Positions 1 through 64,000 of a stretch of DNA of 64,000 bases are shown here, one piece after another. The stretch comes from Macrocystis pyrifera (lineage: Eukaryota; Sar; Phaeophyceae; Laminariales; Laminariaceae), in contig JASSKH010000003.1 of NCBI GenBank assembly GCA_031763025.1, positions 1,603,001 to 1,667,000 of the forward strand, written 5' to 3'. The stretch's first letter is position 1; the number at the start of each line of letters is the position of its first letter. The notes beneath the pieces were generated by a model that was not told the origin of the DNA, searched no databases, and was given only the letters and a program-made list of their open reading frames with translations. Position numbers and translations under genes: made by a program.

Positions 1-55
1 GAACAGATCAGATCAGATCAGATCAGATCAGTTCAGATCAGATCAGATCGGACCC
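1..55. repeat. GATCA pentamer repeat
   Basis: GATCA units in tandem at the window edge, interrupted once by GTTCA. Part of a wider GATC-rich repeat theme (see 57640-59400). Confidence 0.85.
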
Positions 56-117
56 CCAGATCACGGTCTAGATCGTTCAGGGCAGAATATGATTAATGCG
101 ACCCGCAACAATCTAGA

Positions 118-300
118 AAATGTTTTCCGGGTGGGATCTGTATGTGGCACAGATCATATTCTCCCGGTGGGATCTATATACCACATATCACATTTTCTGG
201 GTGGGATCCGTATGGCACACATACTATTTTCCGGGTGGGATCTGTTTCACACAGATCATGTTTGCCGGATCTGAATGACACGGCTCTCTTACCACCGCAC
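118..300. repeat. Minisatellite of ~50 bp units containing CCGGGTGGGATCTGTAT
   Basis: About four diverged units with (T/C)CCGGGTGGGATC(T/C), ACAGATCAT and TTTTC blocks. Related sequence recurs at 57640-57900, 58690-59400 and 61740-61970. Confidence 0.75.
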
Positions 301-1192
301 ACATTTCCCCGGGTAGAGGTCTAATATGACAAGGCTCTTGCACACCATCTTCATAACGGAAAACATGGGGATCTGTGGAATAGATGATCTAGGTCATCAT
401 CTGTCCAAATGTGTGGAATGCATGACTACACTCTGCACCTCGGGGGTGCGCTGTCCGGGTCACCAAGCACGCCAATGGTGAGTCTCTTCAAGACCACCAC
501 CACGTCCAAATTGCGGGTCGGTACCTGTATCAAAACCAAAAACCGGAGGCAAAGATAAACAACCGGACCGAGAAAACATGCCGAACAAGGGAGAGAGGGG
601 GCGGCCGCGCACACAGCCACGACGGCGACGGGGAGGGAAGAAAACCATGGACAGATGAGCTTGGTGGACCCTACCCTACCCTACCCTACCAGCGGCTAAT
701 TACGTTAAAAAAAAAAAGTGTTTTGCAAAAATCGATAATTAATATCGTATTAGCTTGGAGATCGTGGCAGGAGGACGCACAGCAAATTGCTGCGTACAGC
801 TATAACATGATAAAAAAATACAGGTAGGCTACTAAGAATAGGCAGTTAAGTAGGCGGGGACGCAAGCAAGCAAGTAAGCAAGCCACCAGCAAAAGCAAGC
901 CAGCAAAAGCAAACGAGCAACGCAAGCCAGCAAGCAAAAAAGCAACAAAAGCGAGCCACCAGCAAAAGCGAGCAAGCAAACAAGCAAAACACCAAACAAC
1001 TTACCAAGAAAAACACACGAACACACAAATAAACAAACGAACAAACGAACAAACACCGGGCGCGAAACACTATTATGGTGCTGCGGAACTTCTCGTCACG
1101 CCACTTTAACCTTCTAATATTTCAAGCCTTTCAAGAAAATCAGAAACACGCCCCCCCCCCCCCCCTCCCCCCCGTGCAATAACGCCTCTCAC

Positions 1193-4100
1193 CGCGTCAG
1201 CCGGAAGCGAAACCGTCGCGATGAGCGCCTGCGGCACCGAACTTGGTCTCAACCTATCGGACGTGTGGTCCGCGAGGTCGAAAGCTCCGCTCTCCACCAG
1301 CTTGTACATAGCCCCGCCGTTCCCGATCTTCTGTCCTGGCGCCAGCAAAGGAGGCGTCGCCATCGATTCAGGAGACGCGGGATTGGTATCCCCTGGTTTA
1401 TCCGCTCGGTGCCCGTCGCCGCTCACCGCCTCTGCAGAGCCGACCGCCTTGGGCTCGGCCGCGACCGCCCGAGCTTCGGCGCGCGCGCTACCACCCTTTG
1501 CTGCCACGGAGGAAATCCTGTCTGTCTTACACTTGCGTTCCTTTGTGGGGTTTCCAGTCGGGCTCTTCGGCATTATCGTTCGGGTGGGGACACGGAGGGG
1601 GGAGGGGGGGGGGGTCGGGTCGGGATGGGTAGGGCAGCGTTGGGTTGGGTTAGGTTAGGTTGGGTTGGATTGGATTGGGTTGGGTTGTGTTCGGTCAGGC
1701 GTCAGCTGTGCAGGCGGGCGCGTGGGGCGGGTGGAGCTAATTCGAGCGGAGGCGACGAGCCGGCGCGAAAAACAAAGCACATTCTCTGGGAGGAGGACCC
1801 GGAACCCGGTCTCGAAGAGAGTGGAATCGACTTTGGCGACCTCTTCAAGGTGGTGCCAAGAAAAAAAACTACCCGCGAGCAAAATAAAAACACATGTGAT
1901 AACCTTTTAGCAACTGCGCTCACGTTTCGCGGATATACCACCACCATAAAGAGTAGTTAAGGAATCACAGCTGGACCGAACGACGGGGACAACCCTCCAC
2001 TAATACGTGGATGGGTAAGGTGGAATCACAACAAAAGCTCCCTACAGGAAAAAAAAAAAGCGGAAAACGCATCGAAAACTCTCCCTCCTCCAGACAAATA
2101 AAGTGAGAAAACGTAAACGTAGAGCAACTCCGCCTCTAGAAAAAAAAAGTAGGTAAAAATAAACGAAAACCCACTCATTGCGCGAGATATTGCCCTCCCG
2201 TCTCAATATGTACTTACGTACGTACGTACGTACGTACTCCGTATCTCAAAGACTCATGACTGAGACAGGATACATGTACAGGAATCAAATTGACTTTTTT
2301 TCGACCTCGGTATTTTCTTCACTCCCAGCCGGGGTCATTTCTAGTGATCTCGGCCGCGGGGCACGCAGGGGGTCCCCCTGTAAACCACGGCGCAACTGTA
2401 GTTCCCGGCGGGGCTTCGTGGCACGTGCTGTGGGCCTCCCAACTCGCGAATACTAGCAAGTAACTGCGGGATCTGTTTCCGACCTGCTAGAGCCAAGCAG
2501 GTCCATGCAAACCCCGCAATTCAACTTGGTTTCTCCGCCCTGCTGTGTGGTAGCACTCGCTTCAAGCCTTTCCCGTCCTCACAGCAGCGGCCACCACGTG
2601 GGTGCTTCGCACACCCACAGCAGTCCAACGGTGCTTTGCATACCCACAGCAGCCCAACGGTGCTTTGCATACCCACAGCAGCCCAACGGTGCTTTGCACA
2701 CCCACGGCAGCTGCCACCACACCCAGCTGCCGAAGCATGCTGCTTGAGTTTGCCTCGTGCTCTGAGATGACAGCATGCTGTTGTTATTGCAGGCAGAATT
2801 CTCTACGAGTTGAAAACTGGATCATACATACGCACAGCAGTTTGCCACTGCAAAACGGGCTATTTGGAAAAATGAAAAAGTCCGAAGTCCGAATGCATCG
2901 CTTCAAGCTGTTCCCTTGACCGGCACATTGACCCGCATCATCGACTGTGGACATACATTAATAGCAGCCCAACACTGCTCTGCACACCCACAGCAGCTGC
3001 CACCAACGGACACTACGTAGGTGTGTGTGGACATATAGCAGCCCAACAATGCTCTGCGCACCCACAGCAGCTGCCACCACACCTCCTAGCTGCCGAAGCA
3101 TGCTGCATGAGTGAGCTTCGTGCTCCGAGAGATACCCGCATGGTTATGTTATATTATAGCAGGCGAGAATCCTCTTACGAGCCGAACAAAAAAAGTTATA
3201 AACAGCAGTTTGCCACTGCCCGACACTGAATCTGCGATAAATAAATCCACCCTGACTTCAACACAAACGTTTTTCACACTAATCAAGACCAAATGTTCCA
3301 CACTTGTTTCCACGATAAAAAATTGAACACTAAAATCAATATATTGTTTTTCAAATAATGGCCAAAACGTCAAAATATGGACCCCCAAAACTCGAGTCAG
3401 AATCGAAAACACTCAAAACTGGGCGAGATATCCGCTCCTACCCTAAATCCAAGACAAAAAGTCCCGGAGAAACAAAATCGGAATAAAAACAATACGTAAC
3501 GAAAAATGGTATTTTCGTCTAGTTCCGCGGTACGGCGCTCGCTTGTCAAGCACAGAAACGTGAGTTCGAATCCCACCTGCACTCTGTTTTCCTTTTTTGG
3601 TATCGGTTTCAACGTTTTTTTTTTTTTTTTCGTTTTGGTCACAACAATTGTGGCACGTATGCGAGGTGCTCTATAGCGACGAGCGTTACTGTACGTTACG
3701 GCATCAAGCGCCGAGTTAATTGATCCTGTCACAACATCGTTATTTCTTGTGTGCTTCACGATGCACCAACAGATCCCACACGCCTTGCTCTTCTTGAAGC
3801 AATCCTGTTGACATGAGCTTCTGTTGTGCGCAAAAGAAACGATGAAGTATTAGCCCTCAGCAGGATTTCCTGCTGACCAAGTACTACTACTTCCTTCGAA
3901 CACTACAGGAACTCATGCCTCGAATTTCTCCAACATGACCAATGAGTGTGTTACCTGCGTGTCCCTTTTTGCCTTGCGACACCTCCGGGGCTTCACGTCA
4001 CCCACACCTCGAAGGGGCGCCTTGTATACGCTATAGCCTTGCAAGCACAACATCTGCCGTGTATCTGTGTACCCTCTGCTGTCCTGTAGCCACACCAAAT

Positions 4101-4719
4101 ATTGCGTCTCACCTTCGCCTTCAGAAAAATAAGGCGGAAAAAAAACTTGGCGAAAAAAATAATAATCGGCCCTCTCTCACCTTCGCCTCAGCCTGTGGGG
4201 TGCGGGTGGTCGGCTTCTCGCCCAGGTCTCCGGGAGTGCCTGCGCCAGCGCTAGCGCTAGCGCGGTTGATGTCCGCTTTGGCAACAATCATCGTGGCACA
4301 AGGCCCGCTCTTGTACGTGACACCCTTGAGAAGGCGATAACCTATACAGATACACCGCAGTACACAGCAGTGTAGACCCACGAAACACAAATGAACCTGA
4401 TACAGTAATAACACCGCTCTGGGCAGAACTACAAGGACGGCTTAGCCTTCATATTGGTGTATGAACGGCCTTACATTCCCGCCCAGACTGGAAAAGTCCG
4501 CTTTGGTGGAAAAAGCGAGGAAAAAAAAAAATAAGAAAATCGTGCTAGGTCCTCTCGGAAAAAGAATAACCTCGCAATAAGAACATAAGTCTCACTTTTG
4601 GGGGGGGTGCTGAGAAAAACCAGATTAAGAGATGGTGCTCAGCGATAAGCGATTGATACCCAAGCAGTATTAGCCCACGAACAAGAACTAACCTGGTAAG
4701 AACACAAGGTCCACTTTTT

Positions 4720-4750
<31 letters not shown>

Positions 4751-5531
4751 GTGCTAAGAAAACAATAATAAGAAATCGTATTATTACGGGGGACCATAGC
4801 AAACAAGACCTACGGCACACACAAAAACCTACCTGGTATATATTTCCCAACTTTTACTGACAACATTTGGTCCTATTTACTACGGTCCCTCGTACTACTA
4901 ACAGGCCCTCGAAGCTCCCGTTGCAGCACCAGAACCGGTACATGCAGTCGCTTCTGCGCTCGCAACGGGAGCGACGGTTCAAATCCTAACTATTAATAGC
5001 TTGTCCCCAAACCGGGACTGCGGTTCTAAAAGGGTTAACACATATCACTCCGTACATTAAAATAAGTACTTTTTGTGCATCAAAACTCAATAAAAATCAT
5101 CCTTATATTTTGAGACAGAGCGGTACACTACACAGTATAGTGCATTGAAACCACCACCCTGGGCAACGACGCCTCCGCGCACAAACAGCCGTGACCAATG
5201 AAACCACCCCGTTTTCACCCACCCGCCTCGCAGGCCACCGAAACCTTCCTCTGTCACTGCTGGGGGATGCGGATAACCATCCCCTCCATGTTTTCCGTAC
5301 GGTACGCCGGGGATGTGGATATCCATCTCCCATGTACTTTGTAGACGGTACCGACTCCGTTTCTGCCATACCCTCGGGACCCAACCTGGCCACATGAATT
5401 AACCATTTTGCTGCTGCACTGCAAAAACAATACCACTCTATTTCCGTGGGTGCAGTATTCAAGGGGTTAAAATTGGTCGCCCACCGACAATCGAGGCTGA
5501 CATCGCATCGACAAAATAATATTGCCCGCAG

Positions 5532-5562
<31 letters not shown>

Positions 5563-8500
5563 ACGACGACTACAACCATGCATGACATGGGTGCACCCAT
5601 CCCGGTGCTTCGCGGTTGCTGCAGGCAAGGTCTGCCTGGTCGGTGAAAACTCGATGTGCTCCGTCCCGGCATTGTAGAGATGCGAGGGTCTATGGTCATA
5701 CCACTACGTACGGCCATGCATGAACATGAGTACATGAGAACACCCCTTCCCCTCTTTTCGCGCCCTCCCGCCAATCGAAGGTTCTCCCTTGTCCCTGTGC
5801 GCGAGCGGACCCTACGTAGCTCACTTTTGTCCGCCGTCATCTTCTGCTGGGTGGACCTGAGGAAGGCGTCTTCGACCCTCTCCAGGGAAGACAGCGCCAA
5901 GAGGTCGCGGAAAGCGTCGATGCGGCGAGCTCTCACAAGAGCCTCAGGGTGGTAGCACACGTCGAAGGTCGTCGTGCTGCCCCCCCCCTAATATATCAAC
6001 ACGCCACCGACACGCCCGCCAAAAAAAACAAAAACAAAGGTGAGCACACAAAAAAACAAACAAACAGGAAAACGATGTTAAGAGACAGCGACCAGGAACA
6101 TGGGACGAAACGAAACGGCTGCTCGGAACGGAACGAAACGGTGTTCATTGAAATATCAATAAAAAGGTTCGAAGCGACACGAAACGAAACACGAGTTGTT
6201 TTTTCGTATGGATTCATTGGGCGTTCCTACATCGTCATAGGCCAACGATACACATCGTCTACTGCCTGACAAACAAAAAACGTTACTCGGTGGCATGCCA
6301 CTTCATCAGCAATCACCCCCCTCCCGCTCGCCAACCCCCCACCCCCCCCCCCCCACCCCCGCCTCAACGCAAACGCCTTTTCACACCCTTTGCAGCCCCG
6401 CGGCACGAAAGGCAAGAAAATGCCTCATAACAACCTTCGCAGAAATTTCCAACAACAAGGGCACCAAATCTCAATATGGGGAATCATGATCCCCCCCCCC
6501 TTCCCCCCCCCCCCCCCTCCCTATCCGCTCCCGTCTGTGGTAACGCTTTCGAACAGCACGAAAAAAATCACCCTTGTCTTTTTCCATGCGCAATGGCCCC
6601 ACGGCAACTGGTAAGGACCACGCCTCCCCTCCCGTCCGGCTGGAGGAGGGTGTGCTGTAGGGACTCGCAATCTTGTCTGAGGTCACCACATTCACGAAAA
6701 GCTGCAGGCGGGAGTGGAGGGAGGGGGGCATGCGGTGGGGGGGGGGGTGAGCGTTGGGGTGGGGGTGGGAGTGGGGTGGGGGAATAGGGTGGGGTGATGG
6801 GGTGGGAGGGAGTATCAGGTGGGGGAGAAGGAGAACACAAATGGCGAAGAAACCATACTCAGCGCAAGCCAAGCGACAAGCGGATTCGAGACCGGGGAGG
6901 AAGTTATAATGAGGTCGTGCTTGTCGGAAGGGGGAGGGCGGGGCGGCGAGCGCGCGAGGAGCATATGGGGGGGGGGGCATCCATAGCCCGGACCCACCTT
7001 CTCACGATCGAGGTCCTTGGAGCCCCTGTGGAACTTGGTCTTCATGACGAAGCCGGCTATCGGGTGCACCACCTCCTTGCCCTCAGGGACGCGGTTCTGG
7101 TTCTCCAGTTCCGATATGTACGTCTCTTGCTCCTGCCAGGGGGAGAGGGGATAACAGCTTAGTTTCCGGCGATTTTTTTCACCCTTTGAGGACTGCAATT
7201 CCGTTTCGGGGACATATTGCTTGAAATTAGAGTTATATGATTGGTCATGTACAGTCCACTAGTAAAACGGTTACAGCAGGGGTCCCCGCATAAGGCGGTA
7301 TCCCGACATAAGGCGGTCTAAACCGCTTAGCGCGACTATTACTACGAGTGGCGGAAGTAAATAGGACCAAATATAGTTAGTAAAAATAGGTAAATATATA
7401 GGTTTTTGTGTGTACCGCAGGTCCTATTCACTATGGTCCCCCGCAATAATAGAGAATTGCACTCATAACCTGGAACGAATAAGGCGGGCTCCTACAACAA
7501 GGCGGTAATATCGCTCTCACTGCCACACCACCCACCGCCTTACTGGGGGACCCCTACCGCAATGTCCTTAATGTCCTTGCTGTTTTCTTAAGACGTGTGG
7601 TGTAACAGAGGGATACAACCATTAATATTACGGAGGACCACAGTAAATAGGACCTACGGTACACACAAAAACCACTATATTTCACTTTTTTTACTGACAG
7701 TATTTGATCCTATTCACTATGGTCCCCCGTAATACCATCGGCCGGCCCTGTCACAGGGAAGAGTTCTCCGAGAAACTCAAGCCTGGTGTTTCCGGGGGAA
7801 ACAAAAATTATGTGGAGCGGTTTATGCTATCGTTGGCGTAGAGCACACCCTTTCTCGATAAAATAAATTCAAGAACAGCCCGGACCAGCATACCGGTGTA
7901 TTAAGTAGAGGGCCGGAAACGTAACCCCTCCGACCCTCCCCAAGCCCTCGTGCCACCTCGTCCCAAGGCTTTCCATCAAAACGCTTACAGTAGTACCAGG
8001 TATTTTTATCTACTACGTACACCCTTTCCCGGAGCTTGCTCAATCAAAACGAACCCGGCGCTCCCATGAGGAGGAGCCCGACAAGAAACTCAGCCCTGAT
8101 CTTTTGGTGGGAATAAGAAATTGGGGAGCGGTTGTGCTAAAGTTAATGTGGAACACACCCTTTCTGAAATAAGAAATCCAATAACTGCCTGGGCCAGGAT
8201 TCCGGTTTATTTTATCTGACGGACGTCAACGCAACCCTCTATGCCCCTCTCCAAGCCCTCGCGCCACCTCATCCCAAGGCTTTCCACAAATATGAGAATA
8301 TTAGTCTACATGGTGTCGGCCACGCCGCCCCTGCCCCCCCCGTCTAGATAAAAAATCGGCTTGCTCGACAGTTCTCAACTGTTCTGCAGGGGGCGAAACG
8401 AGCCCCCCCCCAAGCTCGCGAGCGCGCCAATAAAGGCGCCATATGAAGCATTGTTCTTCATGGTGTCTTTATTGGTCCGCTCACCAGCTGGGGGGGTCTC

Positions 8501-11500
8501 GCCTCGCCTTAAAAAAAAAACAAACGATATACGTCATTAATGTCAAGCAAGCCGATCTTGTTCAGAGGGAGGAGCAGGGGAAACACTCGGCTCGATATTT
8601 TCTCTCCCGACGTCGCTTGAATCTGATGAATCGGCTCCGATTCGCAGCCAGCCATACCTGGCACTCATCAACACGTATTCCATCTGGACCTGGTTTTGTA
8701 TCCAACATAATGTGGGCGGTGGCAGTAAAATCGTAAGAGGAGACCGTGCGATCCATCGTCTATTATCCACTCGTTCGCTACAGCAGCAATACAGCAGGAG
8801 CACAGCGGCGGTAGTACAGCAGGGGGCAGGGGTACGTACGACTTCGCCACAATTAGTCAATGAGCCGGTACGTATGTACATATATCTACAGGCACCAATA
8901 TATACGGACGAACAAAGGAATCTACTACACCAGATGCCAGGTATGGGTATGGTGTGGGGTACGCACGCACATTTCGACGATAGTTGACGAGGGAAGAAAC
9001 TGCTGGACCCTTCTGGGAATAAAAGGGCAAAGCCACTGACCGTGGTGGGGAGGGGGGCGGAGCAGAGAGCCTGCTTACTATGTCACCCGGATCTGAGTTA
9101 CGACTACTAGAAGAGAGGGAGACATAAAAGAAGGGGCGAAAGACCATAAACGGGGTGCAAAAACGAACGAACAAAACACACATGAGTCTACATCCTGCTG
9201 TACAGGCAAGTTGTATCAAGTATTAAATATGAATCCAAAACACGCGACACCGCGGTCGCTTGGAGTTCCGTCTTCTGCGTTTTCGCCGTTTTCACTAAAA
9301 ATACTAAAGTGCGAGGGAGTAAGTACGTACCGTATGTATGACACTACTGTACCACACTAGGGTGATAAGACAACACACCCCCGCTGGTATACTCGACAAT
9401 GAGCGATGCGTCCATGGAAAAGTCTCGTCGAGATCTTTCTAAGGACACCGCTTTCGCTGCGTGTGTGTGTCCCCTGTTTTGTTGTTGTTGTTTTCTTCAC
9501 CGTTCTTCCTACCCGTCGACATCCAGCACCACCAGTGTCCGTGCCGATTCTTCAATCCTAGAGAGATACAAGTTCTGGAGGAAATCGGCTCGGAAATTCG
9601 GTCCAGGGTGTGTGTTATCTATCACCCGTGTAATACCATACATACGGCAAATATCGGTGCTACTGCTGCTGTGTACTAGTACTACTACTGCTGTGTTGTA
9701 CAACAGCACAGCACAGCACAGCACAGCACAGCACAGCACAGCACAGCACAGCACAGCACAGCACAGCACAGCACAGCACAGCACAGCACAGCACAGCACA
9801 GCACAGCACAGCACAGCACAGCACAGCACAGCACAGCACAGCACAGCACAGCACAGCACAGCACAGCACAGCACAGCACAGCACAGCACAGCACACAGCA
9901 CAGCACAGCACAGCACAGCACAGCACAGCACAGCACAGCACAGCACAGCACAGCACAGCACAGCACAGCACAGCACAGCACAGCACAGCACAGCACAGCA
10001 CAGCACAGCACAGCACAGCACAGCACAGCACAGCACAGCACAGCACAGCACAGCACAGCACAGCACAGCACAGCACAGCACAGCACAGCACAGCACAGCA
10101 CAGCACAGCACAGCACAGCACAGCACAGCACAGCACAGCACAGCACAGCACAGCACAGCACAGCACAGCACAGCACAGCACAGCACAGCACAGCACAGCA
10201 CAGCACAGCACAGCACAGCACAGCACAGCACAGCACAGCACAGCACAGCACAGCACAGCACAGCACAGCACAGCACAGCACAGCACAGCACAGCACAGCA
10301 CAGCACAGCACAGCACAGCACAGCACAGCACAGCACAGCACAGCACAGCACAGCACAGCAGCACAGCACAGCACAGCACAGCACAGCAGCACAGCACAGC
10401 ACACAGCACAGCACAGCACAGCACAGCACAGCACAGCACAGCACAGCACAGCACAGCACAGCACAGCACAGCACACACAGCACAGCACAGCACAGCACAG
10501 CACAGCACAGCACAGCACAGCACAGCACAGCACAGCACAGCACAGCACAGCACAGCACAGCACAGCACAGCACAGCACAGCACAGCACAGCACAGCACAG
10601 CACAGCACAGCACAGCACAGCACAGCACAGCACAGCACAGCACAGCACAGCACAGCACAGCACAGCACAGCACAGCACAGCACAGCACAGCACAGCACAG
10701 CACAGCACAGCACAGCACAGCACAGCACAGCACAGCACAGCACAGCACAGCACAGCACAGCACAGCACAGCACAGCACAGCACAGCACAGCACAGCACAG
10801 CACAGCACAGCACAGCACAGCACAGCACAGCACAGCACAGCACAGCACAGCACAGCACAGCACAGCACAGCACAGCACAGCACAGCACAGCACAGCACAG
10901 CACAGCACAGCACAGCACAGCACAGCACAGCACAGCACAGCACAGCACAGCACAGCACAGCACAGCACAGCACAGCACAGCACAGCACAGCACAGCACAC
11001 ACAGCACAGCACAGCACAGCACAGCACAGCACAGCACAGCACAGCACAGCACAGCACAGCACAGCACAGCACAGCACAGCACAGCACAGCACAGCACAGC
11101 ACAGCACAGCACAGCACAGCACAGCACAGCACAGCACAGCACAGCACAGCACAGCACAGCACAGCACAGCACAGCACAGCACAGCACAGCACAGCACAGC
11201 ACAGCACAGCACAGCACAGCACAGCACACAGCACAGCACAGCACAGCACAGCACAGCACAGCACAGCACAGCACAGCACAGCACAGCACAGCACAGCACA
11301 GCACAGCACAGCACAGCAGCACAGCACAGCACAGCACAGCACAGCACAGCACAGCACAGCACAGCACAGCACAGCACAGCACAGCACAGCACAGCACAGC
11401 ACAGCACAGCACAGCACAGCACAGCACAGCACAGCACAGCACAGCACAGCACAGCACAGCACAGCACAGCACAGCACAGCACAGCACAGCACAGCACAGC

Positions 11501-13394
11501 ACAGCACAGCACAGCACAGCACAGCACAGCACAGCACAGCACAGCACAGCACAGCACAGCACAGCACAGCACAGCACAGCACAGCACAGCACAGCACAGC
11601 ACAGCACAGCACAGCACAGCACAGCACAGCACAGCACAGCACAGCACAGCACAGCACAGCACAGCACAGCACAGCACAGCACAGCACAGCACAGCACAGC
11701 ACAGCACAGCACAGCACAGCACAGCACAGCACAGCACAGCACAGCACAGCACAGCACAGCACAGCACAGCACAGCACAGCACAGCACAGCACAGCACAGC
11801 ACAGCACAGCACAGCACACAGCACAGCACAGCACAGCACAGCACAGCACAGCACAGCACAGCACAGCACAGCACAGCACAGCAGCAGCACAGCACAGCAC
11901 AGCACAGCACAGCACAGCACAGCACAGCACAGCACAGCACAGCACAGCACAGCACAGCACAGCACAGCACAGCACAGCACAGCACAGCACAGCACAGCAC
12001 AGCACAGCACAGCACAGCACAGCACAGCACAGCACAGCACAGCACAGCACAGCACAGCACAGCACAGCACAGCACAGCACAGCACAGCACAGCACAGCAC
12101 AGCACAGCACAGCACAGCACAGCACAGCACAGCACAGCACAGCACAGCACAGCACAGCACAGCACAGCACAGCACAGCACAGCACAGCACAGCACAGCAC
12201 AGCACAGCACAGCACACAGCACACAGCACACAGCACAGCACAGCACAGCACAGCACAGCACAGCACAGCACAGCACAGCACAGCACAGCACAGCACAGCA
12301 CAGCACAGCACAGCACAGCACAGCACAGCACAGCACAGCACAGCACAGCACAGCAGCACAGCACAGCACAGCACAGCACAGCACAGCACAGCACAGCACA
12401 GCACAGCACACAGCACAGCACAGCACAGCACAGCACAGCACAGCACAGCACAGCACAGCACAGCACAGCACAGCACAGCACAGCACAGCACAGCGCAAGA
12501 GCTACCTGGCGCAGCGTGGCGCAACGGCCCCACTCAGACGGGGCAAGACTACCCTCGCCCAACACATCCGACGATGGTACTCTCGGACAGGAAACACGTA
12601 CGTACGCAAGACTTTCTTCTTGCTATCTGTCTCTCTCAGCGGGCTCCATTGGCGCCTCTCTGGCCTTTCAGAGCTCCCACTTGAACAACGCCTTCTTCAC
12701 TTACATGCCGGCGAGCTTCTTTTTTTTTTCCTTCATTTTCTAGAAAAAGAGACTTCTATTGTCATTTTTTTTTGTGGGCCTTTTTTTACGGATGCGAGCA
12801 TGCTGTCATCGAGCATCTACTGCAGGCACAACACAGCACACCACAGCGCAATCAGCTCAGCACAAAGCAGCAAAGCAAGTAGGCGCCAATCAGAGCGCAA
12901 TAGCGCAAGCAAGCAGACAGATTTGGCGAGAGCCAGCACGTCGTTGAGCACTTTTACAGCTCGCTGTGTTCTCAAAACAAACCAAGAAATCGAAATCTTC
13001 CCGGCCTACAAAAGTTCTGGTAGCATGGAGCTCTTGGCACTTGCAAGTCATCAGTTTGCACCTGAAACCGTGGACCTCTTTCTGTCCGCTCCATCCGCCT
13101 TTTCTTTTCTTCTTTGTGAGCGAGCGTAGCGGGCGGGAGAAGCCGCCCGCGGAGCGATGCGCCTCGTAAATACCTACACCTCTCATGCAATCGTAACCTA
13201 GTACATACATCAACACCAAAAGCATACGATAGCTGTCGCTACCGCAGCAGGAAGTCGTACATCAGACTACAGTAGTAGCTGTAACTGTCGTCAACCTGGG
13301 CGTTTGTTGAAAATTCGGAGAATCGTGTAAACAAGATTAATCTCGGATAGGACGGCGGTCGTACATGTTAGGCTTCAGCCAGCTCGGAAGGGGT

Positions 13395-13429
<35 letters not shown>

Positions 13430-16400
13430 GTACATTTCTTGTGGCGCCATCTAAATTAGGAACTCGCCTTCGCTAGTAATCAAGAGATTATGGTAAAGTT
13501 GTTGTTGTTTTTGTGTTGGTGTTGTTCTCACAGTGACAAATGTCCAAATATTGAGTCCGTGGTCACAGAACGGTCCAAAAGCGGAACAACACCTCGGGGG
13601 AAAAAATATAGCCCAATTAAATAATACAAAAACAATCAGATACACATACATCATGGCTGAACACATCGTACTCCTTAAAACAAGAAAAAGTCCGTATATC
13701 ACTCACCCCATTGCAACAGACTAGGTACGTATCGGGTATCAATATTATCTCTATACAAGTACGTACCTCATAGAGGTTCACTGTATAACACGCGGGTGAT
13801 AAGATTACACACCCGCCGGGGTGATTTTCCGGTCCGATTTTCTCGAACAGAAAGGCGGCACACACAAAAACGAAAATGGTGGCTTTGGGAAAGAAAGCAC
13901 GTATGTATAGAGGTCTTTCCATAGACGCATCGCTCGGTGTTTGTACCCTTCCAGTTTGCCGAAAAAAGAGGCTTTGAAGTCCGTCCTAGGGGGTGAGGTG
14001 TGCTATCTTGCGTGTTACACAGGATATCGCCGTATCTATAGACACATTTAGTGCTGGGCGGGATGCGGCGGTCAGGGTTCTTACCGCTCTATTGGCTGGG
14101 TCCTGCATCTCCTCCATATAATCCTTCAGCATGGACTGGAACGCCGGATCTGCCATTGCCGCCTTGAACTTAGTCGCCTCCTGGAGAACACCGAACGAAA
14201 CAACCAAAGCAATGGCGGAAACACAAAAAAAAAAACGATAATTTTTCCTGGAATGATTGAACAAAAGGTGAAAGACTGGGGCGGAGACGCAATCTGGACA
14301 TTTGCTGCGAGAGATAGTTGGGGTGTTCGTCCATGGTTTGTGACATGCAAGTATGCGGCAGCAGTTCAGAAAATGGGAGTTCAGAAGACTGGCTCGGTTT
14401 TTGTATGCAACACATTTTGTTTTTTTTGCACGCTACACCAAAAAAAAACATATGTATTGAAAATTGTTCAGGACATCATATACACGCCCTGCCTCGCGTA
14501 ATAATATGAACTCCAGCCTGGCCCAAAGCAAGAGTTTTATCGCGTACTGCTGTTGTACAAAATGATCGGCCAATCAAGCTGCGTTGTTGCTGCGGTGTGA
14601 TGGTATGATACGTATCACTCTGGGCGGAAATATAAGGACCGTTTGGACATTAATATGAAGACGAATCGGTCCTTATATTGACGCCCAGAGTTGCTACAGC
14701 AGAGTTGGTAAAGCAGAAGAAATGACACTACCTGGTACACAATTCTGCAGGTAACGTATACGCGTACAATAGGACCGCCTGCCTGCACGGTTCAGACATA
14801 AAAACAGAAAATAGAAACACAGTTAGGCCAATTCTTATGCAGTCGGATTTGGAGTCAGTTGAAAAAGTCCCTTTCTGCACGTTCGCATGAGTTTTTGCCC
14901 CGGAAATGTTGAAAATTGGTCTTTCTCGCCTCAGAATGTGTCGGAGTTCTCTCCAAGATCTATCAGGGGGTGTTTCCCGCTTTTCGAAGGACCCGGTTGC
15001 AAGAAATCACTGTCCGCACTTTTCCGATCCAACTGAGGTGAATATGATTGCGATCGTGGATCGGATCGGAAAATAAGCTTTTTTCTATCCGATTGGGCGT
15101 TTGGATCGTATTTGACCGATTGCATCGAAAGAGTGCGGTCGGCAATTTCCTGTATCTGGGTGCCTGGAGGAGCGGGAAACACCCCCTGGTAGACGTTGGA
15201 GAGAGGTCGGACAAATTCTGAGGCGAGAAAGACCAATTTCCAACATTTCCGGGGCAAAAGCTCATGCGAACGTGCTGAAAGGGACTTTTTCAACTGACTC
15301 CAAATCCGACTGCATAAGAAGTGCCCTTAGGGATGGGAATGGATTCGTTTTAGTACTAAAAAAAAATATTGTCGCATGGTCGTTATCTGGGGCAAAAATC
15401 TTTAGGAAATTAACCGATCCGTGATCGGGAAAAAAAGCCTTTGTCACAAAAAAATCCGTCCGATGATGCTGCCTCTCGAAAATAAAATAAAAGCAGTGCC
15501 GGCATCGACGCTGCGGCGTTGAGCTATGTTGTTGCTGTTGTCTTCATATTAAATCGTCCTTTCTACCCAGCTTCATCAGTACACCCTGTGTCCGTCCTGA
15601 TTCCTTATCCTAGAGAGATACTGATTCCGTGGTAACAGACTGTGAGACAGAGGAAGACCAAAAAATAAAATAATCGCAAATTCAAGTGTCAAGCAAGTGA
15701 AAAGCCAGTGTACCGGGTACGACAACACAACAACACAAGCAAGACCGAAAAAAAAATAAGAGCAAAAGGAAAATGAAACCAAGAATAAAAAATTGAAATG
15801 AAACAGAATACGAACGACGCACGGACTTCAGTAAGGCTGCCAGACGGAAAGCATACGTACTCAGAAAGGACAGATATCTGCTGCGCGAACGAAGCAACAC
15901 GAAAGAGAGGGAGTTACAGGCAAAAGTCTATAAGAGCTAGTCGAACCGAAACATAGCCACCCGATCTATCATTTCGTTTCTGCATTCGTCGACAGCTGTA
16001 CCAGTACGGCTGCCCTTCCCCCCTCCCCCCCTCCCGTTGTCGCCGTTCTTGGCGTCCTCAGCTGCGTGGCGTAGCCGGCTCCTCTGTGCCTCGTCCCTGT
16101 GCCACCTCGCCATGAAACAGTCCTCCGCTTCCACGACCCCCCGGTACCACTTCCCGCTCTTCTTAGCCGCCCTCGGCCATAACACCGTTTCTACTCCGAA
16201 CAGCAGAGGCGCGCTGAAAGGAATGTCGCATGGTCGTTATCTGGGGCAAAAATCTTTAGGAAATTAACCAATCCGTGATGGGGAAAAAAGCCTTTGTCAC
16301 CAAAAAATCCGTCCGATGATGCTGCCTCTCAAAAATAAAATAAAAAGCAGTGCCGGCATCGACGCTGCGGCATTGAGCTATGTACTCGCTGAAAAAAAAT

Positions 16401-19400
16401 CAGCCTTGCTTCTTGGACGAAACATGCTGCAGGACAGCGCACAACCAAGCCCAGAGCGTAGAGCAGCAGTGTAGACACGGACGCGCGAGCGTGAACGAAT
16501 CGCACGTTCCGGGGCGGGCCTTGGGATTGGCCGCCGGCAGCACGAGAATGCTGCCCCCCCTGTGAAACACATCTTGTACCAGGTGCAGATCAAGTCGGCA
16601 TGTGGTCCTGGTTTACTGCTGTTCGGCACGTGTAAACAACAAGAAGAACATACCGACACACAGCATCGACAATCGGCTGCGTGTTGATATATTGCACTTC
16701 GCCGAGACCGGGATTTCGACGGCGCTGTCTGCCCCTCCGTGGAAGCGCGTCCCACCATTAGCTCACGGGCAGGTTGTTGCTGTGCGTGCAGCTAGGCTTG
16801 AGCCTTGCGGCCAAAGGCTGCATTCACCACGCGCCTGAAATCTGCATGGTGCTGCTGTATGTACTCGCACGTACCTGGTATCTATTACTACCACTCTGTT
16901 CGGAAATGTGAGGACCCGCTTATTTTCATATTTATACGCAAACAATTCCTATATTTCCGGACAGAGTAGTACTGTTGTAGAGTACTTTTACTCGATCGTT
17001 TTCTCACGTGAGACAACAGTGATGCGTTCGCATCTGAACGCTAGGGGTGGCTCGCTTCCCGCTGTATCAAGGCCCGATCACATATGGTCTTTGCTACGGC
17101 GATGACACCGGGTGTGATGGCGATCGCTCGGCGTGCGGCCGCGTTCATGTCTGGCACCGTTTACCCGATACAATGGACGTCCTTTTTTTCATCTCGGGGA
17201 TATTTTTTGTCAGATTTCCCATCAACAATTGACTCATCAAAAGAGGGTCAACTCCTGTACCGAATTTCTTGTCGGCTACTTGTCGGATTCAGGCGCGAAT
17301 TGCATTGCTGTGTGCGCGAAGTCCTGGCGCAGGCGGTGATTGGTATAGATTTTCTAGTAGTGTCAAATAGTTCTTCCCTAGACAGAAATATACGAATACA
17401 ACGTTTTCCCGCATATTTCCACAGAAATAGACGGGGAAAAAACCTGCAGATCACAACACAATCAATCACTGGCTCATTCTCCAGTGACGAGATGTGTCTG
17501 TCGAACATTATCATCCAATTCGTTCCCTGTGGGGAGAAGTCAGGCATTCGGTGCTACACGAGGATGTAGTCTAAAACCAAGTAAATAGGGTGGTGGCAGA
17601 CTATTTTCAAAATTTGTTCATTCGATTTTTTTCGAACGAATTTTCGAATAGACTCTTTACACGTCTAAAACGAATCCATTCCCACGCCTAACAGTGTGCA
17701 CTCGTAGCGTTCAGCAGAGGAATCAGATGGTGGAAGTTATGCAAAGCATAGTGGCTGGTCGGTCAGTGGTGATCTATACATATACAACCCAAGTAACCAA
17801 AGCGCCGGCGGCGTTCTAGCACATCCATAATAGATAAGCAGTAAGGTACCAGGTATGGTCACAGTCACAAATATTAATAGTACGAGTACCGGTATGTTTG
17901 CAGGGCCGGTAGAGTTGGGAATCTCTTGACCGGACGCGACATGACCAGTAAGATTTTGACCACCTCCTGACCCGACCCGACCCGATCCGACCCGCCAGAT
18001 CCTAATTGACCCGTGAGATACGGGTCACGTCACAGGTCGGATCACCTCAACCCGCGGGACCATGTCTCGCGACCCGCGGGTTCAACCCACGGATCCGGCG
18101 CGTGGGTCTGCACTTCAGAAACAATTTAATCTGCACTTTTGTACCCCGCAGCGATATGTGGTCTGGCTGTAGTGAGCATGGATGGATGCGGACATGCGCA
18201 TGTAGGTTTGGCGTCGTTTTAATGTTCGCACAATGTACCAAAGGAGTATATTGAGAAATTGCACGAGAGAAGTCTTTGGGAATGAAAGCGGGAAATTTTT
18301 GAAGTGCCGGGTCCGCGGGCCGGATGCGCGGGTCCAATCCGCGGGTCATGCTGGCTCGACCCGCGAGATATCCATTTCCCGCGGGTCATGACTTGACCCG
18401 ACTCGTGGTTTTTTCATTACATCTTGACCCGACGTGACCCGACCCGAGAGATCTGAAATACTAAGGGGCGTTAACTGGATTCTTTTTTTTTTCTCGTTTT
18501 CGCGGAAATTTCGCGAAAAAGCGAACAAAAATGCGGTGGGTCATATTTTCGCCTGGTATCATGCATGTCTCATGAGGTTGCCACGCTCGTCCATCTGATG
18601 GAATCGTCAAAACCACCGGCGCGCGCACAGGCCGTCCACTTGATCGTGCCGCTCGAGGTTCCCCGACTCCTATTTATGCTACTATTACTAACACAGAGGC
18701 GACGGTACCTCCGCCGTACCTCGTGAGCGTAGCTTAAATCGATTTCTGAAGCGACGAAGCCCTCCACGACATGAAAGTAGCTCGCAATTTCGTGTGGATC
18801 TCGGCTATGTCTGTGAGTCGGCTCTGTTGACTGGACGAATAGAGCTCTCGTTGTGTACGGCGCTTACTGCGACCAGCCACGGCTCGGGAATGATCCTGGG
18901 GATGACCCTGATCTATCCTGTGCAGCAGTGCCGAGCGGCGACACGACACACACGGCTCACGTGTGCCTACCCGATGTTCTGCGACGATGCGGGACTTTTC
19001 CGCGATACGAGACTTTTTTTCAAGGTATTTTGCCGGGGCTGAAAAAAATGCGAAACGCGAAAAAAAAAAGCTAAAATCCAGGAATTTTCCTCGAAACTCG
19101 AACGATTCTAATGACTCGACAAGACCCGATTCGTGAGATTTGAAATTCGAACAACTCTTGACCCGACCTGACCCGACCCGCGAGATTTGAAAACCTCTTG
19201 ACCCGAGCAGACCCATGAGATTTCGAACACTTCCTGACCCGATCCGACCCGACCCGTGACGTGTTGAACATCTTCTGACCCGCGAACCCTGCATATTTAT
19301 ACGTGCTTGTGGTAACACGGTATCGCAAATATTATCAGCTGTAGTCTGAGTCTGGGCCGTGAGGTATGATATGAGTTCGACCAAATCGGTCGATACCCAG

Positions 19401-21945
19401 GTTTGCAAGCTGGGTGGTGAATCGGTCGCGCGTGTTTTTTTGTAAAAAACGTATTCCTCTGATTAATCGCGAAGGATGGAAGGATGGAGGCCGGTGACTC
19501 CCCCGGATAACACCATATAGTAACACCAGAATATGAGGCCAACACGGCGCTTCTGCAAGGAATCTATCCGGGTGGACTACGATGATACCATTCTGTGTAC
19601 GGAAACTAAAACTGCTCCTGCTGTCCGTTGTGTCCAACACGCATTTGATGGACACAGAGAGTCTGCTCAAAGCTGAGGTTCATTTGTTGTGGCCATGAGA
19701 ACTTGTTACGTACCCTTTTGGTACGTTGACTCGAGAAAAAAATCGAAAATGCGGGCAAATTGTAATGACCCCTCCATGTGTAAGCGAGTTATCAATGTAC
19801 TGGCATCCTCGCAGCTCTCTCACAGGAGAGATAAGAGAGATGCACTGCCAGGAGAGAAAGTGTACTGCCAGTAGATCGTACCACGAAGTCCTTCTGCGAG
19901 TCATTGGTTTCCAGCGCCGACTACGCACCGACCACACCACCCTCTCGTATGCGAAGGCGCTCAGGATAACACGATGCGAAAGTATCGAAACGACCATCCG
20001 TAAACGGCGACTCTTCTTTGCGGGGGCTGTGGTGCGGCAACACGAGGGGCGATTGCCCAGTCGGTTGATGTTCGGGACGATCGCTGGTGGGGGGAGCCCG
20101 AAACCAGGCGGGCAGCCCAAGACTTGGCCTAGGGCCATTGCTGAGGACCTTAGAGTGTTCAAAGCCACCGAGGGATCAACGGAAGACTCCCCCTTAGTCT
20201 TTGGAGTTGGGACCGCACTGTGGCCCACTGCAGCAAAACAGACGGGAAAGTGGTACCGGCGAATCCTCGAAGCAGCTGAACAGTTCATGGGCAGGTGGCA
20301 CGAGGCTGAGGCAAAGCTGAGTAGACAGCGCCGTGCATCCGCTGCAGGTAGTGTTAGAGGGAATGGGGGGAGGGGTAACAGCAGGAGGGGTAGAGGGAAC
20401 ACCGTACAAGTGTATGGGGGCAGGGGGGGGAACAGGAGGAGTAGAAGGGAAACCGCGGTAGAAGAGAGTAGCAGAGAGACCGCAGATAGGGTAGCAAGGT
20501 ACCAGGCCGACTAATAGGTTGGACTTTTCTTTGCTACTCGTACCGCCAACTGCTGCGGTCGTTCGGTATGCATTTTGATTTTTTTTTCCCTTCTTATCCT
20601 TATGAAAGAAGTACTACATAGTGGGTGGGTGACGAGCGTATTTTGGCCCACTCACTATTGCTCTTTTTACTTAGTTAAGTGTTCACCGGGATGCATAGTC
20701 CCCTTTTTCCTTCTCGTATCTTTCCCCTTGCACGTCCCTTTTGGCTCATGCTCGGGGTAAGTATGTATGTGTCTGAGCTTTGGCTTATCATTTTATTTAT
20801 TTATTTGGGATTCTTCTCCTTTTCTGTTTCTTTTTCTTGTTCTTTTTCGGTTTGGTTTTTTCGTTGCTTCTCTTTCTTTATGGTGTATTTTGGTTGCTGG
20901 CGTATGTATGTATGTTGTGTCGGCCGCACCTAGTGCGAAGGCATGGTATTACGTAGGCTATTAATGCATTACGGTGTGTTATCTCTGTGTCGTAGTCTGT
21001 GACCACAGAGCTCGTATCTTTCTAGGGTGAAGAATCAGCACGGACACTGGGCTTGCTGGATGTCGACGAGTAGAAGAACGGTTTAATGTGAAGAACACAC
21101 ACACACACACACAGCAAGAGCCCCGTACCCCACCCCGATCAATCTGGCTATTGCTATTATGGGGGACGATAGTAAATAGGACGTATGTTGTACACAAAAA
21201 CCTATATATTCCACTATCTTTACAAACAATATTTAGTCCTATTTACTACGTATCGTCCCCCGTAATACGTATCGTAGGTATGTACCAGATATACGCTCGT
21301 ACAGAGAGAATGCGGGTGTCGGGGTACTCCTGCCGTATTGTTCGGACGTCTGTCTGGAAAATGCAAAACAAAACGCGTACGATCTGGTGTATAGTAGATT
21401 AGACATGGAGACCGACTACAAACAGTAGTGCGCAAAGCAGAACCAGCGCGTATTATATCACCATCACCAGGTACATCAGATAGCTTTCCTTCGCCGTGAT
21501 CGACATGCTCGGTATTCGAGGGTAGAGCAGCAGTGTAGAGGGGAAAACAACTTTCAGCAGCGAAAGCTTGAAAAATGAAAAACGTTGTCATGTGAAACGG
21601 ACGGCAAATATGCCAGCCAGTCTGCGCCGCAGTCAGTGGCTTACGCCACTTTGACACCGGGTTACAGGTGCTTCGAACTCCTTACCCCGGGCAGAGCGTA
21701 CGGAATGACCAGAATGCAGAACCTTTACAAGCGCTTCCGCTGCTATAGCATCGCCGTCCCCTTCAGCTTTGGTACCCTGTTCTGGTGTGTATCTATATAC
21801 GCGTCGATTTCTCAAACAGGTATCTGGGACAAAAATCGTGGTGGATCTAAAGTAAGCCTACCTCGTTCGTGATCTCGAAGTCTTTCTTGGGCCCTTCTCC
21901 TTTCAGGATATCGTCCAGGCTCTTCTGCATCGTCTCTCCGTCCAT
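1193..21945 (-). CDS. DNAAF2: Kintoun/DNAAF2-like dynein axonemal assembly factor, six exons found, 3' end off window
   Basis: Six exons in order on the minus strand: 21945-21862 (ATG start, 28 codons), 14180-14085, 7132-6998, 6701-6572, 5976-5811 and about 1564-1193. Exons 1-4 join in phase 0 at GT-AG sites. Family knowledge: Kintoun is a cytosolic co-chaperone that preassembles ciliary dynein arms, with a PIH domain followed by a CS-like domain. Exon 2 carries the family's DYMEEMQDPANRA helix; exon 3 has VVHPIAGFVMKTK, the start of the PIH core; exon 4 has LFVNVV and WSLPVAVGP; exon 5 has TTFDVCYHPEAL. Exon 6 is a low-complexity linker followed by MYKLVESGAFDL and VPQALIATVSLP, where the CS domain begins. 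The rest of that domain lies left of the window. Its acceptor is the first AG after a long C-rich tract. The exon 4/5 junction is out of phase by one base, so a micro-exon or a base error near the nine-G run at the exon 5 acceptor is likely. Introns 1 and 2 exceed 6.9 kb. PIH1D-type relatives are the main alternative. Confidence 0.85.
2280..2525 (+). repeat. Dispersed repeat R6, copy 1
   Basis: Shares ATTGACTTTTTTTCGACCTC, GCCGGGGTCATTTCTAGTG, ACTAGCAAGTAACTGCGGGA and TGCAAACCCCGCAATT with 46615-46865 in the same order. Confidence 0.7.
2580..2730. repeat. Minisatellite, ~34 bp unit
   Basis: Four to five units of CACACCCACAGCAGCCCAAC + GGTGCTTTGC, ending in a block (GCTGCCACCACACCCAGCTG) that recurs at 2990-3110. 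Confidence 0.85.
2950..3130. repeat. Second block of the 2.6 kb minisatellite
   Basis: AGCAGCCCAACA(C/A)TGCTCTG and GCAGCTGCCACCA units plus GCCGAAGCATGCTGC, duplicating 2700-2780. Confidence 0.75.
3518..3590 (+). other. tRNA-like sequence with B-box, possible SINE head
   Basis: GAGTTCGAATCCCACC fits a Pol III B-box/T-arm, with GTCTAGTTCCGCGGTACGG as a poor A-box 40-50 bases upstream. Acceptor and anticodon stems do not close, so it is not a functional tRNA. Confidence 0.35.
4411..4492. mobile_element. Hairpin family 3 copy
   Basis: CCGCTCTGGGCAGAA to TTCCCGCCCAGACTGG with AAGGACGGCTTAG / ACGGCCTTACAT arms. Confidence 0.7.
4728..4751. repeat. Poly-G run
   Basis: About 22 consecutive G after a T run; one of many G/C homopolymers in the window. 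Confidence 0.9.
4782..4897 (+). mobile_element. Hairpin family 1 (MITE-like), with TACCTGGTA inside
   Basis: Ends TATTACGGGGGACCATAG and its diverged complement; interior ACCTACGGCACACACAAAAA. A TACCTGGTA motif interrupts the usual AAACCTATATATTT block. Confidence 0.75.
4988..5036. mobile_element. Hairpin family 2, one arm
   Basis: TTGTCCCCAAACCGGGACTG then GCGGTTCTAAAAGGGTTAA: one arm of the ~90 bp family. Confidence 0.6.
5531..5562. repeat. Poly-C run, about 30 bases
   Basis: Longest homopolymer of C in the window; it borders repeat R5. Confidence 0.9.
5575..5745 (+). repeat. Dispersed repeat R5 next to a long poly-C run, copy 1
   Basis: GTCTGCCTGGTCGGTGAAAA, TGCTCCGTCCCGGCATTGTA, GATGCGAGGG and GGCCATGCATGA in order, directly after the poly-C tract at about 5532-5561. 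Confidence 0.8.
7183..7232. mobile_element. Hairpin family 2, one arm
   Basis: CCCTTTGAGGACTGCAATTC then CGTTTCGGGGACA, starting 50 bases beyond the exon 3 acceptor of the DNAAF2-like gene. Confidence 0.55.
7335..7450 (-). mobile_element. Hairpin family 1 copy, degenerate left end
   Basis: Right arm TCCTATTCACTATGGTCCCC is intact; left end CTATTACTACGAGTGG is degenerate. Confidence 0.65.
7626..7734 (+). mobile_element. Hairpin family 1 copy
   Basis: Left TATTACGGAGGACCACAG, right CTATGGTCCCCCGTAATA; interior CCTACGGTACACACAAAAAC. Confidence 0.85.
7757..8290 (+). repeat. Diverged tandem duplication, ~310 bp period
   Basis: Blocks in 7790-7985 (GGAGCGGTTTATGCTA, ACACCCTTTCTCGATAAAAT, CCAAGCCCTCGTGCCACCTC, CCCAAGGCTTTCCA) recur in the same order at 8095-8290. 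Confidence 0.85.
8300..9400. other. Intronic spacer, nothing recognised
   Basis: Between the 7.8 kb duplication and the LINE tail, inside DNAAF2-like intron 2. Only short homopolymers and GTACGTAC-type words were seen. Confidence 0.5.
9478..9612 (-). mobile_element. Solo LINE 3' tail
   Basis: On the minus strand it matches the tail of the two longer LINE copies (key parts: GAATCGGCACGGACACTGG, GGATGTCGACGGGTAG), with CAA-type repeats at its 3' end. No coding part is attached. Confidence 0.75.
9704..12494. repeat. AGCAC pentanucleotide satellite, about 2.8 kb
   Basis: About 550 head-to-tail copies of AGCAC, interrupted by roughly a dozen small indels (for example ACACAGC or CAGCAGC variants near 9893, 10369, 10473, 11224, 11880, 12214-12233 and 12354). 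It sits in intron 2 of the DNAAF2-like gene (7133-14084). The unit has no stop codon in any frame on either strand, so reading frames of about 900-1100 codons run through it; these are artefacts of composition. The left flank is a LINE tail and the right flank a Helitron-like element. Confidence 0.98.
12630..13167 (+). mobile_element. Helitron-like element, third, internally diverged copy
   Basis: Starts TCTCTCAGCGGGCTCC, shares CTTTCAGAGCTCCCACTTG with the other copies, and ends with the same hairpin block (GCGGGCGGGAGAAGCCGCCCGC split by a short loop) followed by GGAGCGATGCGCCTCGT. The middle differs and includes loose AGCAC-like repeats. It abuts the right edge of the AGCAC satellite. Confidence 0.6.
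13394..13431. repeat. CAGA tetranucleotide microsatellite
   Basis: About nine CAGA units. Confidence 0.95.
14615..14693. mobile_element. Hairpin family 3 copy
   Basis: CACTCTGGGCGGAAATATAA and TTATATTGACGCCCAGAG arms. Confidence 0.85.
14832..15320. mobile_element. Foldback element with ~240 bp inverted arms
   Basis: The outer ends TTCTTATGCAGTCGGATTTG and its reverse complement (ending 15320) pair along nearly the whole length, with a short centre near 15070. Arms contain GTTTCCCGC, CTCGCCTCAGAAT and CCCCGGAAATGTTG and their reverse complements, with scattered mismatches. No transposase is present. Confidence 0.85.
15371..15527 (+). repeat. Left copy of a ~157 bp direct repeat flanking the LINE fragment
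   Basis: Begins GTCGCATGGTCGTTATCTGG and ends TTGAGCTATGT. Nearly identical to 16225-16382 (a few substitutions and one-base indels). Confidence 0.9.
15525..16210 (-). mobile_element. 5'-truncated LINE fragment, same family as 19860-21110
   Basis: The minus-strand frame 16185-15937 reads LWPRAAKKSGKWYRGVVEA and ends near DRVAMFRFD, matching the C-terminus of the plus-strand copy. It is followed by a T-rich 3' UTR and the same ~120 bp tail (15650-15530) ending in CAACAG-type repeats. It is flanked by a 157 bp direct repeat (15371-15527 and 16225-16382). Confidence 0.7.
16225..16382 (+). repeat. Right copy of the ~157 bp direct repeat
   Basis: Same sequence and orientation as 15371-15527. The 0.7 kb between them is the LINE fragment, so the pair may be a very long target duplication, a local duplication with insertion, or LTR-like ends. 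Confidence 0.9.
16400..17930. other. Intronic spacer apart from one hairpin-3 copy
   Basis: In DNAAF2-like intron 1. No exon, RNA gene or further repeat could be supported. The 161-codon frame at 17084-17569 has no recognisable motif. Confidence 0.45.
16889..16970. mobile_element. Hairpin family 3 copy
   Basis: TACCACTCTGTTCGGAAATG and TTTCCGGACAGAGTAGTA arms. Confidence 0.85.
17935..18470. repeat. GACCCG-rich degenerate repeat tract
   Basis: Clusters of GACCCGAC / CCCGCGGGTC motifs at 17935-18110 and 18300-18450 around a unique segment. Related to 19085-19295. No gene evident. Confidence 0.6.
19085..19295. repeat. Minisatellite, ~40 bp units with TGACCCGA
   Basis: About five units of the type GAGATTTGAA + CTCTTGACCCGACC. 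Apparent Ser/Gly/Arg/Val proteins here are repeat artefacts. Confidence 0.75.
19860..21110 (+). mobile_element. 5'-truncated non-LTR retrotransposon (LINE), ORF2 C-terminus plus 3' UTR and tail
   Basis: The open frame, with LINE-like sequence from about 19865 and ending at 20514, reads SYHEVLLRVIGFQRR, RCESIETTIRKRRLFFAGA and LMFGTIAGG, then ALWPTAAKQTGKWYRR. This resembles the region downstream of the reverse transcriptase in LINE ORF2 proteins (from memory of the family). It ends in a Gly/Arg-rich tail. A T-rich 3' UTR follows, then a conserved ~120 bp tail (20985-21110) ending in a CA/CAA-type microsatellite. RT and endonuclease domains are missing. It lies in intron 1 of the DNAAF2-like gene. 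Confidence 0.75.
21155..21267 (+). mobile_element. Hairpin family 1 copy
   Basis: Left TATTATGGGGGACGATAG, right CGTCCCCCGTAATAC; arms pair through AGTAAATAGGAC / GTCCTATTTACT. Confidence 0.82.
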
Positions 21946-22203
21946 GGCTCTAGCGAGAAACGCAAAAGCGCAACACCTACCAGTACTACCGCACGCCGGT
22001 TAGAGCCTTGAAAGCTCGGGTATACCTGCAAACCAATGGGAATGTTCATTCATATCAGATTGCTCAAAACTCAAGCCACTGAGGTGGTCCATGAATAACG
22101 AGGCGGTTACACAACAGGGCTTGGTTATTGATGCCCCTCGCGCAGCAACCAGCAGGATTCCAACAAGCACAGCCCATGTCGTGGAGGTCGGGTCGGTCAA
22201 CAA
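21946..22203. promoter_or_regulatory. Putative bidirectional promoter between DNAAF2-like gene and 22.2 kb gene
   Basis: The 258 bp between two inferred, divergently oriented start codons (minus ATG at 21945, plus ATG at 22204). No TATA box or other core element was recognised, so the promoter role is inferred from geometry only. Confidence 0.4.
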
Positions 22204-25200
22204 ATGGCGATATGGAAAAGGCTTACTGGAGCAGTGGACTTAAGTGCCCAGTCGTTCCTTAAGAATAAGAAGTTCAGCAGGTGAGCACCTGAACGAGCAT
22301 TAGGACAGTTTTTTTGTGTTGGCTTTAGTAGACACTCAACAGAGATGCGCGGCCAAGTGTAGTCTACATATCTACACTTGTACCCACCATAGCACCATAG
22401 ACAGATGCATCCACCGTCGCCTGTCACGCTGCCTTCAAAGCGCTCGCATTGCCTACAGCCAAATTGGTCATATAGTGCTACGTACCCACTACTATTAACG
22501 ATACAGCGTAGTAGAACCGCCACCGTCGGCATCGATGATAGTCCCGCTGCGCTTGCGGTGCTGCTTTCACAGGGAGAAACGGAAGTTCTCATGGGATTGG
22601 CATGCCTGGAACCTTCTCCTGGTGTCTACACCGTCGTTGCTGCTGGGCATGTACCTCCACCGAGTCGAGAAGCGAATGCACGAGGAAGCAAGAGTTCGTG
22701 ACGAAATACAGGAACGCACGGGGGTCAGCAGTCGTGGCTTCTTGATACCTCAGAAGAAGGTTCGAGAGGAGGTGCTGGGCATGCTCAGTGCCGGAAATCA
22801 GCGCCAACTCATGGACGATGACAATAGGAGAAGCGCGGTGGCGACAATCGGCGTTTTACAATCGGACGTAAGTTTGAGTTTTGCTTTCCGATTCCCCATG
22901 TACATGTATCGTACGTAGGTGTACACCGCTATGGCTGGTTAACATACACACCTGGTATTATATACCTGGTGCTTGTACGTCAGATTGCCGTACGTTAGCT
23001 TTAACAACCGACTACCTGGTATAGCAGGTTCTCTACCCGGCCCAGAACCTTTGATCGCAACTTCTAACCTCTGTAAGTCCATATGCCTCTTTAGCTATTA
23101 CTAAGTTTTTCGAAGTAAAATATGATAGGATTAATAGACATATACAAAACTCAACAGAGGGTGATATTTCGACTCTTTGCGCCGAATTCAATATCGCGAT
23201 TTTTGTACACGCAAATCCCTCGATATAAAACTCAATATCGGGTTTCTTGCCAGAACAACGTGAGATAAAACAGGGGTGAAATAAAAATAGGCGGCAAGTG
23301 CACCAACACGTAGAACATCGCATGGGCTGGAGGACGTCGCTGCTGCTGCTGCAGCTGCTTCTCTACGTAGCTCGGCAGGCTACAGCGCCCGCGTACACCA
23401 TGGATTTGCCTCTTGGCATAGACGATGGCGCGTCTCGTGCTCGTGCTGAGACGTGTCCGCCAAAAACTAAAGGTCGGGTTGGCGCTACCCGCGTGTTCCC
23501 GGATGAGGTGGGGCGAGCGGTGTTGGGGACATGGGTTTGGGGCAACTCCGGCAGAAAGACGCCCAGCCAGAGCACTGGGTGATGTGCTGGTGCCGCTGAA
23601 CCGGGACATCCCGTGCATCCGCCTCTCCCCGACCAAGGGAGCACCCGTCTGCCGTACTCATTCAACCAAGTCGTTGCGGCCACCACTGCTGCTGCTGCTG
23701 CTGTTGTGGTGCTTGCTGGAAGGGTAATGATCGGATGACCGAGTAGAGGGGACAGGCTGTTTCCAATTTTGTCTGCCAAATCCGGCTCTGCCAACAAAAA
23801 AGAGAGCACAAATATATGCTTGGGGTAAATACCCGAAGCATATATTTGTGTGTTGCGGACCACGTATGGCGAAAATATCGCTATACCCGACGTCCGTATA
23901 AAACTCGTGAGGCACATAATTTGGCTCTAAATGTCAAATATCGCGATATTCTTGAGTTTTATATATATATATAATGAGTTTTGAGACTTAAATCACTGGA
24001 TAGTGTTCGAATTTTGGATTGGAATTGTAATTTAAAACTTGATCTACAATAGCATTTTTTAAATTTTCTTGTCAGTATAGTAATTTAATAATTACATATA
24101 AAATAAAAACCATGGAAACATCTACAATTTTAATAATTTGTAACTAGCTTATTAATCGGGATAACTGCGTACTTGAACTTATGCGGCTTTTGAGCCTGGG
24201 TCAATTTTTTTGAGAGATTCCTTCGAGGAACATGGAAGATTAATATTTATAAATCAATTTCATGGATATACCTTGCGTTCGTAGATTGATTGTCAACAGA
24301 CGGCACTTCTTGCGTTTGACACAAGGCAATAAAAACGACCGAAGAGCACCGAGCACGGACACGCTCACACCTTGCTCCTTACCCCAAGCGTTAATTCCGT
24401 GATTCAAGCTGCACCCAAAGTCAACTTCAGACGTTCACCTCCAAATCCCCTTCACCTCGACCCCGCTGATATTTTTCTGAAATCAATCTTGAAGGGGCAG
24501 CGCGCCGTTGACGGGACAGAAGGAGGCATCAGGAGACACCTTACCCGTCAGGTTTCCCGCGGAGGCAGCCCCGCGGGAACAGCGTCGCCTGATCTCGCAG
24601 CTCTCCAGCGAAGGCTGGATGCCATAGAGAGCGTTCTCGAGATCAAGAACAGCACAAGCTCAGCAGGGGTGGGCGTCGAAGGCGAGCCAGGTACGGATAC
24701 GGGTACTCCAAAGCTATGATCGGAAAAAGGGCTCCGAGTTGAATGTAAACCCTCAGCTCCTCCTGTGTTTGTGCTGGATGTGCTACTTTTCCTCGAAGCT
24801 TGTTCCACCAACCTATGAGAAGCTGCTCTTTTTGGCTCAGTCCCTAGAGCGCACATGGTCTCTGCCTGAGACGATGTTCTGACGATCTTTCGCTCCGTGG
24901 TCCTTGCATATGCTGCAGGCAAAGCTAAGGATTCGATGCTCAGGCTCAAGTCTGCTTCTGACCGAGAAAAGGGAGCCGCCAAACCTAGTAGTTCTAGAGC
25001 GACAACTGCGAGAAAACGCGACGCCCCGGGCGCCGATGTAGAGCCCGAGACGGCAGTAGAGAAAGCGATAGAGATGGCGTCGGTGGCAGGCAGGTGGGCG
25101 ATTGAAACCGGCGAGCGGCATGGGAAACGCCTTTTACAAATCAGTCGGGCGTGGGTGACTGGGGAGACACGCCAAGACGAAGCCCGGCTGGAAGATGCCG

Positions 25201-25439
25201 TGCTTGGAGAGGGTGACCCCGAGCGACACGGGCGGGGAATTGTAGCGGATGCGGTCACTGAGAAAGAGGGGCAACTCGGTCTGAGCAACCAGCGAGACAG
25301 CAGTAGTTCGGCCGGAAGTGCTCGTAGCGCTCGAGAGAGGCCAGCGTCTGGTGCTGACGGTGCTGGAAGCGATACAGAAGGGCACGGCGAGGAGGCGTGG
25401 CGCCGAGGGACTTTGAACGAACAAGTCAAACCAAGATGA
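22204..25439 (+). CDS. Unrecognised protein with hydrophobic segment and coiled-coil/charged C-terminus, four exons
   Basis: Phase-consistent model: 22204-22280 (ATG, ends AG|gtgagc), 22573-22867 (acceptor ctttcacag, donor gtaagt), 24495-24690 (donor gtacgg) and 24919-25439 (TGA), 362 codons. Exon 1 is basic. Exon 2 contains FSWDWHAW followed by a hydrophobic stretch (about residues 38-53) that could span or anchor in a membrane, then a charged amphipathic helix (HRVEKRMHEEARVRDEIQER). Exon 3 has a predicted coiled coil (LAALQRRLDAIESVLEIK). Exon 4 is rich in Ser, Ala, Glu and Arg and looks disordered. If intron 3 is retained, exon 3 reads to a stop at 24719 and gives a shorter protein. I do not recognise the family and assign no function. 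Intron 2 (22868-24494) holds an AT-rich patch and a perfect hairpin. The gene is tail to tail with BMT2. Confidence 0.6.
23807..23850. other. Perfect 44-base hairpin
   Basis: Arms CACAAATATATGCTT and AAGCATATATTTGTG, with the loop itself containing GGGTA / TACCC. In intron 2 of the 22.2 kb gene. Confidence 0.85.
23930..24330. other. AT-rich island, no gene seen
   Basis: Strong A/T bias compared with its surroundings, including a TATATATATATA run. In intron 2 of the 22.2 kb gene. It could be an old element or organellar insertion; no coding frame supports either. Confidence 0.5.
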
Positions 25440-25965
25440 AATTAACAATTCGATTTCAGTCTATATGTGTTTTCGTTTCTTCGTGTTGGCCCCATGGCGT
25501 TGCGTTTGGCGTCGTCGGAAACCTTCTCTCTTTTGACAGCCTGGATAACCAGATTTCAGTCAGTAACGCTCTCAATCCGCGATGGAGCCCACGGCGGCGC
25601 GCCGCCGATTGATTCCAAAAGAAACGGCAATCCAAGGGATAGCTTCGATTAATAGTTATATCATTACTACATTCCGCACGGGCTGCCCACTGCGTGCATC
25701 GAACCGACCCGCTAGAACGAAGCCAGCATAATCTCGTCAGGCATGTCCAACGCTGCTGCACACAATTTTTGCCTACAAGCCTTCACACCGCAGCCTAGGC
25801 TACTACAGTTGAGGCAGTGCTCACCGCGATCTGCCGCCTTTGAATATAAAACAAAGTACCATTTATTTATGAATATTTCTCCGTTCGCGTCATCCCGGAA
25901 CGTGCGGTACTACTGTACTGATTTACACTGGGTGCAAGGTACTTATGTAATCTCTGGATGAACCA

Positions 25966-28900
25966 CTACAAGGTGACGGCGAAGTCGTTTCCGCCACGAA
26001 TGTGGTGCCTCCGCCTCTTAGCGCCACGTTTCGCCGCCCCCACTCGCTTCTCGCCTGCCGAGGGAGCCCCGCCCCGTGCTCTCGCCCCTGCGGCAGCTTC
26101 ACCGCGTAATGACTCCGTCTCTAGAGGCACCTCGGTCTCAAGAGGCTTCGTCGTTGCGCAGAAGAATGCCACTTTCGGGGATTCGCGGGTTTCTCGTATT
26201 CGAAACCCGAGCTTTTCCAGGGTTTTCGCGAAGGAGGCTCGCGTCGTTCGCGTGCTTTTGGTGAGGCAGAGGAGAGGGAGCATGAGAAACAGGTGCCCGC
26301 CAGGCCGAAGGTGGTCTCGGTAGCCTGCCAGCATTTCTCCGCGTCGCTTGGCCGTCGGAAGGCAGTTGATCACCATGCTGGATCGTTGAGGGCACGGGAA
26401 AGGCAGGCACGCGGGGATAATATGCACGTCAGCAACCGTCTAAGGCGTGTCATTTGTAAGGTAATTAGTCGATCTCAACTTTCAAGAGGCTTGTCTGGAA
26501 AACGGACGTAACGCCACCAAACACGCTACCTTCTGCACGATATCCTATGGATAGCATCCGGTTCTGCCACACCGTATAACCGCGTATCTCAGTCAGACGT
26601 GTCTCGCCGCTACCCCCAAGAAATCAGCCAGCTGCCTCATCGCCCGCCTAGCCCATGATTGTGCATCCTTGCGAGTCTACGGCTTAAAGAATGCGAGTCA
26701 ACGCCTTGACTGAATTGTCCCAACTTGGTTTGACGCCCCCCCCCCCCCCAACCGATCAGCATTATATATATATTATGTATGGGTTGGGTTGGCGTCGGTT
26801 GGCAACGACACTGTAAAACATGCCGCTCACTACGTGAGTAGACATACAGGGTACCGTTTTTTTTTTTTTTTTTTTTTTTTTTTTGGCGGTCGCCCGCAGC
26901 TGGTCGTCTAGTTAGATCATTTGTGCGAAGTAAAGAACCTTTACTCTGCACAAGGGAATTGATCGTATCACGTAGTGTTTAAGGTAAGGCACCCAGGAGG
27001 CAGTTACATAGTACTCCCATTGCTGTCGCTGGAAGTGGCCACACCGGAAATTAAACTAACTCATTGAAGCTGTCATCCATATGCAAGTCCGCCTCACAAG
27101 CGGTTCTTAGTAGGATGCAGCTCACCCTTCATGCGACTCGCCGGACACCTCACGGCGCTTCGCGCTTGGCGCAAGCAATGTCTGCCTGGTCGGTGAAAAC
27201 CCGACATGCTCCGTCCCGGCATTGTAGGGATGCGAGGGGCTATGGTCATACGACTACGGCCATGCATGAGATCGAGTACATCTCTCCTATCGAGTACACC
27301 CCCCCCCCAACCGATCAGCGATAACAGGTAACTATAATGCTGCGTACATTAAATACCTGGTAATTGCTATTGTGTATTAATACACAACTGCTAGGACGAC
27401 AAATGAACGCGACATTGACCAACGACGATGATTGGAGTGGTTGCCCTCTTACCTTGAAGACACTACGTCGTACTCTCCCGACGGTGGGAGGTCGAAGAAA
27501 TCTCGTTCCTCGATGCTTGGGTGCTGGGACTTGAGGTCGATCGCTCTGACGTCCAGCCACGGCACGTCCAACAGCCGAGAGTTGATCGCGCCCACCTGTA
27601 AGGAAACCCCCAACCGCCAACATAAGCTCAAAAAAGAAGAGCTACTACTATTGATACCATGATAGATTATAATATAGATTATACAGCAGTAGTGCTTACT
27701 ACTATTGTAAAGAGTATGGGCGCGCAGGGCCCAAGGGCACTCGCCTCTTGGTGTCAATTTCCTGGTGGCAGCTTAGATTTCAGGACAATAGTTGCTACTA
27801 TAATATTATTAATATTAGTCCAAACTACAGCTCTGCCATTGATACGACAATTATGTAATTCGAACCAAGAGAATCATACATACTGCCTGGCACAGGTTTA
27901 GGTCTAGCTCCACACGACATCACGTAATCGCCCACGTACCTGGTACGAGACACAAGGCGCTTCGCTCCGCGGGCGGCATACGCCGCTCGCTCAGGAAGGG
28001 AAAGTACATCATCAATTTATGCGAAGCGCACAGAGGTCCATGATTGAATATGTTTTTTCTCATGATTGATCGTAGTTGCGAACTGGCGACTTGATAGTAG
28101 TGCCAAGAGTCCCGCCGCCATGCTCCAGGAGAAAACAGCTCGGACGCGCTTCTCGTCGCGGGCGATTTTCCGCTACGCTCACTCACATGTCGTACGTACG
28201 TACATACCCCAGGTAGGGTTTGTACTTATTTTCTTCTTTCGATATATATTATGCTCTATGTCTGTACTCGTATGTATGAAAGCACAGCACGCCACACAGC
28301 AGCACCCCAAAAACAATGAAAATGAAGCCGAAAATTTCGGAAAGAAAAAAAATCCCCGTCCCATCTCGTGTAATAAGTCCTGCCTGATTGGAACACCTTA
28401 CGCCGGTCAAGAAGAAAAAAAGAAAAAAATCAAACAGCAGAGCTTCTCTCTCAGCCTCGTACGCCGCCCGCTCCTCTCGCGACCATCTCGCCACCGATTC
28501 AGTTCGTGTAAAGCTTTCCTCCCTCTCTTCCACAGTGAGCCTCGTCGCCCGCTTCGCGTGAAGCCCGGTGCTCCCCGTGGACCTCGTTCGCCAATTCGCA
28601 ATGTTGGTGCTCTGACTGCCCCACTCTCACTGTTATTTTTAGTTTCGTCGCAAAAATAAGCACCACTTGAATTTTATTTGCTCATGAAAACGACCCTTAC
28701 AGAACTACTTACTTAGATGTCGATCTCTGAGCGTGCTCGGTTGGTACATCCTTGGCCTCTCAGAGCTCCCACTTGGAAATCGCCTCCTTTATTACTTGCC
28801 GGACCCTTCCAGCTGGTCTTTGTTTTCTCCATTTCTCGTCGTACTTTCAGTCCTTCTTTCCTTTCTTCTTTCGTTTCGTGTGCGTGCGTGTACTCCAAGC

Positions 28901-31900
28901 ACGGTTGCGTGGGCGAACCCGGCACCGTCGCGGGTGTCAGCGGATGCTGGCGGGTAGAGGGGGAGTTGCAAGGAGCGCGGTCGCCGCTTTCGTGCCTAGG
29001 CGTCGCGTGTGCCTCGAGACACGAGGGATGCATCAATAGGCTCTGTCTGGCCTCCATTTGTGATTTTTGATAGAGTACGTACGAGTATTTAAGGGTCGTT
29101 CGGTATTGTACGATAATATTCAAGCGGTGCTTATTTTTGCGACCGGGCTGAAAGTCACAAGAGGGAGGTACCCCGAATGAGCACCAACATTGTCGAGCTC
29201 GCGTCGAGGTCCATGGTGAGCACCGGGCTTCACGCGAGGCGGGCGACGGGGCTCACTGTGGAAGAGAGGGAGGAAAACTTTACCCGGACTGAATCGGTGG
29301 CGAGATGGTCGCGAGGGGGGCGGGCGGCGTACGAGGCCGAGAGAGAAGCTCTGCTCTATGGTTTTTTTTCTTTTTTTCATTTTTCCTTTTTGACTGGTGT
29401 AAGGTGTTCCAATCAGGTAGTACCTTATTATACGAAAGGGGACGGGGATTTTTTTTCTTTCAGAATTTTTCGGTTTCATTTTCATTGTTTTGGCTGTGTT
29501 GCTGTGCCGTGCTGTGCTTTATCTTTCGTACATACGAGTACAGACACAAAGCATATCGAAAGAAGAAAATAAGTACCCTATCTGGGGTATGTACGTATGT
29601 ACGACATGTGAGCGAGCGACGCGGAAAACCGCCCACGACGCGAAGCATATGTGGCGTCTGAGCTGTTTTCTCCTGAAGCATGGCGGCGGGACTCTTGGCA
29701 TTATCAAGTCGCCAGTTTGCAACCACAGGGGTCATGAAAAAAGCAATAATATTCAATCATGGACCTCTGTCCGCTTCGCATAGTTTGATGTACTTTTCCT
29801 TCCTGAGCGAGCGTAGCGGGCGGCATAGGCCGCCCGCGGAGCGAAGCGCCTTGTATACTCGTACACAGAATGGCCGGAACCACATCAGGAGGCCAGACAT
29901 GCTTCTCTCGTGTCTCTAGGCACACGCGACGCCTAGCCACGAAAACCGCGACCGCGCTCCTTGCAACCCCCCCTCTACCCGCCAGCACCCGCTGACACCC
30001 GCGACGGTGTCGCGCTCGCCCGCGGAACCGTGCTCGGAGTACACGCACGCATACGAAACGAAAGAAGAAAAAAGGAAAGAAGGACTGAAAGTGCAAAGAG
30101 AAATGGAGAAAACCAAGAGCCGCATGAAAGGTCCGGCGAGTAATAAAAGGAGGCGATTCCCAAGTGGAAGCTCTGAGAGGCCAGGGATGTACCAACCGAG
30201 CACGCTCAGAGATTGAGATCTAAGTAAGTGGTTCTATAACACCTGGCAATACCCAGAGCTTTTGGCTTGATTACAACAACCGAACCAGGTGCAGCCCAGC
30301 ATGGCCGAGGAACAAGGTTATCGATAACAACAGTAACGGTAGTACAGGCTATGTACAGTGTCTACATACCAGGGCAGTAACATGCTCGCATGTTGAGCAC
30401 TGGCACAGGCTTGAGGGGACGCCAGCACCCTCAGGAATGCGTCAAGTATCCGCGTCTAGGCGTTTCGGCAACGCACACATACGACTTGGAATTAGAGCAC
30501 GGGACTTGCAACGCAGATCCATACAGTATTTCGTAGTTGTAGTATAGTTAATGCAAATACGTCGTACACAAGAGTCGTGAGCTTTTAGCCGTTTTTTTTC
30601 CATTTTTGGACCCAATAACTCACTACCCATCACGCGAACATAGTTTTGTCTCCCGCAGCATCTTCCACGACGACTACTGAAGAGATACCGTCATATCGTC
30701 CGCTTGGAGAACAGAAATATTCTCGTGATGGACATTTGTTCATCGGTGATGTTTTTGTGCTACGAATGGTTCCTTGCGTGAAATGAAACATTTCAGCGTT
30801 TGGGCGAGCTTTTGGTGTTACTCGCTCGCAACTTCGAGTACACGAAAACGCCTCGTGAGTCGTTTCTTGCTGCCTAAGACTGCCGTCTGGCGCACCCGAC
30901 GCGCCCACACACCCCATCAGGAGCATCCCTCAATTTCGCGGGCTGTAGCTTCCTGTAATAAGCTGTAGCTGTCCGCAAGGGAAGTAAGTGCAAGCGTTTA
31001 GTTGGGGGTTGTTTTTTTTCTAACTTTGTGCAATTTTTTACCAATTTCGACAACTGCAGCACCTCTAAGTCGAGGTGTAGGCCTCTGTTGAGAAATTGCG
31101 GGAGATCAATCCCGAGAGAAACACAAGCTCCTGTGATGAACCTCCAATAAGTCACCGTCGCTCTCCAGTAAGCACGAACCAGCCCAAGTTATAGACGCAG
31201 CGTGTTAACTTAGCGATGTTTTTTTTTTCTGTTCCAATAAAACATCTAGAGATTAGAGTGACCGGAAACCCGGGGACCAGGAGACGCTTACCTGGTACGT
31301 GCCAGCGTGGCCTTGACGTTCTTCTCATACGGGGTACGAATGAACACTTACCAGGTACCAGGTATCAGGTGTATACTATTACGGGGGTCCATAGTTAACG
31401 GGACCAAATTTTGTTAGTAAAAATAGTCAAATATATAGGTTTTTATGTACACCATAGGTCCTGTTAACTATGGACCCCCGTAATAGCTCGAGTCTTGCAT
31501 CACCATTCGGGGCTTGGGGCGACGATTACTGATATACAGGTATGGATCTCGTTGTCTCTGGGGTGCTGGAGAGCTTCACCGTGCCAGCACGTCTTCGAAC
31601 ATCCCATTCTAGATATAGTATTGAAACAGGCAGGCAAGGACCACAGGCCGCATATGATGTAATATCGTGTTCATCACCTCAAGCACGCGTAGCAGAGGTT
31701 CTCCTTTGGCCGGCCGCAGTCCCATCCCGCTCAGCTGCTGCGTCACCCACTTGGACGTGTTGTGAAAGCTCACGGACAGCAAGCTCGCACTCTGGTACGC
31801 CTGCCTCCCTCCCATCTCCTTTAGCTCGCGATGCAGTCGCTGCAACTGCGCCTGCTTGTCTACCGCTTTTCCCGAGGCTACCTCGTCGGCCTCCTTGGTG

Positions 31901-33406
31901 AGCTTGTGGAAAGATGTCACTATCTGGCGCGCGCGTTTGCGGGACTTTACCGGCGGGGGGACCTGTTGCCGCGAGCAATCGAGAATGCATGAGCACGATA
32001 CCAGAGGGTACGCATGTACCATACGTGCAGGTGGGTGGAAAACGGTCCGTGGCATGTTTGAACCTATACAGTACGCGACATGTGTTAAGAACTTAATAGT
32101 TGAGAAGTTCAGGCTAAAAAGTTTTTACATAATTCAAGAATTTACAGATAAGCGTTTGTGCTCAGCAAGGACACCACTCGAAATCCTATGTGCTATTAAT
32201 ACCTGGTCCTTAGGACTGCAGTCCCGTTTTGGGGACAGACTATGAAGAAATTTGAGGGGTTCGTCCGCAAAACGGTACTGCAGTTCTAAAAGGGCTACGA
32301 ACCTGTGCTCAACGTTGACATCACAATAAGACGCCAGTCTTGGCCAAAAAAGGAGGTTATTAATTGCTGTCGCCTACTGCTGTACCATGGTACATGATAG
32401 TGGTGTATGGCAAGACAGACGAAAACGATAAGAAGCGTTTGTATCAACTATTTCGTGTGCCCGAAGACGGAAAATAAATAATTCTCTCTATTTCCAGTAC
32501 GAAATAATTAAATTGAAATTGGGGTCAATTTATTTAATTGTTTTGGTCAGATAGCATTTCCGAATCGAAAAATAAATAATTACCGAAAGGTTCCTCGAAG
32601 ATTTTATAAGAAACTAAGAAAGCACGTCAGCTGTGAGTTCAACCGATATATTTGAATAATCATTTCGTGTGCCCGATGACGGAAAATAAATAATATTCTC
32701 TCTATTTCCAGTACGAAATAATTAAATTGAAATTGGAGTCAATTTATTTAATTGTTTTGGTCTGATAGCATTTCCGAATCGAAAAATAAATAATTACCGA
32801 AAGGTTCCTCGAAGATTTTATATATATATATATATTTATAAGAAACTAAGAAAGCACGTCAGCTGTGAGTTTAACCGATATATTTGAATAATCAGTCGAA
32901 CGAAAAAAAAAAAAGCAGGGTCTCATGCGGGTCAATACATGCAAAAACCGTTTCGCAAAGCGAATCCAACAACAGCATGCAAAAGAGTACTGTGATTGTC
33001 ATATAAAAGAAGCGGGGAAGTTTATAGGTACTATTAATATATTTTTAATATTAATAGTAAATGGAGGGACGCAACAGTATGTCCTCCATCTGCGACCGAT
33101 GTTCAGAAGTACCACAGCAGCAGCTGCAGTGTGGTGGTGGGCAGAAACTTGAAAACAAGGGTTCTTCGAAGGGTCCTTCGAGATGCGGTTGACAAGCTAC
33201 TCTTAATATTATACTAATACTACTGATGTCTGTATTCGTATTGTCATCGTACAGCAGTATTGCAGCTCTACGAGTAGTCTACTACCTGGTGTCCATACCT
33301 GTACACCTCCACAACGAACGCGAGAATAAACGTCTGGTACGTGATATTCCCGCTCACTGCTATTAATATTAATAATTACCAGGGGGATGGGCTTGCGCTT
33401 CCCCAT
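25966..33406 (-). CDS. BMT2: 25S rRNA adenine-N1 methyltransferase / SAMTOR-like protein (BMT2), four exons
   Basis: Complete minus-strand model: 33406-33380 (ATG, nine codons), 31962-31678, 27595-27453 and 26377-25966 (TAG), 288 codons, all phases matching (0, 0, 2+1). Family knowledge: fungal Bmt2 methylates an adenine of 25S rRNA in the nucleolus, and the animal homologue SAMTOR is an S-adenosylmethionine sensor for mTORC1. Motifs in order: a basic N-terminus with KSRKRARQIVTSFHKLT; YQSASLLSVSFHNTSKWV; the SAM-binding start LRVLEVGAINS; the acidic-loop region IDLKSQHPSIEERDFFD; then SMVINCLPTAKRRGEML and LRPGGHLFLMLPLLCL, ending in GFRIRETRESPKVAFFC. The C-terminus is a basic Ala/Arg/Gly-rich tail of about 60 residues. 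The 4.1 kb intron 27596-31677 hosts the nested Helitron-like elements. Whether it acts as an rRNA methyltransferase or a sensor cannot be decided from sequence. Confidence 0.93.
27120..27320 (+). repeat. Dispersed repeat R5, copy 2, ending in poly-C
   Basis: Same blocks as 5575-5745, preceded by GGCGCTTCGCGCTTGGCGCA and followed by a C run and CAACCGATCAGCG. That end also occurs at about 26750. Confidence 0.8.
27951..30232 (-). mobile_element. Helitron-like element, outer copy interrupted by the inner one
   Basis: On the minus strand this copy starts near 30232 (TCTCTGAGCGTGCTCGG) and runs to about 29880, is broken by the inner element, then continues from about 28700 to its 3' hairpin at 27951-27990. 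The two halves match the halves of 28705-29856 in reverse. Located in the 4.1 kb intron of BMT2. Confidence 0.6.
28705..29856 (+). mobile_element. Helitron-like element, inner copy (nested)
   Basis: A 1.15 kb unit starting at TCTCTGAGCGTGCTCGG (28724) and ending after a GC-rich hairpin (GCGGGCGG / CCGCCCGC, about 29816-29837) followed by GGAGCGAAGCGCCTTGT. No terminal inverted repeats were seen. It lies inside the oppositely oriented copy 27951-30232. It carries a coding-like segment (about 29240-29365, VEEREENFTRTESVARWSR and AAYEAEREALL) shared with the outer copy. No helicase or Rep was found, so it is non-autonomous and the class is tentative. Confidence 0.6.
31376..31486 (-). mobile_element. 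Hairpin family 1 copy, near-perfect arms
   Basis: CTATTACGGGGGTCCATAG at the left and CTATGGACCCCCGTAATAG at the right, 111 bp in all; inner arms GTTAACGGGACC / GGTCCTGTTAAC. Confidence 0.92.
32209..32295. mobile_element. Hairpin family 2 copy
   Basis: ACTGCAGTCCCGTTTTGGGG and TGCAGTTCTAAAAGGG arms around a short A/T-rich loop. Confidence 0.82.
32440..32896 (+). repeat. Two-copy tandem duplication, ~215-233 bp units
   Basis: TATTTCGTGTGCCCGA...TATTTGAATAATCA is repeated almost exactly (about 32440-32663 and 32664-32896); the second copy gained a TATATA expansion. In BMT2 intron 1. Confidence 0.92.
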
Positions 33407-33544
33407 ATTGAAGTGGGCTTGGTCGCTCGATCTGATGTTAGCCGGTGGATCTCAGTCGTTGCTCAGGATCGAATCACTTGCCCGCATGTATAGCAGTGGT
33501 TCGGGAAGGGGTGCGTGCTGCGAACCGGCTGCCATGTGCAACCA
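33407..33544. promoter_or_regulatory. Compact divergent promoter BMT2 / PFA-DSP-like gene
   Basis: Only 138 bp separate the BMT2 start codon (minus) from the first in-frame ATG of the phosphatase-like gene (plus). An in-frame TAG at 33491 rules out a longer N-terminus of the plus gene in this exon. The transcription start sites must lie here or in upstream non-coding exons. No core element was recognised. Confidence 0.45.
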
Positions 33545-35976
33545 ATGTTGGGTGCAACCGAAGGTTGCTATTGGAGTACGATGTATCCTGGATGGCTGTT
33601 GCTATACGGGAGTGCTGGTTCAAATCACCCCCACGAGCAGAATATGGGCCAGAATATGCACCCCCAGCCCCATCCATCAGGCCACGTTGCACGGCACTAC
33701 CCAAGCACAGAGGTGATGCTGGCCCACGCAGGCTACAGCAAGGGCTCTGTGTGTATCGAAAATGTGGACGCTGTGGAGATAGTGACGTCACAGAATGGTG
33801 CTGCCCAGGCTGAGGACGAAGAGGATGGTACATACGACGAGCCAGGCTTCGGGCTTGGATTGCCTGGCCTGTCATCGCTCTCTCTCCCCACCGAACACAT
33901 GGTCGTGCCTCCTCTTAACTTCTCCATGGTGAGAGTGGCTAAATCATAAACGTGTGGTGGTGTTTGCTGCTCTGGCTTTGCTTGCTGAATTTCGCTCGAG
34001 TTCGCATATACACCCTAGAACTGTCACTGTTCCAGCCCAGCAGGTGAACGCAGAACCACAGCGTGAACATTTTGAATGTTTGAATATCCGAAGATTTTCA
34101 GATTTTTACCCCTAGGATCGTAGGTGCTGGTATCGCATGAGGATATACAAGTGCGTATGTTATGCTTAAGACCTTACCTGGCCCGCTGCAGCTGCTTTTA
34201 TTGTTGTCGTGGTTGTTGTTGTTATTGTTGTTTTGTTGTATATAATGTACAACAAGTTCACAGTTTTAGTAGTACAGCTGTGCACAGAACTATATACTGC
34301 TGTTGTGGGATTTTTTTCTTCTTTTTCCCCCCCCTTTGCCACTCTCGCGCTCTGTGACGGTATACTATTAATATACATTTTGTCTTCCCGTTGACCTGCC
34401 TGAGGTCAATAAGTACCAGATACAGTACTGGGGTATGCTACTCGTACGGACACCGGGGAGTTACTTGTTCTCTCTTTTTTCTTTCAGTATAAATACGTGT
34501 GAACGGCTGAAACCTCTTCAGGCTATCTACCCCACGTCCGCTGCTGATGTAATGTTTCCTTGGTAGTGGTCTCTCTGGTTTGTACGAGCTCATGTATTTG
34601 CCTGCATGCTCAGCCTGGTATGATTCGTAAATAGCCGTGCCACAAAGTGCCACAGCAAAGCCGTACGAAACCTTTTTGCCGCCTGTCATCAAAGGTATCT
34701 GAGGGCGTCTTCCGAAGCGGCTACCCGATCGCATGCAACTTCCCATTCCTGCGTCGACTGGGACTCCGGAGTATACTCTGCCTGTGCCCTGAAAGCGTCC
34801 TTCCTGGATCGATAGCGTGGGCCAGCGACTCAGGAGTCAACATGGAGATGTGCGACTTGGGAGAAAATAGCCCTCCATTCGTGTCCATGCCTCTCTCTGC
34901 GATGAGGACAGCAGTGGAGTTTCTTTCTGGTGAGCGCAATAAGTTGTCGACGGTCCCTCTCTCTTTTGCTCATCGCCTTATCCGCGGCTTTTACTCCTCG
35001 TGTCTGGTGTTGAAATCACTGTTGTTTCGTTGCCAAAAAAAGGGCGGCCAGCGCCTAGACTTACTTCTCGCACGTACCTCATTCTGTTTTGCTGCTCGAA
35101 ATGTAGCGCCTTGAACTCGCCTCGCCGCAAGCGGCGCAGCCCCAGAATGCCCTCAAGGGAACGCGGGGCACGGCATCATCATATACCGTAGTCGCCCGAC
35201 TGCTGTGTTGCTTTGTGAGACTAGACTTCCCTCAACACTCGTTTCATCTTCTTTTTGCGGGCAAAAACAAGAGGTGAGCAATCTTGACAACCCGAGTGGG
35301 CGTTCCCTGTTCGAATATGCACGGGTATATACTTCTTTTCTACGGCGCTTGGTCAAAAATGCCGTGCAAGTTGGTCTCTAGCGTATAGATCGTGACACCC
35401 AAGCCCTCCCAAGTGAAGCCGCCCGTAGCTACCCATTTCCTCGCGGGTCGCGAAGGACTGCTACGACGGCACAGCAAGTGGGTCTTTAGCTTCGAGACTT
35501 CAAGATAAGGGCACCCACAACCGTTTGGCTTCCGTCTATTATTATATCCCGGCTGCGAGCGATTTTGTATGGGCTGGTGCATCAATCGCACGAGGATGAT
35601 GCTGATTCCCGCACCGAGAGCGAGGAACGGTCCATGCCATAAGTACGCGCCCTTGAAGTTGTACTGTTTACGCGGAAGATCTAACTACCAGCGCATTTCT
35701 CACAAGGACATCATGCGCCCCCCCCCCCCCCCCCCCCGTCGCTTGCCCGTCCCCAATGCCCCCCTCCGGTGTGTTGGACTTTGGACGCTCAAAGATCGTC
35801 GGAATCGGCCAATACTGGTGCACTGCCTCACAGGCAAAACTCAGACAGGGTGCGTAGTAGGCTGCCTTCGGCGAAGGCAAAAATGGTCGATGGGCGCTAT
35901 TTTTGACGAGTACGCGCGGTTCGCAGGACATTCGGCCAAACCGTTGGACATGCAGTTCATTGAGCTGTTCGAGTGA
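33545..35976 (+). CDS. PFA-DSP / Siw14-like tyrosine phosphatase family member lacking the P-loop arginine
   Basis: Three exons with exact phase: 33545-33928, 34695-34929 and 35795-35976 (TGA), 266 codons. Residues 1-115 are a Pro/His/Gln-containing and then acidic linker. The domain begins at PPLNFSMVSEGVFRSGYP across the first junction, followed by NFPFLRRLGLRSILCLCPE, PPFVSMP and, in exon 3, RPILVHCLTGKTQTGCVVG, then QKWSMGAIFDEYARFAG and the usual ending QFIELFE. Family knowledge: these atypical dual-specificity phosphatases (yeast Siw14, plant PFA-DSPs) use a CX5R P-loop, and Siw14 removes the 5-beta phosphate of inositol pyrophosphates. Here Cys217 (TGC 35824-35826) is kept, but the CX5R position is Gln223 (CAG 35842-35844), and two further loop positions are Leu and Thr instead of basic residues. 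An inactive or altered enzyme is therefore likely. Intron 2 contains a poly-C run at about 35717-35737. Confidence 0.92.
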
Positions 35977-36168
35977 TTGGTTCGGCGCCGCTCGGTGAGT
36001 GTGCGCGGTGGGCCGACTCCTGTGGTGGTGCGGCCCGGCTGGTTACTGGAGCCGAGAGTGCGTGCGTAGGGAACGGAGCTTTTCCAGGGAGGTGATTTAT
36101 CATACACTTTGTTGAAGGGTCTCTCAAGGCGCTTAATGCTGTTGTTGTTGTTTGTTGTTGCTGTTGCA

Positions 36169-39100
36169 TCACACGAGCTCTAAGGGCTCTACTTTGGCGG
36201 TGTCTCCGATGGCGGCAAGCCTCGCTAGCCGTGCCGACAAGCTCTCGCGTTCCGAACCGACACCTTCTCGCACTATTGCCGTTTTCGGGACTGGCACATC
36301 TGGGGGGTTTGGATGGGTTAGGCCCGGCTCCTGTAGCGAGGCCGCAACGACCATTCTCCGGTGCTCGGGTCGCTGTTGGCCTCCGGCTGTGATATCAGTA
36401 GGGCCAGAAGGGGCGCCAGCTTGTGAGGTTACACGTTTGCTATTGGGCGACCAATTTTCCCGTTGTGTCCGCTCGATCCGCCGCGGGCTGCTCCCGCCGT
36501 GTAGACGCGCGCCATCAACGCGCCGAATTCTACCAGTTGCTGCAGCCGCCTTTCGGGGTCGAAGCTCGCCCTCGCCGTACAGGGCTACTGGATAGTCGGC
36601 CGCCTTCGTGTTGAGCCTCGTGAAGTCTAGCTGCGGCACGATGACCGGGGAGGGGGCGTGCACGAAGCGCGTGTCGACGTATGGCGCGCCTGGGAATGGC
36701 CGGCTGAAATCAGCCCCCCGGCGAGCCGACGCTTTTCTCGCCCGTCGCTCTTCCCGACCGGCGCCCTATGGAGTGACCCACGAGACGAAAGAGAACACAT
36801 AGAAAGGCAAGATATGGTCAGAAAAAATATGGCTCTAGAGCGTCATGAGGTTCGCACCGCCAAACAGTAGGGTAACACTGCCGGTGGGTGGCGGAGCGAG
36901 CGAGCGAGCAGGCCGGCGAGTGGGCGGAGTCTTGACGCAAAAACGGTTCGACTGCCGGGAAACGTTTCGTACTCTATTCGTTTACTCATGATCGTCGGGG
37001 GGATTTGACCCCCCGGTACACCGATCGCGCTTCGCAACGCGGACAATGCATGCGTGCAACGGAGGCAGCCCTGCTCTTTAGAGTGGCACCATATATTCCA
37101 GCGCTTGCCTCTGTGGCTGGTTTCGCGGCGCTCCACACTCTACTGTCACGGGCGTGACCAGTCGCGTGTTGATCGCGCGTCGGCGGAGCTGGCAACGGTG
37201 ACGAGAATTCACTTTCTGACCGGTCGGCGCAGAGAAGCCTGCTAGCTTCTTCTCTCACGCTGTCGATTTCTTCCCTAGGAAGGTTGAACAGATTCCTGTT
37301 GGCAAGCACACGAGTTCCGCCATCGAAGGGGCCGTTGGTCACACGTTCAGCAAAATGAATTGCCAAAACGTTTGAGGTATGATAGAGCTTGCGAGTCGCG
37401 CCGAATGCAACGTTCTTAACGGCTCGCAACCCCGGAGTACTGCCGGATGGCCAGCCCAACGGACGGCTGTGTAATGCTCTATTGTAGAGTGGCGTCCGCG
37501 CTGCTCTCATAAATCCGTTCCCCGATACCCGTGCGCTGCATACATATGCTCCACACACAAGTAGCCTGTCATCGTATCGAATGGGAAGTAACGATGGTTT
37601 GACTAAGCTTGAGGTTCGCCCAAGAGACACTTGTTTACGCGTATTGCGACACACCGTACTGCTGCAACTGGTTTGCACCTTAGTGGTAGATTTCCGTCTT
37701 CGGTTGCATCCCATGCGTCGCCGTATATCGACCTTCCTCTCGCATCCCAGTGCGCCTGCGCGCCCTGTAGCAAGCGGCCTGTGTCCTTGCGGGCCGTGAG
37801 CATCAGTTTGTTGTGCCTGTGAATCCGAGCGCGATCCTTCAGTCGCTGTGCTTTTTCTTCCAGTGTTGCCTGTAAGAAGCGAAGGCATCGAATCGATATT
37901 TTGGTTTTATGTGTACAGCTTTCAGGTCTATGGTATACTCTAGGCCAATGTAACGTTATTTATCCGTCTGTGTGTCGTATAGTACGTACATGACGCAGTG
38001 CGGAGCTTTTCGGCACGAGCTTGTTTCTTTGCTTGTATGATGGGTTGATTTGACGGTTTTGGTCTCGTGTCCGCCCGATTGGCGCGTTGTGTGACGTAGG
38101 GGAAAGGGGGCGCCAACAACCCCCACGGAACCCATGAAACGGTATTCATATATGAAAATGCTGAAACCATCAGGCGTCCTCTGGTTTGATTCTACGTACT
38201 TGCTCCAGCCCACGCACGCCCATTCAAGAACGCCGGAAATAGCACATCAACATAGTTCGTTGGTTGCATCATCCATCATACGTACGTAGGAAACCAGACA
38301 TCTGGAATATTTTTTCGCTGAATAAATCTCCTCCGAGTCATAAGGTTGTTCGACATTTCCGCCTTGGTGGAAATATTGTCCCGCACTAAAGCTGCGCTCA
38401 TCGTTACGCTTACCGGAATCCGGGACTTGTTAGTATCAGGGTTTGAGCGCGCCCGGTTGTGTCATGGTGTGGTTAGAGTTTGATAGTCGACCGATCGCTT
38501 GGTTATTCGACCTCCGTGTCGGCACCATGTTGACGGTTGTGGCAGCCTAGCAGCTCTTTCAGGACGCGACGGCTAAATAGTTCAGGCGGCACTCGATTGC
38601 TTCACGTGCGATCGCTCGATTGTTCGCTCTCTGTGCAAGAGTTAGAGTATGCCTACTCTGCTTGACCCCGTCCGCTCGCTTAGAGCGTGCTTTGATGGGC
38701 ACGTTTTTCACCATTCGCTGACTTTTGTATGCAGTGCGATGCACCACTCCGCTCGCTGAAGGCGTACCGCTGAGCGTGTGCCTACGAGTGCGCAGGAATA
38801 TAAATAATACATGCACGCATGCGCGATCTGCTCTTCTATCTGCAGCGTGACATTTCGCCTCTATCTCATACCGGGTGTTTACCGTCGGCATAAGGTGCGG
38901 TGCACACTTCCCCCCGCACGCAACATCGAGTATCGCTGCTGTTTGCTGTGCGCGGGCCTGTGCCCGAATGACATCATCAACTCATGGCTCTTGAGTTCAT
39001 GGTATTCCTCAATCTTCAATTTCGGTGGTGAACGGGACGGTAAGTTTCTCATCGGTGCGGCAATCCATACGTTCGGAAAATACGAGCTCATATCATATGA

Positions 39101-40945
39101 ACAGCTACTGTAGGCGGCCCTCCTGCTTCTGCGATACCCTGGTTCTTGTATTATATTAATTCAGTATTATTGGACGAGCGTAAACTGCTCTGAAATACCC
39201 GCAAAGTAATGGCACAAAGTTGGTGTTTATATCGTACGAACTATTTCGTATATCTGTATTTTTTTATTTAGTGGTGAAAGATTCATTTTACTTATTAATA
39301 GTACCAATATGCACCACCGCCATCTCCACCTTTCTCTCGGGTTATTATCCCGTCACACTGTACAGCGGTGAAGGCCTCACGTCCACCGTCTTCAGTTGAC
39401 TCGTATAGGACTGCACTCCCGTTTGGGGGACAAACTTACGTATTATTCGAGTGGTTTGTCCCCAAAACGGGGTCTAAAGAGGATCACGCGAGAACAACAG
39501 GTGGACAGACAGTCCATATACTGACTTCATATTAATAGTATATGCGTACAGCGCACGCATGCCAGGTACATGACATTTTTTTATGCCTTTGCTCCATTCT
39601 GAGTATTTACGGAAGAGATGAGATACTGCTGTAGACAGGCGGAACATCCCCCGTGGGGGCCTCCTGCGGTATTTATTACAGTAGGAACTTTCAAACGAAC
39701 CATTTTACCCCATACATACTTGATGCAATTGCGTCCGCACCCTGGCGCGGTGACAAATTGCCCCGTGTTGTTTGCTGTTCTGTTCTACTGGTTATATTTG
39801 GGTGCGTATGATAGACCACACAGCACGTACCATGCCAAGGGTACACGAAAAGTGTAACTTAAATATCGGCACCGCACTTTTGTTTAGTCCCAGACAGGGA
39901 AGATTTAATAATTACTAAATAAAATCAAGTTTTAGAAAACTGAAAAAAAAAAGTGTTTTATTTCATTTCTGACGGAAATCCCAACCCGCTACTCGTACTA
40001 CAGGTACTACTGCTGTACAATTAGTTTTTTTTTCAATTCCGACATGGTGGCGAGTGTGGCTTCGTTTTTCTCTTTTTTTCGTGTACCCCTGACCAGGCAC
40101 ATACTACTGCTGTACGTGCTACACATACTACTGCTGTACCAGGGTACGTGCTACTGCGTGGAATTATCACGCAGGTTTGATTGCTGCATGTGGTATTATT
40201 TCATGTTTGGAGGTATATGCGTATATACCAGGGATCCATCATGTATCATGTACCGTATGAGGTATCGTGAGATTCGAGTACTGCTGTAGTACCACTGCTG
40301 TAGTGCGGAAGGCGGGGGGTTTGTTGGCGCTGGAATCCGTCACCGCAGATACGACGCTATGTACTACTGTACTCTACACGATACATACATACAAAACGAA
40401 CCGAGATGAAAATATGAACATGCGATAAAAATACTACAGTCCTTATATATGTACGACACATACCAAAATGACCCCGTAGAGTTCCGTACTACTGTACCTA
40501 CCAGAGGTATACATATTGACAGCAGTATGAATGAGTACAAATGGTCGCCTCGTTCGTGCGGTCAGCGGGGAGCAGGCTGCTTTTGCCCAATACTCCCACG
40601 TTCGTTTTCATGCTTTTTTCCCTATATTTACACTTCATGTGCCTACCAGGTGCTGCACACTGCGTGCGAATAAGGGCGCATATCTTTCACGTACTGGTGA
40701 CTACTACTATTAACATAATACTGTACGACGAGTACGATCGTATAGGAAAGTATCCTGGCTGTTGTTGTGGTTGAAGTTGCACTACTTGCCTCAATCGCCG
40801 CTTCTCGTCTTATCCTTAGTTCGTCGAGCTGCTCGCTGGTGAATGCCTCGGGCCGCGGCCTTGATTTGAATAACGAGCATAAGAAGACGACCGCGAAAAC
40901 TCCCAACACGATGACAACCGCCTGGACAGTGCCGGATTCCCCCAT
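36169..40945 (-). CDS. Unrecognised protein, N-terminal membrane anchor plus Arg/Ala-rich C-terminal region
   Basis: Model: 40945-40790 (ATG), 37869-37679, 37535-37259 and 36765-36169 (TGA), 406 codons, all phases consistent. The first donor would be the GC type AG|gcaagt; the others are GT. Exon 1 encodes a strong hydrophobic segment (about residues 8-25, VQAVVIVLGVFAVVFLCS), then basic RPRP and a charged helix (SEQLDELRIRREAAIE). Exon 2 continues with LEEKAQRLKDRARIHRHNK and contains HWDARGRSIYGDAW. Exon 3 has NVAFGATRKLYHTSNVLAIH. Exon 4 has VIVPQLDFTRLNTK and is basic and proline-rich towards its end. I do not recognise the family. Exon 1 and the rest could be separate genes, since 2.9 kb separates them; exons 2-4 are the safer part. 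The stop lies about 190 bp from the stop of the convergent phosphatase-like gene. Confidence 0.5.
37870..40789. other. Spacer or intron, little recognised
   Basis: In the proposed first intron of the minus-strand membrane gene. Contains a hairpin-2 copy and a plus-strand frame at 38940-39029 ending at a consensus gtaagt; that alone is not enough for an exon. Confidence 0.4.
39403..39484. mobile_element. Hairpin family 2 copy
   Basis: GGACTGCACTCCCGTTTGGG and TTTGTCCCCAAAACGGG arms. Confidence 0.8.
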
Positions 40946-41344
40946 ATTTTATGTCGCGGCGCTACTCGTATACCGGTACGGTCACCTCGTCTACTACATG
41001 CATGCGTGTACGATGGGCTCTCGCCGAAACGAAAGCCACAGTCCAAAGAAGGCCCTCGGTTGTCGGGGATTGCAACCAAAAGTTATATGACAACTACTAA
41101 CAGGTTAGTCGGCAGCGTTAGACCGTACAACAGAACACAAAGCAGTCCAGCGTGTCAGAGCTACGCCGCACCTACAGCAGTTGGAGGTTTTGTCCGTCTT
41201 CCGTCTTCGCTTTTTTGTCGATGTTTCTGGATTTTATAAATTCTGGATTTAAAGAAGTAAAGAAGTAACCGACGGTGGGATGGGTTATCGTAACGCCTCT
41301 TCAAATCATGTCGAAACCGACCCAAAGAACGTCGGGCTTGTATT

Positions 41345-41472
41345 CTATCTCTCTCGGAATCGTGTAACCAAGGGCTGCCCGAGCTCCGTGGGTGCCAGCT
41401 TCCGAGCAAATCGCAGGCACTCTTTCGCTGGATGGTGGTGGATGGCCTTGGACTCGCACTGGAAATTCTGCT
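41345..41472 (-). CDS. Terminal exon of a small unrecognised gene
   Basis: A 42-codon open exon after the acceptor tctcaccag, ending in TAG. It reads QNFQCESKAIHHHPAKEC and later ARKLAPTELGQPLVTRF. Two cysteines lie 12 residues apart within a His/Lys-rich helix, a loose resemblance to small intermembrane-space proteins, but not enough for an assignment. Upstream exons were not found with certainty; 44181-44119 is one candidate. Confidence 0.35.
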
Positions 41473-43631
41473 GGTGAGAATCGCGCCTGGGCATTTGAAA
41501 TCGAGGTCTACCTGTGAGCGAAAAGTTTCTTCGCTTCTATCAGAAATGTCGCTCTCTCAACATCAGAGGGCCCTTCGAGTAGGACTCAAGCTGGCTGTAA
41601 TCCTGAGCTAGTTGCTGCACTCTGGCGTGGTGCACTTGATGCACCCCGTAGCATCTGTTGTGGTGCAGTGCAAATCGGCATGATATTTCGTGATGCCGAG
41701 GCAAGGGTGGGGAAAGTATTCAACCATTGTCTCGCAGCAGTGACCCCCCGGTATCGTGGCAAGACTTATCTGTTATTAAATAATTACTTCGACTGACACT
41801 TACCTGCTTGTTACTCTTTGTATTTGTATGATACGAACGACAGCAAGCATTACTTACCAGTATACCAGGTACACTCGTATGCTGGTACGACTCATGTCAT
41901 AAAAACTTGACGTCGGCGGGCGCTCGGCGGCTGTCGTTGTTTTTCGAAAAATCTGAACGCAACGACACAAGGCGTCGTACCGGTACACAAAGCCCGCGCA
42001 CTTTAAAAACGACACACCCTTACGTGGTATGCGCGATCGACACATAGCTTGCAAATATATACCAGATATGACATGTCCTTCATGGTACCACGATGAGTTT
42101 CGAGGATAATTTCGATCTCATCACTCTCACCACACTGCAGACACAGCTGATGTTTTTCGTTTTTCAATTGAAGCCCGTGTCCACGAACTGAAGACAGCAA
42201 CACAGGGCAGCAGCATCAGTACCCGCATATTATATCGGAACAGGACAAATTTCGCATGATACCAGCCAATATCATAGAGAGAAAGAGAGCGGATGGTCGT
42301 GGTACGCACAAGGATCACATCTCAACTCTCCGCCCCCCGCCCCTTCAGCGTGCTTGGGTTGCCGTTAGTGGCCACCCATATCCTGCCTGACCCAGCCCCC
42401 CCCCTACCCGCCGGGCCTGGAAAAAAAAATGGAGGTCTCCCGCGCACTCCGCACACGACAGGCATCGACTATGAAATAATAGCAGGTATTCCATCATTAC
42501 AGCAGGAGTAGTACCCAGGGCGTCGGGGGTCGGGGGGGGGGGGGCGCGATATCCTTCTCGGGCCTCTGTTGTTGAACTTGTTGTGCGGTCCGGCCTTTTC
42601 GCTCAATCTTGTAGTTTTTGCACGAGTCGCATTATGTGCCGGGCGGCATTCCGTTTCCCGACATTATTGAGTTTTTGGGTACACCGGTGGTGGACGAACA
42701 AGTCCACCGGTTGTACGCGTGCATGTCATGCGTACCGACGTCTGGCGCTTGTTTACAGATACCAGGTATACCGGGTATATACCGTACGTTGTAGGTAAAT
42801 AAACCACCCGCCATTTTCGCGCGGGAGGCAGCAGCAGCGCCTGGTGCATACGTTATTGGTGGTGGTGGTGGTGACTTTGTTGTTGCGTTGTTGCTGTCTG
42901 TGTGTCAAGTACTTAAGAAACCAAGGAAATCGCAACGCGGAGAGGTGTGAACCTCAATACAATAGCACAGTCAGCAGCAGCAGTTGGTGCAATGCCATCG
43001 ATGCCATTCTCAAGCCAGCGCATCTGCTGCGGTCAACAGCAGTAAGCGTTCGGTCTGGTATATACTACGTGTAAGTAGGGTGTCTACGGTATATTATCAT
43101 GGTAGTGTGTAGCATGTAAATTTTAGCGCAGGAAAGTTCTGTGTGATCTCGGTTGTGCTGTCTCCGCCGTTGTACCGGTATATGTATAACATCACGCCTG
43201 TAACTACTACTCTTCCAGCTGTAGATTCATTTTCATATAGATATGACGAATGAGGTACGTAATGCATGCCCAATAATGATTGATTCCCATCTATTCAGTC
43301 ACAGGCAGGCAGCAGGGCAGCAGCACAGCAGCAGCTGCAGCGGCGGCAGTTCCGGCGGCCTATTTTTCATGTTTTCCTCAGAATGATCTACGACGAGTAG
43401 AAAGCTCAGAGCGGCCAGCAGTCAGCAGTACGAGGTATTCCCATTCTTGGCTTCTCTCGTCCTAGATTATACTTGTGACGTTATACGATAATCTAAACAC
43501 GCAGGTACCATATAACACGTACAAGTTACATACAACTATTAATATGAATAGTTACGAGTATTAACAGTACTTCTACAGAGTACCCTCTGGTATGCTTCGT
43601 GCCTCTGACTATTTCGCAATATTTACGAGCC

Positions 43632-43735
43632 CGTGCTATGGACGGAAATGTAAGAAACCCTGCGGTATGATACCCATATGACCTCAAAAGGCTCCTTACA
43701 TTCTACTCTACTAATAGTCCAGAGTGGTGCTGCTG
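43632..43735. mobile_element. Hairpin family 3 copy, diverged
   Basis: ATGGACGGAAATGTAAGAAA and GGCTCCTTACATTCTACTC arms around a longer loop. Confidence 0.6.
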
Positions 43736-43826
43736 CTGTACCAGTATATATGGAAGGCCGGTAGCCGCCAACGGTGTTATTATTCCTAGTAAAATACTGG
43801 TACGCATGAGCAAACTACGGCTGTAC

Positions 43827-43905
43827 TACTGTTCTGTCCGGAAAGTAAAGACCGTTTTGGCGTAAAAGTGAGTACTCAAACGGTCCTTTAATTTCCGGGC
43901 GGAAT
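43827..43905. mobile_element. Hairpin family 3 copy
   Basis: TTCTGTCCGGAAAGTAAAGA and CGGTCCTTTAATTTCCGGGC. Both arms carry an altered TAAAG/CTTTA step. Confidence 0.85.
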
Positions 43906-43916
43906 GGCGTCCCCTG

Positions 43917-43985
43917 TGGCTTGGTAAGTAGTCCGCGTGCCTATCAAGATCAATTTCGTGGGTTCAAGTCCCACCGAGTGCATGC
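43917..43985 (+). other. tRNA-like sequence with B-box, possible SINE head
   Basis: GTGGGTTCAAGTCCCAC forms a perfect T-arm and TGGCTTGGTAAG resembles an A-box, but no 7 bp acceptor stem could be drawn. Confidence 0.4.
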
Positions 43986-44118
43986 TCGCAGGGACTTTTC
44001 CTCGCATTAAAAAATGAGTAGCGGAAAACGCGAAAGCGTGAGTTAGCTACATTCGATGAAAATCGACGAGCAGTGGGAATGCTGAACCCTATGCGCGACA
44101 GAAAATAAAGGCACGTAC

Positions 44119-44181
44119 CGGGGGGGAGAAGGGACGACACCTGTGACCACGGCTTGTCCAGAAGATCGCTGAGGGTAAAAC
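44119..44181 (-). CDS. Possible internal exon
   Basis: A 63-base stretch with an acceptor (tagtagaag) and a donor (gtacgt) on the minus strand. It encodes a protein-like segment containing FTLSDLLDKPWSQVSSLLPP. It could belong to the same minus-strand gene as the exon at 41345-41472. The phases (leftover 1 versus 0) require another exon between them that I could not identify. Confidence 0.25.
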
Positions 44182-44273
44182 CTTCTACTACGAGTTTAGG
44201 ATGGAAAGTAAAGGTGATGATTGAAGAAACAAAAAAAAAAATGGTTTTGTGATGATAATTCAAGTAGAATACC

Positions 44274-44352
44274 TGTATGTTCGGAAATGTAAGAAACGTT
44301 TGGGTACACATTTTACCGGCACAACGGTCTTTATATTTCCGACCAGGGTGGT
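44274..44352. mobile_element. Hairpin family 3 copy
   Basis: GTTCGGAAATGTAAGAAACG and CGGTCTTTATATTTCCGACC arms. Confidence 0.8.
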
Positions 44353-44661
44353 AGATGAACAATGGAGTACCAGGTGCCTGGTATCTGGTACATGGCAAAG
44401 TAACATTTTTACCTGTTGTACGGCCTGCGGCATGATATTTTCACCATTAGCGCGGTGTTTTATGGTCCGACTTCCGGTACCATCTGGTTGTGCTCGGGGT
44501 GACGGGAGTGATTTTTCTCCTCTCGGTCGCTCTATCAGAGACTCCAGAGGTCTGTGTCGGAAAGCTTTATTATAAATAGTAATCACTTGCAGCTGAATTT
44601 CTATTGGTAAGGAGATTTCAGAAATGTTTGCTCCAGTGGTTGCGTTATTCTGAAAACTCGT

Positions 44662-44761
44662 ATTAACCCTTTTAGAACCGCAGTCCCGATTTGGGGACAA
44701 ATGACTTGGAATTTGACTGGTTTGTCCACAAATCGGGACTGCGATACTAAAGGGGTTAATA
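44662..44761. mobile_element. Hairpin family 2 copy, full length
   Basis: ATTAACCCTTTTAGAACCGC to ACTAAAGGGGTTAAT; this copy defines the ends and gives ~100 bp. Both arms share the variant CGATTTGGGG / CCACAAATCGGG. Confidence 0.88.
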
Positions 44762-45089
44762 GTATGATTTTATAGCTCTGTTGATCCCTTTTGGGAGGTG
44801 TCAAGAGGGAAAAAGTGACGATCGAAGAGAAGGACGATTGCCTCATCAGCCACTGTTTTAGTTGAGGACCATGAAAGTTGGTGTCTGAACTACTCTGTAT
44901 TAATACGATGCAAGGAGGAGTATACATTTCTGCGGTACGGGCGCAGCATGATCCTTCTCGTACTGATCCTCCCTCTCACCACCAAGTACATGAAAATATA
45001 TATATGCCTGGTGTCTACATGGGTAGATGTACAATTGTCTCACGACAGCAGTCTGCGATCACATATTTTGTACTGGTACCTCTATAGCC

Positions 45090-45152
45090 TCTCAGGATGA
45101 AGAAGGATGAAGAATCAGGACGGACACTGCTGATGACGTTGGGCACAAAGAA
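45090..45152 (+). mobile_element. Diverged LINE 3' tail fragment
   Basis: Contains GAAGAATCAGGACGGACACT and AAAGAACGGTT, the core of the LINE tail. Shorter and more diverged than the other copies. Confidence 0.55.
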
Positions 45153-45158
45153 CGGTTG

Positions 45159-45247
45159 ACCCTTTCAGGACTGCAGTCCCGTTTGGGGGACAAATAACTT
45201 AAATTTAGACTGCTTTGTCCCCGAAACGGGACTGCAGTTCAAACGAG
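45159..45247. mobile_element. Hairpin family 2 copy
   Basis: CAGGACTGCAGTCCCGTTTG and CGAAACGGGACTGCAGTTC arms; it lies directly next to a LINE tail fragment. Confidence 0.85.
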
Positions 45248-45589
45248 ATGGGAAGACAACGCCAACGACAAAAACACGAAATTCGTAGAAGGTTTTTTGC
45301 TATTATGTTATTAATATCAATAGTAACATTATAGTAACCAGTCAGGCCGAGAATGTGGTATTCGTCAAGTGTTTGGTGTTGATGTCAAACACTGAATACA
45401 TTTACGGCCAGAAGGGTTACAATCTTGAACAGATGCTCCCAGTACCTGCGAGTAAAGTGATTGATGTCCGAGAGAAAATACTTCAGATACTTCGTGTACT
45501 TTCAGTGGTTGGGCGTTTTGTATTGCCGGATACTGCCACTACTCACAGCAGTACCCCTACATTCTGAGAGCGGATACGGCCATACTTGC

Positions 45590-46230
45590 AGTATTTCGGG
45601 GTTCAATACTGTGGAATACTGCTGCTGTACATCAAGTATTTCAGGGTTCAGGGTTCTGTACTGCGTGTGCTGCCAACTACGGGCAGTATTTCGTCCGTTG
45701 GTACCGTGAGCACTGCCAGTACTCGGGAGTACCAGTCCGCCGGAGGATAAAATATGTATCTATATCTATATATGCTTCCTGCAGGCGCAGTGTACTCGGG
45801 CTATGGAGTATACCTTGACCATCTGTGCACCGTTTTGATAATTTCATCACCACTTTGTTGCAAAAAGTGTCACGGATGGTCCCACGAGTTGGAGTTGGAG
45901 TTGGAGCAAATTACTTCCGAGGGGAGCAACTGGAGTACTGCTGTACTTGTACTTCGGGAGTATATGCTGCGAGTACTCACAGTATTCACGGGTTCTCTCC
46001 ATACTCCCTGTACTCGAAGTACTCCAACTATTTGGGTTGTTTGTACTGCGGGTACTGCTTGTACTCGGGGTTCTGAGCTGCTCATACTCCCAGTACTACC
46101 AGTATTTAGGTCTTCAGTGCGCTCATACTCTCAGTACTCGCAGTATTTTTAGGGCGCCAGTACTGCAATACTCCCGGTACTCGGAGTACGAAATGCACTC
46201 GATACTCCTCCGACTATACTCGAAGTATGA
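45590..46230. repeat. Degenerate TACTC/GAGTA-rich repeat tract
   Basis: Many short CAGTA(C/T)T, TACTCGGAGTA and GGGTACTG words without a fixed period; open frames rich in Ser, Tyr and Leu are by-products. Confidence 0.6.
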
Positions 46231-46614
46231 AGTACAATGGGAGCATATGTGCCAACTTGTCAATATTTTGGTGACTTTCTCTGGCCCTAGAACGGTCCAT
46301 CGACGCTGATGCAACAACGCACAGCAGCGTAATTAAGGTATTCACGCCTTTCATGGTGCAGCAGCAGCAACTAGGGCCGTGAGTTGTTGCCTGGACTTCC
46401 CCGCCTAGTTTATTAGTTGGATGGCTAAAAAAGTGAGCCAACTAGTAGTAACTACGTATCTAACGTGTTTTCATCAATAAAAAACACGCTTGGAGTCAAG
46501 TCAGTTACAGAGACCCGGACCTCCGCTAGTTACCGGACGCAACGATTAATATTAATAAGTACTATTAGGAGTATATAACTGTAATACCTTGCGAACTAAA
46601 TATATACCAGCATG

Positions 46615-46865
46615 TATAGTGGGTGCCAATTGGACGTTTTTTCGACATCGGCATTTCTTCCTGTTCCGGCCGGGGGCCGTTTCTCGTGCTCTCGGACGCG
46701 GGACGCGCAGGAGGCCTGCGTGTACACACGGCTCAAGTTTGGACCCCGGCCGAGGTCCGTGGCGCGTACTCTTGGGATTTGAAAGTCGCGGAAAACTAGC
46801 AAGTAACTACGGGATCTGCTTCCGTAGAAGAGAGCCTGCCAGGACGATGCAAATCCCACAATTTG
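46615..46865 (+). repeat. Dispersed repeat R6, copy 2
   Basis: Collinear with 2280-2525 at moderate identity (GGCCGGGGGCCGTTTCTCGTG, AACTAGCAAGTAACTACGGG, GATGCAAATCCCACAATT). Class unknown. Confidence 0.7.
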
Positions 46866-47389
46866 ATATTTTGGACGTGTTTGTTTGTTCTGCTGTTGTT
46901 CTATACTATTGTCCTTCCAGCTCTCGAGCCTTGTACTTTGCAACGGCCACGGTACACCGGCGGTCTTACATCAAGCTCTTCCCGTTATTACGGCGACAGA
47001 CCGTGCTTCTGCGTGTGTGCGTATGCATGCTATGGTTCCTGTCCTCCTAGGAAATCGGAACGAACACATACCGGTAGTCTCAAAGAGCGGTGTATTTGCG
47101 GGAGCAGGACGTTATTAAACGACACTTCCTCGGAATTACCAAGCAACGCGCAGCCACGGGAATATCTGCTCCTACAGCGGCAGCAGCTGTACAACAGCAG
47201 CACAACAGCAGCAGCAGCAGCAATAGTGGTACAACAGCACCCGCGCGCCACGCTCTGGTCTTCGCAACAACCACGGTGATTTCGTGTTTGTGTGTGCAGT
47301 GTTGACCAGAGAAGATGTAAAGTAGTGACTACAGCAGCAGTAGTATATATTCACGCCCAATCGTTCAAGTGAAACACACAACGTCGAAC

Positions 47390-47500
47390 CTATCTCGTCA
47401 TATCCATACCTGTGGTAGGAACGCCTGATGAGGTCCCCCCCTATCTCGTCGCATACATACTACAAGCAGTAGATAGGAACGCCTGATGTATCCCCCTTTT
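47390..47500 (+). repeat. Two-copy tandem duplication, ~60 bp
   Basis: CTATCTCGTC(A/G)(T/C)AT and TAGGAACGCCTGATG blocks occur twice. Confidence 0.8.
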
Positions 47501-47686
47501 CAACCTACAGCTGTAGTACGACAGCCCCGCATTTTTTTCAAGTCAAGCACATCCCGAAGGAGAACCATGTACCAGGTATATAAATATATATTTACGTATA
47601 TACATGTACCTGGTATATGTACTACTGCTGTAGACGGCGACTTATAGTCAGCCAATTCACAGCTCGTTTTCTATAGTATTGATAGT

Positions 47687-47769
47687 AGTGCAGTCCCGTT
47701 TTGGGGACAAACTACTTAGAATTTGAGTGGCCTGTCCTAAACGCGGGACTGCGGTTCTCAAAGGGAGTT
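47687..47769. mobile_element. Hairpin family 2 copy
   Basis: GCAGTCCCGTTTTGGGGAC and GCGGGACTGCGGTTCTCAAA arms. Confidence 0.82.
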
Positions 47770-47819
47770 AGTTCTACGCAGGCCCTGTGCGCAGGCAGAC
47801 CGCTGTGCGATGTATCTCT

Positions 47820-47897
47820 CTGTCCCGAAATGTACGAAGCGTTTGATTACTTATGTTTTTACCGAAACGGTCTTTACGGCTCCGTCCAGTGTGGTGG
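47820..47897. mobile_element. Hairpin family 3 copy
   Basis: CTGTCCCGAAATGTACGAAG and ACGGTCTTTACGGCTCCGTC arms. Confidence 0.75.
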
Positions 47898-48498
47898 TTG
47901 GTGTACGTGTCGGGCTCGTTTTTCCAGCCAGCATCGGCTTTGTGCCATGTATTAATAGATAGAACTAGGCATCGGCTCGTTTTGGGCTGGTCGGTGTTAC
48001 TTGCCCGGCTACTTGCCCCGTGGTGGCTATTTCTTTTTTTCTTTACCTATCACATCACATCACGAGCATTTTTTTTTTCATGTTCCTTCGTTTTTGCCCG
48101 TTTGCTACGTATTACTATTAATAGCTGATACGAGGAATGAACTCCTGCTGTGTTCTTCCTTTTTCAGCTTGCGACACCCCCCGGGGACTTGGAGTCTACC
48201 GCAATCCCGACGGCGAACCTTGTATGCACGTATTCATATTATGTACCAGGTACACGCTTTAGACTGCTGTTGTACAGTATTGGTGACACCAAAACAGCGG
48301 CTGCAGCAGTCGCAGCGTGTCATGTGTGAACGATAGTGATGTACCACTCTTGTCCTTACCGAATACCTGGTATAAGGAACACTTGTATGTTCATTTTCAA
48401 GAAAAATCGTCCTTCTATTCCGGAACAGAGTGAGACTACTGTACGAGTAAGATGTTCGACCGACGCCAACCAAAAATGTTAACCCTTCATTTTATTAA

Positions 48499-48608
48499 TA
48501 TTACGGGGGTCCATAGTTAATAGGACCTATGGTATACATAAAAACCTATATATTTACCTGTTTTTACTAACAAAATTTGGTCCCGTTAACTATGGACCCC
48601 CGTAATAG
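48499..48608 (+). mobile_element. Hairpin family 1 copy
   Basis: TATTACGGGGGTCCATAG and CTATGGACCCCCGTAATAG; inner arms GTTAATAGGACC / GGTCCCGTTAAC. Confidence 0.92.
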
Positions 48609-48710
48609 TACACGACCTGGTGGAGTATCACGAGCGAAAATTATTCTTCACTGGTTCCAAGTATTGGTAGTTCATTCCCTAAAACGTGGGTACGGCAGTG
48701 ATCAATCCCC

Positions 48711-48775
48711 CGTTAGAACTGCAACCTTACTTTTGGGGACGAAGTACTTGGAATTAGTGTGGGACACTTTTTTTC
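48711..48775. mobile_element. Hairpin family 2 copy, degenerate
   Basis: GTTAGAACTGCAACC and TTTTGGGGACGAAGTACTTG are recognisable; the right arm is lost. Confidence 0.5.
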
Positions 48776-49173
48776 AGTAGCGAAGGTTAAGATGTTCTAT
48801 CGCGCAAATTGCGATTTTTTTTATGTTGCCGTTGTCATCGGCTGATCGATGGCTCAAGGCTGAAGACACTCCGTGCTTTATACTGGTAGCTCAAGCAGTC
48901 CCACTTTCCAAGTTTTCTTGTGGCCGCATCATAGGCCCTGAGGCTCGGGGTGGGAGACGGGGGACAGCCTTCCTGAAGAACTGGAGGAGCTGGAGGTTGC
49001 TTTCAAGGCACTCGCCGTATTTTCCAGACCTAGATAACTAGACTAGACTAGCCCTCGCCGCTGTTTTGCGTTGTTGTTGCTGCTGCTGTTGCTGTTGTTG
49101 TTTCGCTGCTCGTGTGTGTGCAGTCAGTCGACTTGAGCTGCAGGCTTGAGCGGCGCTTGAGCTCGGCCGAGGC

Positions 49174-52100
49174 ATGCGCTGGATCGACACCGTCGCGAGC
49201 TATCTGCCCAGCCTAATCGTCAGCCACTTAATCAACAGGTGAGAAAGAGACCGACCGGCATTTACAGCAATAGTGTGGACTGAAACGCGCGTGTCGAGTA
49301 TGTACGAACTTTACACCTGCATCAGAGAGTAACAAAAATAAACAAATACTTGGGGCACACGTAGGGGTTCAGGCCACACGTTAGGGAATTGTATTTTGAA
49401 AGGGATTACTGCTGGCGTACGTTTTGCGCACCTCTAATACCGCTGTTGTATATACCAGACACCACTCTGTACTAATAATATTAGTGTCAATACCGCGGGA
49501 TAAAGGTGATGGGCTCTGTGACATACCTGGTGTGAGATATGAATGGTATACTTGTATACTACTGCTGGAGTGCGTTACCTCCTACTACTGCTGCTGCCGT
49601 ATAATCACTCTGTCCGGAAAAGTAAGAATTGTTGGTCTGATCATATCCATACGCAAACGGTCCTTACATTCCCGGACAGTGATGGATGTCATATCCAGAT
49701 TAATACCCTATACCTGGTATATATTAATAGCAGTCCTTGCTTTGCGAACAGAGCGGTACGGCGGTATACGTTTTTTATACCACGATAATTCCTGCTGCAC
49801 CGACATTGCAGAGGCACAGAGCTCGTACTGTGGCTTACAGTACAGTAGTTGAGTCCTGTATATATGATCATTGCAGAGGCAGCAGACGCTTGCTGTGCGT
49901 TGATTGATTGCTGTACCACCATCGCAGGAGCGGGGGGGGCTTGCTGTGTCCTGGTTGAGTATCGCGGGGCATTCTTTAGTAGCAGATTTGAGCACGAGTA
50001 TTAATACGTATGTACCACACGTTTTTTCAAACGGCGTCAACCTGCAGTAGTACTGTTACTGTGATACGATGCTTCGTATATACCAGATACCTGGTGGACG
50101 AGAGCTCCCACTCGATGCCTTGCTTGCCTGCCTGTTCAGAGCTATTATTTAGTGTTGACATCGCGTGTCTTCCTCTCGTGCAAGCATTCGCAGCGAGGAA
50201 GCTTCCTTTGTTCTTCTTTCTCTGATGTTTTCCTTTCGCGAGCGAGCGTTGACAGAGCTTTGCTTGCTTGCTTGCCTGCCTTGCAGACCATGGCTCCAAA
50301 AAGAACGTAGCATTGCTTTCACGACCACACAGCAGCAGCAGAACAGCAGTATTCAGCTGAACAACTACAGCAGAACTGCCTGGTACCAGGTACATGCGTG
50401 AATGAGACTACAGCAGAAAAACAGGAACATTTCTTATTTGATTTCTTTTTTGGGACAAGGGTGCGTTCTACACTAACTTCAAGTACAACGGTTCTCGAAT
50501 TTCTTTTTTTTTAGCGAAACTCAGCATGGCCTTCTCAGTGCTCGTTTTCTATATTTTGTACTCACTAACAATGTAGGTGTCCTATCTTTTCTGTATGAAC
50601 ACTCTGGCCGGTAAGGGCTTTCCCCATGATCCAAGATTTAGATCCCAGGCCTGTGATGTATCCCTCTTTTTTCTTATCCAGTGGATGGGTGTCCTCGCCT
50701 CGCCGAGAATGTAATCTCCGTTTGAGCTCCTATGTCAATTTCGAATGGTGATTATATTACCGGGCAGGGTGGTGTCAAATACGTGGTGTATATATACCAA
50801 GTAGTTACCCGGTGTATACTTGGAACTATATGTATGTTTAAATAAAAGTAAGAAACGACTACGTACGATATATGTGCCGGGTGCAGCGGCACGTGACTGT
50901 CGGCGGCTCATGCGCCGCTACTTCAGTTCCGAGCCTGGTCAGTGTGGTCACTACTGTATGGTCAGTACGTACGGCAACACCTGGAGAGAAGCCCGTGTTG
51001 AGAGTGTTCATATTTTGCGCCAGAACGGAGAAATCAGGGGAGTCGATACACGCGAGGGTCTTTCTCCGCGCGCCCCCCCCCCTTTATATATAAGGGGAAA
51101 CAACGCCAACCCTACGCAACAGCTTCTCTCTGGCTGCTTGCTGGCTGCTGTATGCTTGCTGCATGCTCGCGGCGGGCTGGCTGAGTGCTGACTGTTATGT
51201 TTGCGCATGAAAACAAACGTCAACATCGCCCGCCTGAATTGCAGTAGTGCCATTTGCACCCGTGTAATATATAGGTAAATCCTCGATATCACAGCTGCCC
51301 TTGTTAACTTTCATAATATACTGGTATATGTAGGCCGGAGTATCATGAGTTTGGTGGTTTGTATGTTCATGTTGGGTTGGATCTGATGGGATTGGGGATG
51401 GATTGCCTGGTGGTGGCGCGAATCGATATCGGCTGGCAGTGGGGGCAAGCTTTTCAGAGCCGGTACTGGTACTGGACCGTGCTGGCTGGGAGTGTTGGTG
51501 TGCTGTAATAGTGTTGGGGGTACAGGAGGGGGCTGCAATCTATGCTGGATGGAGTTCTGCAATTGCCGCGTGTTGCCGTGCCGCTTTCGTGTCAGTTACA
51601 GCAGTGTTGGATATCGTTATTTACGGGGGACCATAGTTAATAGGACCTACGGTAAACACAAAAAAAAAAACTATATATTTATCTATTTTTGCTATTAATA
51701 ACAATATTTGGTCCTATTTACTATGGACCCCCGTAAAAATAGTATCGATTTCTTTCGGAATATCGAAACATCTGACTTTTGATGTGTCGTACCGTAGACG
51801 TCGAGCGCGTTATCGTCCTCCGTTCCCTGGCATCCTCGTATGTTTTGTGATGATCCTGCACGCAAAACTCCGATGTGTCGACCGACGATCGAAATGGTGT
51901 TGTACTGCTGGACCTATATATACGGAGTATCGCTGCACACCCCAAAGCATGCTTTAATATTATTCTAATAATAGTATGCAGTAAGCACGACGCGCAGCTG
52001 TGTTTCGAAGCAAGTTTCGATCTCTCAGCTCCTATGGCGTCTTTTTTTCTTTTCACTTTTTTCTTCCAAATGCTAATACTATCGTAAGTACCAGTACGAC

Positions 52101-55100
52101 ATACCGATTTGATTAAATCTTCGTTTTTCGCTTCGACGTGTCGACTGTTACACCGAAGTCGTGTACGAACACGTGCCAGGTATCGGTTTTACGTTTCGGT
52201 AGGTATGATATCGTGCAGTAATATGTCGGCCCACCCACGAAAAACGCCTAGTGTGACCAAGCCTTTAGAACCTTGGTTTGGCACGACCCTTGGAGCAACC
52301 TTGAGCATAGGCTAATATGGAGGATTTACTGTGGTGCGAATTTCTTATTTCAATTTTCTTACCGCACCCCACAAAGGGAGCCTTTTGTTCTTATTAGTAA
52401 TACCTCGAAGGTTCGTTATTCGTGGGCCTGTGCTGTATCGTGGTTAAGTGTGGTGTCGATCTCGATTCTCGTTTGATATCTGTCGCTGATATCGACCGAG
52501 GACGACTCGGTAGTCTCCGCGCCGAACTGCCTCTAGGCTACGTGTAGGCGCTTGTACTGCTTGTTCGTTTAATCGGTTTGCTGTGGAAACGCGACGAGTT
52601 GAAGCTTTATTTTGTGTTGATAGAGCTGCTCAAACAGCAGCAGCTGCCGTATCTCACGCTTTCGTGCTTAGGTTTAGGTTTATTAGATGGGTAAATTGGT
52701 ATACCTACATGTACTTGTGGCATTTATTATATGCACGAGTACGTGTATGGTCTACTGTGGTCTATACGAGGTAATGTAACCTTAGCGCACATCGATGCGG
52801 ACAGGTGGATATTGATAGGATTGCTCCAAAGTATGCCACCTCCATCTGCTTGCCATGTGCTTCCTCCTCCTTGTTCGCAGGGAATACACCACCGCTCTTG
52901 CTGTCTAGACTATACCAGGTGTTAGATTCCATAGTACAACCGCAAGCCACCACTAAGCCGAGCTGGGTACACCACAAGCAGGTTTACGTAATAGCTCGAC
53001 TACGGTCTGGCTGAGAAATGAATGCGGGGATAATGCGCTGGATTTTCTGGAGCCTGTGTCGTGATGATTTCATAGCCCTCTGTGCACCAGCTACGGCTAT
53101 GAGTTGGCTGGCAAGAGGAAGCCAACTACAGTAGTCATTAGGTGGATGACGAAGTAAGCCAACTAGTTATTAGTTGCATAGCGAACTAAGCCAACTTATG
53201 GACTTCACGGCTGGTTGTTGGTTTGGTGGCAAAGTATGCCAACTCGTCATTTGTTGGGTGGCGAAGTAAGCCAACTAATTGATCTCACGGCTGGTTATTA
53301 TTGCGGGGGTCCATAGTTAACAGGACCTATGGTATACATAAAAATATATATATTTACTTATTTTTACTAGCAAAATTTGGTCCCGTTAACTATGGACCCC
53401 CGTAATAGCTGGGTGGCAAAGTAAGCCAACTAGTTGTATTCGTTGGGTAGCGAGTAAAGCCAAAAACAGTAATTATTATTAATAGTTGAGTGGCGAAGTA
53501 AGCCATCTTTAGTAATCGTTAGTTCGGTGACGAAGTATGCCAGCACGTTATTACAGTAGGTAAAAATAGAGAAATGTATAGGTTTTTGTGTGTACCGTAG
53601 GTCCAATCTACTATGGTCCCCCGAAATAGTAGTGTTTGTTGTGAACAGGCACGAATTCAAGCCAGAAACGCGCCAGTCGGGTACAAACACACAGAAGAAC
53701 CCCATGCAAATTTCACATCTGTATGCCACAACACCCGTCTCCTCCTTTTCTTCCTCCTCCTTCCTTCCTGCCCTTGCTCCATGGTTTTCGTTAAAAAAAT
53801 GATCTGTTGATCCTGTTTTTTCTCACACCTCACATGCCACACACACACGTCTCCTCCTCCTCGTTCCTTCCTTCCCCGTGCTCCAATCGTTTTCGTGAAA
53901 ACAAAAAAAAAAAATGCTGTAAAAAAATAGAACGACCAACGAGGAGCTCCCCAGCCGGCAAGAGTATGACACGGTGTGCCTCTTCGCTGATGTGTCGGGT
54001 TTCACGAAGTTGTCGGAGGCGATGATGGTATCGTCGGAGGGGGTGGAGGGGCTGGCCAGGCACCTCAACTCGTACTTCGGGCAGATGGTTCGGATTATCG
54101 CCTCTGAGGGAGGCGACGTTTTCAAGGTGTGCGTTTGTGTTGTGTTTTTTTTTTTTTTTGTGTGTGTGTGTGTGTTTTTTTGTGGGTGTTTTTTGTGTTT
54201 TTTATCGTACGTGTATTTGATATTTGACCCTCTCAAGAATTGCCCGCACCCACAGTCGTTTTTGGGAGACAAACTGCTTTGGATTACCGTAGATTGTTTT
54301 TCCCAGTACGACTGTGTTATTTTCGGGGGACCATAGTGAATAGGACCAAATATTGTTCTTAAAAATAGGGATATATATAGGATTTTGTGTGCCGTAGTTC
54401 TCATTTACTATGGTGCCCCGAAATAGTGGCGTCTAGTTTATTTGCTTGGCCGACCTTCGACGAAACGGTTGCTACCGTAGTCCACACTCTTGATACGTGA
54501 TTTCCTCTCGAAGCTTGCGGAGACGAGTAGGTGGCAAAAGAAAAAGTTGTAAAATTCGATCTCACGGCTAAGGCGTCTCTTTTCCTTTCAGTACATCTTC
54601 ATTTCGATAATTTCCCGGAGAAATTCCCAGGCAGTCGGGGGTCAGGGTCAGAGCTAGGGTGTGTTGTGTGTACAGAGTGGTACAGGGTAGTCCAAGAATA
54701 TTGCGACGACTTCGATTGTTGCTGCGCCAAGGTCTGTACATGCGTACATGCCCTCTCTGTGTGAGCGTGCTCTTCTGTTTATACGATTGTTTCGAATACA
54801 TATCCCTCCTCGAGAAATTTCCCGGTTAGGATGTTTAGTGTTTTGAGTCGGGTATAGTGCGACAATTTTGTCGAATTTGGTCTACATGAATTCATGCCCT
54901 CTGTATGAGCGTGTTCTTGTGGTCTGTCCATTGTTTCCATATAATAAACGTATCGATATCCAGGATACCCAGTATCCGTGTGTGCGTGTTCTCTTCACAT
55001 GAATCCGTTCTTTCTACCCGTCGACATCCAGCACACCCAGCGTCCGTGCCGATTCTTGATGCTATGATAGAGAGATGCAAGCTCCGTCGTCACAGCACCG

Positions 55101-58100
55101 GTGCCGCTTTTTCGACCCAGAGGGATACCAGTACCAGCTCTCTCTGTGGCGACAAACTACCAGACGGAGATATTGCGTGTGCGTGTTTTCTTCACATGAA
55201 AGCGTTCTTTCTCCTCGTCGACTCCCAGCACAACCAACCAAGCGTCCGTGCCGATTCTTCCATCCTGTAGAGGCACGAGGCCTGTGGTCGCAAACCACGA
55301 CACAGCAGAGATAATACGTGGTAATGCAGAATACCTGGCATGCGTAGGTTAGACGAAGAAACTGATGCCAGCACATGGAATCAAAAGGCAAAACTATTGG
55401 CACACCTTTTGTTCTGCGCCTGGCAGTCTACTGCTGTACTCGTACGTCATACACAACAGGTATGCTTTTATCTATAGTATGTACCGGGTCCCAAGGTACA
55501 TATGAAAATCTATGTATATATTTATGTACACTACTGTGTGGAACGAGGAGGCGGACAAGCTGCAATGGATGCCGACAGAGTGAAGGGGGAGGGGGGGACG
55601 GTTGCCAGAACCTCCCCCCCCGCCCCTCCCCCTTCCCCCGTGGGTGAGAGAGTCCTCGCAGCCACAGCAGGATGTCTAGCCGTCCCGGCGTGGTCGCTAA
55701 AGCGCTATACACGTATATACGTCTCGGTGTTTTCTGGAGGTATTATTCGCATGAATATATACTGGGCACGAGGTATGACGGAAAAATTGATGCCTGCCGC
55801 GCCACTGAACGCACGACATTACTGTGTTGCTACAAGGCGCGGAGCCATGACCGGCCCAGCAGGCCGAAGCTCGGGCGTCTTGATGATTTTCCGCTGTTTC
55901 GTGGCGACTGTAAAAAAATGAGGCGACCAACACCCCGCCCCGCACCACCCGCTTTCGCGTTGGAGTGGTAGCACCCTAGTCTTGAGAGTATCGAGCCTTG
56001 CCTGTCTGTGTTGTCCTCCTGTCGTTCTTTCTGTCTCGTTTGGCTGTCTGGCTGTCTCTCTGTTTGGCTGGTTGCATATCTGTCTCTGTTTTTTTGTCTA
56101 TCTCTGTATCTGTCGCCTGTTCTGTCCGCCTGTCTCTCTCTCTGTCGCTCGTTCTGTCTGCTTGTCCGCCTCTCTGCGTGCCTGCCTGCCTCTCTGTCTG
56201 TCTGGCCGTCTGTGTTCCTGTCAGACCGGCTATCAGACTGGCTGTCAGGTCGACTTGCCAGACCTGTTGGCCGGCTTTCCTTCGTTCGCGGGGTTCTCTT
56301 TGTGCGCCAACACATGCGCGTTCTTTTTTGTGTCAGCACATGCGCCGCGGGTCAATCAACGCCCACTGGTGGCGGCTGAACCTTCGAACTTCGCGCGGGT
56401 CAAGAAGCAGCACATGTCCGTTCCGCTCAGCCGCCCAGGGAGACACGCAACCCCAGTTTTTGTACCTGTAACTCCCGTCGCGTAGCGTATCGCATCGTAT
56501 CGTACCTTACCCCCCCTGCCATTTCATTCGGTGTTGTGTCGCCCCTTTTCCCCACCAGGTTCGACTTCGCCCGCTCTGAACTCTCCGCATCTACCCGCTT
56601 TTTGTTGCCGTTGTCGCCTCTTTTTCTTTTTTCTGTGTGCGTGTTTGCTTGCTTGCTTTCTTTTTTTCACGGAATTGGAACCGGAACAAGTTCGCCGGAG
56701 ACGCGCTGATCGTCCTTTGGCCGCCCCCCGCGCGAGACTCTCTCAAGGATATTTCTAAGATGGGGCGAGAAGAAACGGGCGAGGTGTGTTGCAGCATCAG
56801 CAGTGTCCAGTGTCCACAGTGTCTAGTGTGGAGTTGCTGGTGGTGTTGACTGTCGTGTTGTTGCTGTTGGTGCTGAGAAGTGCTGCTGCTGTTGTTGTTG
56901 TTGTTGTTGATGCTGGTGTATTGCTGTTGTCGCTATCGACGATGCTTTCACATTAAAGTGCTGCTGTTACTGTTGTTGATGCTGGTGTATTGCTGTTGTC
57001 GCTGTTGACGATGCTTTCACATTAAAGTGCTGCTGTTGTTGTTGTTGTTGTTGATGCTGGTGTATTGCTGTTGTCGCTGTTGACGATTCTTTCACATTAA
57101 AGTGCTGCTGTTATTGTTGTTGTTGATGCTGGTGTGTTGCTGTTGTCGCTGTCGACGATGCTTTCACATTACCTATTTGCCATATTCTGGGTCGTGGTTA
57201 CGTGTGCAGTTTTGCAGAAAAATCACCCGACCAGTTTTGATAGAGCGTGCCCGCGAGGGCGGGGGGGGGGGGGGGGGGAAGGAGGGTGTACTCATTATCA
57301 TGCATGGCCGTAGTTGTATGATCATAGACCCTCGCATCCCTCCAATGCCGAGGCGGAGCACGTCGGGTTTTCACCGACCAGGCATACATTGCTTGCGCCA
57401 AGCGCGAAGCGCTGTGAGGGCGGGAAGGGGGGGATAGTAATCTCGAGGCCTCACCCCCCCCGCGCCCCCCCCCCCCCCCCCGATCAACTGATGGACACGT
57501 TTTTTTCCCTCGCCGTCGCCTTCGGAGGTCGTACTCTTGCGCCTGGTGGTCCGCTGTGTTTTTTTCCTGCCTCGGATGCAGGAATGTGTGCTTCCTTCTC
57601 CCGCCCTCCCCCCTTGACCCTTTGACGCATCGGACATATCCTATAGATCATCGATTTGTACTTGATGATCTAGATCTTTCAGAGCAAGATAGATCCCTGG
57701 TCTGTATGATCTAGCTCCTGTCGCCGGGTGAGAGCCGGGTAGTCTGCATGATCTATTAGTAGCACATGTTTCCTGGGTTTGATCTGTTTTACACAGTTAT
57801 ACCAGGTATACAGGTATGTCCTGCACAAAACCTCACAGCGGTAAGTCAGGGTGTACAGATGATCTAGATCATGATCTGTCCGACTCATGAACCCTTCTTT
57901 CCTCTGCAGTAATTATGCCACGGTAATTCCAAGTAGCTTTGGAACCCCACGAATATAGCGACGTCAACTACGGCAAGTGTATTCATAGTTTTGTGAAGCG
58001 TATCGGGGCTGCGTGCCCCGGTATAGTGCAAATATTTGCACACCTCGGACGTACAGATCATGATCTATCTATATATCTATCCATCTACTGTAGATGATGT

Positions 58101-61100
58101 AGTGTGCCCGAGTACAGTGCAAGTATTGCACACCTCGGACCTACAGATCATGATCTATCTATTTATCTACTGTAGATAATGTGATGTGCCCCGGTATAGT
58201 GCAGGTATTGCACACCTCGAACGTGCAGATAATGATCTATCTATCTATCTACTGTAGATGATGTAGTGTGCCCCGGTATAGTGCAAGTATTGCACACCTC
58301 GGACGTGCAGATCATGATCTATGTATCCACTGTGGATGATGTAGTGTGCCCCGGTATAGTGCAAGTATTGCACACCTCGGACGTGCAGATCATGATCTAT
58401 CTATCCACTGTAGATGATGTAGTGTGCCCCGGTATAGTGCAAGTATTGCACACCTCGGACGTGCAGATCATGATCTATCTATCTATCCACTGTAGATGAT
58501 ATAGTGTGCCCCGGTATAGTGCAAGTATTGCACACCTCGGACGTACAGATCATGATCTATCTCATGATCTATCTATATACTTCGGGTATATCTATTACGG
58601 TAGCATAGCCATAGTCCCCCGTAGTATTTATGTATCTATCTACTGTAGATGATCTACTGTAGATAATCTACTGCAGTTGTGAGAAGTTGTACAGCATTCG
58701 AACAAGTTACAGATCCATCCCAGGAAACATGTGCTAGTCTCAAGCGGATTATACGTCTCCCCCCCGGAGACATGAGCTAATCGAACAAGATCGGAAATAG
58801 ATCTGCCTCGAATGATCTAAACGGTAGATCTGCGTTCGAAGGTCGAGAGTAGATCATGGCGTGGGAACCGATGATCTTGTCCAGGTGGGAATATTGTGGT
58901 TGCTTATGCGGCGTGTCGTACTTACTTCCATCTTACTATCTCCATGCAACCGCATCCTCGTTTTGTTCTTCGGGGAAACTACGTGGATTGAGAGCGGGAT
59001 GAATTTGAAGCAGTACAACGAAGTCGCGATTTCTGACCACATCCCCTCGTACTACTGTACCTTGTTGTATACCTGGCACCATTGTGGCAGCCCTTGTCTT
59101 GCTTTGAGCGGGCGATGCTGCTATTGACATCGTCATTTACTGTCGACTCTGTTTCACACACAGGAAAGATAGATCAGATAGATTATGGACTTCTACGTGC
59201 TGATGTAGATATTTCAGGGCCAATAGATGATCTGTATGATCTGTATGATCTGCATGATCTAGGTCATGTTGCCGCGTGGGGCCCGTATAATCTGCATCAT
59301 CTAGCACATGTTTCCTGGGTTGGATCTGTATTCGTATGTGCAGATGCTGTGCTCGTATACAACGGAAGGTTGAGATCCTGATGAGCTAACTGTAGATGAT
59401 CTGTCAGACGTGTGCACTATTTCCCTCTTCATTGCCAAGGAGGTTACTGTTGATGGCCGGTCGTTGGTCGTTGATGTCCAGTTTCTCCTTTCGGAACTGC
59501 GAATATTTTTGTCCTTACACTAATCCCAAGTGAATTCCCCCCCGAAAATGGCTGAGGGGTGCAATCGACTTTTGACGGTAAATTTTACGTTGATTTCGAC
59601 AGTTGACTGTTGATTTTTGACGTTGAATCTTAACGCTGATGTTGGTGTTGGTGTTTACGGTGTTGATGTAAATGTTGACGTTGGCGTTGGTCAAATATGA
59701 TTACGTATGTGAATCTTAAGTCGTTGATCTACTTGTCAGTTGGCGATATCTGTCAACCAAGATCGTGCATGAGCAGAAACATGTTCGTCCGCTATCGTGG
59801 ATATTGACTTTTGTGCTGAAATGACCACAGATCTTCGTAGATCTATTGACAGGCAAGGCGGGGAATTCCCAGCCTCCGTCACCATGAAATTGCTGACGTC
59901 AGCTGTCATGATCGATGTGAGATGACTTGTGTCTTGTCTCATGTTTTTTACCGCTTGGCTTGCCGTGCGGAGCATCATCAATGCCTGGCGTGTCCTACAC
60001 GGTGCACCCTACAAGAAGATAGGTTTGCTGCAGGTTGAACCTGAGATGGACCCATCTCACAACACCCCAGCAAAAACGACCGGAATCGACGCCAAATGAG
60101 GGTTTCCTCGAACATGCCTACCCGTTGGGCTATTGCCCCTGGGAGTAGTTGTCAGAATCGTTGCACCCCCCGCCGTTAATATTTGATATCCGACCGGACG
60201 GATGTCGTTCGTTCATTAGTAGATTGTTAAACACGTGAGTAATACCTCACGTGTCGTTGCCTGGAGGTTGCAAACTGACTGCAGGCTCAAGCTCAAGTCG
60301 ACGCCAATGTGAGATGGGTGTACTGTATCTCAGGTTCAACCTGCAGCAAGCTTCTCTTCTTGCACCACTCAGTCCAGAAATATAAGCACCGCTTGGTGGA
60401 ACAATTAGTGTAAAACCAGTGCTTATATAGTGGGACAAGAGTGGTATGATGTATCGTGTAGGACACGCCAGGCATTGGTGATGCTCGGCACGACAAGCCG
60501 AGCGGAAGTGAACATGAGACAAGACACAAGTCACATCACATGGACGATCATGACAGCTGTCGCTAGCAATTACTTGGTGACGGAGGCTGGGAATTCCCCG
60601 CCTCACCTGTCTTTAGATCTACGAAGATCTGTGGCCATTTCGGTCCCAAAAAAGCAATATAGCGGACGAACATGTTTCTGCTCATGCACGATCTTGCTTG
60701 ACAGATTTCGCCAGCTGACAAGTAGATCAACGGCATGGGACTCACTTCCCCCCAGTGTTTGGACGCCTCAGCAGAGGTTCCAAATACGTACTCAAGTAGA
60801 CCGCGGTTTGAGCTCTTGACTGACGGCCCCCTACACTGCGTATAGTATGTTGAGGCCAGAATAGGCCTTGACGGGTCCTAAAAGACAACTCTCGACTTAC
60901 CGCCCCTCACACTAGCACTAAGACATTTAGACCAAAAGAGGTCATGACGCGTCGAAAATGACCGATGGACCGAGGTTTGACCCCTGACTCATCCCACGGT
61001 AGGGTAGGGGTTGTACTTTTTGGCTTGATGTTTTCTGACGGTTTGAGCTGCTCCAAGTGATCCTTCTACGTGTTAGTATGATAATTTTACGACTTGAAAG

Positions 61101-64000
61101 TATTACGGGGGTCCATAGTAAATAGGACCTATGGTGCACACAAAAATATATACATTTCCCCATTTTTTCCAACAATATTTGGTCCTATTTACTACGGTCC
61201 CCCGTAATAGTACTTGTGTTTTAGTTTTGGCCCAAAAAAATAAACATGGGATCGGGTCGGGTGGGGTCGGGTTGCGCGAACAAACGTCTACCCTTATAAG
61301 GCACCACCCCTACCGTGGCATTGCTCCCCTTGACTGACGGCCCCTTGAACTAATAGTAGTATGTCAAGACCATGAGAGGCCATGACGCGTCCTGCAAGAC
61401 CGGTAGACCGCGGTTTGACCCTTGACTGACCGCGTCCCACACTAAATATATGGGTGGCAAGGCCGAAGGAAGCTCTTACGGGCCCAAAAAGACCGATATT
61501 GTGACACCTCTGACGTTTGTTTTGACGTTGATGTTGATATTGAATGTACGAGGTGTTCGGGAGATGGTTGTGTGTAACGGTCTGGGAATACGTACAGGCA
61601 ACGGGGGTGTTTATTCCGGGGACATTTCCTATGTACATTCTGCGAAAGGAAGTGCTCGGTAATGAACTGCATGTTTGATACGCATCCCGGCCCGGAGCAT
61701 CGCATGACTGCACAACCTCGGGGCAAATCATCGGTTCCTACTTGATCATCTCCTGTAGTTCTATCTGGGCGAATGCACTCCTGATCTGTGTGATCCAGCT
61801 CATGTTGCGGCGTGGGAGCCGTGTAATCTGCATGATCCAGGACCGGTTTCCTAGGTTAGATCTGCACTACACAGATCATCCTGCACTGCACCTCATAACG
61901 GCAGGCTACGTAAGATTTAGATGATCTATCTGTAGATGGATGGATGTATCGTGATCTGTTCGATCTGTCCGACGCATGCGTCGTTTCGCTTCTTAACGGC
62001 TGATGTGCTACGCTGGCGTTGATGTTGCCGCTGACGCCGTCTTTTGTGGTGGACCTTTGTCGTTGACCTTTGACGTTGTCTTCGTCGTTGGCGTTGACCT
62101 CGACCTTGACGGGGGACTATGATGTTTTGTTGTTGTGTTTGTCGTTGGCGTTGACCTTGACCTTGACAGGTGACGGGTGACGGTGATGTTTTTGTTGTCT
62201 TTGTCGTTGGCGTTGACCTTGACCTCGACCTTGATGCCGTTGACCTTGGCGTTCACATTGGCCTTGACCTTGATGTTGATGCCGGCAGCTGGAGGGCACG
62301 ACGCCCATGGAACGGCGGGTTCGGCGGGCGGCGCAGTGCGCGTTCGGGATCCAGGAGGAGCTGCACGACTGCGAGCTGGCGGAGGAGGTACGGCTGAGCG
62401 TGAAGATCGGAATCGGCATGGGAAAGGTGTCGGTGTTGCACCTGGGAGGCGTGTATAAGCGGATGGAGTACATCGCGGTGGGAGAGCCACTGTTGGAGGC
62501 GTTCATCGCGGAACACCACGCCACCCCCGGAGATGTGAGTCCTGGAGTATATGAATGTGACGTTTGCCCTCCTGCTTGTATTTTTTTTCTCGTTTGGTTG
62601 GTTCGTTTTTTTATTTGTTGGTTGGTCGCTTGTTTCGTGTTGCTTGTTTGCCTGTTTGTTTGCTATGTTTTCATGTCTGTTCGTGTGTTTGTCTTCGTGT
62701 TCGCTCGTTTTTTGTTGTTGGTTGTCTGCTCGCCCGCTTTGCTGGCTTTGCTTGCTCGCCTACTTGTTAGCAGCCCATCTCCATGTTTGTGTTGATGGCA
62801 ACGTAGCCTGGCTTGTGGCCACCAAGCAAGCCGTCACACTTTCGTGTGTTTTTTACCGTCGGTCTCGAGGGTGGTGGTTGTTGACATTGGTGTTCATGTT
62901 GCTGATGCTAGTTTTGTCGTTGTTGTCGTCGTTTCTTGTGGGCGGTTGTTGTTTTGGAGTTATCGGTATGGTTGTTGGTGCTCGCGGATATGGCGGCAGT
63001 GAAGATGTTGGTTGATGTTTGCATTGTTGATATCGTGGGCGTTTTCTCTTGTTGACGTGGTATTTTATGTTGTGGTTGCTGATATCAGAGTTATTGACAT
63101 TGAGGTTGTTGACATGTTGTTGTTCTGTGGTTGTGTTGGTGCTGGGGTTGTTGTGATTGATGCTGGTGTTATTATGTGATGTTAGTGTATTAATGGTACT
63201 ATAGTAGAGTTGTTGTTGTTGTTGTTGTTGTTGTTTTCACATTAAACCGTTTTTTCTACCCGTCGACATCTAGCACAACCAGTGTCAGTGCCGATTCTTC
63301 AATCCTCGAGAGATACAAGTTCTGTGGTCACAAAGCTACGCCACAGAGATACTACGTTGCCACGTATGCAATGCAATGCCATGTCATCATACTGCGTACG
63401 GCAGGCACGACATACACATTCCATGACCTAGAGAAACGAAATGAAACAAAAGAGAAGAACAAAAACAAAAATAAAGACAATTCGAAAGAGAAGAAGAAAC
63501 AAGAAATATGTGTATATATATATATTTATGGTAGAATAGTAGTAGAGTTTATGGCAGTAGTGACAGCAGTCTTATTAATAGTAGTAGTAATGATAGAAGC
63601 CGTAGTGGAAGCTGTAGTCGTGACTATAAATTATTGATGGTAGCCGCAGTACTATTTATAGTAGTAGTTGTAGTGGACATACTCTCAGTAGCGTTAGTAT
63701 TAATAGGAGCAGTAGCAGTATTGGTATCGTAAATTGCCGGTTTCCTTGCGTCTTTTTTGGTCGTTGTCGTCAACCATTTTTTTCACGTGCATTCTCGACC
63801 GCTTCTTTTCGTTGCAGGTCATTATCTCCGAGCCCGCGCACAAACTCGTGAAGGGGCACTTCACAACGACGGAATTGTTTGCGGACGGCTACTGTCGGGT
63901 CACCAAAGAGCAGAGGTACACCCCCATGCGTAAGCAAAACAAGGTGAACATGCTCCAGCAGACCTTAGACGACCCTCTTCTCGAGGTGAAGGTGAAGGGC
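49174..64000 (+). CDS. Soluble (ADCY10-like) class III adenylyl cyclase, first catalytic domain, five exons found, 3' end off window
   Basis: Exons: 49174-49238 (ATG, preceded by an in-frame TGA), 53931-54126 (or from 53955), 56691-56783, 62289-62534 and 63818 to the window edge; every junction matches in phase. Exon 1 ends in YLPSLIVSHLIN, the lead-in seen before class III cyclase domains. Exon 2 has LFADVSGFTKLSEAM with the first metal Asp (residue 42) and ends GGDVFK. Exon 3 starts FAGDALIVLW with the second metal Asp (residue 91). Exon 4 has AAQCAFGIQEEL, VKIGIGMGKVSVLHLGG and YIAVGEPLLEA. Exon 5 has VIISEPAHKLV. Family knowledge: ADCY10 is a bicarbonate- and calcium-stimulated cytosolic/ciliary cyclase making cAMP. 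The Lys before FAGD matches the adenine-recognising lysine of human ADCY10, favouring ATP over GTP. Introns are 4.7, 2.6, 5.5 and 1.3 kb and repeat-rich. The second catalytic domain and any ATPase region would lie to the right. Confidence 0.92.
49605..49684. mobile_element. Hairpin family 3 copy in cyclase intron 1
   Basis: CACTCTGTCCGGAAAAGTAA and CGGTCCTTACATTCCCGGAC arms. Confidence 0.85.
51618..51742 (+). mobile_element. Hairpin family 1 copy in cyclase intron 1
   Basis: TTTACGGGGGACCATAG and CTATGGACCCCCGTAAA; slightly longer loop with an A run and an added ATTAATA. Confidence 0.88.
53085..53540. repeat. Tandem repeat with GGGTGGCGAAGTAAGCCAAC
   Basis: About eight diverged units of ~40-50 bp (AGTTGGGTGGCGAAGTAAGC, CAACTAGTTATT) with CTCACGGCTGGTT links; interrupted by a family-1 hairpin. 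A short piece of the same repeat is at 46400-46450. Confidence 0.85.
53299..53408 (+). mobile_element. Hairpin family 1 copy inserted in a tandem repeat
   Basis: ATTGCGGGGGTCCATAG and CTATGGACCCCCGTAATAG. It splits a unit of the surrounding GGGTGGCGAAGTAAGCCAAC repeat array, which marks its borders. Confidence 0.92.
53549..53630 (-). mobile_element. Hairpin family 1 copy, left arm deleted
   Basis: Retains the loop and right arm (GTACCGTAGGTCC, CTATGGTCCCCCGAAATA); most of the left arm is missing after TATTACAGTAGG. Confidence 0.75.
54318..54427 (-). mobile_element. Hairpin family 1 copy in cyclase intron 2
   Basis: TATTTTCGGGGGACCATAG and CTATGGTGCCCCGAAATAG. Both ends carry the same TTTC/GAAA variant, so the arms changed together. 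Confidence 0.88.
54988..55092 (-). mobile_element. Solo LINE 3' tail
   Basis: Plus-strand reading TTCTTTCTACCCGTCGACAT then GTCCGTGCCGATTCTTGATG is the reverse complement of the LINE tail. Located in intron 2 of the adenylyl cyclase gene. Confidence 0.7.
55185..55322 (-). mobile_element. Solo LINE 3' tail, second copy in tandem orientation
   Basis: Same tail as 54988-55092, about 100 bp further along and in the same orientation, with its own CTTCACATGAA terminus. Could be an independent insertion or a local duplication. Confidence 0.7.
55985..56240. repeat. CTGTCT-rich low-complexity tract
   Basis: Tetranucleotide-like CTGT/GTCT sequence; Cys/Leu/Ser-rich frames on plus and Arg/Gln/Asp-rich frames on minus are composition effects. 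In cyclase intron 2. Confidence 0.75.
56880..57178 (-). repeat. Tandem array of LINE-tail ends, about 4 units of ~65-75 bp
   Basis: Each unit has a GTT run, GATGCTGGTGTATTGCTGTT, a GTTGACGATG-like block and CTTTCACATTAAAG. The last block equals the 3' terminus of the LINE tail, so the array looks like a microsatellite that grew from a LINE end. Confidence 0.75.
57285..57420 (-). repeat. Dispersed repeat R5, copy 3, next to a poly-G run
   Basis: Reverse complement of the R5 blocks (CATGCATGGCCGTAGT, CTCGCATCCCTCC, TTTTCACCGACCAGGC), preceded by a G run. Confidence 0.8.
58010..58562 (+). repeat. 82 bp minisatellite, about 6.5 copies
   Basis: Unit: CCCCGGTATAGTGCAAGTAT, TGCACACCTCGGACGTGCAG, ATCATGATCTATCTAT, CCACTGTAGATGATGTAGTG. 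Each unit contains two palindromes, TGCAAGTATTGCA and AGATCATGATCT. Units 3-6 are the most alike. In cyclase intron 3. Confidence 0.93.
58596..58630. mobile_element. Remnant of hairpin family 1
   Basis: CTATTACGG and CATAGTCCCCCGTAGTA lie next to each other; the interior is lost. Confidence 0.45.
59716..60745. mobile_element. Foldback element with ~345-430 bp inverted arms and a hairpin-3 insertion in the right arm
   Basis: The left arm (59716-60060) is the reverse complement of most of 60300-60745: shared blocks include GATCTACTTGTCAG, GCATGAGCAGAAACATGTTC, GAGACAAGACACAAGT and GCAGGTTGAACCTGAGAT. The right arm is interrupted by a family-3 hairpin (60368-60452) that is absent from the left arm. 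Located in intron 3 of the cyclase gene. Confidence 0.82.
60368..60452. mobile_element. Hairpin family 3 copy inside the right arm of the 59.7 kb foldback
   Basis: CCACTCAGTCCAGAAATATA and CTTATATAGTGGGACAAGAG arms. The left foldback arm lacks it, so the empty site is visible in the same molecule. Confidence 0.82.
60780..61470. repeat. Diverged ~95 bp tandem repeat interrupted by a family-1 hairpin
   Basis: Units contain GTAGACCGCGGTTTGA, CCCTTGACTGACGGCCCC, TATGTCAAGACC and GTCATGACGCGTC at 60790, 60890, 61310 and 61400. Confidence 0.7.
61100..61211 (+). mobile_element. Hairpin family 1 copy in cyclase intron 3
   Basis: TATTACGGGGGTCCATAG and CTACGGTCCCCCGTAATA; inner arms GTAAATAGGACC / GGTCCTATTTAC. 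Confidence 0.9.
62005..62285. repeat. CGTTGACCTTGAC-rich microsatellite
   Basis: Hexamer-like GTTGAC/CTTGAC repeats run up to 4 bases before the cyclase exon 4 acceptor at 62288. Confidence 0.85.
63210..63352 (-). mobile_element. Solo LINE 3' tail with CAA microsatellite end
   Basis: The plus strand shows a GTT run, TTTTCACATTAAACCG, then CTACCCGTCGACATCTAGCA and TGCCGATTCTTCAATCCT. This is the best preserved tail. It lies in intron 4 of the cyclase gene. Confidence 0.78.

Follow-up and report, generated by a model that had tools for sequence, protein, structure and literature searches.

The window, a 64-kb stretch of DNA (G000:C211:1603001-1667000), carries a gene of the PF03162 family (PFA-DSP/Siw14-type) whose product lacks the catalytic arginine of the P-loop and most of the basic residues of the substrate pocket. 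Somewhat in preference to its rivals, we regard it as a retained, non-catalytic member of the family that acts as a protein partner or regulator. Membership of PF03162 (Y_phosphatase2) is unmistakable in the sequence and the domain appears complete; the profile matches with an E value of 1.8e-41 and 141.9 bits over positions 1-147 of 165, well above the curated cut-off of 27 bits. The best solved relative is AtPFA-DSP1 of Arabidopsis (E 7e-46), with 69 identical residues (47%) in an ungapped alignment of 147 residues. Yeast Siw14 is identical at 63 of the 147.

The gene lies on the forward strand at about 33,494-35,976 of the window and consists of three exons. Its parts, with residues numbered as in AtPFA-DSP1, are the following.

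33494-33928, forward strand: exon 1, an open frame that finishes with the codons for VVPPLNFSM, where the PFA-DSP domain begins
33929-34694, forward strand: intron 1, phase 0, which begins with the donor GTGAGAGT and ends with CATCAAAG
34695-34929, forward strand: exon 2, from VSEGVFRSGYP to AVEFLS, the first half of the phosphatase fold
34863-34871, forward strand: equivalent of the WPD loop, Glu118 Asn119 Ser120 as mapped on the AtPFA-DSP1 numbering; Gly-Asn-Lys in the three intact enzymes
34930-35794, forward strand: intron 2, phase 1, which begins with GTGAGCGC and ends with CTCAAAG; its position is common to the intact C209 paralogue
35795-35976, forward strand: exon 3, with the P-loop, the helices and the C-terminus QFIELFE, stop codon TGA included
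35821-35850, forward strand: P-loop HCLTGKTQTG; Cys150, Gly153, Lys154 and Thr157 kept, Leu151, Thr152, Thr155 and Gln156 changed
35842-35844, forward strand: CAG, encoding Gln at the CX5R arginine (Arg156 of AtPFA-DSP1)
35932-35949, forward strand: equivalent of the alpha5-alpha6 loop, with Ser186, Lys188 and Asp191; Lys, Arg and Asp in the three intact enzymes

Exon 1 is preceded by an in-frame stop (TAG at 33491) and contains seven in-frame ATG codons between 33545 and 33926 as candidate starts; the N-terminal part of its product has no Pfam match at E values up to 1. Both introns have GT...AG ends, their phases (0 and 1) match, and the joined frame is open to the final TGA, which ends at 35976. 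The intact frame and correct splice phases given in the preliminary description agree with these ends and with the lack of a premature stop. Its P-loop HCLTGKTQTG and the Gln codon CAG at 35842-35844 are read directly in the sequence, and its coordinates for exon 3, 35795-35976, stand.

Several other features were observed in the window. An exon of a Bmt2-like rRNA methyltransferase (31612-32124, reverse strand; E 9.9e-5) and the PFA-DSP gene are in head-to-head orientation, and an exon at 53923-54333 on the forward strand resembles the soluble adenylyl cyclase ADCY10 (E 0.00099), with no Pfam match at E 0.01. A large cluster at 28148-30239, imperfectly palindromic, is made up of six pairs of inverted repeats that measure 83-172 nt and are 82-93% complementary. 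Positions 32481-32894 contain two families of direct repeats, one of 128 nt and one of 60 nt, whose copies are 98% identical and lie 214 and 232 bases apart. A very long repeat tract at about 9500-12700 has several open frames on both strands (translations AQHST.. and CCAVL..).

The pocket positions were taken from the contact map of AtPFA-DSP1 with InsP7, and the alignment was numbered from Cys150; the Arabidopsis chain carries the expected letter at every listed pocket position, which serves as a check of the residue mapping. AtPFA-DSP1 (At1g05000; PDB 1xri, 7mod-7mom), yeast Siw14 (an inositol pyrophosphatase; PDB 6byf, 6e3b) and the C209 paralogue served as the three intact reference enzymes, and the window protein has the same domain as the two solved ones. 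At 13 pocket or catalytic positions it matches C209 at five and differs at eight. Its pocket residues are Leu151, Thr152, Lys154, Thr155, Gln156, Glu118, Asn119, Ser120, Ser186, Lys188 and Asp191. With AtPFA-DSP1 it has Cys150, Lys154, Thr157 and Asp191 in common, but the Arabidopsis residues are replaced by Arg156Gln, His155Thr, Lys151Leu, Arg152Thr, Lys120Ser, Gly118Glu, Lys186Ser and Arg188Lys. The changes thus extend beyond the P-loop to the ligand-contacting residues 118, 120 and 186, and to Arg188, which is Lys. With His counted as basic, positions 120, 151, 152, 154, 155, 156, 186 and 188 read SLTKTQSK in the window protein, of which two are basic, versus seven or eight in the intact enzymes. 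Yeast Siw14, with seven, differs from the window protein in this basic pocket and in its P-loop HCNRGKHRTG. The HCx5R signature of active phosphatases is broken (HCLTGKTQ, Gln for Arg), and the His155 of the Siw14-specific loop HCxRGKHRT is Thr. Present are the nucleophile Cys150 and the Thr157 and Asp191 of active PFA-DSP/Siw14 phosphatases.

For PTPs it is well established that losing the catalytic Arg disables the enzyme. In the excerpts of PMC9038691, on the crystal structure of AtPFA-DSP1, 5-InsP7 is contacted by Lys151, Arg152, Lys154, His155 and Arg156 of the P-loop, by Gly118, Asn119 and Lys120 of the WPD loop, and by Lys186, while Arg188 and Asp191 support His155. The importance of His155 in PFA-DSP/Siw14 enzymes is stated in the available portions of PMC9038691 and PMC10653929, and Table 1 of the former gives an activity of 1.9-5.2% after a change of His155 alone. 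Catalysis by the window protein is very probably gone, to judge from its residues, and tight binding of inositol pyrophosphates is unlikely. The protein combines a broken catalytic signature with a fold that, by its sequence, is kept, as is typical of a pseudophosphatase. The pseudophosphatase reading of the preliminary description is supported by the sequence, with His155 lost in addition to Arg156. Its further idea of a ligand-binding protein is weakened with regard to inositol pyrophosphates, since two of the eight basic pocket positions remain, and could still apply to a different ligand.

Such a ligand would be less charged, or the pocket might perform a weak, altered chemistry through Cys150. 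This explanation we judge rather improbable. It would make sense of the retention of Cys150, Gly153, Lys154, Thr157, Asp191 and Asn119, particularly of the nucleophile, which one would not expect to find in a protein that makes no use of Cys150. Both Thr157 and Asp191 matter to AtPFA-DSP1, whose activity, in the excerpted Table 1 of PMC9038691, falls to 2.2% in T157A and 6.9% in D191A, next to 0.02% in C150S. The window protein also has Cys92, which is absent from yeast Siw14 and C209 and which in AtPFA-DSP1 is able to pair with Cys150 (PMC9038691). However, all three intact enzymes have these six residues too, which may thus serve the fold, Arg156 and His155 are both lost, and there is no candidate ligand.

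Between the window gene and C209, nine nucleotides differ in the P-loop codons 151, 152, 155 and 156 (2+2+3+2), so that the loop has been rewritten rather than struck once. The single CGG to CAG substitution proposed in the preliminary description holds if the ancestral codon was CGG; from the CGC of C209 two changes are required. Because Arg156 is one of eight pocket changes and lies in a loop with nine altered nucleotides, neither one lesion nor an error in the reads is a sufficient explanation. That the Arg codon was misread or misassembled, or that a normal P-loop is encoded in an alternative exon, is hardly credible. A long homopolymer, a run of C that lies nearby in intron 2, speaks for such an error, but the eight differing pocket positions are spread over exons 2 and 3, and the 64-kb window contains no alternative P-loop-like exon with a significant match.

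The genome, 537,376,219 bases in 223 contigs, was searched with PF03162 and with the window and C209 domains. The best-scoring candidates contain at least four PF03162 genes (the window gene, C209, C220 and C195) and at least one relic. The P-loop Arg is kept in one of the four genes found and missing from three. Its bearer, C209, has seven coding exons in our model, a canonical HCNKGKHRTG loop, Gly-Asn-Lys at 118-120, Lys186, Arg188 and Asp191; over the 13 listed pocket and catalytic residues it departs from AtPFA-DSP1 only in Lys152 and in Asn151, the latter also found in yeast Siw14. The C220 gene (L007, G000:C220:11323000-11332999) matches PF03162 and reads TCSTGKYKTG, with the Cys kept and the changes His149Thr and Arg156Lys. 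It may resemble yeast Oca1, of which its C-terminal FDTDLV is reminiscent. The C195 gene (L008, G000:C195:13413500-13423400; match at C195:13418798-13418953, reverse strand) is a divergent member with HCPDGRVLTG and Arg156Leu, its domain having been traced in part (77.6 bits, profile positions 31-131 of 165). The relic (L015, G000:C211:17843465-17843575), which is excluded from the count of four, is a decayed PFA-DSP fragment on the contig of the window. It agrees with window exon 3 at 15 of 23 residues (65%) and has a stop at the position of the P-loop His and a garbled loop. One further match, C208:6861138, was dropped as a relative (E 0.247, one stop; it looks like chance).

As a control, 13 exon matches to PF00782 (DSPc) in the same genome were inspected. 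In ten of them the residue at the Arg position was legible, in L033, L036 and L039 by eye near an exon edge, while L034, L038 and L041 were left unread. Arg is kept in nine of the ten readable P-loops. Loss of Arg in three of four PF03162 genes versus one of ten DSPc P-loops corresponds to a Fisher p of 0.041 in a small sample. Two DSPc-type exons are unusual in themselves: L040 (G000:C223:6643306-6643452) has the broken signature NCRNGTSTS, with Thr for Arg, and L030 (G000:C193:10996843-10997118) reads HSFRGTGRC, with Ser for Cys, and is STYX-like. Orthologues with the same Gln were sought by pattern scans of prokaryotic and viral contigs, which yielded none. In prokaryotic genome contigs 63 stretches matched and none was a relative; of two scans of viral contigs, one gave 47 stretches with a single distant relative (25% identical, with the normal loop HCQSGADRTG) and the other 12 stretches with none. 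The N-terminal domain of a PPIP5K-type kinase is represented in the genome by two exon matches, one of which has a stop in frame. The kinase domain and the intact C209 paralogue together suggest that the inositol pyrophosphate pathway is present.

The gene probably descends from a Siw14-type gene. It has in common with C209 an intron that falls between Ser and Asp, ahead of the P-loop strand, in the same place and in phase 1, which is absent from C220; in C209 one intron, at the position and phase of window intron 2, has a GC donor. The common intron argues for this descent and means that the window gene is no retrocopy. It is also the only hint of grouping among the paralogues, and trees of five and six PFA-DSP sequences yielded no supported inner branch.

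The question whether such a gene is retained or drifting was approached through the 66 positions that are identical in AtPFA-DSP1, yeast Siw14 and C209. Of these the window protein retains 5 of the 11 that lie in the pocket and 43 of the 55 outside it, a borderline difference (Fisher p 0.057). When each intact enzyme is compared with the other two, on position sets not quite the same as those used for the window, the pocket values are 11/12, 11/11 and 11/12 and those elsewhere 55/64, 55/68 and 55/78. By these counts the window protein is conserved to roughly the same degree as the intact enzymes outside the pocket, and not inside. Neutral drift was simulated from the C209 coding sequence in 2,000 runs at each of eight distances, with substitutions only. 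A pocket loss this large together with a frame free of stops occurred in at most 0.75% of runs, indels being uncounted. A test with a three-branch codon model of three paralogues gives p 0.0036 against omega = 1 for the window branch, though the branches are saturated and the omega value is unreliable.

The first rival to retention is that the gene is a redundant Siw14 duplicate which lost its activity and is now drifting, its open frame merely unbroken so far. We consider this unlikely. The window branch is long, 1.61 changes per column versus 0.80 for C209, about twofold, which also fits relaxed constraint. The concentration of changes in the pocket (6 of 11 invariant positions lost versus 12 of 55 elsewhere) would likewise be expected first from a lost catalytic constraint. 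The truly broken relative at C211:17843465, on the same contig, demonstrates that copies of the PFA-DSP family do decay in this genome, and a lately silenced gene would look identical to a retained one. Against drift stand the neutral simulation, the intact splice ends and the 43 of 55 invariant residues kept outside the pocket. The argument of the preliminary description against simple decay thus receives moderate support from the splice sites and frame, the simulation and the intron common to C209. As grounds for refutation it had named an intact second paralogue beside an unexpressed, decaying copy. The intact paralogue exists in C209, but the window gene shows neither a premature stop or frameshift nor a damaged splice site.

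If, as we prefer, the gene has been retained as a family member without catalytic activity, its product would neither hydrolyse inositol pyrophosphates nor bind them tightly, and its surface would be what allows it to work as a partner or regulator. The partner would most likely be the intact Siw14 paralogue or another component of the same signalling pathway. As a model we have in mind the Siw14-related Oca proteins of budding yeast, several of which act as one group; in Oca2 it is the Cys that is lost rather than the Arg. The likeness to Oca1, Oca2, Oca4 and Oca6, several Siw14-related proteins per cell that behave as a group, lies in their described behaviour. In excerpts of the sources, Oca4, Oca5, Siw14 and Oca1 are predicted to form one complex that matches an experimental purification (PMC2965181), deletions of the OCA1-6 module cause a gemcitabine-specific enhancement (PMC6826991), and Siw14, Oca1, Oca2, Oca4 and Oca6 are listed among putative or defined DSPs (PMC6479966). 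More tentatively, and with a low probability of being correct, a multi-member PFA-DSP assembly may be envisaged in which C209 would supply the inositol pyrophosphatase activity, while the proteins of the window, C220 and C195, with Gln, Lys and Leu for Arg, would be the regulatory or sensing subunits, Oca-like by descent or by convergence.

In the animal pseudophosphatases STYX, MK-STYX and tensin 2, too, the fold is that of a Cys-based phosphatase and the signature is broken. For tensin 2, excerpts of PMC9464862 describe a lack of the Arg. STYX and MK-STYX have, according to excerpts of PMC8269279 and PMC9464862, lost the Cys and kept the Arg, the opposite of the window protein, which retains its Cys and lacks the Arg. 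Pseudophosphatases without Arg are thus already known, and such a loss has been little studied among PFA-DSP/Siw14-type proteins. No description of an Arg-less PFA-DSP was found in the literature searched, a body that misses most subscription journals and older family phylogenies.

In eukaryotes, inositol pyrophosphates, which are removed by Siw14-type enzymes, report the status of phosphate and energy. Should the majority of Siw14-like proteins in this lineage be dead enzymes under selection, non-catalytic subunits would be a general feature of the pathway and no oddity of yeast, and genome annotations that count such proteins as phosphatases would be wrong.
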